DNA from: Nitrospirota bacterium
GTDB taxonomy: Bacteria; Nitrospirota; Thermodesulfovibrionia; Thermodesulfovibrionales; JdFR-88
Length of the DNA stretch: 64,000 bases
Reading direction: 5' to 3'
NCBI GenBank assembly: GCA_021789555.1
Contig: JAJYJK010000002.1
Span: 1-64,000, forward strand
The stretch's first letter is position 1; each line of letters starts with the position of its first letter. Below the pieces are notes generated by a model, which worked only from the letters and a program-made list of their open reading frames with translations, was not told the DNA's origin and did not search any database. Below are positions 1 through 64,000 of the stretch, one piece after another. Made by a program: the position numbers and the translations under genes.

Positions 1-31
1 AAAATGATTGATTTTAAAAGGAAAAGAGAAA

Positions 32-103
32 TGGGCGATGTAGGTTTCGAACCTACGACCTCTGCCGTGTGAAGGCAGCGCTCTCCCACTGAGCTAATCG
101 CCC
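32..103 (-). tRNA. tRNA-Val (anticodon CAC)
   Basis: The reverse strand folds into a complete cloverleaf of about 72 nt. The 7-bp acceptor stem GGGCGAT/ATCGCCC is followed by discriminator A. A D-arm (TAGCTCAGTGGGAGAGC) is present, the anticodon stem CTGCC/GGCAG holds the loop TTCACAC, and the T-loop contains GTTCGAAAC. The anticodon is CAC, reading valine GUG codons. The CCA tail is not encoded. Confidence 0.96.
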
Positions 104-160
104 TTCGGATTAAAATTCTAATGGCTCGAAGCCCCCGATGTCAAGGAAGGCGGATTCCAC

Positions 161-209
161 GCCCGCCCACCCTGTTTTTCTTCTGCGGGGCGCAGCCCCG
201 CACCCCGAA
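161..209 (-). repeat. GC-rich hairpin repeat, copy 1 (family A)
   Basis: Read on the reverse strand this is nearly the same ~50-bp sequence as positions 2478-2532: a GGGGTGCGGGGC hairpin, then AGAAGAAAAACAGGG, then a GGGCGGGC tail. It lies in inverted orientation to the copy at 2478, so the pair brackets the DUF255 gene. A third, more divergent copy lies at 30419-30467. No transposase is nearby. The rest of the 104-311 gap holds a 12-bp direct repeat (ATATTAGTCAGA at 254 and 268) and an 8-bp inverted repeat (AAACCCCT/AGGGGTTT), with no gene visible. Confidence 0.75.
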
Positions 210-311
210 CAACAAAATAATAAACCCCTCCAGGCTGTTTCAAGAACGCCTTGATATTAGTCAGACAATATTAGTCAGAAAGGGGTTTAGTAGAGACGCA
301 ACAATGATCGC

Positions 312-2315
312 CTACGCGATTATCGGGTTTCTGATGACCTTCCTGAGGGCGCCGGCGTCTCCGGCGGCCTCCAGGCATCTGCCCTTCAGGCAGGGCATAA
401 CGGCCCCTTTTTTGCCGCTTGTCTGCCCGTCATAAAAAATTATCTTGTGGGGCCGCCAAACACCCCGCGCGGCTTCCGCCAGGGCGTCTTTAAAATCGGC
501 CTCCACCTTCAGGGACATGAAATTGTAAAAACCATCGAGGGCGAAATAATATGCCCCGGCATGGACGCCCAGCCCCTTTGCCCGCCCGGAGAAAACCTCA
601 AGCGACTCCTCCGCCCTCCTCATGTAATCCTCCTTGCCGGTCAGCGCCGCAAGCCGGACAAAATGCCAGATGAGAAGCGCATTTGCCGAGGGGTGCGGAA
701 TGTCTTCAATATTTTTAAACCTCAGGCCCGCCACCTCCTGCCGGCTGTCAAAAAAACCGCCCGACTGGCTGTCCCAAAAATCCCTCTCAAACGCAAGGGC
801 AAGCCCTTCGGCCTGTTGCAGAAATTCGCGCTCCCCCGTGTTCTCATAAGCATCCAGGAGCGCGCCGGTCATATGCGTGTAATCGTCAAGCATCCCGTGG
901 ACCCCCGCGCTCCGGTATAAAATGCCTCCCCTGAAATTCTCGCTCATGACCCTCTTAAGGGACAAGAGGGCAAAGTCCTTCGTGTACGGGTCTTCAAACG
1001 CCCTCCAGGCCGCGAGATAGGCGGAGATGAAAAGACCGTTCAGAGAGGCATAAAGGGTTTTATCGACAAAAGGCTCTTGCCGTTTGAACCGAACGGCCAG
1101 CAATTTGCGCCTCGCGGACTCGATGAGGGAATTTACCCGCTCAAGCCCGATGCCGGTCTTCCCCGAAATCTCCTCCGGCTCCATAGCGACGAAAAGCACG
1201 TGCCTGTTGCTTTTTACTGTTTCGGCCAAACCCTCGCCGGGCATTGCGCCTTTTTCGTGCAGAAAATGCATCGAGGCGATTTGAAGCTCCTCCCCCTCCA
1301 GTGCGCTTTGAAATTCCTCCCGGCTCCAGGTGAAATATCCGCCTTCGTCTTCAGGCGTTACATCGGCGTCCTGGCTGGCGTAAAACCCGCCCTCCGGGTC
1401 CGAAAGCGCCGTCCTTGTGAAATCGATTATCCCCAGCGCGGTCTTCCTGAAAAGCGGACCATTGCCAAAGAGGTGAAAACCCTCGATGTAATTCATGAGG
1501 AGCCAGGCATTGTCCTCGGCCAGCTTTTCAAAATGTGGGATTATCCAGGCCGCATCGGTCGAATACCTGTGAAAGCCGCCCCCGAGCTGGTCATGGATGC
1601 CGCCTTTTGCCATCGCCGAAAGCGTCTTTTCAATCGCCTCGCCGGCCGCCTGATTGCCGCCAGTGAAAATGAAATACCTCCCCGCCAGAAAACTCATCGC
1701 CCCCGGCATGGGGAATTTGGGATATTTGCCAAACCCGCCGTTTTGGAGGTCGAAATCGGCCAGCACCTCCCGGGCGGCGTCATCTATGGAGGACCTGCTT
1801 ATTCTCACTTTCTCCGGCGGCTGGGGTTTCAGGTGCTCTATGACGCGGTCGCCATATTCATGCGCCTTCTCCATGTTTTCCCCGTAGAACTTGGCCACCT
1901 CCATAAGCACCCGCTTGAAACCCGGCCTGCCCATCGCATCTTCCGGCGGGAAATAGGTGCCGCCGTAGAAGGGTTTACCCTCGTGAGTGAGAAAGATGCT
2001 CAGGGGCCAGCCCCCGCCCTGCCCCATCGCGGCCAGGGCCTCCTGGTAACGCCGGTCGATGTCCGGGCGCAGGTCGCGGTCTATCTTTACGCATATGAAA
2101 TTTTTATTGAGCATCTCCGCGGTCGCCTCGTCCTCAAAACACTCCTTGGCCTGGACATGGCACCAGTGACACCATCCGGCCCCAGAACTCAAGAATACGG
2201 GCTTGCCCTCCTCAAGCGCCCGCTTAAAGGCCTCTTCGGAGTATGGAAGCCAGTTTACCTTCTGCCTGGCGGCCTTCCTCAGATACGGGCTTTCCTCTTC
2301 GCTCAGTTTCCTCAT
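312..2315 (-). CDS. DUF255 / YyaL-type thioredoxin-fold protein
   Basis: A 667-residue protein of the spermatogenesis-associated protein 20/YyaL family: an N-terminal thioredoxin-like domain (DUF255) followed by a long alpha-helical region resembling (alpha/alpha)6 glycosidase or epimerase barrels. The N-terminus LSEEESPYLRKAARQKVNW is the family signature, and the redox motif WCHWCHV appears soon after, followed by GGGWPLSIFL and FYGGTYFPP. I chose the ATG at 2315 because family members start just before this signature; the frame is open further upstream but runs through a repeat. AAGGAG lies about 12 nt upstream. The biochemical role of the family is not settled. It is bracketed by inverted copies of repeat family A. 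Confidence 0.9.
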   Translation of the reverse strand: MRKLSEEESPYLRKAARQKVNWLPYSEEAFKRALEEGKPVFLSSGAGWCHWCHVQAKECFEDEATAEMLNKNFICVKIDRDLRPDIDRRYQEALAAMGQGGGWPLSIFLTHEGKPFYGGTYFPPEDAMGRPGFKRVLMEVAKFYGENMEKAHEYGDRVIEHLKPQPPEKVRISRSSIDDAAREVLADFDLQNGGFGKYPKFPMPGAMSFLAGRYFIFTGGNQAAGEAIEKTLSAMAKGGIHDQLGGGFHRYSTDAAWIIPHFEKLAEDNAWLLMNYIEGFHLFGNGPLFRKTALGIIDFTRTALSDPEGGFYASQDADVTPEDEGGYFTWSREEFQSALEGEELQIASMHFLHEKGAMPGEGLAETVKSNRHVLFVAMEPEEISGKTGIGLERVNSLIESARRKLLAVRFKRQEPFVDKTLYASLNGLFISAYLAAWRAFEDPYTKDFALLSLKRVMSENFRGGILYRSAGVHGMLDDYTHMTGALLDAYENTGEREFLQQAEGLALAFERDFWDSQSGGFFDSRQEVAGLRFKNIEDIPHPSANALLIWHFVRLAALTGKEDYMRRAEESLEVFSGRAKGLGVHAGAYYFALDGFYNFMSLKVEADFKDALAEAARGVWRPHKIIFYDGQTSGKKGAVMPCLKGRCLEAAGDAGALRKVIRNPIIA

Positions 2316-2477
2316 GGGGCTGTCGGTCTCCTTGTGTTTAATGAATCTTGCGTTTAATAAATTAAGTATAGCATCGGGAATGGATTTCCCACCCGCACGC
2401 CCTTTTTTTGAAGGGGCTTCGCCCCAAACCACGAAAAATTCCTTTTCGCTCATCAACCTGAGGTAAGTATTTTCCCG

Positions 2478-2532
2478 TTCGGGGTACAGGGGCGGAGCCC
2501 CTGTAGAAGAAAAACAGGGCGGGTGGGCGGGC
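2478..2532 (+). repeat. GC-rich hairpin repeat, copy 2 (family A)
   Basis: About 55 bp nearly identical to the reverse complement of 161-209: a GGGGCGGAGCCCC hairpin, then the shared AGAAGAAAAACAGGG, then a GGGTGGGCGGGC tail. It lies between the DUF255 gene and the pyr promoter. A shorter hairpin (GGGGCTTCGCCCC) lies about 60 bp to the left, near 2414. Nothing else is visible between 2316 and 2545. Confidence 0.75.
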
Positions 2533-2545
2533 ATCCATTTCGCAT

Positions 2546-2575
2546 TTGACCTGTCCCTCTGCTTTGTGTTTTAAT
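2546..2575 (+). promoter_or_regulatory. Predicted sigma-70 promoter of the pyr operon
   Basis: TTGACC (2546-2551) and TTTAAT (2570-2575), each one mismatch from consensus, are separated by 18 bp. Transcription would start near 2582, just upstream of the PyrR-binding hairpin and leader terminator. Prediction only. Confidence 0.5.
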
Positions 2576-2593
2576 AAGTGAGCACCTTTAAAT

Positions 2594-2611
2594 TTAACCC
2601 GGCGAGGTTAA
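2594..2611 (+). promoter_or_regulatory. PyrR-binding anti-antiterminator hairpin
   Basis: The leader contains TTAACC-CGGCGA-GGTTAA: a perfect 6-bp stem closed by the hexaloop CGGCGA, followed by CAAGG. This matches the conserved CNGNGA loop of PyrR-binding RNA in Firmicute pyr leaders. It lies upstream of an intrinsic terminator and the pyrR gene itself. AGGTT in its right arm is complementary to AACCT at the foot of the terminator, which would allow an antiterminator fold. Binding by PyrR-UMP should promote termination. Confidence 0.82.
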
Positions 2612-2667
2612 CAAGGCAGGCATCACTTGAATATTGTAAATTTTAAACCCAACGCCATAAAAATGAA

Positions 2668-2696
2668 AACCTTCCCCGCGCGGGAAGGTTTTTTTA
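2668..2696 (+). terminator. Intrinsic terminator in the pyr leader (attenuator)
   Basis: A 9-bp stem AACCTTCCC/GGGAAGGTT (2668-2676 with 2682-2690), loop CGCGC, followed by a T-run to about 2695. It sits 65 nt before the pyrR start and downstream of the PyrR-binding hairpin, the arrangement of a pyrimidine-responsive attenuator. It could instead simply end an upstream transcript, but no gene on this strand lies upstream. Confidence 0.85.
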
Positions 2697-2729
2697 TTTG
2701 CGCCCCGTTTGAAATAAATTTTTTCTTAA

Positions 2730-4241
<1,512 letters not shown>

Positions 4242-4245
<4 letters not shown>

Positions 4246-5531
4246 GGCTGCTTATCATAAACGGCCATGTGATAGACCCGTCGCGGGATTTTGCCGGCAG
4301 CGCCGATATCCTCATCGAAGACGGCCGGATAAAGACGTTCGCAAAGGAAGGCAGGATCAAAGAAAACCAGGGAAAACCAGAACCCCGAGTGATAGACGCC
4401 GCGGGGATGTGGGTGGTTCCCGGGCTCATAGACATGCACACCCACCTGCGGGAGCCGGGCTTCGAGCACAAGGAGACGATAAAGACCGGCGCGCTTGCCG
4501 CGCTCAAGGGCGGGTTCACGACCGTCTGCGCGATGCCCAACACGAACCCGGTAAACGACAACGCGGGCATCACGGAATTCATCCTGAAAATGGCCCAGGC
4601 CGCCGGAGGCGCGAGGGTGCTGCCCATCGGTGCGGTCACGAAGGGGCAAAGGGGCGAGGAGCTTGCCCCCTTCTACGCGATGCGGGAGGCGGGCTGCATC
4701 GCCTTCTCCGATGACGGCCGGCCGGTGGCCAGCCCCGTTATCATGCGAAGGGCGCTGGAGTACGCAAAGGGGCTCGACGCACTGATAATATCGCATGCGG
4801 AAGACCCGGCGCTGGCCGGCTCCGGAGTGATGAATGAGGGGCTGCTGTCCGCCACCCTCGGGCTCAAAGGCCAGCCATCGGTCGCCGAAGAAGTGATGAT
4901 ATACAGGGACATCGCCCTGGCGGAGCTTACCGGGGGCAGGCTGCACATCGCGCATGTCTCCACACGGGGCGGGGTGAGAGTCATAAGGCAGGCCAAGGAG
5001 CGCGGCTTGAAGGTGACAGCCGAGACCTGCCCGCATTATTTCAGCCTCACGGAAGACGCCGTGGCCGGCTATAACGTAAACGCGAAGGTAAACCCGCCGC
5101 TTAGGACGGCGGCCGACGTGGAGGCGATAAAAGAGGGGATCAGGGACGGCACTATAGACGTGATAGCCACCGACCATGCCCCGCACGGAAGGGAAAAAAG
5201 GACAAGACAATTCGACGACGCCCCCTCGGGCATATCCGGGCTTGAGACCGCGCTCTCCCTAGGCCTGGCGCTCGTGGATGAGGGCGTCCTCACCGGGCTT
5301 GAGCTGATCAGAAAACTCACGGTAAACCCGGCCGGCATCTTATGCATAGATAAAGGCGCACTGATAGAGGGCACAGAGGCGGAACTGGTGATCTTCGACC
5401 CGGAGAAGCGATACGTGCTTGATGCCGAAAAGATGATCTCCCTCGGGAAAAACACCCCTTTTGACGGAAGGCAACTGAAGGGCCGCGTAATAAAGACGAT
5501 ATGCGGGCAGAAGGTCCTTGAATGGGATTGA
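4242..5531 (+). CDS. pyrC: Dihydroorotase (class I)
   Basis: Cyclises N-carbamoyl-aspartate to dihydroorotate. 429 residues, usual for class I enzymes. Metal-site motifs of the amidohydrolase barrel are present: [20 protein letters not shown] near residue 63, then [16 protein letters not shown] and [12 protein letters not shown]. Its ATG overlaps the pyrB stop (ATGA), and its 3' end overlaps carA by 10 nt. A short duplication (two copies of AAAACCAG, at about 4362 and 4373) encodes the unusual loop [10 protein letters not shown] near residue 44, in a variable region before the barrel. Confidence 0.96.
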
Positions 5532-6655
5532 AAGCAAAGGCCGAAAAGGCCCTCCTCGTCCTTAAAGACGGCCTCGTCTTTGAAGGCAGGTCCTTTGGCG
5601 CGCCCGGCGAGGCCGTGGGCGAGGTCGTCTTCAACACGTCGATGACGGGATACCAGGAGATCCTCACGGACCCCTCATATAAAGGGCAGATAGTCACGAT
5701 GACCTATCCCCAAATAGGCAATTACGGCGTCAACACCGAGGACGTGGAATCGAGCGCCCCGTACGTGGAGGGTTTCGTTGCGCGCGAGTACCTGCCTTAT
5801 AACAGCAATTGGCGCTCCCACGCCTCCTTAGGCGAATATCTCAGGGTGGCCGGGATAACGGCGATAGAGGGGATAGACACAAGGGCGCTCACCAGACACC
5901 TGCGCGAAAAAGGGGCGCAGACCGGCATAATCTCCACGGTGGAGACCGACCCCGCAGTGCTGCTGGAAAAGGCGCGGGCCTATCCCCCGATAGACGCATT
6001 CGATTTCGTCAAGACGGTCTCCTCGAAGGAGATTTACACCTGGCGCGAGGACGTTTGGCGCTGGCCGGAAGGCCTTTCATTAAAAGAAAGCGCGCCGGGA
6101 GCAAAAAAGATAATCGCCTATGATTTCGGCATAAAATTCAATATCCTGAGAAGCCTCGTCCATTACGGGTTTGAAGTGACGGTCGTGCCGGCCCTCACCC
6201 CGGCCGAGGAGGTGCTGGAGGCGGCCCCCGACGCCGTCCTCTTCAGCAACGGTCCGGGCGACCCGAGGACGACCACTTACGCGGTCCAAAACGCGAAAAA
6301 GCTCCTGGGCAAAAAACCTATACTGGGCATCTGCCTGGGGCATCAAATCTTGGGCCTTGCCCTGGGTGGGGACATCTACAAGCTAAAGTTCGGACATCAC
6401 GGCGGAAACCACCCGGTCATGGACCTCCGGACCGGCAGGGTGGAGATAACAGCCCAGAACCACAATTACTGCGTCGACATAAAAAGCCTCAAAGGGAAGG
6501 CCAAACTCACGCATAAGAACCTCTACGACGGCACCGAAGAGGGCATGGCGCACTCCGAGCTTCCGGTCATGTCCGTGCAGCACCACCCGGAGGCCGGACC
6601 GGGCCCGGGCGACTCATCGCACATATTCAGCCGGTTCCGTGAGATGCTCGGTTGA
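5522..6655 (+). CDS. carA: Carbamoyl-phosphate synthase small subunit
   Basis: Glutaminase subunit delivering ammonia to CarB for carbamoyl phosphate. 377 residues. The N-terminal CPSase domain shows GEVVFNTSMTGYQEILTDPSY; the C-terminal class I amidotransferase domain has the nucleophile elbow GICLGHQILGLALGG and the His-Glu pair in MSVQHHPEAGPGP. The start overlaps pyrC by 10 nt. CarB follows after one intervening gene. Confidence 0.96.
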   Translation: MGLKAKAEKALLVLKDGLVFEGRSFGAPGEAVGEVVFNTSMTGYQEILTDPSYKGQIVTMTYPQIGNYGVNTEDVESSAPYVEGFVAREYLPYNSNWRSHASLGEYLRVAGITAIEGIDTRALTRHLREKGAQTGIISTVETDPAVLLEKARAYPPIDAFDFVKTVSSKEIYTWREDVWRWPEGLSLKESAPGAKKIIAYDFGIKFNILRSLVHYGFEVTVVPALTPAEEVLEAAPDAVLFSNGPGDPRTTTYAVQNAKKLLGKKPILGICLGHQILGLALGGDIYKLKFGHHGGNHPVMDLRTGRVEITAQNHNYCVDIKSLKGKAKLTHKNLYDGTEEGMAHSELPVMSVQHHPEAGPGPGDSSHIFSRFREMLG

Positions 6656-6674
6656 TTGAGATGCTCGATTGATA

Positions 6675-7280
6675 ATGGAAGGCGGGGATTTCAGGTTGGA
6701 GGCGCAGGGCGGGCGGCTGACATTCAGGACTTCATCCTTCGAGGCCCGGATGGGAAGCGTGCTTTCCCCCGTGGTCTACAGCCACGAGCTTTCCGCCATG
6801 CTGGCCGCGGCCCTTCCGGCAGCGGCGGCATTTTTACTGCTAGGCGGGGCCGGCCTTTGGCGCTATCCGGCCTTGGTTGCCGCATACGCGGCCGGGTTTT
6901 TTTTCTTCCGGCTCCTGGTATTCAAAAAAAGGTCCCTCACGCTGGAGGCGGACGGGAACACGGGGGAGATCATTCTTAAACTGCCGTTCAGGGGGGCAAA
7001 AAAATTCAGGGCGGAAGAGGTGGAAAGAGTCGAGGCGCGGCATACGACGATTACGACCGGAAACCCGGACGGGCTCCGGCAGGTCGAAAAAATAGCCCTT
7101 CACCATCATACTGTGCTGCCGGAGCTGGATAAGCCTATGGATTTCCATACGGTCCGGCTCCATCTGAAAGGGGGCCGGCCGCTTGATATCTATTCGGGTC
7201 ACAACAGCAAAGACGCGGCGGAGCTTGTAGTCGAGATAAGAAAGTTTCTCACCCCGGAGACCGGAGGCGAAGATGCCTAA
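6675..7280 (+). CDS. Membrane protein of unknown function inside the pyr operon
   Basis: About 201 residues. Two adjacent hydrophobic segments (roughly residues 35-55 and 60-77, rich in Ala/Leu/Phe) are followed by a soluble domain of alternating strands ([19 protein letters not shown], then a His-rich [11 protein letters not shown], then [17 protein letters not shown]). The shape recalls membrane-anchored PH-like (bPH/DUF304-type) proteins, but I see no diagnostic motif. The start is uncertain (ATG 6675 or TTG 6669; no clear ribosome-binding site). It overlaps carB by 8 nt, so it is cotranscribed with pyrimidine genes. No function can be assigned. Confidence 0.75.
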
Positions 7281-10200
7281 GCGGACGGACATAGAGAAGA
7301 TACTCATCATAGGCTCCGGCCCGATAATAATAGGCCAGGCGTGCGAGTTCGACTATTCGGGCACCCAGGCATGCAAGGCCCTCAGGGAGGAAGGCTATAG
7401 AGTTGTCCTCGTGAACTCCAATCCGGCGACCATAATGACGGACCCCGAGATAGCGGACGCCACATACATAGAGCCGCTCACGGCGGACTCCCTTGAGCTT
7501 ATCCTTGAAAAGGAAAGGCCGCAGGCCATATTGCCGACCATGGGCGGACAGACCGCGCTCAATCTGGCGGTCGAGCTTTCCGAAAAAGGGGCGCTCGACA
7601 GGCTGGGCATAGAGCTGATAGGGGCGAGGATAGATTCTATAAAGAAGGCCGAGGACAGGCGCCTCTTCCGCGAGAGCATGAAGAGCATCGGGCTGGAAGT
7701 GCCCAAAAGCGCCATTGTCTTCAGTCTGGAGGAAGGGCTCCGGCACATAGATGAGATAGGATTCCCCGCGATCCTGCGTCCCGCCTTCACGCTGGGCGGC
7801 ACCGGAGGGGGAGTGGTCTACAACCTGGAGGAATACGCGGAGCTCCTTGAAAAGGGCCTGAAACTGAGCCTCAACCACCAGGTGCTCGTGGAGGAATCCG
7901 CCCTGGGCTGGAAAGAGTACGAGCTTGAAGTCATGCGGGACATGCAAGACAACGTCGTCATCATATGCTCCATAGAAAATTTTGACCCGATGGGGGTGCA
8001 TACCGGCGACTCCATTACGGTCGCCCCGGCCCAAACACTCACCGACAGGGAATACCAGCGGATGCGAATCGCCTCGATAGACATCATCCGGGAGATAGGC
8101 GTCGACACGGGCGGCAGCAACATACAGTTCGCCGTCCATCCGGAGACCGGCAGGATGGTCGTCATAGAGATGAACCCCAGGGTATCCAGAAGCTCCGCCC
8201 TCGCCAGCAAGGCGACCGGTTTCCCGATAGCCAAGATAGCGGCCAAGCTCGCTGTTGGATTAGCCCTAAACGAAATCCAAAACAGCATCACCCGGGAGAC
8301 GCCGGCCAGTTTCGAGCCCGCAATCGACTATGTAGTCACGAAGATACCGCGTTTCGCCTTCGAGAAATTCCCCGAGGCCGACACCCAGCTCACCACACAG
8401 ATGAAGTCCGTGGGCGAGGTCATGGCCATCGGCAGGACCTTCAAGGAGTCCCTGCAAAAGGCCATAAGGAGCCTGGAGACCGGCAGCTACGGGTTCGAGC
8501 CGCTTCACATGGACAGAGAAGAGCTCGTCTCCAAGCTCAAGACGCCAAACCCCTCGCGCCTCTGGGCGCTAGGACAGGCGCTCCGGCAGGGTTTTGGCGT
8601 GAAGGAAGTGCACGGCCTTTCGATGATAGACCCCTGGTTTATCAACAATATAAAAGAGATCATCGAGGCCGAAGAGAGTTTGGCTGACGGCTCCCCCGCC
8701 GTCCTGGACGAAGAGGCGTTTTATGAGCTGAAGGGATCCGGCTTTTCGGACAGAAGGCTGGCGGACATCCTTAAAATCCCGGAGGAGCAGGTAAGACGGA
8801 CCAGGAAGGGGCTTGGCATCCGGGCCGTCTACAAGATGGTGGACACCTGCGCGGCGGAGTTTCAGGCGTTTACACCCTATCTCTACTCCACGTGGGAGAG
8901 ACCCTTCTACAAGCTGGAAGGGCCAGGCGAGGAAAGCAAAGGGGGACTGGTCCCACAGGAAAACAAAAGGGGACTGGTCCCCCTGGTCTCCGGGAGAATG
9001 GTCTCCGAATGCGAGGCCGCGCCCTCCGGAAGGAAAAAGGCCGTGATACTCGGCTCCGGCCCCAACCGCATAGGCCAGGGCATAGAGTTCGATTACTGCT
9101 GCGTGCACGCCGTCTTCGCCCTGAAGGAGCTTGGCTACGAGACGATAATGGTAAACTGCAACCCCGAGACCGTCAGCACCGATTACGACACGGCCGACAG
9201 GCTCTACTTCGAGCCCCTCACCATCGAGGACGTCATGAACATCCTCGAGGTGGAAAAGCCGGAGGGCGTGATTGTTCAATTTGGAGGGCAAACCCCGCTC
9301 AAGCTCGCCATCCCGCTTGAGCGCGAAGGGGTGAGGATAATGGGCACAAGCCCGGACGCGATAGACCGGGCGGAAGACAGGAAGCGTTTCAAGGAGCTGC
9401 TTGAGAAACTGGGGTTCAGGCAGCCGCAAAGCGATACGGCGTCCTCGGCGGAGGAGGCGCTGGCGGTGGCCGCGCACATCGGTTATCCGGTGATGGTGCG
9501 CCCCTCTTACGTGCTTGGCGGGCGGGCCATGGAGATCGTCTACGACGACGAGGCCCTTGCGGGCTATATGCAAAAGGCGGTACTGGCCTCGCCGGACCAC
9601 CCGGTGCTGATAGACAAGTACCTGGAAGACGCGGTCGAGGTGGACGTGGACGCGGCCTCGGACGGACGCGGCGTCTTTATCGGCGGCGTCATGGAGCATA
9701 TAGAGGAAGCGGGCATCCACTCGGGCGATTCCGCCTGCTCGATACCGCCTTATTCGCTGGATGCGCGGACCGTGGAGGAGATAGAGAGGCAGACGAAGGC
9801 GCTCGCTCTCGAACTTGGCGTGGTCGGGCTGATGAACGTGCAGTTCGCGATAAAAGGCAGGGACATCTACATACTCGAGGTGAACCCGCGCGCTTCGAGG
9901 ACCGTCCCTTTCGTGAGCAAGGCAACCGGGGTGCCGCTTGCGAAGGTGGCCGCGAAACTGACGGCTGGAAAGACGCTGGAAGAGCTGGGGCTTTCTGCCG
10001 GGGAAGGCGCAAAGCGCATGCATGGCCCGTCCCATATCGCGGTGAAGGAGGCGGTGTTCCCGTTTGACCGCTTCCAGGGCGTAGACCCGATCCTCGGGCC
10101 GGAAATGAAATCAACGGGCGAGGTCATGGGCATAGACCGCAATTTCGGGCTTGCCTTCGCAAAGGCGCAGACCGCTTCAAAAAACAGGATACCCGTCTCG

Positions 10201-10596
10201 GGCAAGATATTTTTCAGCCTGAGGGACAAGGACAAACCGGCCTCGGTAGCGCTGGCCGAAAGGCTTGCCGCGATGGGTTTCGGCATCGTGGCCACAAAGG
10301 GGACGGCAAGGCACCTTGCCCAATACGGCATCCAGGTGGAGAGCGTCAACAAGCTCATGGAAGGCAGGCCGAACGTCGTGGACCTCATAAAAAACCGGGA
10401 ACTCAGTTTCATCGTAAACACCATCAGCGACGCCCGGGCCCACAAGGACTCCTACTACATAAGACAAAACGCCATGCATTACGGCGTGCCCTACACCACC
10501 ACCATCTCGGGCGCGCGCGCCGTGGTGGAGGCGATCGAGAGCCTGAAGACCGGGGCCTGTTCCATCAGGCCCATACAGGAATACATTGGAGACTAG
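7273..10596 (+). CDS. carB: Carbamoyl-phosphate synthase large subunit, with in-frame repeat insertion
   Basis: Makes carbamoyl phosphate from bicarbonate, ammonia and two ATP. 1107 residues versus ~1073 in E. coli. Both homologous ATP-grasp halves are intact ([21 protein letters not shown] at the N-terminus; [19 protein letters not shown] opening the second half), as are the C-terminal allosteric domain and LEVNPRASR. Between YLYSTWE (residue 542) and [10 protein letters not shown] (from 580) lie about 36 extra residues containing GLVP twice. They are encoded by two palindromes of the GGGGACTGGTCCCC type (8942 and 8969) that match intergenic repeats elsewhere in the window. The insert sits at the junction between halves and keeps the frame. 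The gene ends convergently with the kinase, overlapping by 4 nt. Confidence 0.97.
8899..9009 (+). repeat. Palindromic repeat inserted in frame in carB
   Basis: About 110 nt absent from typical carB. Core copies GGGGACTGGTCCC at 8942 and GGGGACTGGTCCCC at 8969-8982 (perfect palindrome), with a degenerate third unit near 8984-9004. The first core is preceded by GAAAGCAAAGG, closely matching GAAAAGCCAAAGG before the same core at 61778-61804 and, inverted, in 41837-41862. The length is a multiple of three within the uncertainty of the borders. Confidence 0.8.
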
Positions 10597-12080
10597 GGAC
10601 AGGCGGGCAGAAACAGGCTTACAGTGGTCCCCTCGCCCTCATTGCTTGCAATCTCCAAAGCGCCATTCATCTTCGTCATCATCTTTTTGACCATTACAAG
10701 CCCCAGACCCGTGCCGCTCGCCTTTGTCGTGTAGAACGGCTTGAAGAGGTTTTTCAGCTGCCCGCGGGGTATGCCCCGGCCGTTGTCCTCCACCGATAAG
10801 ACGACGGTCTTCCCCAGTTTCCTTGCGCGGATGGCTATCTTCGGTCTTTCGGAGCCGGCGAGGGCGTCGGCGGCATTGGCGAAAATGTTTAAAAAGACCT
10901 GTTGCAGGGCGCGCGCGTCGGCAAGCGCGCATTCCACGTCCGCGGCCACCTCCGGGACTATTTCTATGCCCCTGTCCAGAAAATCCCTTCCGGCAAGGCC
11001 CAGGAATTTTTCTATGAAAAGCGGCACGGAAATATCCGATATCTCAACATTCTCGAACATGTTAAAATTCCTGAGGGATTTCAAAAGAAACTCGGCGCGC
11101 GCAATCTGCTCCAGGGCGGCATCTATGTCCGCCTCTATCTCCTGCCTGCCTGAAATTTTCTCCGCACCGGAAACTGAGAGCTTCTTTTTCAGGACGGACA
11201 GGATAATTTTGGCCGTATTCACCGGGTTCCCTATCTCATGCCTTATCCCGGAAAAGACGTAGCCGATGTTGTCCATAAGGCTTGCGGCATTGGCGATCGA
11301 TTCCAGGCGCTTCCTTTCGGTAATGTCCCTGCCTATATGAATAAGCCCGGCAATACGGTGATTGACGTCAAACCTGGGGATCGCCGAGATCTCCAGGAAC
11401 CTGTTCAAGTGCGGCTCGAAAAATTCCGTCGTCCCAGGTTGCATGGTCTTCAGGCAGGCGCAACTCGGGCATTTCTCCGGGGGACACCCCCTGCCGTGAT
11501 AATATTCGAAACACTTTGCACTTTTCAGCGCCGGCAGGCCCAGGGTCTCTTCGGCGGCCCTGTTGGCGCGGATTATGTTGAAGTCCCTGTCATGGACGGT
11601 AATCATCTCGGTTATCTGGTTGAAGATGTCCTCCCAGTCCTGCTTGGCCTGGAACAACTGCTCCTCCATCTTCGCCCGGTCCGTTACGTCCCTTACCACC
11701 TCGATGCCCGCAATAATCCTGCCCTCCGGGTCCCGGAGGGGCGACGCGGTAATCTCAAGGTGCCTCGTTTCATTGCCGCGTAAGACCTTCCTTACGGCCC
11801 GGTGGGCCAGACCGTCCCTGAAGGCCTTCTCCAACTGGCAGCCCTCGCAGACACCGCTGTTGTTTTCGTATGCCTCATAGCAGTAATCCCCGATATGCCG
11901 GCCGGCTTCGGAGACGGACGTCCCGTTCTGGTAGAGGACCTTGAAATCGGTGTCCTGTATCGTCACGGCATCGCCGATCGCGTCGATAACGGCCAAGCCG
12001 ATGTCCAATTTCAAGGATTGTTCTTCGCCCGGCCTTCCAACAAACAGGCCTTTGGTGCTTCTTTTTTTGATCTTGCTCAT
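10593..12080 (-). CDS. PAS-domain sensor histidine kinase with cysteine-rich PAS modules
   Basis: 495 residues without membrane segments, so a cytoplasmic sensor. Two PAS domains (about 25-140 and 150-255) each end with a PAC-like RDVTDR or RDITERK segment. Each PAS carries a cysteine cluster: C67, C78, C81, and C190, C199, C204, C207, C209, suggesting metal, cluster or redox sensing. The phosphoacceptor is probably H281 in [11 protein letters not shown], an unusual H-box. The ATPase domain has N ([10 protein letters not shown]), G1 (VEDNGRGIP) and G2 ([12 protein letters not shown]) boxes. No response regulator is adjacent, so its target is unknown. A promoter is predicted about 90 nt upstream. 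Confidence 0.9.
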
Positions 12081-12168
12081 GGTATTTACCCTAATGGACT
12101 AATCTGGACGAAATAAGAGAACACCGGGTGGAAAGCAGATGCATTTTTTGCGTATTCACGACTCACTG

Positions 12169-12198
12169 ATTATAACATTATAAATTTTTTCCTTTCAA
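12169..12198 (-). promoter_or_regulatory. Predicted sigma-70 promoter of the histidine kinase
   Basis: On the reverse strand, TTGAAA (12193-12198), an 18-bp spacer, and the extended -10 TGTTATAAT (TATAAT at 12169-12174). This gives a leader of roughly 80 nt. The rest of the 12081-12342 gap holds four spaced copies of AATTC (12251-12294) and no visible gene. Confidence 0.6.
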
Positions 12199-12342
12199 GC
12201 ATTGCTCTTCTCTTTCTCCCGGTCTGCGGAGGCAACGGGGGCGCCGACAATCAATTCCCGGGCAATTCAAGGGCAATTCCCCGGTAATTCAAAGGCGGAT
12301 ACGATAACACTAAAATTAAAAATCGTAACACCACGGCCCGGG

Positions 12343-13236
12343 TCAGAGCAGTCCCAGCTCGCGGGCGTATTTCCCGAAGAGCCGGAGGCCTTTTTTCTCG
12401 GATGGTCCAAGACCGTACGTGATGCCGCCCCAGTACTCGATGACCTCCTTCCGGCTCAATTCCCGTACCGGCTGCTGCCGCGCGGCATCCTCGAAATGGG
12501 AAAGGGCGTAGTCCTTCGCGCGGTCGAGGTCGCGCCTGAATTGCTCGAAGGCCCGCATCTTCTCCGCCACCCTGTCTTTTCTAGCTATCCAGAGGGCAAA
12601 GACGAAGGGCAGCCCGGTGTTGTCGCGCCAGATCCCGCCCAGGTCATAAACCAGCAGGGGAAATGCGCCTTGCCCGCCGGGACTGCCGGGGCTTTGTTCT
12701 TCCCCCAATTTTTTCCATGCGCGCATCGCGTCATCGCCGATTGCAAGATAGGCCCCTAATTTGCCCGCCCCGCCTTTATCCAATGCCCGCCCGCCCTTAT
12801 CCAATTTCTGCCCGATTTTATCCAATGCCTTGACTGCGGTCAGCGCCGTCACCCGGATTTCGCAATCGACAGAGTGGAATTTTTTCAGTATTATCCGCAG
12901 CAGCGCGGCCGAGGTCTCGGTCTGGTTCGTGACGCCTATCAGCCTGCCGCCAAGTTCCTCAATCGGATACCGGCTGAAGAGGTAAATGCTCCTTATCGGC
13001 CCGTCGGCGCTGATTGAATGTCCCTCGATGAGGCTGAAATCCTCCGGGTTTTTGAGGTAGACGATAGAGGACGAGGGGCTTGCATCCACTCCGCCGCCCC
13101 TTAGTTCCTTGTTTACGAGGGCGGGATGGCCGTCGAGATAGACATAGCGCCCATCGCGGACGGTCTCATCCAACCCGTGAAAGATCGGGTAAAGATTCAG
13201 GTAAAATATCCTGCCGATTCTCAGCTGTCCGGGCAT
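12343..13236 (-). CDS. mqnA: Chorismate dehydratase MqnA, futalosine menaquinone pathway
   Basis: Converts chorismate to 3-enolpyruvylbenzoate, first step of the futalosine route. About 297 residues. Family features: LRIGRIFYLNLYPIF at the N-terminus, ASPSSSIVYLKNPEDF, then IGVTNQTETSAALLRIIL and a late YDLGGIWRDNTGLPFVFALW. I chose ATG 13236, preceded by GAAGAGAG; it overlaps the methyltransferase by 16 nt. Residues 137-157 are an in-frame triplication of a 7-residue unit (ALDKIGQ/KLDKGGR/ALDKGGA) encoded by three 21-bp repeats, lying before the conserved AYLAIGDDA. Whether the enzyme tolerates this insert is inferred from the intact frame. No other mqn gene is in the window. Confidence 0.88.
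   Translation of the reverse strand: MPGQLRIGRIFYLNLYPIFHGLDETVRDGRYVYLDGHPALVNKELRGGGVDASPSSSIVYLKNPEDFSLIEGHSISADGPIRSIYLFSRYPIEELGGRLIGVTNQTETSAALLRIILKKFHSVDCEIRVTALTAVKALDKIGQKLDKGGRALDKGGAGKLGAYLAIGDDAMRAWKKLGEEQSPGSPGGQGAFPLLVYDLGGIWRDNTGLPFVFALWIARKDRVAEKMRAFEQFRRDLDRAKDYALSHFEDAARQQPVRELSRKEVIEYWGGITYGLGPSEKKGLRLFGKYARELGLL
12773..12827 (-). repeat. Three tandem 21-bp units inside mqnA
   Basis: TTATCCAAT recurs at 12775, 12796 and 12817, exactly 21 bp apart, within near-identical units. The period is seven codons, so the frame is kept. It encodes a Lys/Asp/Gly-rich loop not expected in MqnA. Confidence 0.85.
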
Positions 13237-13850
13237 TGCTCTCTTCTCAGACACAAAATCAGGCCGCCCCCGGTAAGGCTCTCAACCACCGAGGCCGAGG
13301 CGCCGGGCAACGTGACGCCGAAATCGAACAAATCCCGCGGGCTCCAGTAGTGAAGCGATATGTCCGGGGTGTCGCTGGAATCCCCGGAGAGGACGTCGAA
13401 GACGAGGGCCCTTTTCGTCTGCCCCCATATCCTTTCGACGCACCTTGTTGCCGCGGCGGCGGCCCCTTCGATCCTCTGATTGAACACCCCGCATATGAGG
13501 GCGAAATCGCAGTCCCGCGGAAGCCTGGATTCGTCAACGTCGAGGACGCCGAATGAGGCGCCGGGATAACGCCTCCTTGCAATCTCCACAAGCCCAGGGT
13601 TTATATCGAAGCCCCGGTAATCGGCCCTTATTACCTTTTCGGCCAGGAAACCGTAAAAATCCCCCATGCCGCAGCCGTAATCGGCCAGGCTCGCCCCCTC
13701 GAGGTCCGCCGGGCCGAAGAGTTCCAGGGCCGCCTCATAGCGCGCCCTCTGCCCCTTCGGGCTCCATCCAAGCGCGGCGGGGGTCTCACCTAAAATCCCG
13801 ACGCGTTTATCGTAATAGGAGATCAGGTACTGCCTCTCAAGCTCTTCCAT
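13221..13850 (-). CDS. Class I SAM-dependent methyltransferase, substrate unknown
   Basis: 209 residues with a Rossmann-fold methyltransferase core: motif I LADYGCGMGDFYGFLAEK (about residue 56), the acidic turn of strand 2 in YRGFDINPGLVEIARRRYP, and the following VLDVDESRLP and FALICGVFNQR. It overlaps mqnA by 16 nt, so the two are cotranscribed. That makes a quinone-related role conceivable, but it lacks clear UbiE/MenG signatures and I do not assign a substrate. Confidence 0.8.
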   Translation of the reverse strand: MEELERQYLISYYDKRVGILGETPAALGWSPKGQRARYEAALELFGPADLEGASLADYGCGMGDFYGFLAEKVIRADYRGFDINPGLVEIARRRYPGASFGVLDVDESRLPRDCDFALICGVFNQRIEGAAAAATRCVERIWGQTKRALVFDVLSGDSSDTPDISLHYWSPRDLFDFGVTLPGASASVVESLTGGGLILCLRREQCPDS

Positions 13851-13989
13851 CTCTAAAATTGAATCTTATTTTACACCATTTCCCGCCCCCTTTCACTTGA
13901 CAATCGAATTATATTTGAGATGTTTTTAGTAAGAGAATCCTCAAGGAGAAGGAGCCAATGGAAGCGGGTTTTATCGCCGGGGCCGCCGG

Positions 13990-15510
13990 ATGAGGACGAT
14001 GGAGATACCGAAGGGTTGCGAGCTGGCGGCCCCAAACCCCTTCAGTCTCCTGATATTCGGGGCCACGGGAGACCTGGCGCAAAAGAAGCTACTGCCCGCG
14101 CTCTATCAACTGGGCTTCCATTCGCTCCTGCCGGAACAGTTCTTCATACTGGGAGCCGCGAGGAGAAAATTGAGCGTCGAGCGGTTCCGTGAAGAGACGC
14201 GCGCGGCCGTCCAAAGCGCCTTCCCCGCGGAATTCGAAGAGCAGAAGTGGCGAATGCTCGCGGAGAAAATCCATTACTCGCCCATCGAGGACAACCTGGT
14301 CTCCTCCTGCAATTCCCTGCTTGCGGACTGCGCCACACTCGAAAAAAAATTCGGCACCCGCCAGAACCGCCTCTTCTATCTGGCCGTGCCGCCTGCCGCC
14401 TTCGAACCCCTTATAAGCGGCATAGGCGAATCCGGTCTAAAAAGAGAGGGCAGCGGCTACACGCATATCGTAATCGAAAAGCCCCATGGCCATGATTTTG
14501 AATCCGCGCGCAGGCTGACCGGTCTGCTCGGCAGGTATTTCAGGCAGGACCAGATTTATTTCATGGACCATTACCTTGCCAAGGAGACCGTGCAGAACAT
14601 CCTCATGTTCAGGTTCGCAAACTCCATCTTCGAGCCGCTCTGGAACAACCGGTTCATAGACCATATCCAGATAACCGTCGCCGAGACCGTCGGCATAGAA
14701 AAAAGGTCGCAATACTACGAACGGGCGGGCGTGCTGCGGGACATGTTTCAAAACCATCTCCTGCAACTGCTTACCCTCATCGCCATGGAGCCGCCCTCCG
14801 TATTCGAGGCCGAAAAGGTCAGGGACGAGAAGGCAAAAGTGCTCGCATCGGTAAAACCGTTTCCGCTCGCCCAGGGGATAATAAATGACTGGGCCGTCGT
14901 GGGACAGTACGGGCCGGGTACGGTTGACGGACGGCAGGTCGCCGGCTACAGGGACGAGCCGGGCGTCTCCCCAGCCTCCACGGTCGCCACTTACGCGGCA
15001 CTCAAGGTGATGGTCGATAACTGGAGATGGAACGGCGTGCCCTTCTATCTGCGCTCCGGCAAGAGGCTCGCCAGGCGCAGGGCCGGGATATCGGTCCATT
15101 TCAGGCCCGCGCCTCACCTGATGTTCGCGGGCGCCCTCGAAGGAAACATCCTTCCCAATACCCTTACCCTCAGGATACAGCCCCATGAGGGCATCGACCT
15201 TTTTTTCCAGACGAAACTGCCGGGCTCCAGGCTCTGCCTAAACCCCGTAATCATGGATTTCAGCTACCCGGAGCCCTTCGCCCTCGATGACTACGCCCGC
15301 ATACTCCTTGACGCAATGCAGGCGGACCAGATGCTCTTCGTGCGGGCCGATGCCGTGGAAAAAAGCTGGGAGCTGCTGACCCCCCTGATTGATAAAATAG
15401 AGTCGGGCGTCAGACCGGAAGACTTCCCCAATTACGCCGCGGGCTCCGAGGGCCCCGCCGCAGCCGACGCGCTTCTCGCAAAGGACGGCCGGAAATGGGA
15501 CCCGCTGTAA
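13990..15510 (+). CDS. zwf: Glucose-6-phosphate dehydrogenase
   Basis: Oxidises glucose-6-phosphate to 6-phosphogluconolactone, yielding NADPH. 506 residues, normal length. The nucleotide-binding GATGDLAQKKLLPALY, the substrate-site segment IEKPHGHD, and DHYLAKETVQNILMFRFAN (catalytic histidine region) are intact. Start is ATG 13990 or ATG 13999; neither has a clear ribosome-binding site. It stands alone, without pgl or gnd, diverging from the methyltransferase-mqnA unit. TTGACA lies at 13897-13902 but I see no good matching -10. Confidence 0.95.
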   Translation: MRTMEIPKGCELAAPNPFSLLIFGATGDLAQKKLLPALYQLGFHSLLPEQFFILGAARRKLSVERFREETRAAVQSAFPAEFEEQKWRMLAEKIHYSPIEDNLVSSCNSLLADCATLEKKFGTRQNRLFYLAVPPAAFEPLISGIGESGLKREGSGYTHIVIEKPHGHDFESARRLTGLLGRYFRQDQIYFMDHYLAKETVQNILMFRFANSIFEPLWNNRFIDHIQITVAETVGIEKRSQYYERAGVLRDMFQNHLLQLLTLIAMEPPSVFEAEKVRDEKAKVLASVKPFPLAQGIINDWAVVGQYGPGTVDGRQVAGYRDEPGVSPASTVATYAALKVMVDNWRWNGVPFYLRSGKRLARRRAGISVHFRPAPHLMFAGALEGNILPNTLTLRIQPHEGIDLFFQTKLPGSRLCLNPVIMDFSYPEPFALDDYARILLDAMQADQMLFVRADAVEKSWELLTPLIDKIESGVRPEDFPNYAAGSEGPAAADALLAKDGRKWDPL

Positions 15511-15704
15511 GCTTTAAAACAATCTCGAAAAATTTTTCCCGCCCTGTCTTTTTTGATTCAGAATTATTAATTTTTGGGCGTAGGGGCGGGGCTTGCTATA
15601 AGTCCCCTTTCATAAATGCCTTCCTTCACATAACGGTGAAAACTGGGAATATGCCCATTTGCACGGAAATTTACAAACTGGAACAGGTTAGGCATTTCTA
15701 TCGA

Positions 15705-15926
15705 TTACGCGTGCTTCCATTGCAAGGAAGGTTTCTTATGTGCAGTGGCGCAATCCCGCAGGTAGAGATTTATAAGCGTCTGATAAGGCACTCCAATTTC
15801 TTGAGCCAGGTTCTTGAAATAATTGATAATATCTTCATCCATTCGGAGGGTAACCTGACGTTTGAGCCTCCGGGCATATGGGTTTTTCGCTGCCTTGGAA
15901 AAATCGTATTCTTTTCTCATTTCCAT
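15705..15926 (-). CDS. brnA: BrnA-type antitoxin
   Basis: 73 residues with a ribbon-helix-helix tail typical of BrnA: RQVTLRMDEDIINYFKNLAQEIGVPYQTLINLYLRDC. In the family it neutralises BrnT and represses the operon as a complex. It overlaps the BrnT gene by 10 nt, toxin gene first, the usual brnTA order. The 194-nt stretch between it and zwf holds no visible gene. Confidence 0.88.
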   Translation of the reverse strand: MEMRKEYDFSKAAKNPYARRLKRQVTLRMDEDIINYFKNLAQEIGVPYQTLINLYLRDCATAHKKPSLQWKHA

Positions 15927-16213
15927 CCTCTTTCCCGATAACTTTTTTCTTCCATTCGGGTCGCCTTGCGAGCAGAAATAATTCTGATGATCTCGTCATT
16001 TTTCCGGTAACAATGGCAAACAAGCAGCATTCGAAATTTTGCGCTCAAACCAAGAAGAATGAATCGGTCCTCTTCGTCTGAATGATCCGGATCGCGTATC
16101 AATAAGGCATTCTCATCAAAGAACACTGTCTGGGCCTCTTCGAAAGACACGCCGTGTTTCTTTTGGTTTGATGCGCTCTTTCCCTTGTCACATTCGAATA
16201 CCAAATGACTCAT
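15917..16213 (-). CDS. brnT: BrnT-type ribonuclease toxin
   Basis: 98 residues of the BrnT family (RelE-like fold, RNA-cleaving toxin). The signature KKHGVSFEEAQTVFFDENALLIRDPDHSDEEDRFILLG and the late IIRIISARKATRMEEKSY are intact. I prefer the ATG at 16213; a GTG lies just upstream. A strong promoter places the predicted transcription start at or next to this ATG, so the message would be leaderless. The pair and the DNA around it are more AT-rich than the neighbours, consistent with acquisition. Confidence 0.9.
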   Translation of the reverse strand: MSHLVFECDKGKSASNQKKHGVSFEEAQTVFFDENALLIRDPDHSDEEDRFILLGLSAKFRMLLVCHCYRKNDEIIRIISARKATRMEEKSYRERGWK

Positions 16214-16219
16214 CACTAC

Positions 16220-16248
16220 ATTGTAAATATATTAACATATTTCGTCAA
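16220..16248 (-). promoter_or_regulatory. Sigma-70 promoter of brnTA
   Basis: Reverse strand: TTGACG (16243-16248), 17-bp spacer, TACAAT (16220-16225), then six bases to the ATG of brnT. Both boxes match consensus at 5 of 6 positions with optimal spacing. The short distance leaves no room for a ribosome-binding site. The AT-rich spacer is a plausible operator for the BrnT-BrnA complex. Confidence 0.7.
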
Positions 16249-16436
16249 CTTAATGTGCTGCCAGGAATGGTTATTTGCAGTTGTACTCAGCATCAATGTG
16301 CCAGCGTTTCAGGGCGCATCATTGCATCCGCTGCATTCCTCCAAGACCGAGGGGGTAGAAGGGCTAACAACCGCTTGTCAAAAACCAAAAAACGCAGCGG
16401 GCTTCCAGGAAGGATGTAAGAAGAGCCAGAAAAAAT

Positions 16437-17621
16437 TTACTTCCGAGGAAACAGCGGCGACATCTTCTGGAGGCGCTCCACAATCGGCGGCAGGACTTCC
16501 AGCAAGTAGTCAACATCATCTTCGGTATTGCCGAGCCCCAGGCTAAACCTTATCGCACCGCGCGAGCATATGGGCGCGAGCCCCATTGCCTGAAGGACGT
16601 GCGAGGGCTCCCCAGTCTCGGAGGAGCAGGCGGAGCCGGTCGACACGCAGATGCCCTGCATATCGAGCATCTGCAACAGCGCCTCCGCCTCTATGTATTT
16701 GAAGCTGATATTGGATGTGTTATATATCCTGTTTTCCTTGTGCCCGTTCAGGACCGTCTCCGGAATGCGGCCAAGTATCGCCTCCTCAAGCGTGTCTCTC
16801 ATGCGCCCTGTCCGTTCGGCCTTCTCCTTCATCCCGGCCCCGGCAAGCTCGCAGGCCCTGCCCAGGGCGATGATGCCCGGTACGTTTTCTGTGCCCGACC
16901 GGAACCCATGCTCCTGATGCCCGCCCGAAAGCAGGGCCGCCGGGGGGATTGAAAGCCCTTTTTTTATGAACTGGAACCCGACCCCCTTGGGGGCGTTGAA
17001 TTTATGCCCGGAGGCGGTGAGGAGGTCCACGCCCCAATCCCTTACGTCTACCGGCATCTTGCCCGTCACCTGCACGGCGTCCGTATGGAAGAGGACCCCG
17101 CGCTCCAGGGCAATCCGCGCCATCTCCCTTACCGGGAAGATGTCTCCGGTCTCGTTGTTTGCGGCCATTACGGAGACCATGCGCGTGTCCCCGCGGATGG
17201 CCTTTCTGAGATCATCGGGGTCCGGCATCCCGAAATTGTCCACAGGCAGGTATGTGGCCTCGAAGCCAAAAAACTTCTCCATGAATTTGAACGTCTCGAT
17301 GACGGCCGGGTGCTCGACGGCCGTCGTGATGATGTGGCCGCCTTTCCCGAGGAAATTAAAGAGAACGCCCTTCACGGCCATGTTGTCGCCCTCGGTGCCG
17401 CCGCTTGTAAATACTATCTCCTCCGGGGACGCGTTTATGAGGGCCGCAACCTGTCCCCTGGCCTCCTCGACTGGCCCCCTCGCCTCTCTGCCGGCCCGGT
17501 GGGCCGAAGAGGGGTTTCCGAACACCTCGCCCAGGAAAGGCGACATCGCGTCTTTTACATCGGGATGGACGGGAGTGGTCGCGTTATGGTCGAAATATAC
17601 CCGTCTATTTTCCCGGCGCAT
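16437..17621 (-). CDS. nifS: NifS/IscS-family cysteine desulfurase
   Basis: PLP enzyme releasing sulfur from cysteine for Fe-S cluster assembly. 394 residues. YFDHNATTPVHP at the start, the TSGGTEGDN phosphate-binding turn, HTDAVQ, the PLP lysine in TASGHKFNAPKG, and the mobile loop cysteine in CVSTGSACSSETGEPSHVL (group I, NifS/IscS-like) are all present. No iscU/nifU scaffold is adjacent. GGAG lies 7 nt before the ATG. A 160-bp palindromic element lies directly upstream. Confidence 0.94.
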   Translation of the reverse strand: MRRENRRVYFDHNATTPVHPDVKDAMSPFLGEVFGNPSSAHRAGREARGPVEEARGQVAALINASPEEIVFTSGGTEGDNMAVKGVLFNFLGKGGHIITTAVEHPAVIETFKFMEKFFGFEATYLPVDNFGMPDPDDLRKAIRGDTRMVSVMAANNETGDIFPVREMARIALERGVLFHTDAVQVTGKMPVDVRDWGVDLLTASGHKFNAPKGVGFQFIKKGLSIPPAALLSGGHQEHGFRSGTENVPGIIALGRACELAGAGMKEKAERTGRMRDTLEEAILGRIPETVLNGHKENRIYNTSNISFKYIEAEALLQMLDMQGICVSTGSACSSETGEPSHVLQAMGLAPICSRGAIRFSLGLGNTEDDVDYLLEVLPPIVERLQKMSPLFPRK

Positions 17622-17636
17622 TCACATCTCCATTTC

Positions 17637-17796
17637 GATGGATATCTGCCTGGTTTTGAGAGAGGGAGTTAGCGGACGGATGAGAATTGTCGCAGGCTGA
17701 TAACCCCTGTCATTCGCCCGAAAGACGATTAAACATATCCGTCCGCTTACGCCCGGAACCGCGCGACCGAACGAAAAGGCCAGGCAGATATCCATC
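17637..17796. repeat. 160-bp palindromic element between the desulfurase and rnj genes
   Basis: Perfect 17-bp terminal inverted repeats, GATGGATATCTGCCTGG at 17637-17653 and its complement at 17780-17796. A second inverted pair of 11 bp (AGCGGACGGAT at 17671-17681, complement at 17737-17747) is nested inside. It fills the gap exactly, starting 15 nt before the desulfurase gene and ending at the rnj stop codon. It has no coding capacity. MITE-like or a structured RNA; no second full copy is in the window. Confidence 0.85.
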
Positions 17797-19455
17797 TTAC
17801 ACTTCCATTATGATGGGCATTATGAGCGGCCTTCTGTCCAGTACGTTTCTGAGATATTTCTTGAGCGAGCTCCTGATCTTGGCCTGCAGGAGCGAGCTGT
17901 CGGTGATGATCTCCTTGTCCAGGGCGGCGATGGTTGTGGAGAGGAATTCCTTCACGTCCGCTATCAGCTCCGGAGAGGCGTCCTCGAATATAAAACCCCT
18001 TGAGATCACGTCGGGGCCGGAGATAATGTTGCCCGTGAGTTTTTCGACCCCCAGAAGCACGATGACCACGCCGTCGTGGGCAAGCCGCATCCTGTCCCGG
18101 AGGACCATCTCCTCGACGCCCCCGGCCACCTTGCCGTCTATGAATACCCGGCCCGAGTCCACCTTGCCCGCGCGGTGCACCTCGCCCTCGTGGAACTCCA
18201 GCACCTCGCCGTTGTCGAGTATGAATATGTTTTCCTTCGGTATGCCCTGCTTGAGCGCGAGCGAGGCGTGGATCGAGAGGTGCCTGTACTCGCCGTGCAC
18301 GGGCACGAAGTATCTGGGCCTCACCAGGTTCAGCATGAGTTTCAGCTCTTCCTTCGAGGCGTGGCCGGATACGTGAATCTCCGAGACCTTCTCGTAGATG
18401 ACGTTTGCGCCCCGCCGGAAAAGGTGGTTTACGATCCTGCCGATGGAACGCTCGTTGCCGGGGATCATCTTGGCGGAAAGGATGACGGTGTCCCCCTCCT
18501 TTATCTTTATCTGCTTGTGCTCGCCCGTGGCTATCCTGGAGAGCACGCTCATCGGCTCTCCCTGCGAGCCGGTGGTTATTATCGCAACCTTGTCGTCTTC
18601 AAGGCCCTTGAGGTCCTCCAGCTTGAGCCAGGTCTCCCTGGGTATCCTCAGATAACCCAGGTCCAGGGCGATCTGGGCGTTGGAGACGATGCTCCTGCCT
18701 GCAAGGATGACCTTCCTGCCGAACATCACGGCGACGTCTATCGCCTGCTGGATGCGGTGGATATTGGAGGAAAAGGTGGAGATGATGATCCTGCCCTTCG
18801 ATGTCGCGAATATGTCCTCGAAGGCCCTCCGGACCTCTTTCTCCGAGAACGTGAACCCGCCCTTCTCGGCATTGGTGGAGTCCGACATCAGCAGCAGCGT
18901 CTTTTTCTCCCCATACTCCGCGAACCTGTGAAAATCGAGCAGCTCCCCGTCCACCGGGGTGGGGTCCACCTTGAAATCCCCCGTGTGGACCACCCTTCCC
19001 AGCGGGGTATTTATCCCAAGTGCAACTCCGTCGACGATGCTGTGGGTGACACGGATGAACTCGACCTCGAAGGGGCCAAGCGAGATAGTTTCCCTGGGTC
19101 TCACCGGGTGCATCTCGGCCTCGATCTGGTATTCCCTCAGCTTCTCCTTTATGAGCCCAAGCGTAAGAGGGGTGCCGTATATCGGGGCCGGAACGGCCTT
19201 AAGCAGAAAAGGCAGCGCGCCCGTGTGGTCCTCATGCCCGTGCGTGATTATTATCGCCTTTACATTGCGCTTGTTTTCGACGAGGTAGGAGAAATCCGGG
19301 ATGACGAAATCCACCCCCAGCATGTATTCCTCGGGGAACATGAGCCCCGCGTCTATCACTATGATGGAATCGTCATATTGGAGGACCATCATGTTGAGGC
19401 CACCGACCTCTTCCAGTCCCCCAAGGGGGATCAGCGAAAGCGCGCCCGGGTTCAT
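17797..19455 (-). CDS. rnj: Ribonuclease J
   Basis: Metallo-beta-lactamase/beta-CASP ribonuclease with 5'-exonuclease and endonuclease activity in mRNA decay and rRNA processing. 552 residues. The metal motif THGHEDHTGALP lies at 71-82, SDSTNAEKGG and the beta-CASP motifs (IISTFSSNIHRIQQA, SGHASKEELKLML, VHGEYRHL) follow, then the C-terminal dimerisation domain. I chose ATG 19455 (MNPGALSLIPLGGLEEVGG); the frame extends upstream through argF without support. It overlaps the argF stop by 4 nt, so it ends an argD-argF-rnj operon. Confidence 0.95.
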   Translation of the reverse strand: MNPGALSLIPLGGLEEVGGLNMMVLQYDDSIIVIDAGLMFPEEYMLGVDFVIPDFSYLVENKRNVKAIIITHGHEDHTGALPFLLKAVPAPIYGTPLTLGLIKEKLREYQIEAEMHPVRPRETISLGPFEVEFIRVTHSIVDGVALGINTPLGRVVHTGDFKVDPTPVDGELLDFHRFAEYGEKKTLLLMSDSTNAEKGGFTFSEKEVRRAFEDIFATSKGRIIISTFSSNIHRIQQAIDVAVMFGRKVILAGRSIVSNAQIALDLGYLRIPRETWLKLEDLKGLEDDKVAIITTGSQGEPMSVLSRIATGEHKQIKIKEGDTVILSAKMIPGNERSIGRIVNHLFRRGANVIYEKVSEIHVSGHASKEELKLMLNLVRPRYFVPVHGEYRHLSIHASLALKQGIPKENIFILDNGEVLEFHEGEVHRAGKVDSGRVFIDGKVAGGVEEMVLRDRMRLAHDGVVIVLLGVEKLTGNIISGPDVISRGFIFEDASPELIADVKEFLSTTIAALDKEIITDSSLLQAKIRSSLKKYLRNVLDRRPLIMPIIMEV

Positions 19456-20360
19456 GCGGTAAGCAGCCTCTCCAGCAGGGCCTTTCCGGTGTGGAGCCTG
19501 TTTGCGGCCTGCCCGAATATGGCGCTCCGGGGGCCGTCCATCACGCTGGAGGTGATCTCCTCCCCGCGGTGCGCGGGAAGGCAGTGCATCACGATGGCGT
19601 CCGGCTTCGCGCACGCCAGAAGGACTTCGTTTATCTGGTAGTTCCTGAACCTGCTTTTCTTGTCGCCCGCCTTCTGCTCCTGGCCCATGCTCACCCAGAC
19701 GTCCGTGTAAATGACATCGGCCCGGCCGGCCGCCTCCCTGGGGTCCCTGAGGACCACAATCTCCCCGCGGGCCGAACCCATCGCCTTTTCAAGGATGAGA
19801 GGGTCCGGCTCGTACCCCTCCGGGCAGGCGATGGAGAGGTCCATCTTCATGAGCGACGCCCCCTCTATCAGGGAATTCGCCACGTTGTTTCCATCCCCTA
19901 TGTAGGCCACCTTGAGCCCCTCGAGACGGCCCTTCTGCTCCAGCATGGTCATGAGGTCGGCCAGCGTCTGGCAGGGATGATGCCTGTCCGTAAGTCCGTT
20001 TATCACCGGCACGCTGGAGTTCGCCGCGAACTCCTCCACGCGCTCATGGGCGAATGTCCTGATGATAATGCAGTCCAGGTACGAGGAGAGCACTTTGGCC
20101 GTGTCTGCCACGGTCTCGCCCCTCCCAAGCTGTATCTCATTGGGGTTCATATAAACGGAATGGGCGCCAAGCTGATATATGGCGGCCTCGAAACTGACCC
20201 TGGTGCGCGTCGAGGCCTTCTCGAATATGAGCCCTATGCTCTTTCCCATCAAAGGACAGCCGCTGGAGCCGGGCGCGTTCTTCATCTCGATCGCACGGTC
20301 CAGGAGCCCCGTTATCCAGGCTTCGTCAAAATCGGAAAGCGTAAGGAAATCCGTTTTCAT
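19452..20360 (-). CDS. argF: Ornithine carbamoyltransferase
   Basis: Makes citrulline from ornithine and carbamoyl phosphate. 302 residues. Carbamoyl-phosphate site FEKASTRTRVSFEAAIYQLG, VINGLTDRHHPCQTLADLMT, and the catalytic MHCLPAHRGEEI motif. It follows argD by 22 nt and overlaps rnj. Carbamoyl phosphate would come from the CarAB of the pyr operon in this window. Confidence 0.96.
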   Translation of the reverse strand: MKTDFLTLSDFDEAWITGLLDRAIEMKNAPGSSGCPLMGKSIGLIFEKASTRTRVSFEAAIYQLGAHSVYMNPNEIQLGRGETVADTAKVLSSYLDCIIIRTFAHERVEEFAANSSVPVINGLTDRHHPCQTLADLMTMLEQKGRLEGLKVAYIGDGNNVANSLIEGASLMKMDLSIACPEGYEPDPLILEKAMGSARGEIVVLRDPREAAGRADVIYTDVWVSMGQEQKAGDKKSRFRNYQINEVLLACAKPDAIVMHCLPAHRGEEITSSVMDGPRSAIFGQAANRLHTGKALLERLLTA

Positions 20361-20382
20361 TTCCGGAAGTTACACTCCTTTG

Positions 20383-21594
20383 TTAAAGCTTTTTAAGAGC
20401 ATCCGATACGATTTGGACGGCCTGGTCTATATCTGATTCCTGCACTATAAGGGGCGGCATGAACCGGAGCACATTGTTGGCCGTGCAGTTGACGAGCAGC
20501 CCGCGTTCGATGCATTCAAGGACGACCGGGCCGCAGGGCCTGGTAAGCTCCACCGCCTGGAGAAGCCCGAGCCCGCGGGTCCCGGCAATGTGTTCCGGGG
20601 CCGCCTCTTTAAGCCCGGAGAGTTTTTGGGCGAGATAACTGCCCATCCTTTTGGCGTGCTCGATCAGGTAGCAGTTGTCCTCCAGCAGGGCCTGGATGGT
20701 GGCGATTGCGGAGGCGCAGACGAGCGGATTTCCACCAAAAGTCGCCGCGTGAGAGCCCGGTGTGAAGGCCTCTGAAACCTCGGCAGTCGCCAGGAGCGCC
20801 CCGATGGGCGCACCCCCGCCCAACCCCTTGGCAAGCGTCATGATATCGGGCTTGATGCCGAAATGCTTGTAGGCAAAAAGCTCCCCCGTCCGGCCCATTC
20901 CGGTCTGCACCTCATCCAGTATGAGGAGCACGCGCGAGGCGTCGCATAGCTCGCGCACCTGTTTGAAATAATCCGGCGGCGGCATCCTCACCCCGCCCTC
21001 GGCCTGTATGGGCTCAAGGAGCACGGCGCAAGCGGCATCGGGTTTCTGCTTCTCAAGCGCCTCCTTCATGGCGTCGATGTCCCCGAACGGCACATATGTA
21101 AAACCCTGTAGCATCGGCTCGAACCCCTCATGAAATTTCGGCTGGCCGGTGGCCGAAAGCGCCCCGTATGTCCTGCCGTGGAAGGAGTTGATCGCGGTTA
21201 TTATCCCGAATTTACCCGCTCCGAAGCGCTCGCGGGCGAATTTCCGCGCCAGCTTTATGGCCCCTTCATTCGCCTCCGCCCCGGAGTTGCAAAAAAAGAC
21301 CTTGTCCGCGAAGGAATGCTCCACTAAAAGACGCGCAAGCTTCACCTGGTTTTCTATGTAATAGAGATTTGAGACGTGGATGAGCCTCTGCGCCTGTTTC
21401 TGTATCGCCACAACCACCTTCGGATGGCAGTGGCCGAGCACATTGACGGCGATGCCCCCGACGAAATCAAGGTACTCCTTGTCGTCGGCGGACCAGACCT
21501 TCACCCCCCTGCCCTTCCGGAGCACGACGGGGAGCCTGCCGTAAGTGTTCATCAGATAACGGGAAGAATCTTCGATTATCTTTTTTATTTCCAT
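20383..21594 (-). CDS. argD: Acetylornithine aminotransferase
   Basis: PLP class III aminotransferase converting N-acetylglutamate semialdehyde to N-acetylornithine, and possibly the succinyl-diaminopimelate step of lysine synthesis. 403 residues. Shows FCNSGAEANEGAIKLARKFA, FHGRTYGALSATGQPKFHEGF, LLILDEVQTGMGRTG, the PLP lysine in LAKGLGGGAPIGA, and TFGGNPLVCA. First gene of argD-argF-rnj, divergent from the cooC operon. No close ribosome-binding site is visible before ATG 21594. Confidence 0.96.
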   Translation of the reverse strand: MEIKKIIEDSSRYLMNTYGRLPVVLRKGRGVKVWSADDKEYLDFVGGIAVNVLGHCHPKVVVAIQKQAQRLIHVSNLYYIENQVKLARLLVEHSFADKVFFCNSGAEANEGAIKLARKFARERFGAGKFGIITAINSFHGRTYGALSATGQPKFHEGFEPMLQGFTYVPFGDIDAMKEALEKQKPDAACAVLLEPIQAEGGVRMPPPDYFKQVRELCDASRVLLILDEVQTGMGRTGELFAYKHFGIKPDIMTLAKGLGGGAPIGALLATAEVSEAFTPGSHAATFGGNPLVCASAIATIQALLEDNCYLIEHAKRMGSYLAQKLSGLKEAAPEHIAGTRGLGLLQAVELTRPCGPVVLECIERGLLVNCTANNVLRFMPPLIVQESDIDQAVQIVSDALKKL

Positions 21595-21745
21595 AAGTTA
21601 GAAGACGCTCCGAGCGCTTGGGCCGCGGGGCGCCTTTAATGCAAAGCGCATTTATTTTCCGCAATTCAGCCGCTTCTGGCCAACGGACAATGCGCTCGCA
21701 ACCATTTAATAGTATCCGAAACGGTCACAAAAAGCAAATTTCGCT

Positions 21746-21776
21746 TTGACAACAATGCCTTATACAATGTTATAAT
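21746..21776 (+). promoter_or_regulatory. Predicted promoter of the cooC one-carbon operon, leaderless
   Basis: TTGACA (21746-21751) and the extended -10 TGTTATAAT (TATAAT at 21771-21776) with a 19-bp spacer. The cooC ATG is at 21786, nine bases after the -10, so transcription should start within a few bases of it. The intervening TTTTTTTCTT is not a ribosome-binding site. Confidence 0.65.
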
Positions 21777-21785
21777 TTTTTTCTT

Positions 21786-22568
21786 ATGAAAATAGCTGTG
21801 ACCGGCAAGGGGGGCGTGGGCAAGACCACCCTTTCGGCGACACTGGCCTTTATCTACGGAGAAGAAGGCAAAAAAGTCCTGGCGATCGATGCGGACCCCG
21901 ACGCCAACCTGGCATCGGCCCTCGGGGCGCCGGCGGCCGGAGTTGCGTCTCTGAAACCGATAGCCGAGATGCCATGGCTCATAGAGGAAAGGACCGGCCA
22001 AAGGCCCGGAGCGCCGGGGGGCCTCTACAAGTTAAACCCAAGGGTGGACGATATCCCGGAGGAGTTCGGGCTCAGGCTTGGCAATAACATAATCCTGCTT
22101 GTGACGGGGAAATCGAAGGAGGCCGCCTCCGGCTGCTACTGCCCGGAAAACGTCCTTTTAAGAAGGCTGTTAAAACACCTTGTGACCGAGAGAGACGAAG
22201 TGGTAATCATAGACATGGAGGCGGGCATCGAGCATCTCACAAGGGGGACGGCCCAGGGCGTAAACGCCTTCATCGTCGTTGTGGAACCGGGGCAAAGGAG
22301 CCTCCAGACCGCGCGCGCGGTCCGCGAGATGGCCCTGGGGCTGGGTGTCAAAAAGGTCTTTGCCGTGGCAAACAAGATAAAATCCGCCGAAGATTTTCAC
22401 TTCATTGAAAGGTCTTTGGAGGGTGTGGAAATACTGGGGGCGATGAGCTATGACCCGCTTATCATAGAGGCGGACGTCTTGGGGCAGGCGCCTTTCCTCG
22501 TCTCAAAAAGACTCCGGCAGGAAGCGGAAAAAATAAAGGAAGAAATTGAAAAGCGCGTCGGCGCTTAA
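21786..22568 (+). CDS. cooC: CooC-type nickel-insertion ATPase (CODH maturation)
   Basis: MinD-like P-loop ATPase of the CooC/AcsF family, which helps load nickel into carbon monoxide dehydrogenase or acetyl-CoA synthase. 260 residues. Deviant Walker A GKGGVGKTT at 7-15, IDADPDANLASALG (Walker A'), the metal-binding Cys-X-Cys in SGCYCPEN (C117, C119), and IIDMEAGIEHLTRG (Walker B). No cooS or acs gene is in the window. It heads a cluster of folate one-carbon genes, which ties it to the Wood-Ljungdahl pathway. Predicted leaderless. Confidence 0.9.
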   Translation: MKIAVTGKGGVGKTTLSATLAFIYGEEGKKVLAIDADPDANLASALGAPAAGVASLKPIAEMPWLIEERTGQRPGAPGGLYKLNPRVDDIPEEFGLRLGNNIILLVTGKSKEAASGCYCPENVLLRRLLKHLVTERDEVVIIDMEAGIEHLTRGTAQGVNAFIVVVEPGQRSLQTARAVREMALGLGVKKVFAVANKIKSAEDFHFIERSLEGVEILGAMSYDPLIIEADVLGQAPFLVSKRLRQEAEKIKEEIEKRVGA

Positions 22569-22575
22569 ACTTAAA

Positions 22576-23181
22576 ATGGACACGAATAAATTTTACAAGA
22601 AGGAAATCCGGGCGCTTGCGCTTGCGCGAAGGAGGCTTATCGGCCCCGCCGAAAAGGCCGCCAAGGATTTTTACATTCGGGAAAGGCTATGGGGGCTCGA
22701 TATCTTCAAAGACGCAAAGACGGCGCTCTTCTACGCATCATTTAAAGACGAAGTCGATACGCTCGGCCTCATCGAAGAGTCGCTGCTGGCCGGCAAACGG
22801 GTGATGCTGCCGAAGGTACAGGGGCCGGAGCTGAAACTTTACCATATCACGGGCGCTGCCGGCCTGAACGGGTTGGTGAGGGGGTTCATGGGGATAATAC
22901 CGGAGCCGGCGGGCGATGGGCCGGGGGCGGACATAAACGAAGCGGACATAGTGATCGTGCCGGGTGTGGCCTTCGACCTCTCCGGCGGCAGGCTGGGCTA
23001 CGGGAAGGGATATTATGACAAGCTCCTTGCCCTCCGCGCGAAACCCGTCCCGCTCGTCGCCCTTGCCTACGAGACCCAGATATTCGACCGGCTGCCGCTG
23101 GCCCCCCATGACATCCTGATGGACTGCATCATAACGGAGGAAAGGACGCTCTGGATCAACGCGAAAGGCGGAGAAAAGTAA
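22576..23181 (+). CDS. 5-formyltetrahydrofolate cyclo-ligase
   Basis: ATP-dependent conversion of 5-formyl-THF to 5,10-methenyl-THF (YgfA/MTHFS family). About 201 residues. [14 protein letters not shown] at the N-terminus, [17 protein letters not shown], and the conserved [24 protein letters not shown]. The start is uncertain: ATG 22576 lacks a ribosome-binding site, while TTG 22546 (ten residues longer, overlapping cooC) follows AAGGAAGAAA. It feeds the same folate pool as FolD and MetF downstream. Confidence 0.92.
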
Positions 23182-23182
23182 A

Positions 23183-23743
23183 ATGGACGCTGAAAAGATA
23201 AAAAAAGCCGTGAGCCTGTTTCTGGAGGGAATTGGCGAGGACCCTGGCCGGCCCGGGCTGAGAGAGACCCCCGAGCGCGTGGCCAGGATGTGCGAAGAGA
23301 TATTCTCCGGTCTCAAGACGCCCTCCGAAGGGCTCTTAAAACCCATCGAGGGAGAATCGCACGACGAGATGGTCCTGCTGAAGGACATCCCCTTTTATTC
23401 GGTCTGCGAACACCACCTCCTGCCCTTCATCGGCAGGGCGCACATAGCCTATATACCGGAGGGCAGGATCGTGGGCTTAAGCGAACTGGCAAAGGCGCTC
23501 GAACATTTCGCCAACCGCCCCCAGGTGCAGGAGAGGCTCACCTCCCAGCTTGCGGATTTGATAATGGAGCGGGTCAGGCCCAAGGGGGCGATGGTGATAA
23601 TAGACGCCGAGCACCTCTGCATGAACATGCGCGGGATAAAAAAACCCGGCTCCAGGACCGTCACATCCGCGGTGCGCGGGATTTTCAGAAGCAGGGCCAC
23701 CACCCGGGAGGAGATGCTCTCGCTTGTGGGCAGGAGGGATTGA
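23183..23743 (+). CDS. folE: GTP cyclohydrolase I
   Basis: Converts GTP to 7,8-dihydroneopterin triphosphate, the first step of folate synthesis. 186 residues. Signatures: [17 protein letters not shown], the zinc and catalytic segment [21 protein letters not shown], and [22 protein letters not shown], which carries the second zinc cysteine. It starts one base after the cyclo-ligase stop. Confidence 0.96.
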
Positions 23744-23756
23744 GCGAAGCGCGCCG

Positions 23757-23802
23757 GGAATCCTTCTTGAAAAAATCGGAAAGGATTCCGGACAAGCCGG
23801 AA
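23757..23802. repeat. Hairpin between folE and folD
   Basis: GGAATCCTT (23757-23765) pairs with AAGGATTCC (23781-23789), followed by a small CCGG...CCGG hairpin. There is no T-run, so it is not a convincing terminator; it resembles a dispersed intergenic repeat. Confidence 0.45.
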
Positions 23803-23890
23803 TGACAAATTACATATAAATAGTGATTAGATGTAAGGCCAGATAATCATATTTGAACTATATAAAAAAATTCTGAAGGAGGTTTTCGTA

Positions 23891-24793
23891 ATGGCGGCAA
23901 AGATAATCAACGGAAACGAAATAGCGGCCGAGATAAGGGAGGAGCTAAAAAAAGAAGTGGCCCTCATGAAGGAAAAGCACGGGGTCGTCCCCGGCCTCGT
24001 GACCATCCTTGTGGGCAAGAACCCGGCCAGCGTCAGCTATGTGACGGGCAAGCAGAAGACGGCTCACGAGCTGGGCTTTTACTCCATGCAGGACGACCAG
24101 CCGGAGGACATCCCGGAGGCCGCGCTCCTCGCCCTCGTCGATAAATACAACAAGGACCCGAAAATCCACGGCATCCTGGTGCAGCTTCCGCTGCCGAAGC
24201 ACATCAACGAAAAAAGGGTCTTAAACGCAATCGACCCGGACAAGGACGTGGACTGCTTCCATCCGGTGAACATCGGCAGGCTTGTAATCGGCGGCTCCGA
24301 GGCGAGGTTTTTACCCTGCACCCCGGCCGGCATACAGGAGCTTATAGTTCGCTCCGGGGTCCCCACCTCGGGGGCCGACGTTGTGGTGGTCGGCCGCTCC
24401 AACATAGTGGGCAAGCCCATCGCCATCATAATGATGCAGAAGGGGAAAGGCGCGAATTCCACGGTGACCGTCGTCCATACCGGCTCCCGGAACATGGAGG
24501 CCCATTGCAGGCGCGCCGACATCCTGATAGTCGCCGCCGGCGTGCCGGGCCTTGTGAAGCCCGACTGGATAAAGCCTGGCGCCTGCGTGATAGATGTGGG
24601 AGTAAACCGGGTCGGTGAGAAAAAAAGCGAGAAGACCGGCAGGATGGTCCCCATCCTGAAGGGCGACGTCGACTTCGATGCCGCCAAGGAGATAGCCGGC
24701 GCGATAACGCCCGTGCCCGGCGGCGTGGGGCCGATGACGATTACGATGCTCATGAAAAACACCGTGCTTTCGGCCAAATCAAGCATCAAGTAA
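23891..24793 (+). CDS. folD: FolD, methylene-THF dehydrogenase / methenyl-THF cyclohydrolase
   Basis: Interconverts 10-formyl-, methenyl- and methylene-THF. 300 residues. The catalytic lysine lies in SVSYVTGKQKTAHELG, followed by ILVQLPLPKHINEKRVLNAI and DVDCFHPVNIGRL. The NAD(P) site is VVVGRSNIVGKPIA, and the C-terminal TPVPGGVGPMTITMLMKNT is intact. A strong GGAGG lies 11 nt before the ATG. It starts folD-metV-metF-panB. Confidence 0.97.
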   Translation: MAAKIINGNEIAAEIREELKKEVALMKEKHGVVPGLVTILVGKNPASVSYVTGKQKTAHELGFYSMQDDQPEDIPEAALLALVDKYNKDPKIHGILVQLPLPKHINEKRVLNAIDPDKDVDCFHPVNIGRLVIGGSEARFLPCTPAGIQELIVRSGVPTSGADVVVVGRSNIVGKPIAIIMMQKGKGANSTVTVVHTGSRNMEAHCRRADILIVAAGVPGLVKPDWIKPGACVIDVGVNRVGEKKSEKTGRMVPILKGDVDFDAAKEIAGAITPVPGGVGPMTITMLMKNTVLSAKSSIK

Positions 24794-24827
24794 AGACTGG
24801 GCATCAAATAAAGGAGGTCTGGAGAAA

Positions 24828-25529
24828 ATGATTATAACGCGGAAAAAAGACAGAAAAGAACTTCTGGAGAACGTCAGGAGATATAAAAGCTTCTTCCTGC
24901 TGGGCTGCTCGGAGTGCGCAACGCTCTGCGGCACGGGCGGGCAGGAACAACTGGATGAACTGAAGGGGCTTTTGGAGAGCGAGGGGCGCGCAGTGGCGGG
25001 CGCCTTCGTCGCAAAGACGGGCTGCCAGGTCCTGGGCACAAAGGTGGAGCTGAAGAGATTCAAGGAGGAACTGGGCAAGACCGACTGCGTGATAGTGCTG
25101 TCATGCGGGGCGGGCACCCAGTCCGCAGTCGAGATATTCGAGGACAAGGCGGTTTATCCCTCGAACGACAGCATGTTCCTGGGCAACATGACCAGGCTGC
25201 AGATGTTCGACGAACGCTGCTCCCTCTGCGGGGAGTGCATCCTCGACAAGACCGGCGGCATCTGCCCGGTCACGGCCTGCCCCAAGGGAATTCTGAACGG
25301 CCCCTGCGGCGGCACCAAGGACGGCCACTGCGAGGTCAGCGCGGAGATACCCTGCGCGTGGGTCCGCATATACGAGAGGATGGAGAAGATAGGCAGGCTC
25401 GAGGATTTCAAGGCCGGCACGCTCGCGGCGAAAAACTGGTCCGCTTCCGTCAAACCAAGAAAACTTACGGCAAGAGGGGTCCCCGAGAAGCCACAGGCTT
25501 CCCGGGGCGGAAGGGAGGAGAAGAAGTGA
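24828..25529 (+). CDS. metV: MetV-type zinc / Fe-S partner of methylene-THF reductase
   Basis: 233 residues of the family annotated as methylene-THF reductase C-terminal domain protein, which in acetogens pairs with a flavin-only MetF. Cysteine-rich: C27, C30, C34, then C131-x2-C134-x2-C137, C146, C151, C160 and C168, with SLCGECILDKTGGICPVTAC as core. These residues probably bind zinc or an iron-sulfur cluster. It overlaps metF by 4 nt (GTGA). The Lys/Arg-rich last ~30 residues look disordered. Confidence 0.88.
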   Translation: MIITRKKDRKELLENVRRYKSFFLLGCSECATLCGTGGQEQLDELKGLLESEGRAVAGAFVAKTGCQVLGTKVELKRFKEELGKTDCVIVLSCGAGTQSAVEIFEDKAVYPSNDSMFLGNMTRLQMFDERCSLCGECILDKTGGICPVTACPKGILNGPCGGTKDGHCEVSAEIPCAWVRIYERMEKIGRLEDFKAGTLAAKNWSASVKPRKLTARGVPEKPQASRGGREEKK

Positions 25530-26407
25530 GCTTCCAGGAGGCGCTTAATTCAGGCAAATTCATCGTTACCGCGGAAGTGGGCCCGCCAAAGGGCACCGAT
25601 ATAGAGACCCTGCGCCATGACATAGAGCTGCTGAAGGGAAAGGTGGACGCCCTCAACGTGACGGACAACCAGTCGGCGGTCATGCGCATATGCTCGCTGG
25701 CGATCTGCAAGATAGTCATGGAGCACGGGGCCGAGCCCATACTCCAGATGACATGCCGCGACAGAAACCGCATCGGCCTGCAATCGGACCTGCTGGGCGC
25801 CGATGTATTGGGCATAAGAAACGTCCTTTGCATGACGGGCGATCATGTGCTCGCCGGGGACCACAAGGGCGCAAAACCGGTCTACGACCTGGAGTCCGTC
25901 CAACTGCTGGGCGCGGTGGACTCCCTCAATAACGGCAAGGACATGTCGGGAAACGACCTCAGGGGCGGCACGCATTTCTTCCAGGGCGCGGTCGTCACAC
26001 CGGAGGCCAACCCCCTCGCCCCCCAGCTTGCGAAATTCGAGAAGAAGATACGGGCCGGCGCAAGGTTCTTCCAGACCCAGGCCATATACGACATAGAGAA
26101 GTTCAAGGATTTTATGGAATTTGCCCGAAAATTCCCGGTGAAGGTGCTGGCCGGCTTCGTGATACTAAAAAGCGCAGGGATGGCGAACTTCCTCAATAAA
26201 AACGTCCCCGGCATCCGCGTGCCGGAAGACCTCATAGAGGAGCTTAAGGCCGCCGGCAAGGAAAAGGCCCTAGAGACCGGCATGGACATCGCGGCAAGGC
26301 ACATACGCCGCCTGAGAGATGAAAAAATCTGCGACGGCATCCATATCATGGCAATCGGCATGGAGGACAAGGTCCCTGTCATCATGCAGAAGGCGGGGCT
26401 CCTTTAG
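25526..26407 (+). CDS. metF: Methylenetetrahydrofolate reductase, short MetVF type
   Basis: Reduces methylene-THF to methyl-THF (TIM barrel, FAD). 293 residues. I chose GTG 25526, preceded by AAGGGAGGAG and overlapping the metV stop. The frame is open upstream, but only as a shadow of metV. Features: FIVTAEVGPPKGTD at the N-terminus, VTDNQSAVMRICSLA, LCMTGDH, and FFQTQAIYD. Partnered with MetV it suits the Wood-Ljungdahl methyl branch; it may also serve methionine synthesis. Confidence 0.93.
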   Translation: MSFQEALNSGKFIVTAEVGPPKGTDIETLRHDIELLKGKVDALNVTDNQSAVMRICSLAICKIVMEHGAEPILQMTCRDRNRIGLQSDLLGADVLGIRNVLCMTGDHVLAGDHKGAKPVYDLESVQLLGAVDSLNNGKDMSGNDLRGGTHFFQGAVVTPEANPLAPQLAKFEKKIRAGARFFQTQAIYDIEKFKDFMEFARKFPVKVLAGFVILKSAGMANFLNKNVPGIRVPEDLIEELKAAGKEKALETGMDIAARHIRRLRDEKICDGIHIMAIGMEDKVPVIMQKAGLL

Positions 26408-26410
26408 AAG

Positions 26411-27199
26411 ATGAACATCCAGGAGCTTCTGAAGAAGAAATCCGACGGGCGGAAGATCACGATGCTTACCGCCTACGACTATCCGTTTGCGCGGATGGTC
26501 GATGAGGCCGGCATCGACATCGTCCTTGTCGGGGACTCGGTCTCGATGGTGGTGCAGGGGCTTGAAAACACCCTGCCCGTCACGATGGACGAGATGATAT
26601 ACCACACAAAGATGGTAAAAAGGGGCGTTTCAAATGCCCTTGTGGTCGGCGACATGCCCTTTCTCTCTTATCAAATAAGCATCGAGGACTGCATAAGAAA
26701 CGCCGGCAGGTTCATAAAGGAGTGCGGGGCCCACGCGGTCAAGATTGAAGGCGGGCTTGAGGCCGTCGCCGCCGTGCAGGCCCTGACCCGGGCGGAAATA
26801 CCGGTGATGGCCCATATCGGGCTAACCCCGCACGCCGTGCACCGCATGGGCTACAAGGTCCAGGGGCGGGACGAGAAGGCCGCAAACAGGCTCCTCGAAG
26901 AGGCCCGCGCCCTCGAGGAGGCCGGGGCCTTCTCGATCGTCATCGAGGCGGTGCCGATGGAGCTTGCAAGGAGGATAACCGAAAACCTCTACATACCGAC
27001 GATAGGCATCGGGGCCGGGCCCCACGTGGACGGACAGGTGCTCGTGCTCCATGACGTGCTCGGCCTTTTTGAACGCTTCCTGCCCAGGTTCGCCAGGCGC
27101 TACGCGAATCTAAAAGAGGAAGGGACAAAGGCAATCCGGGCCTTCAGGGAAGATGTCGAAAAGGGCGATTTCCCGTCCGACAGGGAGAGTTTCAAATAG
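26411..27199 (+). CDS. panB: Ketopantoate hydroxymethyltransferase
   Basis: Transfers the one-carbon unit of methylene-THF to ketoisovalerate, the first step of pantothenate synthesis. 262 residues. ITMLTAYDYPFARMVDEAGID at the N-terminus, VLVGDSVSMVVQG (metal aspartate), VKIEGG, and IVIEAVPMELARRIT with the catalytic glutamate. It starts 3 nt after metF, fitting a methylene-THF-consuming neighbour. No panC or panD is nearby. Confidence 0.96.
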   Translation: MNIQELLKKKSDGRKITMLTAYDYPFARMVDEAGIDIVLVGDSVSMVVQGLENTLPVTMDEMIYHTKMVKRGVSNALVVGDMPFLSYQISIEDCIRNAGRFIKECGAHAVKIEGGLEAVAAVQALTRAEIPVMAHIGLTPHAVHRMGYKVQGRDEKAANRLLEEARALEEAGAFSIVIEAVPMELARRITENLYIPTIGIGAGPHVDGQVLVLHDVLGLFERFLPRFARRYANLKEEGTKAIRAFREDVEKGDFPSDRESFK

Positions 27200-27290
27200 G
27201 CAATCATGAACGATGCTTGCCTTTAGTGGAAAGCTGAAACGGGTTTTTTAAGTTCTCCAAATTTTTCAAGTTCTCCGAGCGAAGCGCCCG

Positions 27291-27824
27291 TTAGTCCCCT
27301 TCGAACTCGGTGAGGGTGAAGACGTTGTAATTTTTTGCCTTCAGGCGCTCTTCCCCGCCCACATCCGGCAGGTTTACGATAAAGGCCATCTCGAAGACCT
27401 TGCCCCCGAGCTTCTCTATGAGGGCCGCGGCGGCAAGGGCCGTCCCCCCCGTGGCAAGGAGGTCGTCTATGAGGAGCGCCTTCTGCCCCTTCACGATGGC
27501 GTCCTTGTGGATCTCGATGCTGTCCGTGCCGTATTCGAGCTGGTATTCCTGCGAGACCTTTTCGCCAGGGAGCTTCCCCTTTTTCCTGATGGGCACAAAA
27601 CCCTTGCCCAGGGTATAGGCGAGGGCCCCTCCGAGTATAAAGCCCCGCGATTCGATCCCCACGATAAGGTCGAAATTATTCGTCCGCCCCGTGTATCTCT
27701 GGGTAAGCCCGTCTATTACCAGCCTGAAACCCACGGCGTCTTTTATCAGCGTGGTTATGTCCCTGAACATGATCCCCTTTTTGGGATAGTCGGGTATGGT
27801 CCTTATCCTCGATTTAATGGGCAT
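27291..27824 (-). CDS. apt: Adenine phosphoribosyltransferase
   Basis: Salvages adenine to AMP with PRPP. 177 residues. IRTIPDYPKKGIMFRDITTL at the start, GIESRGFILG, and the PRPP loop ALLIDDLLATGGTALAAAALI. I chose ATG 27824 because GGAGGG ends about 5 nt upstream; it overlaps the end of mtnP by 11 nt. Adenine released by MtnP is the direct substrate. Confidence 0.96.
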   Translation of the reverse strand: MPIKSRIRTIPDYPKKGIMFRDITTLIKDAVGFRLVIDGLTQRYTGRTNNFDLIVGIESRGFILGGALAYTLGKGFVPIRKKGKLPGEKVSQEYQLEYGTDSIEIHKDAIVKGQKALLIDDLLATGGTALAAAALIEKLGGKVFEMAFIVNLPDVGGEERLKAKNYNVFTLTEFEGD

Positions 27825-28599
27825 CCGTCCCTCCATTACAGGCGCATTTTTGCGCGGAACAGGTTATCTTCCCAATCGCCGCAAGCAGAAGCCTTTTCAC
27901 GTTTTCGGCATTCCTGTTCATGATGTTTACAATCATCTCCCACGTAACGGGCTCTTCGCCCTCCTTCCAGCAGTCATAGTCGGTGCTCATCGCTATGGAC
28001 TGATAGCAGATGCCCGCCTCCCGCGCCAGTATCACCTCCGGCACCGTGGACATGTTTATCACGTCCGCGCCCCAGGCGCGGAACATGTGCGATTCGGCCC
28101 TGGTGGAAAAGCGCGGCCCCTCTATCGTTATGACCGTGCCTTTCCCGTGGTGCTTAAGCTTAAGCTCCACGGCGGATTTTACAAGTATCCGCCGCAGGTT
28201 TACGCAGAAGGGCTCGCTCATTGGAGTATGTATTACCTTTTCATCGTGAAATGTAAGCGGCCGGTGCTTTGTGTTGTCTATGAACTGGTCCACGAACACC
28301 AGATGGCCGGGTTTTATCCGCTGCCTCAGAGAGCCCACTGCCGTGGTGGCGAGTATGTGGGTGCAGCCGGCCTTTTTCAAGGCGTAAATGTTTGCCCGGT
28401 AGTTCACGCCCGTGGGATATATGGAGTGGTCCTTGCCGTGCCTTGCGAGGATAACAATGTCGGCGCCGTCTATCTTTCCCAGAGTCAGCTTTGAGGAGGG
28501 GTTCCCGTAAGGGGTTTTGACCGCCCTCCGCCCGGCGTTTTTCAGAAGTTTAGGGTCGTCCAGACCAGAGCCCCCTATGATCCCGATTTTTACATTCAT
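27814..28599 (-). CDS. mtnP: S-methyl-5'-thioadenosine phosphorylase
   Basis: Phosphorolysis of methylthioadenosine to adenine and methylthioribose-1-phosphate. 261 residues. IGIIGGSGLDDPKLL at the start, ILARHGKDHSIYPTGVNYRANI, TTAVGSLRQ, IEGPRFSTRAES, and INMSTVPEVILAREAGICYQSIAMSTDYDCW. I chose ATG 28599 with AAGGAG 6 nt upstream. The C-terminal CSAQKCACN is cysteine-rich, as in thermostable archaeal and bacterial MtnP. It forms a two-gene operon with apt. Confidence 0.93.
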   Translation of the reverse strand: MNVKIGIIGGSGLDDPKLLKNAGRRAVKTPYGNPSSKLTLGKIDGADIVILARHGKDHSIYPTGVNYRANIYALKKAGCTHILATTAVGSLRQRIKPGHLVFVDQFIDNTKHRPLTFHDEKVIHTPMSEPFCVNLRRILVKSAVELKLKHHGKGTVITIEGPRFSTRAESHMFRAWGADVINMSTVPEVILAREAGICYQSIAMSTDYDCWKEGEEPVTWEMIVNIMNRNAENVKRLLLAAIGKITCSAQKCACNGGTDAH

Positions 28600-28713
28600 G
28601 TTTTCTCCTTGGATAGCCAAATATGAATTAAAAATAAAGAAAAATACAGGCGGAAGTCAAGGAAGCTATGTTAAAATACATCAATCTAGAAGGGGAGCGT
28701 ATTTTTTATTTTC

Positions 28714-29430
28714 ATGTATCCTTTGTGCATCAACGCCAAAACGATATCCGACGCCTGGTTCCAACTGATCTATAACCTCTTTGACAATTCATATACGCAA
28801 AAAATCCAGAGGGGGTCGTTCGAGAAGGAGCAGTACCGCCTTCAGTATCCAGGGATTGCCGTTTTTATTGAGCACCCCTCACAGGATATCGTGCCCGTAA
28901 TGCCCCCAGGATCGAATATCCCCGCGCCCACCACCATGGAATACATAGAGGACTATTTCGCCAATTATTTAATGGATCCCAACCTGAGCGAGAATGAGAC
29001 CTATAAATACGCCAGCCGGATACATCATCCCATGCCCAGGGGCGGCACACAGCTTGACCGGGTCATAGAGATGCTCAGGACGACCCCCCTTACCAATCAG
29101 TCGATAGTCGAGATCGGAGACCCTGAGGACCACGACACCTGTTACGGGAATGACGGGAAGCTGGACCCGCCCTGTCTGAGACTTTTGGATTTCAAAGCCA
29201 TACCCGCAGGCGATGAACTATATCTAACCGTAAGCTGTTACTTCCGCTCCTGGGACCTCTGGGCGGGATTCCCCACAAACCTGGGCGGCATAGAGCTGCT
29301 TAAAAGCTATGTCGCGGGCGAGACCGGCCTTCTAAACGGTCCGATGTATGCCTATAGCTCAGGCGCCCATATCTACGGCTATCAGGAAGATATAGCCAGA
29401 CTGAGGACCCTCAAAACCGCCAGGAAATAG
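28714..29430 (+). CDS. Archaeal-type thymidylate synthase (ThyA fold)
   Basis: 238 residues, divergent from bacterial ThyA, but the catalytic set is recognisable with the spacing of E. coli ThyA. The nucleophile is C154 in PPCLRLLDF, and R178 and D181 lie in YFRSWDLWAGFPTNLGG. N189, H219 and Y221 (SGAHIYGY) follow, with R-to-D 3, D-to-N 8, N-to-H 30 and H-to-Y 2 residues, as in E. coli. The wording YFRSWDLWAGFP is typical of archaeal thymidylate synthases. Expected reaction: dUMP plus methylene-THF to dTMP; a hydroxymethylase cannot be excluded. GGGGAG lies about 17 nt before the ATG. Confidence 0.82.
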   Translation: MYPLCINAKTISDAWFQLIYNLFDNSYTQKIQRGSFEKEQYRLQYPGIAVFIEHPSQDIVPVMPPGSNIPAPTTMEYIEDYFANYLMDPNLSENETYKYASRIHHPMPRGGTQLDRVIEMLRTTPLTNQSIVEIGDPEDHDTCYGNDGKLDPPCLRLLDFKAIPAGDELYLTVSCYFRSWDLWAGFPTNLGGIELLKSYVAGETGLLNGPMYAYSSGAHIYGYQEDIARLRTLKTARK

Positions 29431-29511
29431 CCTCTAGCGCCCACTTTTCTTATCCCGCTATTCAAGTTACAATAAAAAGACTGACTTCTCATAAAAGGAG
29501 CATTGAAATAG

Positions 29512-30279
29512 ATGTCATTTGTCATTGGATTTGCCGGCAAGGGCGGCACCGGAAAGACGAGCCTCGCAGGGCTTACGGTCCGCTATCTTGCCGAAAGGAA
29601 AAGGGGGCCCGTGCTCGCGGTCGACGCGGACAGCAACTCCTGCCTGAACGAGGCCCTGGGCGTGGATGTCCACGCCACGATAGGCAGACTGAGGGAAGAG
29701 TCGCTTACGGCGGTCCGCGCCGGGGGGGCGAGGCCCGGCGGGATGAGCATGGAGGAGCTCTTCGATTACCAGGTGCAGCAGTCAATCATAGAGTCCGAGG
29801 GGTTCGACCTCCTGGTGATGGGCAGGCCCGAGGGCCCCGGCTGTTATTGCGCCGCGAACAACATAATAAGGAAATACACCGACAAGCTCTCCGACGATTA
29901 CCCGTATGTGGTGATAGACAACGAGGCCGGGATGGAGCATCTCAGCAGGAAGACGACACATAAAGTGGACCTCCTGCTCGTTGTAAGCGACGCCTCGAAA
30001 AAGGGGATTTACACGGCTCGCAGGATAAGCGCCCTGGTGGACGAACTGAAACTGGACGTGGACAAACAGCTTTTCATCATAAACCGCGCCCCAGCCGGCC
30101 ATGAGAAAGAACTAAGAGAAACCGCGCGGGAGCTTGGGGTTGAGGCCGCCGGCATCATCCCGGAGGACCGAAACCTCTTCGACAACGACATGCAAGGGGT
30201 GCCTGTGCTCAAACTCCCCGCTGATTCGCCCGCGCTAAAGGCGTTTTACAGTCTGCTTGATGGCCTGAATATACCCTAA
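29512..30279 (+). CDS. Second CooC-like P-loop ATPase
   Basis: 255 residues of the CooC/AcsF family. Walker A FAGKGGTGKTSL at the N-terminus, AVDADSNSCLNEALG, the Cys-X-Cys metal site GPGCYCAANN (C111, C113), and VIDNEAGMEHLSRKT. It differs clearly from the cooC at 21786, so it is a paralogue rather than a duplicate. One may serve CODH and the other acetyl-CoA synthase. AAGGAG lies upstream of the ATG. No partner enzyme is adjacent. Confidence 0.88.
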   Translation: MSFVIGFAGKGGTGKTSLAGLTVRYLAERKRGPVLAVDADSNSCLNEALGVDVHATIGRLREESLTAVRAGGARPGGMSMEELFDYQVQQSIIESEGFDLLVMGRPEGPGCYCAANNIIRKYTDKLSDDYPYVVIDNEAGMEHLSRKTTHKVDLLLVVSDASKKGIYTARRISALVDELKLDVDKQLFIINRAPAGHEKELRETARELGVEAAGIIPEDRNLFDNDMQGVPVLKLPADSPALKAFYSLLDGLNIP

Positions 30280-30418
30280 AGGAAAAAGGAATTCCCGCCC
30301 GCCGAAAAGGCATGAAAGCGGCGGCATCACTCCACCGTTGCCCCCCGGCACTTAACACTTTACAATCTGATTTTGAGATTGGAATAGCTCAAGGTATACT
30401 GATCGGCGAATTATACTT

Positions 30419-30467
30419 TTTCCGGGGTGCGGGGCGGAGCCCCGCAAGGAAGGTCGGGCGGGTGGGA
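30419..30467 (+). repeat. GC-rich hairpin repeat, copy 3 (family A)
   Basis: GGGGTGCGGGGCGGAGCCCCGC hairpin followed by a GGGCGGGTGGG tail, related to the copies at 161-209 and 2478-2532. It ends a few bases before the extended -10 box of nnr, so its insertion may have shaped that promoter. Confidence 0.7.
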
Positions 30468-30469
30468 AA

Positions 30470-30478
30470 TGGTATAAT
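30470..30478 (+). promoter_or_regulatory. Extended -10 promoter of the nnr operon, leaderless
   Basis: TGGTATAAT (TATAAT at 30473-30478) lies seven bases before the nnr ATG at 30486. There is no recognisable -35 in the repeat upstream, but an extended -10 can work without one. No ribosome-binding site fits in the gap. Confidence 0.55.
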
Positions 30479-30485
30479 CTTACCC

Positions 30486-32060
30486 ATGAAAGTGGTCCGG
30501 GCCGCAGAGATGCGCATGATAGACACGCGCACGATAGAGGAATACGGCATCCCCGGCCTTGTGCTGATGGAGAGGGCGGGCCTTTCGGTCTTTGGCAGGA
30601 TAAAGGAGTTTTTCCGCCCCCAAAAGACAATCGTGCTTGCGGGCGGCGGCAATAACGGCGGGGACGGCCTTGTGGTCGCAAGGCTCCTGAAAAACGCCGG
30701 CTGGAACGCAAAAGTTCACTTCCTGGCCGCCGCGCGGAAGGCAAGCCCGGACTGCAAGGCCCAGCTTGCCGCGGCGAAGAAATTCGGCGTGCCCGTCATA
30801 TTTGCCCCCCCGGAGGAAAGGGATTTTCACGCGGCGCTCGTTGTAGACGCGATATTCGGCACCGGGCTTAGCAAGGAGGTGGCCGGAGAATACGCAAAAA
30901 CCATCGGGGACATAAACCGTTTCGGGGAGGACATAATTGCCGTCGATATTCCTTCGGGAATTTCCGCCGACACCGGGCGGGTGATGGGGACCGCGGTAAG
31001 GGCGGATTTCACCGTTACCTTCGGGCTTCCGAAGCTCGGGCATGTCCTTTACCCCGGCGCCGAACATGCGGGCAGGCTTTTCATCGAGGACATCGGGTTC
31101 CCGCGCGGGCTCCTGGATGACCAGGCAATCCCCTGCGAACTTATCGAAAGAGGGCCGATGGCGCTCATCGTACCCGAAAGGCCCTTGAACTCTTTCAAGA
31201 ACACATTCGGGCATGTCCTTGCGCTGGCGGGGTCAAGAGGCAAAACAGGCGCGGCCCTTCTTTGCGCGAGGGCGGCTCTGAGAGCAGGCGCGGGGCTCGT
31301 CACCCTGGGCATCCCGGAGGAGGTGGCGGATGTCTTCCAGTCCCGCGTCCTGGACGAGATGACGCTTCCGCTTCCTTCCAAAGACGGCTCCGTTTCGATA
31401 GCGGCCAGGGAGCATATATTCTCCTTCATCCATGAGCGAGGAGACGTGCTTGCGATGGGGCCCGGCCTTGGGGTCACGCCCGACACCCGCAAGCTGGTGC
31501 CCGAGATCATCAAGGCCTGTCCGGTCCCGATGGTGCTGGACGCCGACGCCCTGAACGCCCTGGAAGGAGTTTCCAATTTCGGGGTCCTGGCCGATGCCAA
31601 GGCCCCGGTCGTCATAACGCCGCACCCGGGGGAGATGGGGAGGCTTATCGGCAAAAAAACCCGGGAGATTGAAGAAGACCGGATAGGCGCGGCCGCCTTC
31701 CTCTCCGAACGGACCGGGGCATACGTCATCCTGAAGGGGGCGCGCACGGTCATAGCGGAGCCCGGCGGGAAGATTTTCATAAACCCGACCGGCACCCCTG
31801 GCATGGCAAAGGCCGGGGTCGGGGACGTGCTGACCGGCATGCTAGCCGGCTTTCTCGCCCAGGGGGTTACCCCGCTCGATGCCGCCATGCTCTCCGTCTT
31901 CACCCACGGGCTCGCGGGCGAGATAGCCGCGTGCAAACGCGGGCTGCACTCGATGCTCGCCTCCGATATCCATGATACAATCAAGGACGCCCTTGAGACA
32001 ATTGAGAACGATCGGGCGCTTGAAGATGGGCAAAAACGGCAGCTTCCTCATATACCCTGA
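30486..32060 (+). CDS. nnr: Bifunctional NAD(P)H-hydrate epimerase / dehydratase
   Basis: Repairs damaged NAD(P)H hydrates. 524 residues. The N-terminal epimerase domain (YjeF_N, about 1-210) has LAGGGNNGGDGLVVARLL and VDAIFGTGLSKEV. The C-terminal ADP-dependent dehydratase (YjeF_C, about 225-510) has MGPGLGVTPDT, ITPHPGEMGRLIG and GTPGMAKAGVGDVLTGMLAGF. I chose ATG 30486 (MKVVRAAEMRMIDTRTIEE, the typical start); the frame runs further upstream through a repeat. It heads a nine-gene run to the ferredoxin. Confidence 0.95.
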   Translation: MKVVRAAEMRMIDTRTIEEYGIPGLVLMERAGLSVFGRIKEFFRPQKTIVLAGGGNNGGDGLVVARLLKNAGWNAKVHFLAAARKASPDCKAQLAAAKKFGVPVIFAPPEERDFHAALVVDAIFGTGLSKEVAGEYAKTIGDINRFGEDIIAVDIPSGISADTGRVMGTAVRADFTVTFGLPKLGHVLYPGAEHAGRLFIEDIGFPRGLLDDQAIPCELIERGPMALIVPERPLNSFKNTFGHVLALAGSRGKTGAALLCARAALRAGAGLVTLGIPEEVADVFQSRVLDEMTLPLPSKDGSVSIAAREHIFSFIHERGDVLAMGPGLGVTPDTRKLVPEIIKACPVPMVLDADALNALEGVSNFGVLADAKAPVVITPHPGEMGRLIGKKTREIEEDRIGAAAFLSERTGAYVILKGARTVIAEPGGKIFINPTGTPGMAKAGVGDVLTGMLAGFLAQGVTPLDAAMLSVFTHGLAGEIAACKRGLHSMLASDIHDTIKDALETIENDRALEDGQKRQLPHIP

Positions 32061-32853
32061 CGTATTCGGCGGGCGCATACGCGCTTTTTTTACCGGCATC
32101 GTGCCCGGCGTCGACAGGGAGGCCGTCTGCGGGCTGCTTGGAGTTGAGGATGAGCGGCTTTTCATGCCCGATCAGAGGCATACCGCGGACATAATCGCCT
32201 ATAGCTATAGCGGCAGGCAGACAAAAATGCCGGCCGGGGCGGACGCCGTCATAACCCGCCTGGACGGTTTTGCAATAGGCGTCAAGACCGCCGACTGCGT
32301 GCCGGCCCTCTTCGCCGATGAAAAGACCGGGGCAATCGGGGCCGTCCATGCGGGCTGGAGGGGAACGGCAAAGGGAATCCTGACCGGCGCAATCGGAAAA
32401 ATGGCCTCACTGTATGGATGCCTGCCCGGGGACTTGAAGCTTGCCATAGGGCCGTCCATCAGGGGCTGCTGCTACGAGGTGGGAATGGATGTCCTCCAAG
32501 AGGTCAGGGCCGGCATGGGCGGGACGGGCCATCATCCTCCCCTAATCCCCTCCCCTCTGGGAGGGGATTTAACCAACGACTATTTCAAGATCAATGGGGG
32601 AAAGGCATATCTGGACCTGGCGGCGGCAAACAGGCTGCAGGCGCTCCAGGCCGGGATAAAGGCTGAAAATATCTGGGTGTCCGATATGTGCACGTTTTGC
32701 CGTCCGGAGCTTTTCAACTCTTTCAGGCGAGAGTCCCTCAAGGGGCAGACGGTTGGCCTTAATGCCCCGGCAGAGGGCCGGGGAAGGCAGGGCGGCTTCA
32801 TAATGCGAAACCCTCTCCCGGACGGGAGAGGGTTGGGAGAGGGCGAGCAGTAA
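32026..32853 (+). CDS. pgeF: PgeF/YfiH-family protein, with repeat-derived insert and tail
   Basis: Member of the YfiH/LACC1 multicopper-oxidoreductase-like family, known as peptidoglycan-editing factor and purine nucleoside phosphorylase. 275 residues. Zinc-site motifs: QRHTADI, the cysteine in KTADCVPALFAD, and VHAGWRGTAKGI; the late WVSDMCTFCRPELFNSFRRE is typical. Two parts are repeat-derived. One is a loop HPPLIPSPLGGDL over a perfect 11-bp hairpin (32544-32569); the other is the C-terminal RNPLPDGRGLGEGEQ, encoded by a CCCTCTCCC element that replaces the normal end. It overlaps nnr by 35 nt. Confidence 0.88.
   Translation: MGKNGSFLIYPDVFGGRIRAFFTGIVPGVDREAVCGLLGVEDERLFMPDQRHTADIIAYSYSGRQTKMPAGADAVITRLDGFAIGVKTADCVPALFADEKTGAIGAVHAGWRGTAKGILTGAIGKMASLYGCLPGDLKLAIGPSIRGCCYEVGMDVLQEVRAGMGGTGHHPPLIPSPLGGDLTNDYFKINGGKAYLDLAAANRLQALQAGIKAENIWVSDMCTFCRPELFNSFRRESLKGQTVGLNAPAEGRGRQGGFIMRNPLPDGRGLGEGEQ
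32544..32569. repeat. Hairpin repeat inside pgeF
   Basis: AATCCCCTCCC-CTCT-GGGAGGGGATT, a perfect 11-bp stem with a 4-nt loop, inside the pgeF frame. It resembles the CCCTCTCCC elements but with a different core. Confidence 0.8.
32807..32843. repeat. CCCTCTCCC element (family B) at the 3' end of pgeF
   Basis: GAAACCCTCTCCC, then a complementary GGGAGAGGG, then TTGGGAGAGGG. It supplies the last codons of pgeF. Related copies lie at 33399, 41807, 47098 and 61746. Confidence 0.8.
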
Positions 32854-32901
32854 TAAGGGCGAGCCAAAATAAGGGCGAACCAATAAAAAAGAGGAGGCAA
32901 G

Positions 32902-33366
32902 ATGCCGCTTGCTAGGGAAATCATGAAACAGGACATGATCACGGTGTCTCCCGAGATCACGGTTGAGGAGCTTGGAAGGATTTTCATCGGAAAAAACATA
33001 AGCGGCGCGCCCGTGACCGACAAAGAGGGCAACCTCTACGGCATCGTGACCGAAAACGACCTCGTCAGCCAGGACAAGAGGCTCCATATCCCTACCCTGC
33101 TTCGTCTCTTCGACGCATACATAGCCCTTGAGCCGTCCTCCAGGATAGAAAAGGAGCTTAAGAAGATGTCCGCGCGCACGGTCGGGGAGATATGCACAAG
33201 GGATGTCCTCGCAGTCAAAGAGGACACCCCGATGGAAGACGTGGCCACGATAATGGCCGAAAGACGCATCAATCTGGTGCCGGTAGTGAAGGGCAAAAAA
33301 CTCGTCGGCATCATCGGCAGGCAGGAGATAATAAGGGCGGCAATGGGCGGACCGGCCGCCGAATAA
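32902..33366 (+). CDS. Tandem CBS-domain protein
   Basis: 154 residues containing only a CBS pair (about 7-60 and 90-150), a module that usually binds adenosine nucleotides and regulates other proteins. Repeats read IMKQDMITVSPEITVEELGRIF...GAPVTDKEGNLYGIVTENDL and ICTRDVLAVKEDTPMEDVATIM...LVPVVKGKKLVGIIGR. GAGGAGG lies 7 nt before the ATG. Similar CBS proteins often lie next to nnr and tsaE in related bacteria; the target is unknown. Confidence 0.93.
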   Translation: MPLAREIMKQDMITVSPEITVEELGRIFIGKNISGAPVTDKEGNLYGIVTENDLVSQDKRLHIPTLLRLFDAYIALEPSSRIEKELKKMSARTVGEICTRDVLAVKEDTPMEDVATIMAERRINLVPVVKGKKLVGIIGRQEIIRAAMGGPAAE

Positions 33367-33398
33367 AGAGAACCAGGCGCAGCAAACCGCGCCTTTAG

Positions 33399-33437
33399 TG
33401 AAACCCTCTCCCTAAGGGAGAGGGGCGGGAGAGGGTG
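33399..33437. repeat. CCCTCTCCC element (family B) upstream of tsaE
   Basis: GTGAAACCCTCTCCCT then AAGGGAGAGGG (a 21-nt palindrome) and a GGGAGAGGGTG tail. It ends seven bases before the probable start region of tsaE and may provide its ribosome-binding site. Confidence 0.85.
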
Positions 33438-33444
33438 TTTTAAT

Positions 33445-33936
33445 ATCATCAGGATAATCTCAAAAACGGAGAAAGAGACGAAGGCCGCGGGGCGCAGGCT
33501 TGCCGGGCTGCTGAAACCCGGCCAGACGGTCTATCTGTTTGGCGAGCTTGGCAGCGGAAAGACCATATTTGTCAAGGGCATGGCGACGGCCCTCGGGGTC
33601 CCGGAAGAAGACATCACGAGCGCAAGCTTCACCATCATAGCCGAGCACGAAGGGGCGGGCAAGGTCCCCTTCTACCATATAGACCTCTACAGGCTCGAAG
33701 GCGCGGGGGACATCCATGAGACCGGCCTCGATGAGTACCCGGGCCAAAACGGCATCGCCGTCATCGAATGGGCCGAGAGGCTGGCGGGGCCAACCCCGCC
33801 AGGCGATGGCGTCAAGGTGAGAATCAACGTCACCCGAAGGATCCCCTCCACCCGCCAGGGACCGGGGACCACCCGCCAGGGGCCAAGAGAGATTATAATA
33901 GAAGGCATCGATGAAGAAGATTGGCATCATAGCTAA
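33445..33936 (+). CDS. tsaE: TsaE, tRNA threonylcarbamoylation ATPase; start codon not canonical
   Basis: Required for t6A37 modification of tRNA together with TsaB and TsaD. The protein reads GELGSGKTIFVKGMATAL (Walker A), ITSASFTII, FYHIDLYRLEG and VIEWAER, so the family is certain. The frame is open from the CBS stop at 33366, but there is no ATG, GTG or TTG before the Walker A; the first ATG (33580) follows it and would destroy function. The best candidate is ATC 33445 (or 33448, ATA 33454), 7 nt after the GAGGGTG end of a family B repeat, giving about 163 residues. The C-terminal STRQGPGTTRQGPRE is another short duplication. It overlaps nadK by 26 nt. Confidence 0.8.
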   Translation: MIRIISKTEKETKAAGRRLAGLLKPGQTVYLFGELGSGKTIFVKGMATALGVPEEDITSASFTIIAEHEGAGKVPFYHIDLYRLEGAGDIHETGLDEYPGQNGIAVIEWAERLAGPTPPGDGVKVRINVTRRIPSTRQGPGTTRQGPREIIIEGIDEEDWHHS

Positions 33937-34768
33937 AGAAGGGCGCTCCGAGCCCATAAGGATACTTGAAGAGTTATTGCCCTGGATCGAGGAGAAGGGG
34001 TTTACGTGCCTGGTCGATGAAGAGGCGGCAAAGGCGCTGGCCAAACGAGGCTACCCGAGAGCGGAAATTGCGGAATTAGCGGACCTTATCATCACCCTCG
34101 GCGGCGACGGCACGATACTCTCCGTGGCCAGGCTGGTCTGCGCCAGGGGCGTGCCCATACTGGGCGTGAACCTGGGCGGCCTGGGCTTCATTACCGAGGT
34201 CGGCAGGGAGCGCGTAAAGGAAGCGGTCGAAAAGGCGCTCGCCTGCGAGGCGGAGTGCCCTGTCGAGGAGCGCATGATGCTCGCGGCCTCCATAAAACGC
34301 CACGGCGAGCTAATCGCGGAATACTCCGTCTTGAACGACGTCGTCATAAACAAGGGGGCCTCCCAGCGGATCATCGACATAGAGGCATACGTGAACGGGG
34401 CCCTCATGACCACGTTCCGGGCCGACGGCCTTATCGCCTCGACCCCGACCGGCTCGACCGCATACTGCCTGTCGGCGGGTGGGCCCGTGCTCTACCCGAC
34501 GGTCGCCGGCATAGTGCTGACCCCGATATGCTCCCACACGCTTGCCATGAGGCCGATAGTGCTGCCGCAGGAAGTCCGGATCGAGATAAAGCCCGTGACG
34601 AAAAACGTGGAGGTCTACCTTTCCCTCGACGGCCAGGTGGGTTTTAACCTGCGGGAAAAAGACGTCGTGCTGGTCACGAAATCGCCGCATAAGGCGAAAC
34701 TGCTCATGCCGTTCGAGCGGGATTACTTCCAGGTGCTGAGGGAGAAACTCAGGTGGGGGAGCCGGTGA
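33911..34768 (+). CDS. nadK: NAD kinase
   Basis: Phosphorylates NAD to NADP. 285 residues. The GGDG motif lies in TLGGDGTILSVARL, then NLGGLGFITEV and the donor-site DGLIASTPTGSTAYCLSAGGP. Its ATG lies within the tsaE end. Together with nnr this operon handles nicotinamide cofactors. Confidence 0.96.
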   Translation: MKKIGIIAKEGRSEPIRILEELLPWIEEKGFTCLVDEEAAKALAKRGYPRAEIAELADLIITLGGDGTILSVARLVCARGVPILGVNLGGLGFITEVGRERVKEAVEKALACEAECPVEERMMLAASIKRHGELIAEYSVLNDVVINKGASQRIIDIEAYVNGALMTTFRADGLIASTPTGSTAYCLSAGGPVLYPTVAGIVLTPICSHTLAMRPIVLPQEVRIEIKPVTKNVEVYLSLDGQVGFNLREKDVVLVTKSPHKAKLLMPFERDYFQVLREKLRWGSR

Positions 34769-35466
34769 AAAAAGAGGACCTTAGGCGCGTGCTCGAATTC
34801 TACCGCGCAATCGGAGTGGAATCGGTGCCCTGCGAACCCAAAGCCCTTCCGGGGAAAAAAGCAAAGACCAGACGGGCAGCGGCGGGCAAAGGCCGTCCGG
34901 AGAAGCAAAAGGCCCTGAGCGCGCTTTTTAACGGCAAGATAGCCGGCTGCACAGGGTGCAAGCTCTCGGCCGGCAGGCGAAATATCGTATTTGGCGAGGG
35001 GGACCCAGCCGCGCGGCTCATGTTCATCGGCGAGGCCCCCGGCAGGGAGGAAGACCTGCAGGGCCGTCCCTTTGTCGGGGACGCTGGAAAGCTCCTTACC
35101 AGCCTGATAGAGAAGATGGGGTTTAAGCGGGAAGACGTCTTCATAGCGAACATCGTAAAGTGCCGGCCCGAGGGCAACAGGGACCCGGAGGAAGACGAGG
35201 TCGGGGCGTGCCTGCCCTTCCTTAAAAGGCAGATTGAGATTATTGCCCCGGAGGCGATAATGGCCCTCGGGCGGGTCGCCTCCCAGACGCTGCTGGGCAC
35301 GACCGTCCAGATAAGCAAACTCCGGGGGAATTTTCACAGCTACGAGGGCATCCCCCTTATGCCGACGTTCCACCCCGCTTATCTGCTCAGAAACCGCAAG
35401 GACAAGGCCCTCACCTGGCAGGACGCAAGGCAGGTGCTGAAACTCCTCGGGATGGAGTCCGGATGA
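34765..35466 (+). CDS. Uracil-DNA glycosylase, family 4 (Fe-S type)
   Basis: Removes uracil from DNA. About 233 residues. Cluster cysteines in CTGCKLS and further CRPEGNRDP, the catalytic GEAPGREEDLQGRPFVGDAGKLL, and the C-terminal TFHPAYLLRNR. I chose GTG 34765, whose GTGA overlaps the nadK stop and follows GGGGGAG; GTG 34753 is an alternative. The N-terminal ~60 residues are a basic Lys/Arg/Ala-rich extension common in bacterial members. Confidence 0.93.
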   Translation: MKKEDLRRVLEFYRAIGVESVPCEPKALPGKKAKTRRAAAGKGRPEKQKALSALFNGKIAGCTGCKLSAGRRNIVFGEGDPAARLMFIGEAPGREEDLQGRPFVGDAGKLLTSLIEKMGFKREDVFIANIVKCRPEGNRDPEEDEVGACLPFLKRQIEIIAPEAIMALGRVASQTLLGTTVQISKLRGNFHSYEGIPLMPTFHPAYLLRNRKDKALTWQDARQVLKLLGMESG

Positions 35467-35942
35467 AACAACTCTGGGCCCCCTGGAGGATCGAATACAT
35501 ACTTTCAAAGAAAACGGATGAGTGCATCTTCTGCGAATACCCCAAAAAAAACGAAGACCGCCAGTCGCTCATCCTCTACCGCGGCCGGCTCTGCTATGTG
35601 ATGATGAACAAATACCCCTATAACGGAGGCCATCTCATGGTGGTGCCCTTCAGGCACGCCTGGGACCTGGAAGGGCTCGAAGAGGACGTCATCTGCGAGC
35701 TTATGACGCTCACCAAACGCTCCATGGCCTCTCTCTCGAAGGTCATGCGTCCCGAGGGGTTTAACACGGGCCTGAACATAGGCAGGGCGGCGGGCGCGGG
35801 GATCGAGGAGCACCTGCATATGCACATCGTGCCGCGCTGGACGGGGGACAACAGTTTCATGGCGGTCCTTGACGAAGTGCACGTGATACCGGAGCACCTT
35901 TTGGCCACGTATGACAAGCTCCATCCCGTCTTTAACGAGTAG
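35463..35942 (+). CDS. HIT-family nucleotide hydrolase / transferase
   Basis: 159 residues with the histidine triad HLHMHIVPRW near residue 119 and an N-terminal CIFC segment (possible zinc half-site). MKQLWAPWRIEYI is the common start of bacterial Ap4A-phosphorylase-like HIT proteins. Its ATGA overlaps the udg stop. Exact substrate not determinable (dinucleoside polyphosphates or AMP conjugates). Confidence 0.92.
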   Translation: MKQLWAPWRIEYILSKKTDECIFCEYPKKNEDRQSLILYRGRLCYVMMNKYPYNGGHLMVVPFRHAWDLEGLEEDVICELMTLTKRSMASLSKVMRPEGFNTGLNIGRAAGAGIEEHLHMHIVPRWTGDNSFMAVLDEVHVIPEHLLATYDKLHPVFNE

Positions 35943-35946
35943 CCGG

Positions 35947-37632
35947 ATGCTCAGGGAACTGAGGATAAAAAACTTTGCGATAATCAGGGAAGTCAGCGTC
36001 TCTTTTTCGGAAGGTCTCACCGTGCTGACCGGCGAGACGGGCGCGGGCAAGTCGATAATCGTGGACGCCCTGGGGGTCGCCCTGGGCGGCAGGGCCAGCC
36101 AGGAGATGATAAGGACCGGCAGCGATTCGGCCCTGGTGGAGGTCTTTTTTGAAGGGAACCCTCCGGACGGGGCGCACCGCAAAAACCCCTCCCTGCTCGA
36201 CGGGCTCGGAATCGGGGACAGCGGTTTCGGCGGCATAATCTTCAGGCGGATCATCTCCGCCGTGCCCGGCAAGAGCCGGGCCTATCTGAATGACTCGATG
36301 ACCGGCGTACAGACGCTGTCGGAGCTTGGCCGGGACCTCGTGGACATCCACGGCCAGCATGAGCACCAGAGCCTCCTTTCCCCTCATAACCAGATGAGCA
36401 TACTCGATGAAGCGGCCGGCCTCGCGGAAGAACGGATGCAGGTGGGCGCGCTTTACGCCCGGACAAAGGAGGCAGGAGAAAAACTGGCCCGCATCAGGTC
36501 GGACCGCCAAAATACGGCGCAGAAGCAGGACCTGATCGCCTTTCAATGCCGGGAGATAGAATCCGCGGGGCTCGCGGCGGGCGAAGACGCCGCGCTCGAA
36601 GAGCAAAGGAACATCCTCTCGCACCAGGCCCGCCTCAGGGAGCTGATGGAATCCGCATATTCCCTGCTTTATCAGTCCGAGGGCGCCGCGCTCGAAGGCC
36701 TTCAAAAGGCAAGGGCCGCGCTGAATGAAGCGGCCGCAATCGACCCGGGCGCGGGCCAGACGCTTGAGTTCATCGGCCAGGCCATGCCCCTCCTGGAGGA
36801 AGCGGCCATGCTGCTGCGCTCAAACAGGGACAGATACGAGCCCGACCCGCAGAGGCTATCGGAGATCGAGGAGAGGCTCGAACTCATAAAGAGGCTGAAG
36901 AAAAAATACGGCGGCTCCATTGAAGAGGCCCTCAGCTTTCTTGAACGCGCCCGCTCGGAACTGGACCGGATGACCTCGGACGGCGAAAACGAATCGGCCC
37001 TCGAAAAGGAGTTTCATGATCTGGATGCAAAACTGCTTGCCGCTGCAGCGTCGCTATCGGCCAAGAGAAAAAAATTCGCCCCCGGTGCGGAAAAGGTTGT
37101 CAGTCTCGCGCTAAAAGACCTCGCCCTGGAAAAGTCGCAGTTCAGGATAGAGCTATCCCGCGCGGAGACGGGGCCGGAGGGGTTTGACAAGGTGGAGTTC
37201 CTCTTCAGCGCCAACCCGGGAGAGGGGCTGAAACCGCTTAATAAGGTGGCCTCCGGCGGGGAGCTTTCGAGGCTCATGCTCGCCATCAAAAGCGCGCTCA
37301 GGAGCAGGGGCGTGCCGGTCCTCGTATTCGACGAGGTCGATGCGGGCATCGGCGGAAAGACGGCCTGGAACGTCGCCCAAAAACTGAAAGAGCTTGCGCG
37401 CGGCCATCAGGTGCTCTGCGTCACGCATCAGCCGCAGCTCGCAGGGGCGGCAGACGCCCACTTCGCAATCGAAAAAGAGTTTCTGCCCTCGGACGGGGGC
37501 ACAAGCGTTATAATAAGGGAGCTTAAGGGCGGCCCCAGGACCGAAGAGATTGCCCGCATGCTTTCAGGCAAACTCTCGGACGCCAGTTTGAAACACGCCA
37601 AAGAACTGATTGAAAGAGGGCTTTCACTATGA
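35947..37632 (+). CDS. recN: DNA repair ATPase RecN
   Basis: SMC-like protein acting in double-strand break repair. 561 residues. N-terminal ATPase half with LTGETGAGKSIIVDALG, a central coiled coil (about 155-360), and a C-terminal half with the signature VASGGELSRLMLAIKS and Walker B VLVFDEVDAGIGG. I chose ATG 35947 (MLRELRIKNFAIIREV); upstream codons overlap the HIT gene. It is cotranscribed with udg, making a small repair cluster. Confidence 0.96.
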   Translation: MLRELRIKNFAIIREVSVSFSEGLTVLTGETGAGKSIIVDALGVALGGRASQEMIRTGSDSALVEVFFEGNPPDGAHRKNPSLLDGLGIGDSGFGGIIFRRIISAVPGKSRAYLNDSMTGVQTLSELGRDLVDIHGQHEHQSLLSPHNQMSILDEAAGLAEERMQVGALYARTKEAGEKLARIRSDRQNTAQKQDLIAFQCREIESAGLAAGEDAALEEQRNILSHQARLRELMESAYSLLYQSEGAALEGLQKARAALNEAAAIDPGAGQTLEFIGQAMPLLEEAAMLLRSNRDRYEPDPQRLSEIEERLELIKRLKKKYGGSIEEALSFLERARSELDRMTSDGENESALEKEFHDLDAKLLAAAASLSAKRKKFAPGAEKVVSLALKDLALEKSQFRIELSRAETGPEGFDKVEFLFSANPGEGLKPLNKVASGGELSRLMLAIKSALRSRGVPVLVFDEVDAGIGGKTAWNVAQKLKELARGHQVLCVTHQPQLAGAADAHFAIEKEFLPSDGGTSVIIRELKGGPRTEEIARMLSGKLSDASLKHAKELIERGLSL

Positions 37633-37925
37633 CGCTGAAGACGAAAGGCGCAAGGGGCCCCGCAAAAGCCGCGCGGCTTTTGCCCGGGCAAAACCCCGCC
37701 GGCGCGCCTTCCCCGAAAGGCAGAATAAGCATCCGGAGGGACATCTGCAAGGGGTGCAAATACTGTGTGCTGGCCTGCCCGAAAGGGGTAATCGAGCTTG
37801 ATGCAAAACCGGATGCCGCCGGGTTCCTTGCCGCGCGGGCGGTGAGGATGGAGAAGTGCACCGGGTGCGCGCTCTGCGCCAGGATGTGTCCGGAGGTGGC
37901 CATAGAGGTCTGGGCCGCCCGTTAG
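37629..37925 (+). CDS. 2x[4Fe-4S] ferredoxin-type protein, KorD-like
   Basis: 98 residues with two clusters: CKGCKYCVLACPKGVI and CTGCALCARMCPEVAIEV. The wording and spacing match the delta subunit of 2-oxoacid:ferredoxin oxidoreductases (KorD/VorD), but no alpha, beta or gamma subunits follow; the next gene is convergent. The N-terminal ~30 residues are basic and extra. ATGA overlap with recN. It may be an orphan delta subunit or a stand-alone electron carrier. Confidence 0.85.
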   Translation: MTLKTKGARGPAKAARLLPGQNPAGAPSPKGRISIRRDICKGCKYCVLACPKGVIELDAKPDAAGFLAARAVRMEKCTGCALCARMCPEVAIEVWAAR

Positions 37926-37970
37926 ATACCCTATAGCAAGCCGCAGGGAATTGCGAGTTAATTAAAACCC

Positions 37971-40091
37971 TCAAGTGGACAGCGGGCGTGTTGCGGAGTC
38001 CGCCGCTTCACTCCCCTTCACCCTGAACCTGGTGGCAAGCGCCCGAAGTTCATCCGTCACTTTTATAAGGCCGCTTATCTCCTGAATGACCCGCGCGGCG
38101 CCCTCGCGCTGGTCGTCCGCGATCCCGGACGTCTTTTCGATGTTGCTGGCGACTTCTTCCGATGTCGCCGACTGCTGCTCCATTGCGGCGGCTATCCTGG
38201 TTATCTGATCGTTGGCGTTCTCCACCGCCTTTACGATATCCGAGAGGGAAATCCCCACCTCCTTTATCTGGCCGGTTATCACGGCGACCTTCCCGGAGGC
38301 CGTTTCCATGGATTTCGTCGTATGTGCGGAATCGGACTGGACCGCCTCTATCTTCACCGAAATATCCTCAGTAGCCGCGATCGTCCGTTCGGCAAGTTTT
38401 CTGACCTCATCGGCGACGACTGCAAACCCCCTGCCCTGCTCGCCTGCGCGCGCCGACTCTATTGCGGCATTCAGGGCGAGCAGGTTCGTCTGGTCGGCAA
38501 TTTCCTTGATGACCGTCACTATCTCGCCGATCTCCCTGACCCTGTTGTTGAGCTGTTCGACCATAGAGGAAAGCTCCACCGTCGATTTATGCACGTTATC
38601 GACGGCCGCCACCGTATTATCGGCCACCGTCTGCCCCACATTCGCCACCTTCTTGGCCTCGGACGCCGACTGCGACGCCGAAGAGGCGTTCCTGGCTATA
38701 TCGGCAATCGTCTGGCTCATCTCCGCGGCCGAGGCCGCTATCTGCTGTGCCTGGCTGGCCTGCTGCGTTGATCCGTCGGAGGTCTTTTGGGCTTCCTGAC
38801 GGAGTATGTCCAGGCCCTGCACGCTATTGTTGACGGACGCCAGTATCTTGCCTATCACATCGCTGAAGGAGCGGACCATCCTGTTCATGCTGGCGGTCAG
38901 CCGGCCGATCTCGTCGTCAGAGGCCGCATCCAGCGTCGTGGAGAGATTACCGTTTGCGATATCGTCGGCGATGTCGATAAGGCCGGTCAGGGGCTTGTTT
39001 ATCGAACGGTATATCCAGGTCCCGAAGCCTATGCCGAGAATGACCGCCCCGATGCCGATGGCCACAATAAACAGGATGCCGGCCCTGACCGTCTCGTTTA
39101 CCTTGCTTATTGCCTTCTGCTGCTCGCCGCTGGCCTCGATGACCGTCTGTTTGCCCTTTGCCGACTGTTTCAGGACCATCTCCCGGAGGTGGGCGTTCGA
39201 GAGCGCGGTCTCATTCAGGCTGGACAGTTTGCCCTGCATCGCGCCGACGAGGCCGGCGATATACCCCCTGGCCGACTGAAGGCCATTCATGACGTCCTGC
39301 AGTGTCTTTATCTCGTCTGCGGCCTTCAGTTTTTTCATGAATTTCCCGATGCTCTCGTCGGTCTGCTCTATCTGTTTGAACGTGTCGCCTATCTCGGCGT
39401 TTATCTGCCTGACTTCACTGACCGACGCGGCATTGGGGAGCTTGTTTACCAGCGCCTCTATCGAGGTCCCAAGCGTCACAAGTTTTGAAGTGGAAATAAG
39501 GACGTTCGTTGCAATATTGGCTTTCGTAAGGGCGTCGCTGTCCCTCATCGCCTTTAGATCATTTGCATCCTCGACCAGGGTCAGGAAATTCGCAAAATCA
39601 TTTAGCTGCATGCCGCGGACTTTCGAGTCAAGGTCCTTCAGTTTCTGCGAAAACGCCTTTATCTTCTGCGCGATCGCCTTGTTGGCGCTCGAAACCGACG
39701 CCTCCGCCCTGAGACGGTTTGCGGTCGTTCGGGAGATCTCACCGGCGATGCCCTCAAGCTCGCTGTAAGCCGCGCCGTCCGCTTCACCCGTTATCGCCTC
39801 CAGTTTCCCCTCGGATTCCTTCACGCCGGAGAGCGCCTCCTGCGCCTCCTGCTCGTTGGACCTGTATTGCTGCATGTCCTTGGCCAAACTGACCTTGATA
39901 AGCGCCGTCGTCGCCGTCTGTATGGCCTTCTGGAACTCAAGGGTCTTTACCTGAAACGGGGTGCTCCGTTCGGTGAGATAGGTCAACTTGCTTTTTACAA
40001 AACGCATCCCCACGATGCTGGTGACCGCAACCGCGAATACGATGATAAGGACAATGGCGATGTTCAAGGTAAGCTTTGTCTTGATAGTCAT
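37971..40091 (-). CDS. Methyl-accepting chemotaxis protein
   Basis: 706 residues. A membrane segment near 8-29, a long helical extracytoplasmic sensor (about 30-335), a second membrane segment (about 338-363), HAMP, then the cytoplasmic coiled coil. The signalling tip reads [40 protein letters not shown], the conserved CheA/CheW-binding hairpin. No C-terminal CheR-binding pentapeptide is seen. The ligand is unknown; the helical sensor lacks a recognisable Cache fold. No che genes are nearby. Confidence 0.94.
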
Positions 40092-40130
40092 CGTGAATCC
40101 AGCATCTCCTTAACGCGCTGAGTACTTTTC

Positions 40131-40169
40131 AGAATGGCCGAGGAGAGGCCGGCTCCCCTCGGCCATTCT
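40131..40169. repeat. Strong hairpin between the chemoreceptor and rhodanese genes
   Basis: AGAATGGCCGAGG (40131-40143) pairs perfectly with CCTCGGCCATTCT (40157-40169). It lies just after the rhodanese stop on the minus strand. There is no T-run on either side, so a terminator role is possible but not textbook. Confidence 0.6.
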
Positions 40170-40185
40170 TGCCGCCGGGAAGGGC

Positions 40186-40671
40186 CTATTCCGTCGGTAA
40201 TCCCAGCTTCTTCCAGTCGGGAATGCCCAGGCGGTACCAGTCGAGTTTCTTGAACCCCAGGTCGCGGAGCATGAGCGCAACGGCGGGGGACCTCCAGCAC
40301 TTTATGCCGTTGCAATAAAGGACGTACTCCTTTTCCTTGTCAAGGCTGGCGGCCATGGCGGGGTTCTTAATGAGGTCATCGCAGAAAAACCACTTGGCGC
40401 CCTCGATCTTCTCGGTGTCGTACTGCGCCTTGATGCGGGTGTCGAGGATTTCCACCCCTTTTGCCTTCAGGGCCTTGACCTCATTGCCATCCACGACGGC
40501 AATGCCTTCGCCGAGGCTGGCGGGCATATCGCCATGGTTTTTATCGATTGTCTGCAGCTCCTTAACCGCCGCCAGCGTCTTTTCGCTGTACACATCCGCC
40601 GCCCATACCGCATTGACGGCGAAAACCGCGGACACTACCACCAGTAATATGATCGAATAACGCTTCTTCAC
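40186..40671 (-). CDS. Exported rhodanese-domain protein
   Basis: 161 residues from GTG 40671, chosen because AGGAGG lies 7 nt upstream. An N-terminal signal peptide (KKRYSIILLVVVSAVFAVNAVWA, cleavage near residue 23) sends it to the periplasm. The rhodanese domain shows VEILDTRIKAQYDTEKIEGAKW and the active loop YCNGIKCWRSPAVALMLRDLGF. The loop holds a second cysteine five residues after the first. Sulfur transfer or sulfide handling in the periplasm is likely; no partner is adjacent. Confidence 0.88.
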   Translation of the reverse strand: MKKRYSIILLVVVSAVFAVNAVWAADVYSEKTLAAVKELQTIDKNHGDMPASLGEGIAVVDGNEVKALKAKGVEILDTRIKAQYDTEKIEGAKWFFCDDLIKNPAMAASLDKEKEYVLYCNGIKCWRSPAVALMLRDLGFKKLDWYRLGIPDWKKLGLPTE

Positions 40672-40790
40672 TGCCGCACCTCCTGTCGACAAGAATCGAG
40701 ATATCAAGTCTTATGCCTAATATCGGCACCTGCGGGCAGAAACTTTACCCCCCGGATGAGCGCTGCGCGGCCTCCGGCTTAAACGGTCCA

Positions 40791-40817
40791 TTGACACGGG
40801 GACGGGGCGGTTATAAC
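40791..40817 (+). promoter_or_regulatory. Weak predicted promoter for the 41054 membrane protein
   Basis: TTGACA (40791-40796) and TATAAC (40812-40817) with a 15-bp spacer, shorter than ideal. It would give a leader of about 230 nt. No other gene is visible in the 40672-41053 gap, and I recognise no riboswitch there. Confidence 0.35.
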
Positions 40818-41053
40818 ATTTAATCAGAAGAAACCGATTAACCATAATAGGGTGTTCCCGAAGGAAGTTCCGCCCGAAGGATGTTCCGGATGTCCCGTTT
40901 CCCCAGCATATTCCCGCGGACGAAAAAATTAAAAACCTTCAAAACGCATGAACCCCGGCGCAAGCGGCAGTTGCGAGTGCGGTTTCGACATGCGGGCCGC
41001 CCTCCGGCAGCCGGCGAGCGCACAGGAAACATCGAGGAGAGGAGGCATACGAA

Positions 41054-41728
41054 ATGTCAACCGCACAGCAATTGCTTGAAAGGAGATCAACAGGGGTGAT
41101 GGCGGCCGGCGCCCTGGCCGAGGGATTTGTGAGCATCGGGGCGATTGTATTGTCAGTTATCGGCCTGGCAAACAGATTCCCCATGATAATGCTGCCGATT
41201 GCGGCCATAGCCGTCGGTTCGGCCCTGCTCTTTGAGGGTGGAGCCGTCACGGCGCGGTTTTCCAATCTGTTTTCGCTGGCCCGCGTGCCGCTGGACGTGA
41301 GGGAATTCGGCCTGGGCATGACGACCGAGTTCGTAAGCGGAATTGCCGGCATCGTCCTTGGGGTGATGGCGCTCATAGGCGTGCAGCCGCTCGTCCTCAT
41401 CCCCGCGGCGGCGATCGTCTTCGGGGCGTCGCTGCTTCTCGGGGCCGGCGCAACGGCGCGGATGAACGCCATACTGACCCAGATGACCGAGCAGAGGGAG
41501 GCCGTCCGCGAGGTCATGCGCGAGGCCGTCCTCACCGCAGCCGCCATGCAGATACTGGTAGGCCTTGGCGCGATAACGCTTGGAATTCTCGCGCTGACAG
41601 GCATAAACCCGCTGGCCCTGTCGCTCGTCTCCATGCTATCGCTGGGTTTCGGCAACCTGCTTGGCGAGTCCACCATAATTAACAGGGTCACTGGAGCAGC
41701 CCGGCGCCATAAAACGGCGGCCGCCTGA
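41054..41728 (+). CDS. Membrane protein with threefold internal repeat, function unknown
   Basis: 224 residues, about six membrane helices. Three units repeat the pattern GIxxLGxxALxGxxPLxLxxxAxxxFGxxLL: about residues 22-62 ([12 protein letters not shown]), 92-135 ([37 protein letters not shown] is the clearest) and 165-205 ([22 protein letters not shown]). Each pair of helices is followed by a short charged loop. No motif identifies a function. GAGGAGG lies about 10 nt before the ATG, and a strong terminator follows, so it is probably a single-gene unit. Confidence 0.85.
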
Positions 41729-41752
41729 AAAAAAGCAAAAGCCCCATCTCTC

Positions 41753-41788
41753 GGGGACGCCCGGTTTTGCAGGGCGCCCCCTTTTTTT
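41753..41788 (+). terminator. Intrinsic terminator after the membrane protein gene
   Basis: GGGGACGCCC (41753-41762) pairs with GGGCGCCCC (41772-41780) with one bulge, followed by CTTTTTTTG. Confidence 0.85.
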
Positions 41789-41806
41789 GTCTTTGTTATT
41801 CCTTTT

Positions 41807-41893
41807 GTGAAACCCTGCCTTTGCCCCAAAAAGAACACCAGTCCCCCTTTGGCTTTTCGTGGGCCCCTCTCCCCCGGGGGGCGGGAGAGGGTG
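41807..41893. repeat. CCCTCTCCC element (family B), composite with GACTGGT core
   Basis: Starts GTGAAACCCTGCC and ends GGGAGAGGGTG. Inside, on the reverse strand, it carries AAAGCCAAAGGGGGACTGGT, the same core as in the element at 61746-61838 and closely related to the carB insert. It lies in the gap before rubrerythrin. Confidence 0.8.
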
Positions 41894-41899
41894 TGTTTC

Positions 41900-41928
41900 A
41901 GATAAAATTATCTGGTAAAATTATCTGG
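41900..41928 (+). promoter_or_regulatory. Possible operator upstream of rubrerythrin
   Basis: Two tandem 13-bp copies of TAAAATTATCTGG (41903-41915, 41916-41928); the first lies in the palindrome AGATAA-AA-TTATCT. Such AT-rich inverted sites resemble Fur/PerR-family operators, and rubrerythrin is a common PerR target. The regulator is not in the window. Confidence 0.4.
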
Positions 41929-41964
41929 ACATCCCAAATTCCAGACCGGAGGCGAATCGAAGCG

Positions 41965-42540
41965 ATGAAGAGCGTCAAGGCAACGAAGACTGAAGGAAAT
42001 CTCCTCACGGCCTTTGCGGGCGAATCGCAGGCCAGGAACCGCTATACGTATTTTGCGTCCCAGGCGAAAAAAGAGGGCCTCGAACAGATTGCCGGGTTTT
42101 TTCTTGAGACGGCGGACAATGAAAGGGAACACGCCAAACGCCTTTTCAAGTTCCTGGAGGGGGGAGAGGCGGAGATTACGGCCTCTTTTCCGGCCGGCAC
42201 GATAGGGGCCACGGCCGCCAATCTAAGGGCCGCCGCCCAGGGCGAAAACTACGAGCACACCGTTATGTACCCGGAGTTCGCGCGGGTCGCCGCCGAAGAG
42301 GGGTTTGCCGCCATCGCCGCGGTCTTCAGGGCCATAGCCCTTGCCGAGGGCCAGCACGAGCGCCGTTACCGGGCCCTGCTTGGGAACCTGGAGGGGGACC
42401 GCGTCTTTAAGCGCGAGGCGCCCCGCAAATGGAAATGCAGAAATTGCGGCTACATCCACGAGGGCCCGGAGGCGCCATCCAGGTGCCCCGCCTGCGACCA
42501 CTCCCAGGCGCATTTCGAGCTTCTGGCGGAGAACTGGTAG
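41965..42540 (+). CDS. Rubrerythrin
   Basis: Non-haem diiron peroxidase protecting anaerobes from peroxide. 191 residues. The four-helix domain has the diiron ligand motifs [37 protein letters not shown] and AEGQHERRY; the C-terminal rubredoxin-like domain has [25 protein letters not shown] chose ATG 41965 ([20 protein letters not shown], the usual start) with GGAGG about 13 nt upstream; the frame is open further up through the repeat. Confidence 0.96.
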
Positions 42541-42589
42541 GATAGATTGTTTGAAAGGCGCTTTTGCGGACTCTTGCAGCAAGAGAAAG

Positions 42590-43987
42590 TCAGAGGAAAT
42601 ATTCGGCCAGATTGATGCCGTACCTGTTGTGGTCCACGGCCTTGACGATGCTCCTCGGATATCCGCCGGCCCCGTCCTGCTCGGCCAGGTCCGCCACCAC
42701 CGGGCTGTTGATCCTGTTGCCGTCCGTGTCGGTTATGATTGTCACCCTCGGCCGCAGGTGCTCGGCCGTGTTCGCGCCGGAGACTATCCCAAGCTCCCGG
42801 GTGTCGAGCATCACGAGGGTCCCGACCGGATATGTGCCTACAAGATTTATGAAGAATTTCAGCAGCAGGGGATCGAGCTCCGCGGCGGACCGCCTGACCA
42901 TGAGGGCCAGCGCGCTGTCGGGCGACATGGGCGACCTGGCATAAACTCTCGCTGATGTCATGGCGTCATATTGATCCGCTATGGCCACGATCCTGCTGAA
43001 AAGGTCGATCTCGGAGAGTTTCCTTGCGCCCGGGTAACCCGACCCGTCCGGGTGGATGTGGTGCTCGTAGGCCGTTATGGCGGCCCTTATGCTGGAGGCA
43101 TCGAAGTTCTTCATATTGAAGATGATCTTGACGCCGAAGACGGGGTGGCGGACCATGAGTTTCCAGTCCTCCGCGTCGAAGGCCCCTGGCTTGTTCAGGA
43201 CCTCGTTGGGTATCACCGTCTTTCCGATGTCGTGAAAGAGGGCCACGAGGCCAAGCTCCATCAGCTTCATCTTGTCCATGCCGAGCTTCTGCCCCAGCGC
43301 CACGGAAAGGATGCTCACGTTCACCGAGTGGTGAAAAGTGTACTCGTCGTAGTCCTTGATGACGGTCATCCCCAGGAGGAACTCCTCTTTTTCCAGCAGC
43401 GTGTCGACCATGGTCTCAACGACCCTTTTTGCCTTCTTCATGCTGATGCGCTCGCCTGTCTTTATCTTGTTCATGACGCCCCTGGTGAAGGAGACGGCGT
43501 TGAAATAGGTGTGCTTGACCGCCTTTCGGATGTCCTCCGAGCCCTCGGCAATCCTCCGCACCCCGCCCGCCTGGATGCATTTCAGCCTCTCGGTCATCAT
43601 CCGGAGGTCCTCGAACGGCTCGGCCGCGGACTGGCTGGAGATAAACGCGCCCAAGAACGCCTGCACCTCCTCGGGCCTCGTCTCGCAGAGGAATTTGACG
43701 CTGCCCAGGCGGCGCCTCTTGAACTCCCGCAGCAGGGAATCGAAATTAAGCAGGTGCTCCGTCGTGAACTTCACCCTCTCGCCGTTCAGGTAGAAATACT
43801 CCCCCACCATCTCTATCTCCAGCGGGCCTTCCTCCTGCATGAGGGCGTTTACATTGGCGACGAATTTTTCGACCGCGCTGGCGACGGCGACGTTTCTGGG
43901 GTCGTGTATCTGGGATGTGCGCACGATGACGGCAAGCTGGTTTACAATGTCCCTGGATATCCGGCCCTTCTGCCGGCTACTGTCCAT
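42590..43987 (-). CDS. HD-GYP domain protein, partner of the HEAT protein
   Basis: 465 residues. Residues about 10-120 form a domain also seen at the N-terminus of the HEAT protein upstream. The HD-GYP domain (about 205-370) has FHHSVNVSILS (H219/H220), LFHDIGKT (H252, D253), H281, and HHIHPDGSGYPG with the GYP triplet. The family hydrolyses cyclic di-GMP or related dinucleotides. The C-terminal ~90 residues form a small strand-rich domain. It overlaps the HEAT gene by 11 nt. Confidence 0.9.
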   Translation of the reverse strand: MDSSRQKGRISRDIVNQLAVIVRTSQIHDPRNVAVASAVEKFVANVNALMQEEGPLEIEMVGEYFYLNGERVKFTTEHLLNFDSLLREFKRRRLGSVKFLCETRPEEVQAFLGAFISSQSAAEPFEDLRMMTERLKCIQAGGVRRIAEGSEDIRKAVKHTYFNAVSFTRGVMNKIKTGERISMKKAKRVVETMVDTLLEKEEFLLGMTVIKDYDEYTFHHSVNVSILSVALGQKLGMDKMKLMELGLVALFHDIGKTVIPNEVLNKPGAFDAEDWKLMVRHPVFGVKIIFNMKNFDASSIRAAITAYEHHIHPDGSGYPGARKLSEIDLFSRIVAIADQYDAMTSARVYARSPMSPDSALALMVRRSAAELDPLLLKFFINLVGTYPVGTLVMLDTRELGIVSGANTAEHLRPRVTIITDTDGNRINSPVVADLAEQDGAGGYPRSIVKAVDHNRYGINLAEYFL

Positions 43988-45626
43988 ACTCGATCCTTTT
44001 TATGGCCTTGTAGGCGTATTCGCGCAGGAGCCCGTTTTTTGCGCCCTTGAGTTTCTCAAGCGGCTCCAGGGCCTCCTTGCACCGCATGAGTCCCAATGCG
44101 TAAGCCGCGCACGCCCTGAACTCGTCCATCCTGCCCCTCTTGAAAAAGGAAGTCGACTTGAGCGCCCTCAGCAGAAACTCCCCGGTCTCGGGTTCGTTCC
44201 AGTTCGCCAGCGCCTCGAAACACTCCTTTTTTTCATTGAATTCGAGGTCGAGAAACGCCTTGCCCCCTATCCTCTCCATGATTATCCTCTTCGAGGAAGG
44301 GGATTTTATCCTTCCAAGCGCCCTCACCGCCGTCATCCTTATCGATGTCTCCGGGTCGTCCAGCGACTCCTTCAGCACGGACATCATGCCCTGGCCCTCC
44401 AGCTCTCCAAGGGTCTTCAATACCTCCATCCTCACGCGCACGTCCTGGTGATGGGCCGCCCTCGACAGGAACTCAAGCGCCCTCTTGTCGCCTATCCGCC
44501 TGAATATGTAGATTATGTTCCTTACGACGTACCACCTGTCGTCCGAAAGGCCTTTTGCGAGGGCATGGATGTCCTTTTCCCCCAGGAAGACGAGCGCGTT
44601 TATTACCCGCCTTCTGGCCTCCATGGTCTTCAGCTCACCCAGTATGGTTATGAAGGAGGGCACCGCCTTCTTGTCCAGATGGCGCACGTATTCGTCGAAT
44701 GCGTCGGGGTCCTGGACCTCGCCCGAGTCGAGGCGCTCCCCGAGCGCGCCCACGATCTCTGCAGAGCAGGCGAACTCGAAGACCCGCTCCAGCTCCCGTT
44801 TCATGAGGCCGCCCTCGTCCTCCGCGCCCTCCGGCGTCCCGCGGGCGGCATCAAGGATGCCCAGGGCCCTCTGCAGGTCGCCGTTTTTCACACAATATTC
44901 AAACGCCTCGTTTATGAGATTGACGATTTCGCCGTATTCCGGGGGCGGAGAGTCGCGGAACAACTCAAAGAGTATCTCGACGAGCCTGGGGAGCTTGTCC
45001 AGAAGGTCCCTCTCCAGCTCCTTCTGGAGCACAAGGAGGTCCGTCTTCGTGACCTCGATGACCTGCGCCTGCCGGGCGGCCGCCTCCTCCTTCGACATGT
45101 CCTCGTAAATACGCTTCAGGTCGACCTCGCTGGCGGGCTCCATCTTCGCGCGCGCGGTGGCCTGGTTTTCATAGACCTCGTCCTCCAGCAGGAAGCTGCT
45201 GTCCACCACGTACTTTATGTGCTCGAAATCCTTTTCCCACAGCACCGTCACAATGTCATCGTCCTCGGACTGCCTCTCAAAGTCAAAGGAGATGGCCTGC
45301 AGGAAGTCCCTCATCTCATCAGGGGTCAGGCCGCGCCTGAAGGAAAGCTCCCTCACGCCGTCCTTGAAGAAAAAGAAGGCGAAATTGTCTTCCCTGTCGG
45401 CGCTGTAAAGGGTCTGGTTGCGGTCCCCTATCAGTATCTCGTTTTGCCTGAATTTAAGCTCAAGGTCCCCGTGCGCCTCGAGAAAATCATCGGCGCGCCT
45501 GAAGGCGTCCTCGATCGTCTTGGAGTAAACGGGGTTGTTGACCGGGTAGATGCGGAGGTTCTTCCTGGCGCGCTGAAATACCTGAATCAGCTCCTGTGCG
45601 GGTTTTATATCCTCCGCTGAGACCAT
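43977..45626 (-). CDS. HEAT-repeat protein with N-terminal domain shared with the HD-GYP protein
   Basis: 549 residues, no membrane segment. Residues about 10-115 contain RIYPVNNPVYSKTIEDAF, LELKFRQNEILIGD and GLTPDEMRDFLQAI, resembling the HD-GYP protein's IHDPRNVAVASAV, LEIEMVGEYFYLNGE and RPEEVQAFLGAF. After a Glu/Lys-rich linker, HEAT repeats fill roughly 310-545 (such as DDRWYVVRNIIYIFRRIGDKRALEFL and DPETSIRMTAVRALGRIKSPSS). It is probably a protein-binding scaffold for the downstream phosphodiesterase; no enzyme motif is present. Confidence 0.85.
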   Translation of the reverse strand: MVSAEDIKPAQELIQVFQRARKNLRIYPVNNPVYSKTIEDAFRRADDFLEAHGDLELKFRQNEILIGDRNQTLYSADREDNFAFFFFKDGVRELSFRRGLTPDEMRDFLQAISFDFERQSEDDDIVTVLWEKDFEHIKYVVDSSFLLEDEVYENQATARAKMEPASEVDLKRIYEDMSKEEAAARQAQVIEVTKTDLLVLQKELERDLLDKLPRLVEILFELFRDSPPPEYGEIVNLINEAFEYCVKNGDLQRALGILDAARGTPEGAEDEGGLMKRELERVFEFACSAEIVGALGERLDSGEVQDPDAFDEYVRHLDKKAVPSFITILGELKTMEARRRVINALVFLGEKDIHALAKGLSDDRWYVVRNIIYIFRRIGDKRALEFLSRAAHHQDVRVRMEVLKTLGELEGQGMMSVLKESLDDPETSIRMTAVRALGRIKSPSSKRIIMERIGGKAFLDLEFNEKKECFEALANWNEPETGEFLLRALKSTSFFKRGRMDEFRACAAYALGLMRCKEALEPLEKLKGAKNGLLREYAYKAIKRIEYGQ

Positions 45627-45696
45627 AATTCGCCCGTCTAAATTAGCATACGCGGCAGCCGGGGGTCAAATCAATAAAGGGTTTCGCAGCAGGCGG

Positions 45697-45975
45697 TCAG
45701 ACGAGGATTATCCTCTTTGCCCTCGCAAAATTCCTCAGTATCATACTGGCCCCATAGAGCCGCTGCAGCCTGAGGTTCCTGGTCCTGATGGCCTCCATGT
45801 CCCCGTGGGGGAATTTCTCCGCCCTTACCTCGGTGAGGCACTTTTCAATCTCCGCGTGGAGGCCCTTCAGGTCTTCAACTTCAAAGGGTTTTAGAAAGAG
45901 GGGATTGACGGTGACAAATCCTTCACGCACGTCGTGCGCAACGGATTTCAGGCTTTTACCCCTCGGATTGGCCAA
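45697..45975 (-). CDS. Small conserved-looking protein of unknown function
   Basis: 92 residues, not recognised. Mostly helical and charged, with a basic C-terminus (LRLQRLYGASMILRNFARAKRIILV). One cysteine. It overlaps the tatC end by 20 nt, so it is cotranscribed with tatB-tatC. Nothing shows a role in export. Confidence 0.65.
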   Translation of the reverse strand: MANPRGKSLKSVAHDVREGFVTVNPLFLKPFEVEDLKGLHAEIEKCLTEVRAEKFPHGDMEAIRTRNLRLQRLYGASMILRNFARAKRIILV

Positions 45976-46741
45976 CCTGCGGCTTCCTTACGAATATCCT
46001 GGCGGCGATTATGCCGATTTCGTAGAGCAATATCATCGGCACGGCCATAAGGGTCTGGTTGAAGGCATCCGGGGTCGGCGTAAGGACGGCCGCTATGACG
46101 AAGGCGGCCAGGACCGCGTATTTCCTGTTTTTGGCCAGCGTTTGCACGGAGACCACTCCCATCCTGGCCAGCAGCACTATTATCATCGGCAGCTCAAAGA
46201 CGATGCCGAATGCAAGGATGAATTTCAGGCAGAAATCCATGTAGTTGCCGACGGATATCATCGGTTTGATGTACTGGGTCTGATAATTCAGCAGAAAATC
46301 CAGCGCAAAGGGCAGCACCACCAGGTAGCAGAAAGCCGCCCCTGAAACGAAAAGCGCCGAGCCCCCGAGGACAAAAGGGGCGACAAGCCTCTTTTCCTTA
46401 TGGACAAGCCCCGGCGAGATGAACTTCCATATCTGCTGGAAGACAAGCGGAAGCGATACTATCAGGGCGGCTATGGCGGCAACCTTGATGTACATCCAGA
46501 ATGCCTCCGCGGGGGCCAGAAAGACCAACTCCGCCGTGCCCGCCCTTTCAATCAGGTGATAGTAGGGATAAACGAGGTCCAGCCGGGGATAGGTCTTCAT
46601 CGGCATGACGAGAATCTTGAAGATGGCCCCGGAATAGTAGAAACACGCGCAGAAGGCGATGAAGAACCCTACGAACGAGACCATGATCCTTTTCCTGAGT
46701 TCGCCCAGGTGCTCGGTGAGGGGCATCTTTCTATCAGCCAT
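45956..46741 (-). CDS. tatC: Twin-arginine translocase subunit TatC
   Basis: Inner-membrane receptor for twin-arginine signal peptides. 261 residues with six membrane helices. MPLTEHLGELRKRIMVSFVGFFIA at the N-terminus (conserved HL.ELR), FLAPAEAFWMYIKV, and the FELP motif in FGIVFELPMIIVLLARMG. It overlaps tatB by 8 nt. Confidence 0.96.
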   Translation of the reverse strand: MADRKMPLTEHLGELRKRIMVSFVGFFIAFCACFYYSGAIFKILVMPMKTYPRLDLVYPYYHLIERAGTAELVFLAPAEAFWMYIKVAAIAALIVSLPLVFQQIWKFISPGLVHKEKRLVAPFVLGGSALFVSGAAFCYLVVLPFALDFLLNYQTQYIKPMISVGNYMDFCLKFILAFGIVFELPMIIVLLARMGVVSVQTLAKNRKYAVLAAFVIAAVLTPTPDAFNQTLMAVPMILLYEIGIIAARIFVRKPQVGQSEG

Positions 46742-47066
46742 TTACGTCTTTATGCTCCGTCGTCAAATCTTCGCCGGCCTGCCCCGGGGCCGGGGCGCCG
46801 GCGGCTTCATTACCTGCCGGGGCCTCCTGGCCGGAATGCATCGCGTTTCTTTTTTCGAGGACCTCCTGGTTCGTTTGGAGGACCTCCTCTTTCCGGGCCT
46901 CGGCCGCTATCTCCCGGTCTATTTCGACCCTGGCCTCCATAAGGGTGCGCTTCAGCTCCCCCACGATCTTGCCCAATTGCCTTGCGAACTCCGGCAATTT
47001 CTTGGGTCCTACGACGAGGAGGGCTATCACAAAGATGACAAGGAGTTCCTGAAAGTCTCCGAACAT
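46734..47066 (-). CDS. tatB: TatA/TatB-family translocase subunit
   Basis: 110 residues. One N-terminal membrane helix (FQELLVIFVIALLVVGP), the hinge GPKKLPEFARQLGKIVGEL, an amphipathic helix and an acidic, Ala/Pro-rich tail. The length and the glutamate in the membrane helix favour TatB over TatA. It precedes tatC. The predicted -10 lies eight bases before the ATG, with no ribosome-binding site, so the message may be leaderless. Confidence 0.88.
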   Translation of the reverse strand: MFGDFQELLVIFVIALLVVGPKKLPEFARQLGKIVGELKRTLMEARVEIDREIAAEARKEEVLQTNQEVLEKRNAMHSGQEAPAGNEAAGAPAPGQAGEDLTTEHKDVNG

Positions 47067-47074
47067 TATTCTAT

Positions 47075-47080
47075 ATTATA
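47075..47080 (-). promoter_or_regulatory. Predicted -10 box of tatB
   Basis: TATAAT on the reverse strand, preceded by ATTG and followed by eight bases to the tatB ATG. No good -35 is present; the expected position falls at the edge of a family B repeat. Confidence 0.45.
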
Positions 47081-47097
47081 CAATTTTCACTAAATTC

Positions 47098-47163
47098 CTC
47101 ACCCTCCCCGTCCCGCCTTTGGCGGGCCCCCCCTCTCCCATCGGCAGAGGGTTGGGGTGAGGG
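47098..47163. repeat. CCCTCTCCC element (family B) upstream of tatB
   Basis: Flanked by CTCACCCTC and GGGGTGAGGG as outer inverted repeats, with CCCTCTCCCATCGGCAGAGGG inside and a CCCGCC/GGCGGG hairpin. It is the most complete form of this repeat in the window. Confidence 0.8.
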
Positions 47164-47184
47164 CCCTTCAATAGCTCCCGGCAA

Positions 47185-47964
47185 CTAGCTCCGCAGGCCC
47201 CTAGCGATCCGCTCGAAAGCGGCCCCTATCGAGAAGATGATCCGGAATTCGGGATGCCTCTCCTTCAGGTCGAATCCGATGCCGAAGGTATTGTACAGGT
47301 TACCGCTGGAAAGCCGGTATCCGAATCGGACTTCGGAGAGGTCCACCTTGTTCAGGACGGCGCTCTTTCGCAACTGGAATTCCCCAAGAATCCGGACATT
47401 ATGCGTGGCGGCGAACTCCAGCCCGGAGAGGAAATCCACCTCGTCCGTGAGATAACCTTTGCCCGAGACCGTGTAGATGAGGTTGGCGTGCGTCAGGAAG
47501 GGGCCGAGTTTATGGCTCAGGGCCATCCCGGCGCCCGCACCGCCGTCGCGGCTCAGGCTGTCCCTGCCGGTGGGCAGATACCCGAAAACGAGCGCGGCGA
47601 CGGCCGGTCTGTACCTCCCCTGGTCTAAAAACCTGTATTTGAACGCGCCCCCGAAATCCTCAAACCCGCTGCCCTCATCGATACTGTCGACATAGGGCAG
47701 ATCGGCCGTCAGTTCCGCCCGGCTCGAAATCCCGTATGAAAGACCGAGCGTATGACGATAGAAACTGGGGTCCTTCGAGCGCTCGATGGTAAGCGAAACG
47801 GACGATGCGCCCTCAGGCAGGGAAAAAGCGGAAAAGGTGCTGAAGACGGAATAGGGGGCGAGGGGCCTCACTATCCCCAACTCGCCGGCATACGAAGGCG
47901 CGGCAGGAAGCAGGGAAAAGAAAAAAAACAAAAAAAAAGCGAAAACCAAAGGTGTCTTTTTCAT
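47185..47964 (-). CDS. Probable outer-membrane beta-barrel protein
   Basis: 259 residues. An N-terminal signal peptide (MKKTPLVFAFFLFFFFSLLPAAPSYA) is followed by alternating amphipathic strands rich in Tyr/Phe/Gly (such as FYRHTLGLSYGISSRAELTADLPYV and VRFGYRLSSGNLYNTFGIGFDL). The pattern recalls small transporter-like barrels of the phenol-degradation MetA type, with no specific motif. I chose ATG 47964, one base after the mfd stop. It is cotranscribed with mfd. Confidence 0.75.
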   Translation of the reverse strand: MKKTPLVFAFFLFFFFSLLPAAPSYAGELGIVRPLAPYSVFSTFSAFSLPEGASSVSLTIERSKDPSFYRHTLGLSYGISSRAELTADLPYVDSIDEGSGFEDFGGAFKYRFLDQGRYRPAVAALVFGYLPTGRDSLSRDGGAGAGMALSHKLGPFLTHANLIYTVSGKGYLTDEVDFLSGLEFAATHNVRILGEFQLRKSAVLNKVDLSEVRFGYRLSSGNLYNTFGIGFDLKERHPEFRIIFSIGAAFERIARGLRS

Positions 47965-47965
47965 G

Positions 47966-50900
47966 TTAGAAAATAACAAAATCCTTTTCCTCTGTCAAAT
48001 GGCCCAGCACCTCGGAGACGTCCCTCAGGACCATGCGCTCGGAGACGAGCACCTCGAACCCCTCGGGGATGAATTTCAGCCTCCCGCCGAAGATTTTCAA
48101 AATTTCGTCTACCGGCGGAGAAGCCCCCGGCAGGAACCGAAACCTCGCCCTGCCGTCCATCTGCTCAATCCCGGCCACCGACGCGCGTTCGGAGGCTATC
48201 CTCAGGGACATCACCTGTATCAGGTTTTTAAGCTCCTCCGGAAGCGGTCCGAACCTCTCCGAACACTCCCGGGCAATCTTCCGCAACTGGCCCGCATCCC
48301 CGGAGGCCGCGATCCTCCGGTAGAAACCGAGCCGGAGGGAGATGTCCTCGATGTAGGAGTCGGGTATCAGGGCGTCCACCTTCAGCTCCACCGAGGGCAT
48401 GACCTTCTCCCTGATCTCTATCCCCTTCAGCTCTGCGACCGCCCGCTCCAGGAGTTCCATGTACATCTCGAACCCCAGGTCGTTTATATAGCCCGACTGC
48501 TCGGGGCCCAGCATGTTGCCCGCCCCCCTTATCTCCAGGTCCTTCATCGCCACCCTGAAACCCGCGCCCAGATAACTCAGTTCCTCGAGCGCCTGCAGCC
48601 TCTTTTTCGCGTCTTCGGTTATGATGTCGCCGCCCGGTATGAGAAACCACGCGTGGGCGGCAACGCTCCCCCTGCCTACCCTGCCCCTGAGCTGGTAGAG
48701 GTCCGCAAGGCCCATCATGTCCGCCCTGTCCACGATTATGGTATTGGCCGTGGGGATATCGATACCGGAGCCTATGATGGCGGTCGACAGCAGCAGGTCC
48801 AGTTCGCCGTCCATGAATTTTATCATCACGCGCTCAAGCTCGCTCTCCTTCATACGCCCGTGGGCCAGGCCCATCCGCACGGCCGGAAAGAGCCCCCGCA
48901 AGAGGCCCATTATCTTCTCGATGTCCTCTATCCGGTTATGGACGAAAAAGACCTGCCCCCCCCTGGCAAGCTCCGCGGAGACGGCCTCGCTTATAACGGT
49001 CTTGCTGAAGACCGCGATGGTGCTCTTCACGGCAAGTCTCTCCTCGGGGGGCGTCTCTATGACGCTAAAATCCCTTACGCCCGCAAGCGCCATCTGGAAT
49101 GTCCTCGGTATCGGCGTGGCCGTGAGCATGAGCGCGTCCACGCCCCTGCTTAGCTCTTTTATCCTCTCCTTCTGCGCGACCCCGAAGCGGTGCTCCTCGT
49201 CCACAACGAGGAGCCCCAGGTTTTTGAAACTGAGTCCGGCCCTGAAGATGGAGTGCGTGGCGATGAGTATGTCCACCTCGCCCTTCTCGAACGCCTCGAA
49301 CGTCAGCCGGTTTTCGGCCTTCGACTTGAACCTGCTTGCGAAATCTATCCTAACCGGGAAGGCCGCGAACCTGCCGGAAAAGGTCCTGAAATGCTGCTCG
49401 CACAGCAGTGTTGTCGGCACGATGACCACCGCCTGTCTTGCGTCATAGACCGCCTTGAAGGCGGCCCGCATGGCGACCTCCGTCTTGCCGTAGCCCACGT
49501 CCCCGCACAGGAGCCGCTCCATCGGGCGCGGCTCCTCCATGTCCTTCTTCACCTCGGCAATCGCCCGCGCCTGGTCCGGCGTGACCTCGTAGGGGAAGAA
49601 ATTGTCGAATTCCCTGTGCAGCTCGGTATCGGGGCTGAAAGCGAAACCCTTTGCGACCGCCCTTCCGGCATAGATTTTAAGGAGTTTTTCCGCCATCTCC
49701 CGGAGCCGCTTTTTGACCCTTGCCTTCCTGCGCTCCCATGCCTTTCCGCCGAGCCGGTCAAGCTGGGGTTTCACGCCCCCCTCCGGAGTTTTGTACTTGT
49801 GTATCTTCTCTATCCCGTAGAGGGGAAGGTATATCCTCGCCCCCTCGGCGTATTCGATAATAAGGAGGTCCGTCTTTGCCGCGCCCGCCGTGCCAGTTGT
49901 CCCTGCCTCCCCGGCGGCCTCCCGCGCAAACCCCATAAACCTGCCGACCCCATGCTCGCTATGGACAACGTAATCGCCCCCCTGCAGGTCGTCTATCGTC
50001 TGGAGAAGCCCGGAGATCCTCGATTTCTTCATCGGCTTCCATGCCGGCTTCTCCCCGAAAAGCTCCCTGTCCGTGACAATGAAAAGCCCCGGTTTTTGGC
50101 CTGAAAAATTCGGGCCCGAAAAATCCTGCCGCCCTGGGAAACTCATGGCGAACCCGGCGGAAAGCCCGCCCGGAAACGGGGTCGCGCAAAGGCCCCCTTC
50201 GTATGAAGGGACGTCCTCCGGATCCAGCACGGGCATGTGGAGCCCGTCTTCCCATAGGATGTTTTTGACCCTTTCGGCCTGCGTGGCGGATGAAAGGACG
50301 AAAAGGATTTCGGCCCCCGAGTCCCTGAGTCTTTTGACAACTGCGGGCAACTCGGTGATGTCGCGCCTCTCGTTATGCAGCAGGCCATAGCCCGACAGAG
50401 GCAGCAGACCAGTCTCCGGGAGACCAGTCTCCGCGAGACCAAAGCCCGTTTCTTCATGGGCGCCCGTCAGCGGGAGCCTGGAGAGCGTAATGGCGCCCTC
50501 GGGCATGCCGGAGGCGTCTTCAAGGGCGAAGAGCCGGCCCGCAAAGACGCCCAAGTCCGCCGGCTCTCCCCTGTCGGGCTCTTTCACGGGCAGTATGGAG
50601 AGCTGAAAGACCTCCTCCGTATGGAGCTGGCTTTCCACGTCGAAGAACCTCATGCTGTCGATGTCGTCCCCGAAGAACTCCACCCGCACGGGGTCAGGCA
50701 GGCCGGCCGGGAATACGTCCAGTATCCAGCCCTTCATCCTGAACTGTCCGGGCTGGCCCACAAGCGGGACGGGCTTGTAGCCCATTGCCGCGAGCCTGTT
50801 TTCAAGCGCCTGCCTTTCAAACGAGCCGGGATATGAAAGCTGTATCCTGAGTCCTTCAAGCACCTCGGCGGGCCATAAGGGGGCTGAAAGCGCGGCCTTC

Positions 50901-51238
50901 GATGCGACGATTATTTTTTTCTGCGTCTTTGACCTTGCGGAGAGCGCAAATTCCGCCCGCTTGCCGGAAATCTCGGGCCCGTCCGGCTCGGGCAGCAGGA
51001 AAACCTCGCCGGCGCCTCCGCCCAGGAGGCAGAGATAAAAGCCCGCGTCTCTCTGGAGTTTCAGGGCGTCGGACTCCCTCGGGGCGGCGCAGAAGATGGG
51101 CTTTTCATTTGGTTGCCCCGCGGCCATGGCCAATAGCAGGGCGGCGGCGGTCCCCCTCAGGCCGTGTATCCGCGAGGAGACCGCCAGAGACGGGAAAACG
51201 CCTTTTTTGAACTCTTCAAAGGCCTTTAGCAGCAGCAC
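47966..51238 (-). CDS. mfd: Transcription-repair coupling factor Mfd
   Basis: Removes stalled RNA polymerase and recruits UvrA. 1090 residues from a GTG start. The UvrB-like N-terminus shows RMKGWILDVFPAGLPDPVRVEFFGDDIDSMRFFD. The RNA-polymerase-interacting domain has GDYVVHSEHGVGRFMGF, the motor has LLCGDVGYGKTEVAMRAAF (Walker A), VVDEEHRFGV and TATPIPRTFQMAL, and the TRCF C-terminal domain is present. Near residues 266-282 a 15-bp tandem repeat encodes ETGFGLAETGLPETGLLPL in a linker; the same GACTGGTC palindrome as in carB is used. Confidence 0.96.
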   Translation of the reverse strand: MLLLKAFEEFKKGVFPSLAVSSRIHGLRGTAAALLLAMAAGQPNEKPIFCAAPRESDALKLQRDAGFYLCLLGGGAGEVFLLPEPDGPEISGKRAEFALSARSKTQKKIIVASKAALSAPLWPAEVLEGLRIQLSYPGSFERQALENRLAAMGYKPVPLVGQPGQFRMKGWILDVFPAGLPDPVRVEFFGDDIDSMRFFDVESQLHTEEVFQLSILPVKEPDRGEPADLGVFAGRLFALEDASGMPEGAITLSRLPLTGAHEETGFGLAETGLPETGLLPLSGYGLLHNERRDITELPAVVKRLRDSGAEILFVLSSATQAERVKNILWEDGLHMPVLDPEDVPSYEGGLCATPFPGGLSAGFAMSFPGRQDFSGPNFSGQKPGLFIVTDRELFGEKPAWKPMKKSRISGLLQTIDDLQGGDYVVHSEHGVGRFMGFAREAAGEAGTTGTAGAAKTDLLIIEYAEGARIYLPLYGIEKIHKYKTPEGGVKPQLDRLGGKAWERRKARVKKRLREMAEKLLKIYAGRAVAKGFAFSPDTELHREFDNFFPYEVTPDQARAIAEVKKDMEEPRPMERLLCGDVGYGKTEVAMRAAFKAVYDARQAVVIVPTTLLCEQHFRTFSGRFAAFPVRIDFASRFKSKAENRLTFEAFEKGEVDILIATHSIFRAGLSFKNLGLLVVDEEHRFGVAQKERIKELSRGVDALMLTATPIPRTFQMALAGVRDFSVIETPPEERLAVKSTIAVFSKTVISEAVSAELARGGQVFFVHNRIEDIEKIMGLLRGLFPAVRMGLAHGRMKESELERVMIKFMDGELDLLLSTAIIGSGIDIPTANTIIVDRADMMGLADLYQLRGRVGRGSVAAHAWFLIPGGDIITEDAKKRLQALEELSYLGAGFRVAMKDLEIRGAGNMLGPEQSGYINDLGFEMYMELLERAVAELKGIEIREKVMPSVELKVDALIPDSYIEDISLRLGFYRRIAASGDAGQLRKIARECSERFGPLPEELKNLIQVMSLRIASERASVAGIEQMDGRARFRFLPGASPPVDEILKIFGGRLKFIPEGFEVLVSERMVLRDVSEVLGHLTEEKDFVIF
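50406..50440 (-). repeat. 15-bp tandem palindromic repeat inside mfd
   Basis: AGACCAGTCTCC at 50406-50417 and 50421-50432 with period 15, and a third partial unit. Read on the coding strand, GGAGACTGGTCTCC is a perfect palindrome related to the carB insert core. The period of five codons preserves the frame. Confidence 0.8.
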
Positions 51239-51315
51239 TGGGCGAAATTGAAGACTATCATCCCCCGCGGCAAGGTTTCTTCCTGTCTTTCCTGGGCGAT
51301 ATGCTTGCTATCCAT

Positions 51316-51807
51316 TTACGGTTTCCGCAGCCGCCCGATTTTTTCCATCACGCGGGTCGTGGAAAAACCCTCCACATAGGGCAGCGACCGGGTATCCGGC
51401 ACGATGTCCGAGCCGACGATGTCTTTCTTCTTCCAGTCGCCGCCTTTTACCAGCACGTCGGGTTTGATATACTTGATAAGCTCATAGGGGGTCTCCTCAT
51501 CAAAGACCACGACGTAATCCACCGCCTGAAAGGCGGCGAGGACTTCCGCCCTCTCCTTCTCGCCGTTTACGGGCCTGCCGGGCTTTATCTTCGAGACGGA
51601 CCGGTCCGAGTTCAAGCCCACAACGAGCACGTCACCCAGCTTCTTCGCCTTCTTCAGATAACGGACATGCCCGGCGTGGATGATGTCAAAACAGCCGTTT
51701 GTAAAGACTATCCTCGGCCCACCCCTCGGCCCTCCGGCCGGCGACCGCCGCGCACTCAGTCCCGAAAGCTCCTTTTTTAGCGCCTGCCGGCTAAGGATTT
51801 TCCCCAT
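51316..51807 (-). CDS. RfaE2-type heptose-1-phosphate nucleotidyltransferase
   Basis: 163 residues of the cytidylyltransferase-like family; most like the ADP-heptose synthase domain of HldE (D-glycero-beta-D-manno-heptose-1-phosphate adenylyltransferase). Motifs: [21 protein letters not shown] (HxGH), [20 protein letters not shown], and late STTRVMEKI (ISTT-like). No kinase domain is fused. A Gly/Pro/Arg loop ([15 protein letters not shown]) precedes the core. It overlaps the NUDIX gene by 17 nt. Confidence 0.9.
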
Positions 51808-52267
51808 GTCCGCCCCCGGCCGCGCCCTTCAGCTTTCTCTTAAGCATCTCCTTTGCCTTCTCCAGCATCTCGCGGTCTCCCTTGTAGGTCGTGGCCTTCA
51901 GCGCCTCCTCGATGGGAAACCACCGGGCCGCGTCCACTTCCCGGTCGTGATCTACGGTGTTTCCTCTTATGTATCTCATGAGATAAAAATGGACGGTCTT
52001 TTTGCACCGCGCCTTCTCTTCGCTCAGATAATACCAGTACGTGATTTCGCCGAGCCTGTCGGCCAGCTCGGCCTCGAGACCGGTCTCTTCGGCGACTTCA
52101 CGCATGGCGGTCTGCTCGAGTCTTTCCCCCTTGTCGACCGTGCCCTTGGGGAGCGTCCACACCTTCCCGCCCTTCACCGCGACGAGCGCCACCTCGGGGC
52201 CTTTCGGGGTAAACCTGTAGACGACCCCCCCGGCCGAAGTCTGTATCTTTACCGGGGCGGGCTTCAA
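51791..52267 (-). CDS. NUDIX hydrolase
   Basis: 158 residues. NUDIX box [27 protein letters not shown], preceded by KVWTLPKG. The pattern resembles bacterial Ap4A pyrophosphatase-like and MutT-like enzymes; the substrate is not determinable. It starts with TTG 52267, immediately after the rseP stop, and overlaps rfaE2. Confidence 0.9.
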
Positions 52268-53362
52268 TCAGCCTCCCGCGATGAGCCTCATTATGTCGTT
52301 TCTTATCGCAAAGGCCATAAGCGTCACCAGGAGGAAGAGGCCTGCCCTCTGAAGGTTTAGCTGGACGGCCTCGCTCAGGGGCCTGCCCCTGACGGCCTCT
52401 ATCGTCAGGAAAAGCACATGGCCGCCGTCAAGGATGGGCACGGGCAGGAGGTTCAGCACCGCAAGGTTTATGCTTATGAAGGCCATGAACACAAGATAGG
52501 AGAACACCCCCATGGACGCCGCCTTGCCGGACTCCTGCACAATCGAAATCGGGCCGCCGATTGTCTTCAGGGAAAAAACGCCGGTCGCCAGGCTCTTTAT
52601 CGCGTCCACGACGAAGGCCGAGAGCCTCCAGGTGGCAATGGCGGCCTTGTAAGGCACGCTCGGGAGGTTTTTGGCCTCGATTACATAGAAAGGCATGACA
52701 TCCCCCGCCCTCTCTATGCCCAACCTTCCGACCACCACCTGCCCTCCCGTTAAAGTTTTCTCACGGACCGCCTCGGCCTGGACCGTCAGCACAAGCGTGC
52801 GGGAGTCCCTCTTCAGCGAGACCGAAATCCGCTGGCCGGGTTTAGAGCTTACATCCTCTACGAGGTCGATCCAGGTGGCGACCGGCTTGCCGTTTATGCC
52901 GGTTATTATGTCGCCCGCCTTGAGGCCCGCCTTCTCGGCGGGCGAGTCTTTCATCACGGCCCCTATCTTCGGGGTGATATCGCTCAACTTGGGGACATTG
53001 ACCGGAAGCCTTGCCGCAAGGATCGTGGCCATGATGACGAAGGTAAGAAGGACATTGAAAAAGGGGCCGGCAAAGGCGATCACCATCCGCTTCCAGACCG
53101 GCTGGGAATTGAATGCCAAGGCCCGCTCCTCCGGCCGAAGCTCCTCGCCCTGCTCGTCGCCAAGCATCTTCACATAGCCGCCGAGCGGCAGCGCGGATAT
53201 CATGTACTCGGTATCGCCCTTTTTGAACCCGGCCACCTTCGGGCCGAAGCCGAGGGAGAATTTAAGCACCTTCACCCCGAGGACCTTCGCGAGGAGGAAA
53301 TGGCCGAATTCGTGAACGAAAATGAGAACCCCCAGGAGGATGGCGGCCCAGACAAGAATCAA
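52268..53362 (-). CDS. rseP: Site-2 protease RseP
   Basis: Membrane metalloprotease cutting anti-sigma factors and signal-peptide remnants. 364 residues. The zinc motif HEFGHFL (H17, E18, H21) is in the first membrane helix. A single PDZ domain contains SPAEKAGLKAGDIITGINGK, and NLLPVPILDGGHVL carries the third ligand. E. coli RseP has two PDZ domains; this short form with one is common outside Gammaproteobacteria. It overlaps dxr by 4 nt. Confidence 0.95.
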   Translation of the reverse strand: MILVWAAILLGVLIFVHEFGHFLLAKVLGVKVLKFSLGFGPKVAGFKKGDTEYMISALPLGGYVKMLGDEQGEELRPEERALAFNSQPVWKRMVIAFAGPFFNVLLTFVIMATILAARLPVNVPKLSDITPKIGAVMKDSPAEKAGLKAGDIITGINGKPVATWIDLVEDVSSKPGQRISVSLKRDSRTLVLTVQAEAVREKTLTGGQVVVGRLGIERAGDVMPFYVIEAKNLPSVPYKAAIATWRLSAFVVDAIKSLATGVFSLKTIGGPISIVQESGKAASMGVFSYLVFMAFISINLAVLNLLPVPILDGGHVLFLTIEAVRGRPLSEAVQLNLQRAGLFLLVTLMAFAIRNDIMRLIAGG

Positions 53363-54528
53363 AAAATCTTTCTCCTTTTATCCCGTATTTTTCCGATGAG
53401 TTCCGAAGAGGATTTTCGCGCCCCGGAATCCGCCTCGATGACGCTCTTCTCCTCGATGAGGTCCCGGCGGGCGTGCAACGCCATCGTCTCCTTAATTATA
53501 GCAGGAATATCGTTGAACCCGATTTCACCGGCAAGAAACGCCCCGACGGCGGCCTCGTTTGCGGCGTTCAGGACGGCCGGCATCGTGCCGCCCTCCCGCA
53601 GGGCCCGGTAGGCATAGAGGAGGCACGGAAAGGCCCCGGTGTCGGGTTTGCTGAATGAGAGCCCGTCGAAGCGCGTCAGGTCCAGGCGCGGGATGACCCC
53701 CGGGAGCCTCTCGGGCCAGGAAAGCGCATACGCGATGGGCGCCTTCATGTCGGGCACGGACATCTGGGCGATTATCGAGCCGTCCGGGAATTCCACCATC
53801 GAATGGACGATGCTCTGCGGGTGGACGAGGACCTTTATCCGCTCCGGCGGGAGGTTGAAGAGATGATGGGCCTCTATGACCTCGAGCCCCTTGTTCATGA
53901 GGGTCGCCGAGTCCACGCTTATTTTTCTGCCCATCCGCCAGTTGGGGTGGTTGATCGCCTCCCCGGCGGTCACGCCTTCAAGCTCCTCCGCGCGTTTGCC
54001 CAGAAACGGGCCGCCCGAGGCTGTGAGTATTATGTCGCCCCGGAAATCGCCTCCGTTACCGTTCAGGCACTGGAAGACCGCGCTGTGTTCGCTGTCCACG
54101 GGCAGCACCTTGACCCCGTATCTGCCGGCCTCGGACATGACCAGGTCGCCCGCCGTGACCAGGGCCTCCTTGTTGGCAAGCCCGATGTCCTTGCCGGCCC
54201 TGATGGCGGCCAGGGTCGGGGCAAGCCCCGCGAACCCCACGATGGCCGAGACCACAAAAGAGGCGCCCTCATAAGTGGCCGCCTTCATGAGTCCCTCTTC
54301 GCCGCTTAAAACGGGTACAACCGTCTTGCCGCTAAGGGCGCGGGCCGCTTCGGGGTCCGAAAGGGCCGCAACCTCCGGCTTGAACCTTTTTATCTGCTCA
54401 AGCAGCAGCTCATGGTTCTTGCAGGCCGCGAGCGCAACCACCCTGAAGCGCTCCGGGTATTTTTCTACCACCTGAAGCGCGCTCTTGCCGATTGAACCGG
54501 TCGAGCCCAGGATTGCGATATTCTTCAT
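53359..54528 (-). CDS. dxr: 1-deoxy-D-xylulose-5-phosphate reductoisomerase
   Basis: Second step of the MEP isoprenoid pathway, DXP to MEP with NADPH. 389 residues. NADPH site ILGSTGSIGKSALQVVEKY, active-site PVDSEHSAVFQCLNG, ASGGPF, and MNKGLEVIEAHHLF. It heads the leftward dxr-rseP-nudix-rfaE2-mfd series. The short gap upstream carries a weak ATTAGCG/CGCTAAT inverted repeat. Confidence 0.96.
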   Translation of the reverse strand: MKNIAILGSTGSIGKSALQVVEKYPERFRVVALAACKNHELLLEQIKRFKPEVAALSDPEAARALSGKTVVPVLSGEEGLMKAATYEGASFVVSAIVGFAGLAPTLAAIRAGKDIGLANKEALVTAGDLVMSEAGRYGVKVLPVDSEHSAVFQCLNGNGGDFRGDIILTASGGPFLGKRAEELEGVTAGEAINHPNWRMGRKISVDSATLMNKGLEVIEAHHLFNLPPERIKVLVHPQSIVHSMVEFPDGSIIAQMSVPDMKAPIAYALSWPERLPGVIPRLDLTRFDGLSFSKPDTGAFPCLLYAYRALREGGTMPAVLNAANEAAVGAFLAGEIGFNDIPAIIKETMALHARRDLIEEKSVIEADSGARKSSSELIGKIRDKRRKIF

Positions 54529-54589
54529 TCCGTCGGAAACCCGCTAATATATTATTACAAAAAAGGGAAATTAGCGAACGGACTATCCA

Positions 54590-54611
54590 GCTGACCTTTT
54601 AAAAGGTCAGC
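54590..54611. repeat. 22-bp perfect palindrome across the stop of the DsrE-like gene
   Basis: GCTGACCTTTT followed by its exact complement AAAAGGTCAGC. It includes the TAA stop and last codons of the DsrE-like gene. Too A/T-rich at the centre to be a standard terminator, and no T-run follows. Confidence 0.6.
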
Positions 54612-54976
54612 GCCTGACGCTCCTGGAGCATCTCCGCCAGAAAGGACCCCGGCTTTATCTCGGAATTCTCTATCCTCCCGGCCTTGTCCAGGCCGTAGTG
54701 GTTCACGCACGAGGCGCAGATGTAGAAGTTACAGCCGAAATCAGACAGCGTCTTCATGAGGTCGGCCACGGGCGAAAACTCGTCTTTTTTCTGCCACGTA
54801 AGCGTCCCGGCAAAACCCTTTTTCGCAAGCAGCACGCCCTTGTCCATCAAAAAGAAATCAACCCCCATGTCAAACGCCTTCATGTTGGTCGCAAGCTGCA
54901 TGGCCCCGGCCACCTTGTCCGGGTCGTCATAGGAATGGGTGATTATAAAAACGAATTGCCTGCCGTTGGCTTCCAT
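54599..54976 (-). CDS. DsrE/DsrF-like sulfur-relay family protein
   Basis: 125 residues of the small DsrE-fold family. FVFIITHSYDDPDKVAGAMQLATNMKAFDMGVDFFLMDKGV is the typical N-terminal half. Two cysteines in FYICASCVNHYGL could take part in sulfur transfer. GGAGG lies about 7 nt before the ATG. It stands alone, so its partner is unknown. Length is usual for the family. Confidence 0.85.
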   Translation of the reverse strand: MEANGRQFVFIITHSYDDPDKVAGAMQLATNMKAFDMGVDFFLMDKGVLLAKKGFAGTLTWQKKDEFSPVADLMKTLSDFGCNFYICASCVNHYGLDKAGRIENSEIKPGSFLAEMLQERQALTF

Positions 54977-55102
54977 AAATATCCTCCTTTTTTGCCGTCC
55001 CTTATATTCTACATCCCGGAATAAAGATATTGTTTCGAAAAATTGAAACTATGCCTTCGATTATTATACCCCAAACGGCCCGGTTCGGATTATCATATTG
55101 AC

Positions 55103-56539
55103 ATGCCCTCAAGCGTCCGCCCCTCAAACGTCCGCATAAATGCGCTGAAGGCCATCGGCCTGATAGGCAGGGGCAAAAAGCTCCTGCCCAAAGAGGCGCT
55201 TTCCCCCCTGGAGGGGAAAACCCCCTCGCGCAGGGACAGGGCGTTTCTCATGGAGCTGGTCTACGGGGTCCTCAGGCAAAAGGGGCTGCTTGATTACCTG
55301 ATTTCGGGGTTTATAAGCAGGCCCGGGATGCTTTCGGGCAGGGGCGGCCGGACGGCCGACAATCTGAGGCTCGCGGCCTACCAGATATTCTTTACACGCG
55401 TGCCGGAGAGGGCCGCGGTCAGCGAGGCCGTCGATCTTGAAAAAAACTTCGGGCCGGAAAAAGGTTTCGGGGGGGGCAACCCGGCCCTCGTAAACGCGGT
55501 GCTCAGAAACATCATCCGAAACAAGAAAACCCTCGATGAAAGTTTGACCCGGCTGAAGGCGGACGCCGAAAACCCCGCCCTCGCGGCCGACTCGCGGGCA
55601 GACGCCATCAGCACGCTCACTTCCCATCCCCTGTGGCTCATAAGAAGATGGACCGAGAGGTTCGGCGCGGAGGACGCGCTTGCGCTCGCATCCGCCGGCA
55701 ACCGCATCCCTCCGCTTGTGCTCAGGGTCAACACGCTCAAAAAGACACGCGACGAAATCCTTCAGATGCTGGCCCTGGAGGGAATTAAGGCCGGACCCAC
55801 CCGATTCAGCCCGGCCGGGATAAAGATAGGAGAAGCAACCGCCCGCGGACGAGTGGCCTACGGGGATTTGAAATTTCTTCACCCGTTTTGCACGGCCCAG
55901 GACGAGGCCGCGCAACTGGCCGGATATCTCCTTGCGCCCCGGCCGGGGGAAAAGGTCCTCGACGCCTGCGCGGCCCCCGGGGGTAAAACAACTCATCTCG
56001 CGGAACTCATGAAAGACTCGGGGCAAATCATCGCGGCCGACATCGACCGGGAAAGGCTCCAAAAACTCCGGGAAAATTTCAGCCGGCTCGGGCTTGGGCA
56101 AAAGTCGCTTTCAGTCGTGGAGGCCGATATAACGGATGAAGGCTGCCCCGTCTGCAAGAGGCCCGGATATTTTGACCGGGTGCTCCTGGACGCGCCATGC
56201 TCCTCCCTGGGGGTCATAAGGAGAAACCCGGACGTGAAATACCGGCACAGCGAACGAGAGCTTGCCAGGTTTTACTCAAGACAGTTGCAGATGCTCCACG
56301 TCTCGGCAGGGGCGCTAAAAACAGGGGGCGCACTCGTCTACTCGACCTGCTCCACGGAGCCCGAGGAAGGCGAAATGGTCATAAGGGATTTCCTCAAGAT
56401 GATGAAGGGGTGTTTCACTTTCGATGAAGATGTCCCGCCATATCTGCTGCCGCTCATGAAAGACGGTTTTTTGCGGACGTATCCGCACCGCGAGGACATG
56501 GACGGGTTTTTTATGGCAAAATTAAGGAGACTATGCTGA
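55103..56539 (+). CDS. rsmB: 16S rRNA m5C967 methyltransferase RsmB
   Basis: 478 residues. An N-terminal NusB-like domain (about 10-140) is followed by a Rossmann methyltransferase with SAM motif LDACAAPGGKTTHLAELM, motif IV VLLDAPCSSLGVIRRNPDVKY and the catalytic cysteine in VYSTCSTEPEEGE. I chose ATG 55103, just before NVRINALKAI. A short duplication (CGTCCGC..AAACGTCCGC) makes the N-terminal SSVRPSNVR. It overlaps the PASTA gene by 7 nt. Confidence 0.95.
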   Translation: MPSSVRPSNVRINALKAIGLIGRGKKLLPKEALSPLEGKTPSRRDRAFLMELVYGVLRQKGLLDYLISGFISRPGMLSGRGGRTADNLRLAAYQIFFTRVPERAAVSEAVDLEKNFGPEKGFGGGNPALVNAVLRNIIRNKKTLDESLTRLKADAENPALAADSRADAISTLTSHPLWLIRRWTERFGAEDALALASAGNRIPPLVLRVNTLKKTRDEILQMLALEGIKAGPTRFSPAGIKIGEATARGRVAYGDLKFLHPFCTAQDEAAQLAGYLLAPRPGEKVLDACAAPGGKTTHLAELMKDSGQIIAADIDRERLQKLRENFSRLGLGQKSLSVVEADITDEGCPVCKRPGYFDRVLLDAPCSSLGVIRRNPDVKYRHSERELARFYSRQLQMLHVSAGALKTGGALVYSTCSTEPEEGEMVIRDFLKMMKGCFTFDEDVPPYLLPLMKDGFLRTYPHREDMDGFFMAKLRRLC

Positions 56540-57210
56540 AAAAAATCCTTTATTTTTTCCTGTTGCTTTTCCTCGGGGCGGCCTCCGGCTTCGTGACGTA
56601 CAAGGTCATTCTCATCAACAAGAAAGTCGCGGTCCCCGAACTAAAGGGCCAGACGCCGGAGGCCGCAAGGGGCATGCTCAGGGACCTGGGGCTGAGATTG
56701 CAGGTAACGGGCAAGGGGTTCGATCCCATAATCGCGCCCGGCGGCATCATAAGCCAGGAGCCCGAAGCGGGGCGGCAGTCGAGGATCGACTCCACGGTGA
56801 GGGTAATCATAAGCGAAGGCCCCGAGACCGCCCGGATGCCCTCCGTGCTCGGCCAAAAAATTCCGGACGCCCTGGAGCTTTTAAATAAAGACGGGCTTGG
56901 CGTGACGAAGACCATCCATGTCCAGTCGGACACGGCGCCGGCGGGCGCCATCATCGCCCAGGACCCGGAGCCCGGCGAGAAAACCGGCCCCGTAACGATT
57001 GTTGCGAGCGACGGCCCACCTCATGTAAGCTATTACTGCCCCGATTTCCGGCTGATGAGCGTGGAGGAAGTCCGGACGCTCTGCCAGGCGCTCGGGCTGG
57101 AGCCGGTATTCGGGAATTCAGGTCCGCCAGCTTCACTGGTCGCATCGCAAAAACCGGAGGCGGGCTCCGAGATTACGGAGGGGCAGAAGGTCTTTCTGGA
57201 GCTGAAATGA
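56533..57210 (+). CDS. Membrane-anchored PASTA-domain protein
   Basis: 225 residues. One N-terminal membrane anchor (ILYFFLLLFLGAASGFVTYKVI), then three PASTA domains (about 32-95, 97-160, 165-225) with the usual VPELKGQTPEAARGMLRDLGL and SQEPEAG pattern. PASTA domains normally bind peptidoglycan. No kinase or transpeptidase is fused, so it is a stand-alone cell-wall-binding protein. It lies between rsmB and rpe and is cotranscribed. Confidence 0.92.
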   Translation: MLKKILYFFLLLFLGAASGFVTYKVILINKKVAVPELKGQTPEAARGMLRDLGLRLQVTGKGFDPIIAPGGIISQEPEAGRQSRIDSTVRVIISEGPETARMPSVLGQKIPDALELLNKDGLGVTKTIHVQSDTAPAGAIIAQDPEPGEKTGPVTIVASDGPPHVSYYCPDFRLMSVEEVRTLCQALGLEPVFGNSGPPASLVASQKPEAGSEITEGQKVFLELK

Positions 57211-57225
57211 GCAGGGACATCTGAA

Positions 57226-57909
57226 ATGAACGGAGCTGCCACGAAAACCAAGAAACGTAAAATCATGCTTGCGCCGTCGCTTCTGTCCGCCGATTTCATG
57301 GCGCTGGCCCGGGAGATCGCGGAGACCGAGGAGGCCGGGGCCGACATGCTCCACGTCGACATCATGGACGGCCATTTCGTCCCCAACATGACCATCGGCC
57401 CCTTTATCGTGGAAGCGATAAGAAAGACGACCAGCCTGCCGCTGGATGTCCATCTGATGATAGAGAGGCCGGAGCGGTATATCGATGATTTCATCCGGGC
57501 CGGCGCGGATTTCGTCTCGGTCCACCAGGAGGCGGTCATCCATCTGAACAGGACCTTAAACCATATAAAGGAGCGAGGCGCCGGGGCGGGGGTCGCCATC
57601 AACCCGGCCACACCGGTCTCAAGCCTGGCCAGCGCCGTCTACGACCTTGATTTCGTGCTCATCATGTCCGTAAATCCCGGCTTCGGCGGCCAGGCCTTCA
57701 TACCCCACTGTCTCGGAAAGATAAAAGAGATGAAAAAAATGATTTCCCTGAAAAACCCGGATGCCCTGATCGAGGTCGATGGCGGGGTGAAACCCGATAA
57801 TTTCAAGACGGTGGCGGAATGCGGCGCGGACATCCTTGTCATGGGTTCGGCATTCTATCAGTCCGGCGACTACAAGGCCCTCGTCGAAAATTTCAGACGG
57901 AAGCGGTAA
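57226..57909 (+). CDS. rpe: Ribulose-phosphate 3-epimerase
   Basis: Interconverts ribulose-5-phosphate and xylulose-5-phosphate. 227 residues. APSLLSADFMALA, LHVDIMDGHFVPNMTIGP, LDVHLMIERPE, MSVNPGFGGQAF and IEVDGGVKPDN are all present. The first 13 residues (to ATG 57265) may be extra. Confidence 0.96.
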   Translation: MNGAATKTKKRKIMLAPSLLSADFMALAREIAETEEAGADMLHVDIMDGHFVPNMTIGPFIVEAIRKTTSLPLDVHLMIERPERYIDDFIRAGADFVSVHQEAVIHLNRTLNHIKERGAGAGVAINPATPVSSLASAVYDLDFVLIMSVNPGFGGQAFIPHCLGKIKEMKKMISLKNPDALIEVDGGVKPDNFKTVAECGADILVMGSAFYQSGDYKALVENFRRKR

Positions 57910-57921
57910 CGACCAGAGGCG

Positions 57922-59025
57922 ATGAAAAACCGGAAATCCCCGATTGAAAAGGCCGACGCGCTAAGGCAGAAGGCGCGCTACCGGCAGTCCCTCTCCCTTC
58001 TGGCCCGCGCCGTAAAGGCATGCGGCCCGCGGGATTTCGAGGGGGCTTACAAGTGCCACTTGCTCTCCGGCCACAACTGGAGGATGCTTGGCAATTTCGA
58101 GAAGGCCATAGCCCATTATGAAAAGGCGATAAAGTGCGCGGGGGAGATTTCCCCGGCGGAGCGCGCCAAAACGCTTCTGCCCGATGCGACGGTGAGCCTG
58201 TCTCTCGCCTACAGGGCGCTTGGGGACTGGAAAAAGGCCCTTTCGCTTTTGCGCGAGGCCGAAAAGGCATATAAAGGCCTGAAAGACGAGGAAGCGCTTG
58301 CCTTCGTGCTCTGGTCGAAGGGCGGCACCTTCAGGATAAAGGGAGACATAGCCCGAGCGATTGAGGCCCTGGCGGAGGCCAGGCGGATGTTTGCGGCGCT
58401 GGGGGACGAGCATGCGGCCGGCTACTGTTTAAACGGCCTCGGCGGGGCAAACAGGATCAAGGGGGCCTATAAGACCTCTCTTACTTATTACACAAAGGCG
58501 AACAGCCTATTTGCAAGGTTAAAAGACCCCTTCGGGCTCGCCTATTCTTTCTGCGGCATCGGCAACGCCATGAGGATGATGGGCAGGCATGAAGATGCGC
58601 TGAAACAATTTAGGCGGGCGCTGAAAATCTACAGGCGGATAGGCGATATCGTAAGCTCCTCATACACGCTCTGGAGCGCAAGCAAGTCCCTGATGATGAC
58701 CGGCAGGCCCAAACCCGCGCTGAAAACCCTCAAGGAGGCGGAAAAATTCTTCGCCAGGACCAAAGACCCGCGCGGCAGGATATACTGCCTTTTGTCGGAG
58801 GCCGAGTTTGCGGCGATGAACGGGGGCGGAAAAAAAGCGGCGGAGCTTGCGGCCAGGGCGCTTGAAACCTCGAAGAGGCGCGGCTTCGCCATAGAGGCCT
58901 GCCACGCCTCTGCCCTTCTGGGTTTTTTCAGGTTGAATGCGGCCCGCGAGACGGGTGCAGCCTGCTATCGGAGGCTGGGCCTTAAAAAGCCCGATTTCGG
59001 AAAAGTCCCAGTCAATATACCCTGA
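57922..59025 (+). CDS. Tetratricopeptide repeat protein
   Basis: 367 residues of TPR-like helix pairs (about 8-9 repeats), such as GNFEKAIAHYEKAIKCAG, GDWKKALSLLREAEKAYKGL, GDIARAIEALAEARRMFAALGD and GRHEDALKQFRRALKIYRRIGD. No membrane segment or signal peptide. A protein-interaction scaffold; partner unknown. It starts 12 nt after rpe. Confidence 0.88.
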   Translation: MKNRKSPIEKADALRQKARYRQSLSLLARAVKACGPRDFEGAYKCHLLSGHNWRMLGNFEKAIAHYEKAIKCAGEISPAERAKTLLPDATVSLSLAYRALGDWKKALSLLREAEKAYKGLKDEEALAFVLWSKGGTFRIKGDIARAIEALAEARRMFAALGDEHAAGYCLNGLGGANRIKGAYKTSLTYYTKANSLFARLKDPFGLAYSFCGIGNAMRMMGRHEDALKQFRRALKIYRRIGDIVSSSYTLWSASKSLMMTGRPKPALKTLKEAEKFFARTKDPRGRIYCLLSEAEFAAMNGGGKKAAELAARALETSKRRGFAIEACHASALLGFFRLNAARETGAACYRRLGLKKPDFGKVPVNIP

Positions 59026-59056
59026 GAAAAGGCGCAGGAAGAAAAACAGAAACCCC

Positions 59057-59623
59057 GTGCTGAAGCAGAAACTGCCTCTGAACGTCCCAAACATACTGAC
59101 GCTCGTGAGGATAATTCTCATACCCTGCTTCGCAACGGCCCTGTCCTACCGGAGGTTCGATTACGCCTTCTACATCTTCCTTGCCGGGGCGGTCACGGAC
59201 AAGCTCGACGGCACGATAGCCCGTCTGGCGGGCAAGAGCACAGACCTGGGCTCCGTCCTGGACCCCCTGGCCGACAAGTTCATGCTCATCACCTCTTTCA
59301 TAGTCTTTCTCATCCTGCGGCTGATCCCCGTCTGGCTTGCAATTGCGGTACTGAGCAGGGATATAATAGTAATACTGGGATGGGGGCTGCTGAGCCTTGC
59401 CGGCGGCTCCGTCCGCATCGAGCCCACACGGGTCGGCAAGCTCGCCATAGCCGCCCAGTTCACCCTCCTGACGGCCGTGCTCTTCAGGATAAACTACGGC
59501 TTCATCACGGCGGCCGTCATCGAGGCGCTCGTCTGGACCGCGGCCGGGCTTACGGCGGTCTCCGGCCTGCAATACGTTACAAGGGGACTGAGGATTGCAT
59601 CAGAGAGAAAAATCCGGGGTTGA
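59057..59623 (+). CDS. pgsA: CDP-alcohol phosphatidyltransferase, probably PGP synthase
   Basis: Makes phosphatidylglycerophosphate from CDP-diacylglycerol and glycerol-3-phosphate. About 188 residues with several membrane helices. The catalytic motif D-G-x2-A-R-x8-G-x3-D-x3-D is complete in DKLDGTIARLAGKSTDLGSVLDPLADK. NVPNILTLVRIILIP is the usual N-terminus. I chose GTG 59057; its ribosome-binding site is weak. It overlaps the next gene by 29 nt. Confidence 0.9.
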   Translation: MLKQKLPLNVPNILTLVRIILIPCFATALSYRRFDYAFYIFLAGAVTDKLDGTIARLAGKSTDLGSVLDPLADKFMLITSFIVFLILRLIPVWLAIAVLSRDIIVILGWGLLSLAGGSVRIEPTRVGKLAIAAQFTLLTAVLFRINYGFITAAVIEALVWTAAGLTAVSGLQYVTRGLRIASERKIRG

Positions 59624-60917
59624 AATAGAAGGCGTAGCGCCGGGAAGCCTTGCCGACAGGGCCGGCATCGAGGCGGGCGACACGCTCTTGAGCGCCAACG
59701 GAGGCAAGGTCTCCGACATGATAGACTATCTTTTCCACAAGGGCGGGCTTTCCCGCAAGGCCGGGCAGACGCTCGTGCTGGAGCTGGAAAAGGCGGGCAG
59801 GATAACGCTCGAACCGGCCGAAGGCGAGGACCCCGGAATCAGGTTGAAACATTTTGCGGTCAAAAGGTGCGGCAACCACTGCGCCTTCTGCTTCGTCTCC
59901 CAGCTTCCAAGGGGCATGAGGAAGACCCTTTACCTGAAGGACGAAGACTACCGGATGTCTTTCATCTACGGCAATTACATAACGATGGCGAACCTCACCG
60001 AAGGCGACAAAAAGCGCATAGCCCGGCAGAGGCTCTCCCCGCTTTACATCTCCGTCCACAGCACGGACAACGAGATAAGAAGACGGCTCCTTGGAAACCC
60101 CCGGGCCCCCGACATAATGAAGGACCTTAAATTCCTCAGGGACAACAGGCTCAGGGTCCACACACAGATAGTCCTCTGCCCCGGCATAAACGACGGGCCA
60201 AACCTGGCAAAGACCATCCAGGACCTCTACCTCTTCCACCCCTATGTCATGTCGGCCACCGTCGTGCCGGTCGGCCTCACGTCCCATGCGAAGGCGGCCC
60301 ACGCGAAGGCAGGCGTGCGGCCCGTCGAAAAAGAAGACGCGCTAAAGGCCATCGCCGTCATAGAGCGCTTCCAGAGGCGTTTCAGGAAAAAACACGGCGA
60401 AAACATCGTCTACGGGGCGGATGAGCTCTATATCAAGGCGGACTCGGCGCTCCCGCAGGTCTCCGAATACGGCGACCTGCCGCAGATAGAAAACGGCGTG
60501 GGAATGGTCCCCCTCTTCCTGCATGAGGCGAAAAAACTGAAATCCGTCGAGCCCTCGGGGCTGAAGTATCTGACGTTTACCGGGGTCTCGTTCTATCCTT
60601 TTGCCAAAAAATTCATCGACAGGCTGGGCAGAAAGGGGCACGACATAACGCTTGTCCCCGTCACAAACGGTTTTTTCGGCCCGTCAATCACCGTGACCGG
60701 ACTTCTCACCGGAAGGGACGTCCTGAGGGGCCTGGGGGAAGAAGCCGCCTCACATGATATACTACTGGTGCCGGAAACGGCGGTGAAGGAAGGAGAGCAG
60801 ATGTTCCTGGACGACGTGAGGATATCGGACATGGAGGCGGCCCTGGGCATAAAGACGAGGCTCATCGAGGCGAGCCCGGCGGGGCTTTTGAAAGCGCTTG
60901 CAGGAGAGGGCCTGTGA
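59595..60917 (+). CDS. DUF512 radical SAM protein with PDZ-like N-terminus
   Basis: 440 residues from a TTG start. An N-terminal PDZ-like segment (VEIEGVAPGSLADRAGIEAGDTLLSANG) is followed by the radical SAM cysteines CGNHCAFCF and the DUF512 C-terminal region (DDVRISDMEAALG). The family is found widely in anaerobes, with no settled function. A 15-bp tandem duplication near 60286-60315 encodes SHAKAAHAKAG in a variable loop. It overlaps aroE by 4 nt (GTGA). Confidence 0.9.
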   Translation: MHQREKSGVEIEGVAPGSLADRAGIEAGDTLLSANGGKVSDMIDYLFHKGGLSRKAGQTLVLELEKAGRITLEPAEGEDPGIRLKHFAVKRCGNHCAFCFVSQLPRGMRKTLYLKDEDYRMSFIYGNYITMANLTEGDKKRIARQRLSPLYISVHSTDNEIRRRLLGNPRAPDIMKDLKFLRDNRLRVHTQIVLCPGINDGPNLAKTIQDLYLFHPYVMSATVVPVGLTSHAKAAHAKAGVRPVEKEDALKAIAVIERFQRRFRKKHGENIVYGADELYIKADSALPQVSEYGDLPQIENGVGMVPLFLHEAKKLKSVEPSGLKYLTFTGVSFYPFAKKFIDRLGRKGHDITLVPVTNGFFGPSITVTGLLTGRDVLRGLGEEAASHDILLVPETAVKEGEQMFLDDVRISDMEAALGIKTRLIEASPAGLLKALAGEGL

Positions 60918-61735
60918 AGATAACGGCCAGGACGAAATTTCTGGCGCTCTTCGGCTGTCCGGTCGGCCACAGCCTGTCGCCCGACATGCATAATGCGGCC
61001 TTCGAGCACATGGGGCTCGATTACTGCTATCTTGCCCTGGAGGTAAGACCCGAAGACCTGCCGGACGCCGTAAAGGCCGTCCGCGCGCTCGGGATGAGGG
61101 GCGTGAACATCACCGTCCCGCACAAGGAAAAGGTCATCGCCCTGCTGGACGAAGTCGATGAGGAGGCCGCCTTCATAGGGGCCGTAAACACTATCGTCAA
61201 TACCGGCGGCAGGCTAAAGGGCTATAATACCGACGGCAGGGGTTTCATCCACTTGTTGATAGAAGAAGGTGTTGCCTTCGAGGGCAAAAATGTCTTTGTC
61301 TGCGGGGCCGGCGGCGGTTCGAGGGCCATCAGCTATTACCTCTCGGAGAAGGCCGCGAGCCTGAGGATATTTGACCTGGACACAGGCAAACTTAAAAAGC
61401 TAGTCTCCGATTTAAGCGCCATCAGAAACAACGTAAGCGCGGCCGGCGGCGTGGAGGACACGGAGGGCATCAACCTGTTCATAAACGCAACACCCCTCGG
61501 GTTAAAGGAAATGGACCCCTTGCCGGCGGACCCGGCCGGGTTTCCGCCGGGCAGCGTCGTGGGCGACCTAATATACAAAGAGACGCCTTTGCTGCGAATG
61601 GCCGGAAAGGCCGGCCTGAAAACGTTCAACGGGCTGGGGATGCTCTTGTGGCAGGGGGTGCTCGCATCCGAGCTATGGACGGGCGTCCGTCCGCCACACG
61701 AGGTAATGCGCAAGGCCCTGCTTGCGAATTTTTGA
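60914..61735 (+). CDS. aroE: Shikimate dehydrogenase
   Basis: NADPH-dependent reduction of 3-dehydroshikimate. 273 residues from GTG 60914. GCPVGHSLSPDMHNAAFEHMGLDY, the catalytic lysine in NITVPHKEKV, NTDGRGF, the NADP site VCGAGGGSRAISYYL, and C-terminal NGLGMLLWQG. A family B repeat follows before lptC. Confidence 0.96.
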   Translation: MKITARTKFLALFGCPVGHSLSPDMHNAAFEHMGLDYCYLALEVRPEDLPDAVKAVRALGMRGVNITVPHKEKVIALLDEVDEEAAFIGAVNTIVNTGGRLKGYNTDGRGFIHLLIEEGVAFEGKNVFVCGAGGGSRAISYYLSEKAASLRIFDLDTGKLKKLVSDLSAIRNNVSAAGGVEDTEGINLFINATPLGLKEMDPLPADPAGFPPGSVVGDLIYKETPLLRMAGKAGLKTFNGLGMLLWQGVLASELWTGVRPPHEVMRKALLANF

Positions 61736-61745
61736 TTTGTCTTAT

Positions 61746-61838
61746 GTGAAACCCTCTCCCTTAAGGGAGAGGCCCCCCGAAAAGCCAAAGGGGGACTGGT
61801 CTCCTTTTCGGAGCAAAGGTGGAACTTTGGAGAGGGTG
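61746..61838. repeat. CCCTCTCCC element (family B) with GACTGGTC core, upstream of lptC
   Basis: GTGAAACCCTCTCCCTTAAGGGAGAGG (perfect inner palindrome), then GAAAAGCCAAAGGGGGACTGGTCTCC, then a GGAGAGGGTG end. The last ten bases lie 8 nt before the lptC ATG and look like its Shine-Dalgarno. The core equals that in 41807-41893 and resembles the carB insert. Confidence 0.85.
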
Positions 61839-61846
61839 AAATTTAA

Positions 61847-62404
61847 ATGGTGCGTTTAGGGAAGATAATGCTGGCGCTCCTTTTGCCGGCGGCGATTGCC
61901 GCCTTCTTCACCTTTCCCCGTTTCTTCATTTCCCCCCGCGACAAGGGAAAGGCCGCCGTATCTGCCGGGGGGGGGGCCGAGAGAGATGGCGCGGCGCTCT
62001 ATAGCTCGCTGTCCGGCCTGAGCGTCATAAACGTCAAAGACAACCGGACGCTCTGGGTGGCCACATCGAAAAAGGCGATACTCGCAGGCGACGGGCAGAC
62101 GGCCCGCTTAAGCGGCGTTGCGATAGACATACCGGCTGAAGACGCAAAACTCTCCGCAAGCGGCGGCGAGCTGGACCTGGACTCCAACGTCCTCACACTG
62201 GATGGCGAGATCAAAAGCCAGATTAAGGGGTTCGACTTGAAGACAAGCTCCGTCCAGATAGTGCCGGGCGGAAAGCTCAACACAGGCAAAAACGACCCTG
62301 TCCTCCTGGAGAAAAAGGGCATCGAAATCGAGGGGCGGGGCCTCGATGCCAACCAGGAGAAGAAAGTGAGACTGGACAACGATGTCAAAGCGATTTTTTA
62401 TTAA
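61847..62404 (+). CDS. lptC: LPS export protein LptC
   Basis: 185 residues: one N-terminal membrane helix (IMLALLLPAAIAAFFTFPRFF) and a periplasmic beta-jellyroll (LptC/YrbK). It hands LPS from LptBFG to LptA. Position before lptA and lptB supports the call, as sequence conservation is low. The ribosome-binding site comes from the preceding repeat. Confidence 0.85.
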   Translation: MVRLGKIMLALLLPAAIAAFFTFPRFFISPRDKGKAAVSAGGGAERDGAALYSSLSGLSVINVKDNRTLWVATSKKAILAGDGQTARLSGVAIDIPAEDAKLSASGGELDLDSNVLTLDGEIKSQIKGFDLKTSSVQIVPGGKLNTGKNDPVLLEKKGIEIEGRGLDANQEKKVRLDNDVKAIFY

Positions 62405-62933
62405 GACCCTCCCCCTCCTGCTGGGCATCTTCATAGCCGCCTCCGGTTTTTCGCCCTCATTTGCCATCGGGAAAAACGGGCCGGCGGACATGGCGGTATC
62501 CGGCGGCAAGGCGGGGGCCCCCGGCGATAAAAATAAAACGGGCAAAGGCCCGGCCGCGAAGAAAGGGCCCATCGTGATAACATCGGACAGGCTTTCGGCC
62601 GATTCAAACACCCATACCGCCGTCTTCTCCGGGAGGGTCCAGGCCAAAAACGATAATATGTGGCTCTACTCGGACAAGATGGTGGTCCATTACAGCGAAG
62701 AAGGGGGCGTCCAGACCATAGACGCGGTGGGCAGAGTGAAACTGATCAAGGAAGACCGGGTCGTCACTTCCGACAAGGCCCTCTACACGAAGGCCGACGA
62801 CAAGGTCGTATTCACCGGGAAACCGAAGATAGTCCAGGGAGACACGATAGTGACCGGCGCCGTCATAACCTATTACGTGTCCGCCGACAGGATGGACGTG
62901 CAAAACAGCAAGGTCCTGATGCAAAGCAAATGA
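62382..62933 (+). CDS. lptA: LPS-bridge protein LptA
   Basis: 183 residues with a signal peptide (FFIKTLPLLLGIFIAASGFSPSFA) and an OstA-like beta-jellyroll: PIVITSDRLSADSNTHTAVFSGRVQAKNDNMWLYSDKMVVHY and VTSDKALYTKADDKVVFTGKPKIVQGD. It forms the periplasmic bridge for LPS. It overlaps lptC by 23 nt and lptB by 4 nt. Confidence 0.93.
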   Translation: MSKRFFIKTLPLLLGIFIAASGFSPSFAIGKNGPADMAVSGGKAGAPGDKNKTGKGPAAKKGPIVITSDRLSADSNTHTAVFSGRVQAKNDNMWLYSDKMVVHYSEEGGVQTIDAVGRVKLIKEDRVVTSDKALYTKADDKVVFTGKPKIVQGDTIVTGAVITYYVSADRMDVQNSKVLMQSK

Positions 62934-63655
62934 CGCATGCGCTAAAGGCCATAGACATCACGAAGAAATACGGCCGCCGCACGGTCCTGAAGGGCATCGG
63001 CGTGGAGGTCCGCTCCGGCGAAACGGTCGGCCTGCTGGGGCCAAACGGGGCCGGCAAGACGACCACTTTTTACGTGATAGCAGGCCTCCTGAGGCCCGAA
63101 AGCGGAAGCATCGAGCTTGACGGCAAGGACATAAGCGGCCTGCCCATGTACCGGAGGGCGAGGCTGGGCATAAGCTATCTGCCCCAGGAACCCTCTATCT
63201 TCAGGAAGCTCACGGTCAGGGACAACCTCCGGGCGGTCCTCGAATTGACGGACCTGCGCGGGGCAGGCATGGAGGAGGAGATCGAAAGGCTCCTTGCGGA
63301 GTTCAACCTGGGGGATTTCGCCGGGCGAGAAGGTTTCAGGCTCTCCGGCGGGGAAAGGCGGAGGACCGAGATAGCCCGCTCCATCGCGACCCGTCCGGAC
63401 TTCATGCTCTTTGATGAGCCTTTCACCGGGATAGACCCAATTGCTATAATAGAATTGAAGAAGATGCTAGAATATTTAAAGGAAAAGGGCCTGGGGATAC
63501 TTATAACTGACCATAACGTGAGAGATACGCTCTCCATCACAGACAGGGCCTACATCATAAGCGAGGGGAAGATCCTCTTCGAGGGCCCTCCGGTGGAGCT
63601 TGTAGCCGAACCCAGGGTCAGGGAAACGTACCTCGGAGAGGAATTCAGGCTCTGA
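62930..63655 (+). CDS. lptB: LPS-export ABC transporter ATPase LptB
   Basis: 241 residues. Walker A GLLGPNGAGKTTTFYVI, Q-loop PQEPSIF, signature LSGGERRRTEIARSIA, Walker B FMLFDEPFTGIDPIA, H-loop ITDHNVRDTL. I chose ATG 62930 (ATGA overlap with lptA). lptF and lptG are not in the window. Confidence 0.96.
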   Translation: MTHALKAIDITKKYGRRTVLKGIGVEVRSGETVGLLGPNGAGKTTTFYVIAGLLRPESGSIELDGKDISGLPMYRRARLGISYLPQEPSIFRKLTVRDNLRAVLELTDLRGAGMEEEIERLLAEFNLGDFAGREGFRLSGGERRRTEIARSIATRPDFMLFDEPFTGIDPIAIIELKKMLEYLKEKGLGILITDHNVRDTLSITDRAYIISEGKILFEGPPVELVAEPRVRETYLGEEFRL

Positions 63656-63656
63656 A

Positions 63657-64000
63657 ATGGCTCTCGACAACCGTCTTGAAATAAAACTCCTTCAGAAGCT
63701 GATCCTCACTCCCCAGCTTCAGCAAGCGATAAAACTCCTGCAGATGCCGCAGCTTGAGCTGACCCCGTTTCTGACGAACGAGCTGATGGAAAACCCGTTC
63801 CTCGAGGAACTGGCCGAGGAAGGGGTTGTACCTGAAGACGAGCCGAAGGACGGGGCGGAGGCCCGCTCACTGGAAAAGGTGGAGGCGGAGGCCGGCTCGG
63901 AGACGCCGGTTTTCGACGACACGGAGGCGCCGCTTGAAAAGCTCATGAACCTCTCGGAATCGGACGATTACTTCGAGGAGCGCGGTTTCGACGGCAGGGA
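63657..64000 (+). CDS. rpoN: RNA polymerase sigma-54 factor, 5' part (runs off the window)
   Basis: The first 114 residues of RpoN. LEIKLLQKLILTPQLQQAIKLLQMPQLEL is the activator-interacting region I, followed by ELMENPFLEEL and an acidic region II. Only one base separates it from lptB, the classical lptB-rpoN order. The core-binding and DNA-binding domains lie beyond the end. Confidence 0.95.
   Translation, partial: MALDNRLEIKLLQKLILTPQLQQAIKLLQMPQLELTPFLTNELMENPFLEELAEEGVVPEDEPKDGAEARSLEKVEAEAGSETPVFDDTEAPLEKLMNLSESDDYFEERGFDGR

Follow-up and report, generated by a model that had tools for sequence, protein, structure and literature searches.

A very short palindromic repeat in frame in mfd of a Nitrospirota bacterium, probably one of a family of dispersed palindromes

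Introduction

Genome-wide invasion of housekeeping genes by in-frame palindromes is best known from Rickettsia.

Rickettsia palindromic elements (RPEs) are palindromic repeats inserted into numerous unrelated protein genes without a shift of frame and tolerated by the host proteins; further copies lie between genes (PMC10969869, PMC3733652). They are about 150 bp long (PMC10969869) and end in CGTC (PMC3733652). GTAG/CGTC REPs are short palindromes, mostly intergenic, with others in genes for DNA repair or related to tRNA (PMC3733652); of the intragenic ones many are in repair genes, such as uvrA, uvrB, recB, and dnaE2 (PMC3733652, PMC10969869). PARCEL repeats occur in tandem in coding sequence, show dyad symmetry at the DNA level, and are patchily distributed; their product is a conserved amphipathic motif of 25 residues, and the ORFs that contain it have no assigned function (PMC2996958). 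The double-hairpin and palindromic elements of Allomyces and Fusarium mitochondria are optional and are deemed mobile from their presence or absence between relatives (PMC7218506).

The repeat described here lies in mfd, in a window of 64,000 nucleotides (the whole stretch of DNA that was analysed; contig JAJYJK010000002.1, positions 1 to 64,000). Like RPEs it occurs in frame in many unrelated ORFs; unlike them it has a core of 14 bp and a unit of 15 bp, carries no CGTC tag, forms 15-bp tandem arrays, and belongs to another phylum. With the GTAG/CGTC REPs it shares hosts related to DNA repair and tRNA (here mfd, a UvrD-like helicase, leuS, mnmE, and queA), but it lacks the GTAG/CGTC tag, is shorter than 20–40 bp, and has no RAYT linkage. 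As it differs from both groups in size and tag, it was assigned to neither. PARCEL is matched in tandem coding repeats with dyad symmetry and in patchy spread, whereas here the units are of five residues, without a 25-residue motif, the frames differ, and the hosts are housekeeping enzymes. The head-to-tail copies vary in number between orthologues as in a minisatellite, which leaves their dispersal unexplained. As with the mitochondrial elements, small palindromes are present in one relative and absent from another, but those belong to organelle genomes and the Fusarium ones were described in intergenic regions. No prior report of the core sequence was found in the literature searched, nor any on such palindromes in Nitrospirae. 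Present across a group of uncultured Nitrospirota bacteria, the repeat resembles the Rickettsia "selfish palindromes" on a much smaller scale and, by analogy, would work like RPEs and intragenic REPs.

Results

The repeat in mfd

47966..51238, minus strand: mfd, transcription-repair coupling factor (1090 aa), host gene; TIGR00580 equivalog and domains
50404..50447, minus strand: in-frame 15-bp array in mfd, two good units and one decayed unit, peptide ETGFGLAETGLPETGL
50419..50432, minus strand: best mfd unit, GGAGACTGGTCTCC, 6-bp arms and TG centre
50404..50417, minus strand: second mfd unit, GGAGACTGGTCTGC

The host gene was identified by TIGR00580 (NCBIfam; 916.6 bits against a cut-off of 800, E 2e-275) and by the Pfam domains UvrB_inter, CarD_TRCF_RID, DEAD, and TRCF; the best named matches of the protein are from 'Nitrospirae bacterium' MAGs. 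The plus strand reads AGACCAGTCTCCGGG (50406-50420), AGACCAGTCTCCGCG (50421-50435), and AGACC (50436-50440); the coding (minus) strand reads GGTCTCGC-GGAGACTGGTCTCCC-GGAGACTGGTCTGC, translated as ..LAETGLPETGL... Units are spaced by 15 and 15 bp, with 1, 0, and 4 mismatches to GGRGACTGGTCYCC. Sequence and translation of the array bear out an earlier note on this DNA, which had described a 15-bp unit, tandem and in frame, that encodes ETGL-type pentapeptides. The same note had called GGAGACTGGTCTCC a perfect palindrome, which has to be corrected: its reverse complement is GGAGACCAGTCTCC, the 6-bp arms pair, but the central dinucleotide (TG/CA) is unpaired, which gives the repeat a direction.

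In the protein the array corresponds to residues ~263-278, which lie after the UvrB-interaction domain (134-219) and ahead of the CarD/RID domain (418-482). An AlphaFold model of residues 1-500 (15 sequences) gives a pLDDT <50 at residues 257-274, which fits a predicted disordered loop from the UvrB-like part to the RID domain. The product of the repeat is most likely a disordered pentapeptide stretch without a role of its own.

Other host genes and reading frames

7273..10596, plus strand: carB, carbamoyl-phosphate synthase large subunit, second host gene in the window (PRK05294, 1705.9 bits)
8942..9006, plus strand: linker insertion in carB, three units, 22-residue peptide between the CarB halves
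8942-8955, plus strand: carB unit GGGGACTGGTCCCA
8969-8982, plus strand: carB unit GGGGACTGGTCCCC
8993-9006, plus strand: carB unit GGAGAATGGTCTCC

The carB insertion sits between a domain ending at residue 499 and a domain starting at residue 587. That the mfd and carB repeats are related, with spacings that keep the frame, had been proposed before and holds; their treatment as a matter of two genes does not, given dozens of dispersed copies, many of them intergenic. Hosts in this genome are mfd, carB, era, lysA, a HisKA kinase, cheA, acs, a T2SS M protein, a DegT aminotransferase, and others; in the sister species they are queA, a UvrD-like helicase, a nitrogenase-type protein (C-terminus), mnmE, leuS, an NtrC-like regulator, a polyketide-synthase-like protein, and a radical-SAM protein. 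Coding arrays are located in linkers, loops, or termini of the host proteins; copies in acs and the DegT aminotransferase are at the N-terminus, and the array in the HisKA kinase interrupts the HisKA domain.

Together the coding copies use all six reading frames: frame 1 in carB (GLVP) and frame 2 in mfd (ETGLP), with GDQSP in era, the histidine kinase, and cheA, GPVP in acs, and GTGP, GTSP, ETSP, and DWS/DWSP as further peptide types. Spacings are multiples of three in 25/29 cases inside predicted genes versus 7/13 outside (small numbers, some weak sites). The 15-bp unit (core plus one base) is stop-free in all six frames; since about 41% of random hairpin 15-mers are likewise stop-free, this property is permissive and not special, and a special design of the unit is ruled out. 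A near-perfect 7-unit 15-bp array in sister species G001 (L318; G001:C179:10943-11040) encodes (GPVPE)n within a 1007-residue open frame without Pfam match.

A genome-wide family

The family core is the 14-bp GGRGAC-TG-GTCYCC. The 2.85-Mb genome contains 27 copies of GGRGACTGGTCYCC and 0 of the reversed control; allowing <=2 mismatches raises these numbers to 130 and 50, respectively, with palindromic matches counted on both strands. In the window GACTGGTC was found five times (1.44 expected), a number reached by 0/100 shuffles. A 763-kb sample of the genome contained 32 hairpins with a 6-bp stem around an ACTGGT centre, where 1.4 would be expected, and GGGACTGGTCCC with its complement ranked among the 12-mers in greatest excess (29 versus 0.12 expected); this sample was partly picked around matches, and the whole-genome count is therefore fairer. 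A chance origin is ruled out by window shuffles, reversed control, and hairpin counts. Array units self-pair better than arms shuffled among units (101/145 cells against 89.3 +/- 3.4; 1/5000 shuffles reaches 101 paired cells), where the 29 units are not independent, since some are neighbours in one array or orthologous. Rfam, run on six core-bearing loci, gave no RNA family except a tRNA.

Two kinds of copies were seen. Tandem copies are head-to-tail, mostly inside genes, and spaced mostly by 15 bp (20 pairs), next by 12 and 30 bp, and by multiples of 15. Single cores are mostly intergenic and often lie in the loop of larger hairpin repeats: many occupy precisely the loop position of a MITE-like repeat, TTGATCTTCCCTGCGGCAA-loop-GCCGCAGGGAATCTAATGTAAGGAATTTTTTCA...CCCCGTGGCAA-loop-CCACGGGGAATACGCTCGCTATCCATTTAA, and others are within a GCATCTCCG...CGGAGATGC hairpin. 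In the MITE-like repeat some loops are empty (AAATTTTT) and others contain the core, pointing one way or the other, which suggests an insert of 14-16 bp. The window holds a nested copy:

61791..61804, plus strand: intergenic copy GGGGACTGGTCTCC, nested in a larger hairpin repeat
61750..61837, no strand assigned: larger AACCCTCTCCC...GGAGAGGGT repeat around the nested copy, limits approximate

The latter repeat, with the core nested inside, is this genome's other strongly over-represented family; AACCCTCTCCCT and its complement, which belong to it, are the most over-represented 12-mers.

Comparison with relatives

At the mfd site sister species G001 has no repeat (LPLEGASAPVLPLSGYGL), and in sister species G002 the site is occupied by another palindromic array, decayed in part (GAGGCTGGCCTCCCC...GGAGGCCAGCCTCCC); mfd of outer relatives is without insertion. 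The carB linker insertion is present in this species only, among relatives with a readable linker. The comparison of Mfd between relatives, for which the earlier note had called, and that of CarB thus show that repeat number and content vary between species. In Era each of the three species of the genus has an array of its own, unlike the other two; other genera have a short loop, and no relative outside the genus has an array. The spread may therefore be partly old and vertical. LysA has an insertion here and in G002 and none in G001. In intergenic alignments G001 (L246) holds a core-bearing stretch of ~110 bp that is absent from this genome, and this genome (L158) holds a double-hairpin element that is absent from G002. 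No target-site duplication was proven.

A stretch of 18.6 kb is 99% identical between L249 (G001:C143) and L166 (G000:C62), the species being ~80% identical elsewhere; it may stem from a recent transfer or from a contig assigned to the wrong genome in binning.

Distribution in the phylum

The core was surveyed in 396 genomes of the phylum (exact core; degenerate pattern for G001). Its own genus has 21 (G000), 9 (G002), and 14 (G001) copies; elsewhere it is abundant in G048 (26; 26-29) and in g55, a genus of another family (63, 161, and 229), and the other genomes have 0-1 exact cores each. In g55 the core lies within a longer repeat found between genes, ATGGGGTCAA-core-TTGCGGGGGG...GGGGGGCGGAGCCGCCCC. 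This repeat (G250, G256, G345; L223-L237) is ~65 bp long (ATGGGGTCAAGGGGACTGGTCCCCTTGCGGGGGG...), with 63-229 core copies per genome, and is often followed by a GC-rich hairpin and then a T-rich run. Almost all phased 15-bp pairs come from the own genus, with 17 in G001, 3 in G000, and 3 in G002; G048, G007, and G009 have one each, the remaining 134 genomes of the order 0, and g55 none, the reversed control giving 2 overall.

Discussion

The best reading of the repeat is a new, very short dispersed palindrome of RPE/REP type, which is tolerated where it falls in coding loops and grows by frame-neutral steps. The mfd repeat is probably a member of this family acting as selfish, non-autonomous DNA; near-identical copies at many unrelated places, nesting in hairpin loops, siting in surface loops, presence or absence between sister species, and the use of six frames support this. 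Movement between places is suggested by presence and absence at species level, and no transposase linked to the repeat was found among the Y1_Tnp loci and genomes examined.

The core would form the tip of a larger mobile hairpin and be copied or inserted with it into a new site; single-strand template switching may place it instead or in addition. In genes a copy would persist only where the net length is 3n and the protein loop tolerates it, and head-to-tail slippage would then add or remove frame-neutral 15-bp units. Because the unit is 15 bp long and stop-free in six frames, slippage could lengthen and shorten arrays and still preserve the frame. The arms may be kept complementary by template-switch copying from one to the other.

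Ordinary minisatellites, that is, local slippage in GC-rich linker DNA with a common consensus due to composition only, are an unlikely source of the whole family. The 15-bp head-to-tail periods, the variation of arrays in number and sequence between orthologues (era, mfd, histidine kinase), and the near-perfect 7-unit array of G001 agree with them, and slippage is the likely mechanism of array growth; one 14-bp core shared by unrelated genes, in either orientation and every frame, together with single intergenic copies and a count of 27 versus 0, does not. Slippage explains expansion and not dispersal, and minisatellites are therefore largely refuted as a full account.

It is quite unlikely that the 14-bp inverted repeat is a selected binding site for a chromosomal or regulatory protein, also within genes. 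The core is abundant with different flanks in three clades of the order (own genus, G048, and g55 with 63-229 copies) and its arms remain complementary, but most family relatives have 0-1 copies, the copies are at species-specific places, and phased arrays are mostly in open frames of no common gene class.

Mobilisation as a REP family by a RAYT/TIRYT tyrosine transposase with GGGGWSAS-type terminal repeats is very improbable, even though GGGGACTG is one base off GGGGACAG (GGGGWSAS, PMC3733652) and a Y1_Tnp gene of G001 (L264) is flanked on both sides by inward-facing GGGGACAGACACC: the GGGGACTGGTCCCC core is in the flanks of none of the Y1_Tnp loci examined, Y1_Tnp genes (defined by PF01797) number 0 in the core-rich G250 (229 cores), G256 (63), and G048 (26-29), and GTAG/CGTC is not enriched next to the palindrome (5/27 sites versus 860/4100, or 21%, of random positions). 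Known GTAG/CGTC tags and RAYT transposase do not account for the repeat. The GGGGACAGACACC copies at L264 (~847 and 1581) fit the GGGGWSAS motif of TIRYT elements.

Selection of the peptide itself, with a protein-level function of ETGLP-type linkers, would agree with in-gene arrays that stay in open frames at linkers, loops, and termini, but is extremely improbable, since six frames yield six different peptides (ETGLP, GLVP, GDQSP, GPVP, GTSP, DWSP) and therefore no common one, and such linkers are lacking in sister species.

Beyond the selfish-palindrome reading preferred here, a bolder version is doubtful but conceivable, namely a minimal mobile palindrome of 14-16 bp that spreads itself via DNA hairpin tips, has no transposase of its own, and adds disordered segments to proteins. 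Single-strand copying would take it into loops of other hairpins and into genes, and essential proteins would gain disordered segments in frame-neutral 15-bp steps.

The family would add a second clade, unrelated to Rickettsia, in which the element is much shorter; its presence differs between sister species, which with their empty sites offer a test bed for palindrome spread, and the same system could show whether palindromes add new loops to essential proteins.

A viral vehicle was rejected, AAGGGGACTGGTCCCC being found in just three IMG/VR contigs, one of which has the same flanks as the g55 repeat. IMG/VR contigs L296 and L298 hold several AAGGGGACTGGTCCCCGTCCC copies with repeated flanks of their own, a further context for the core.
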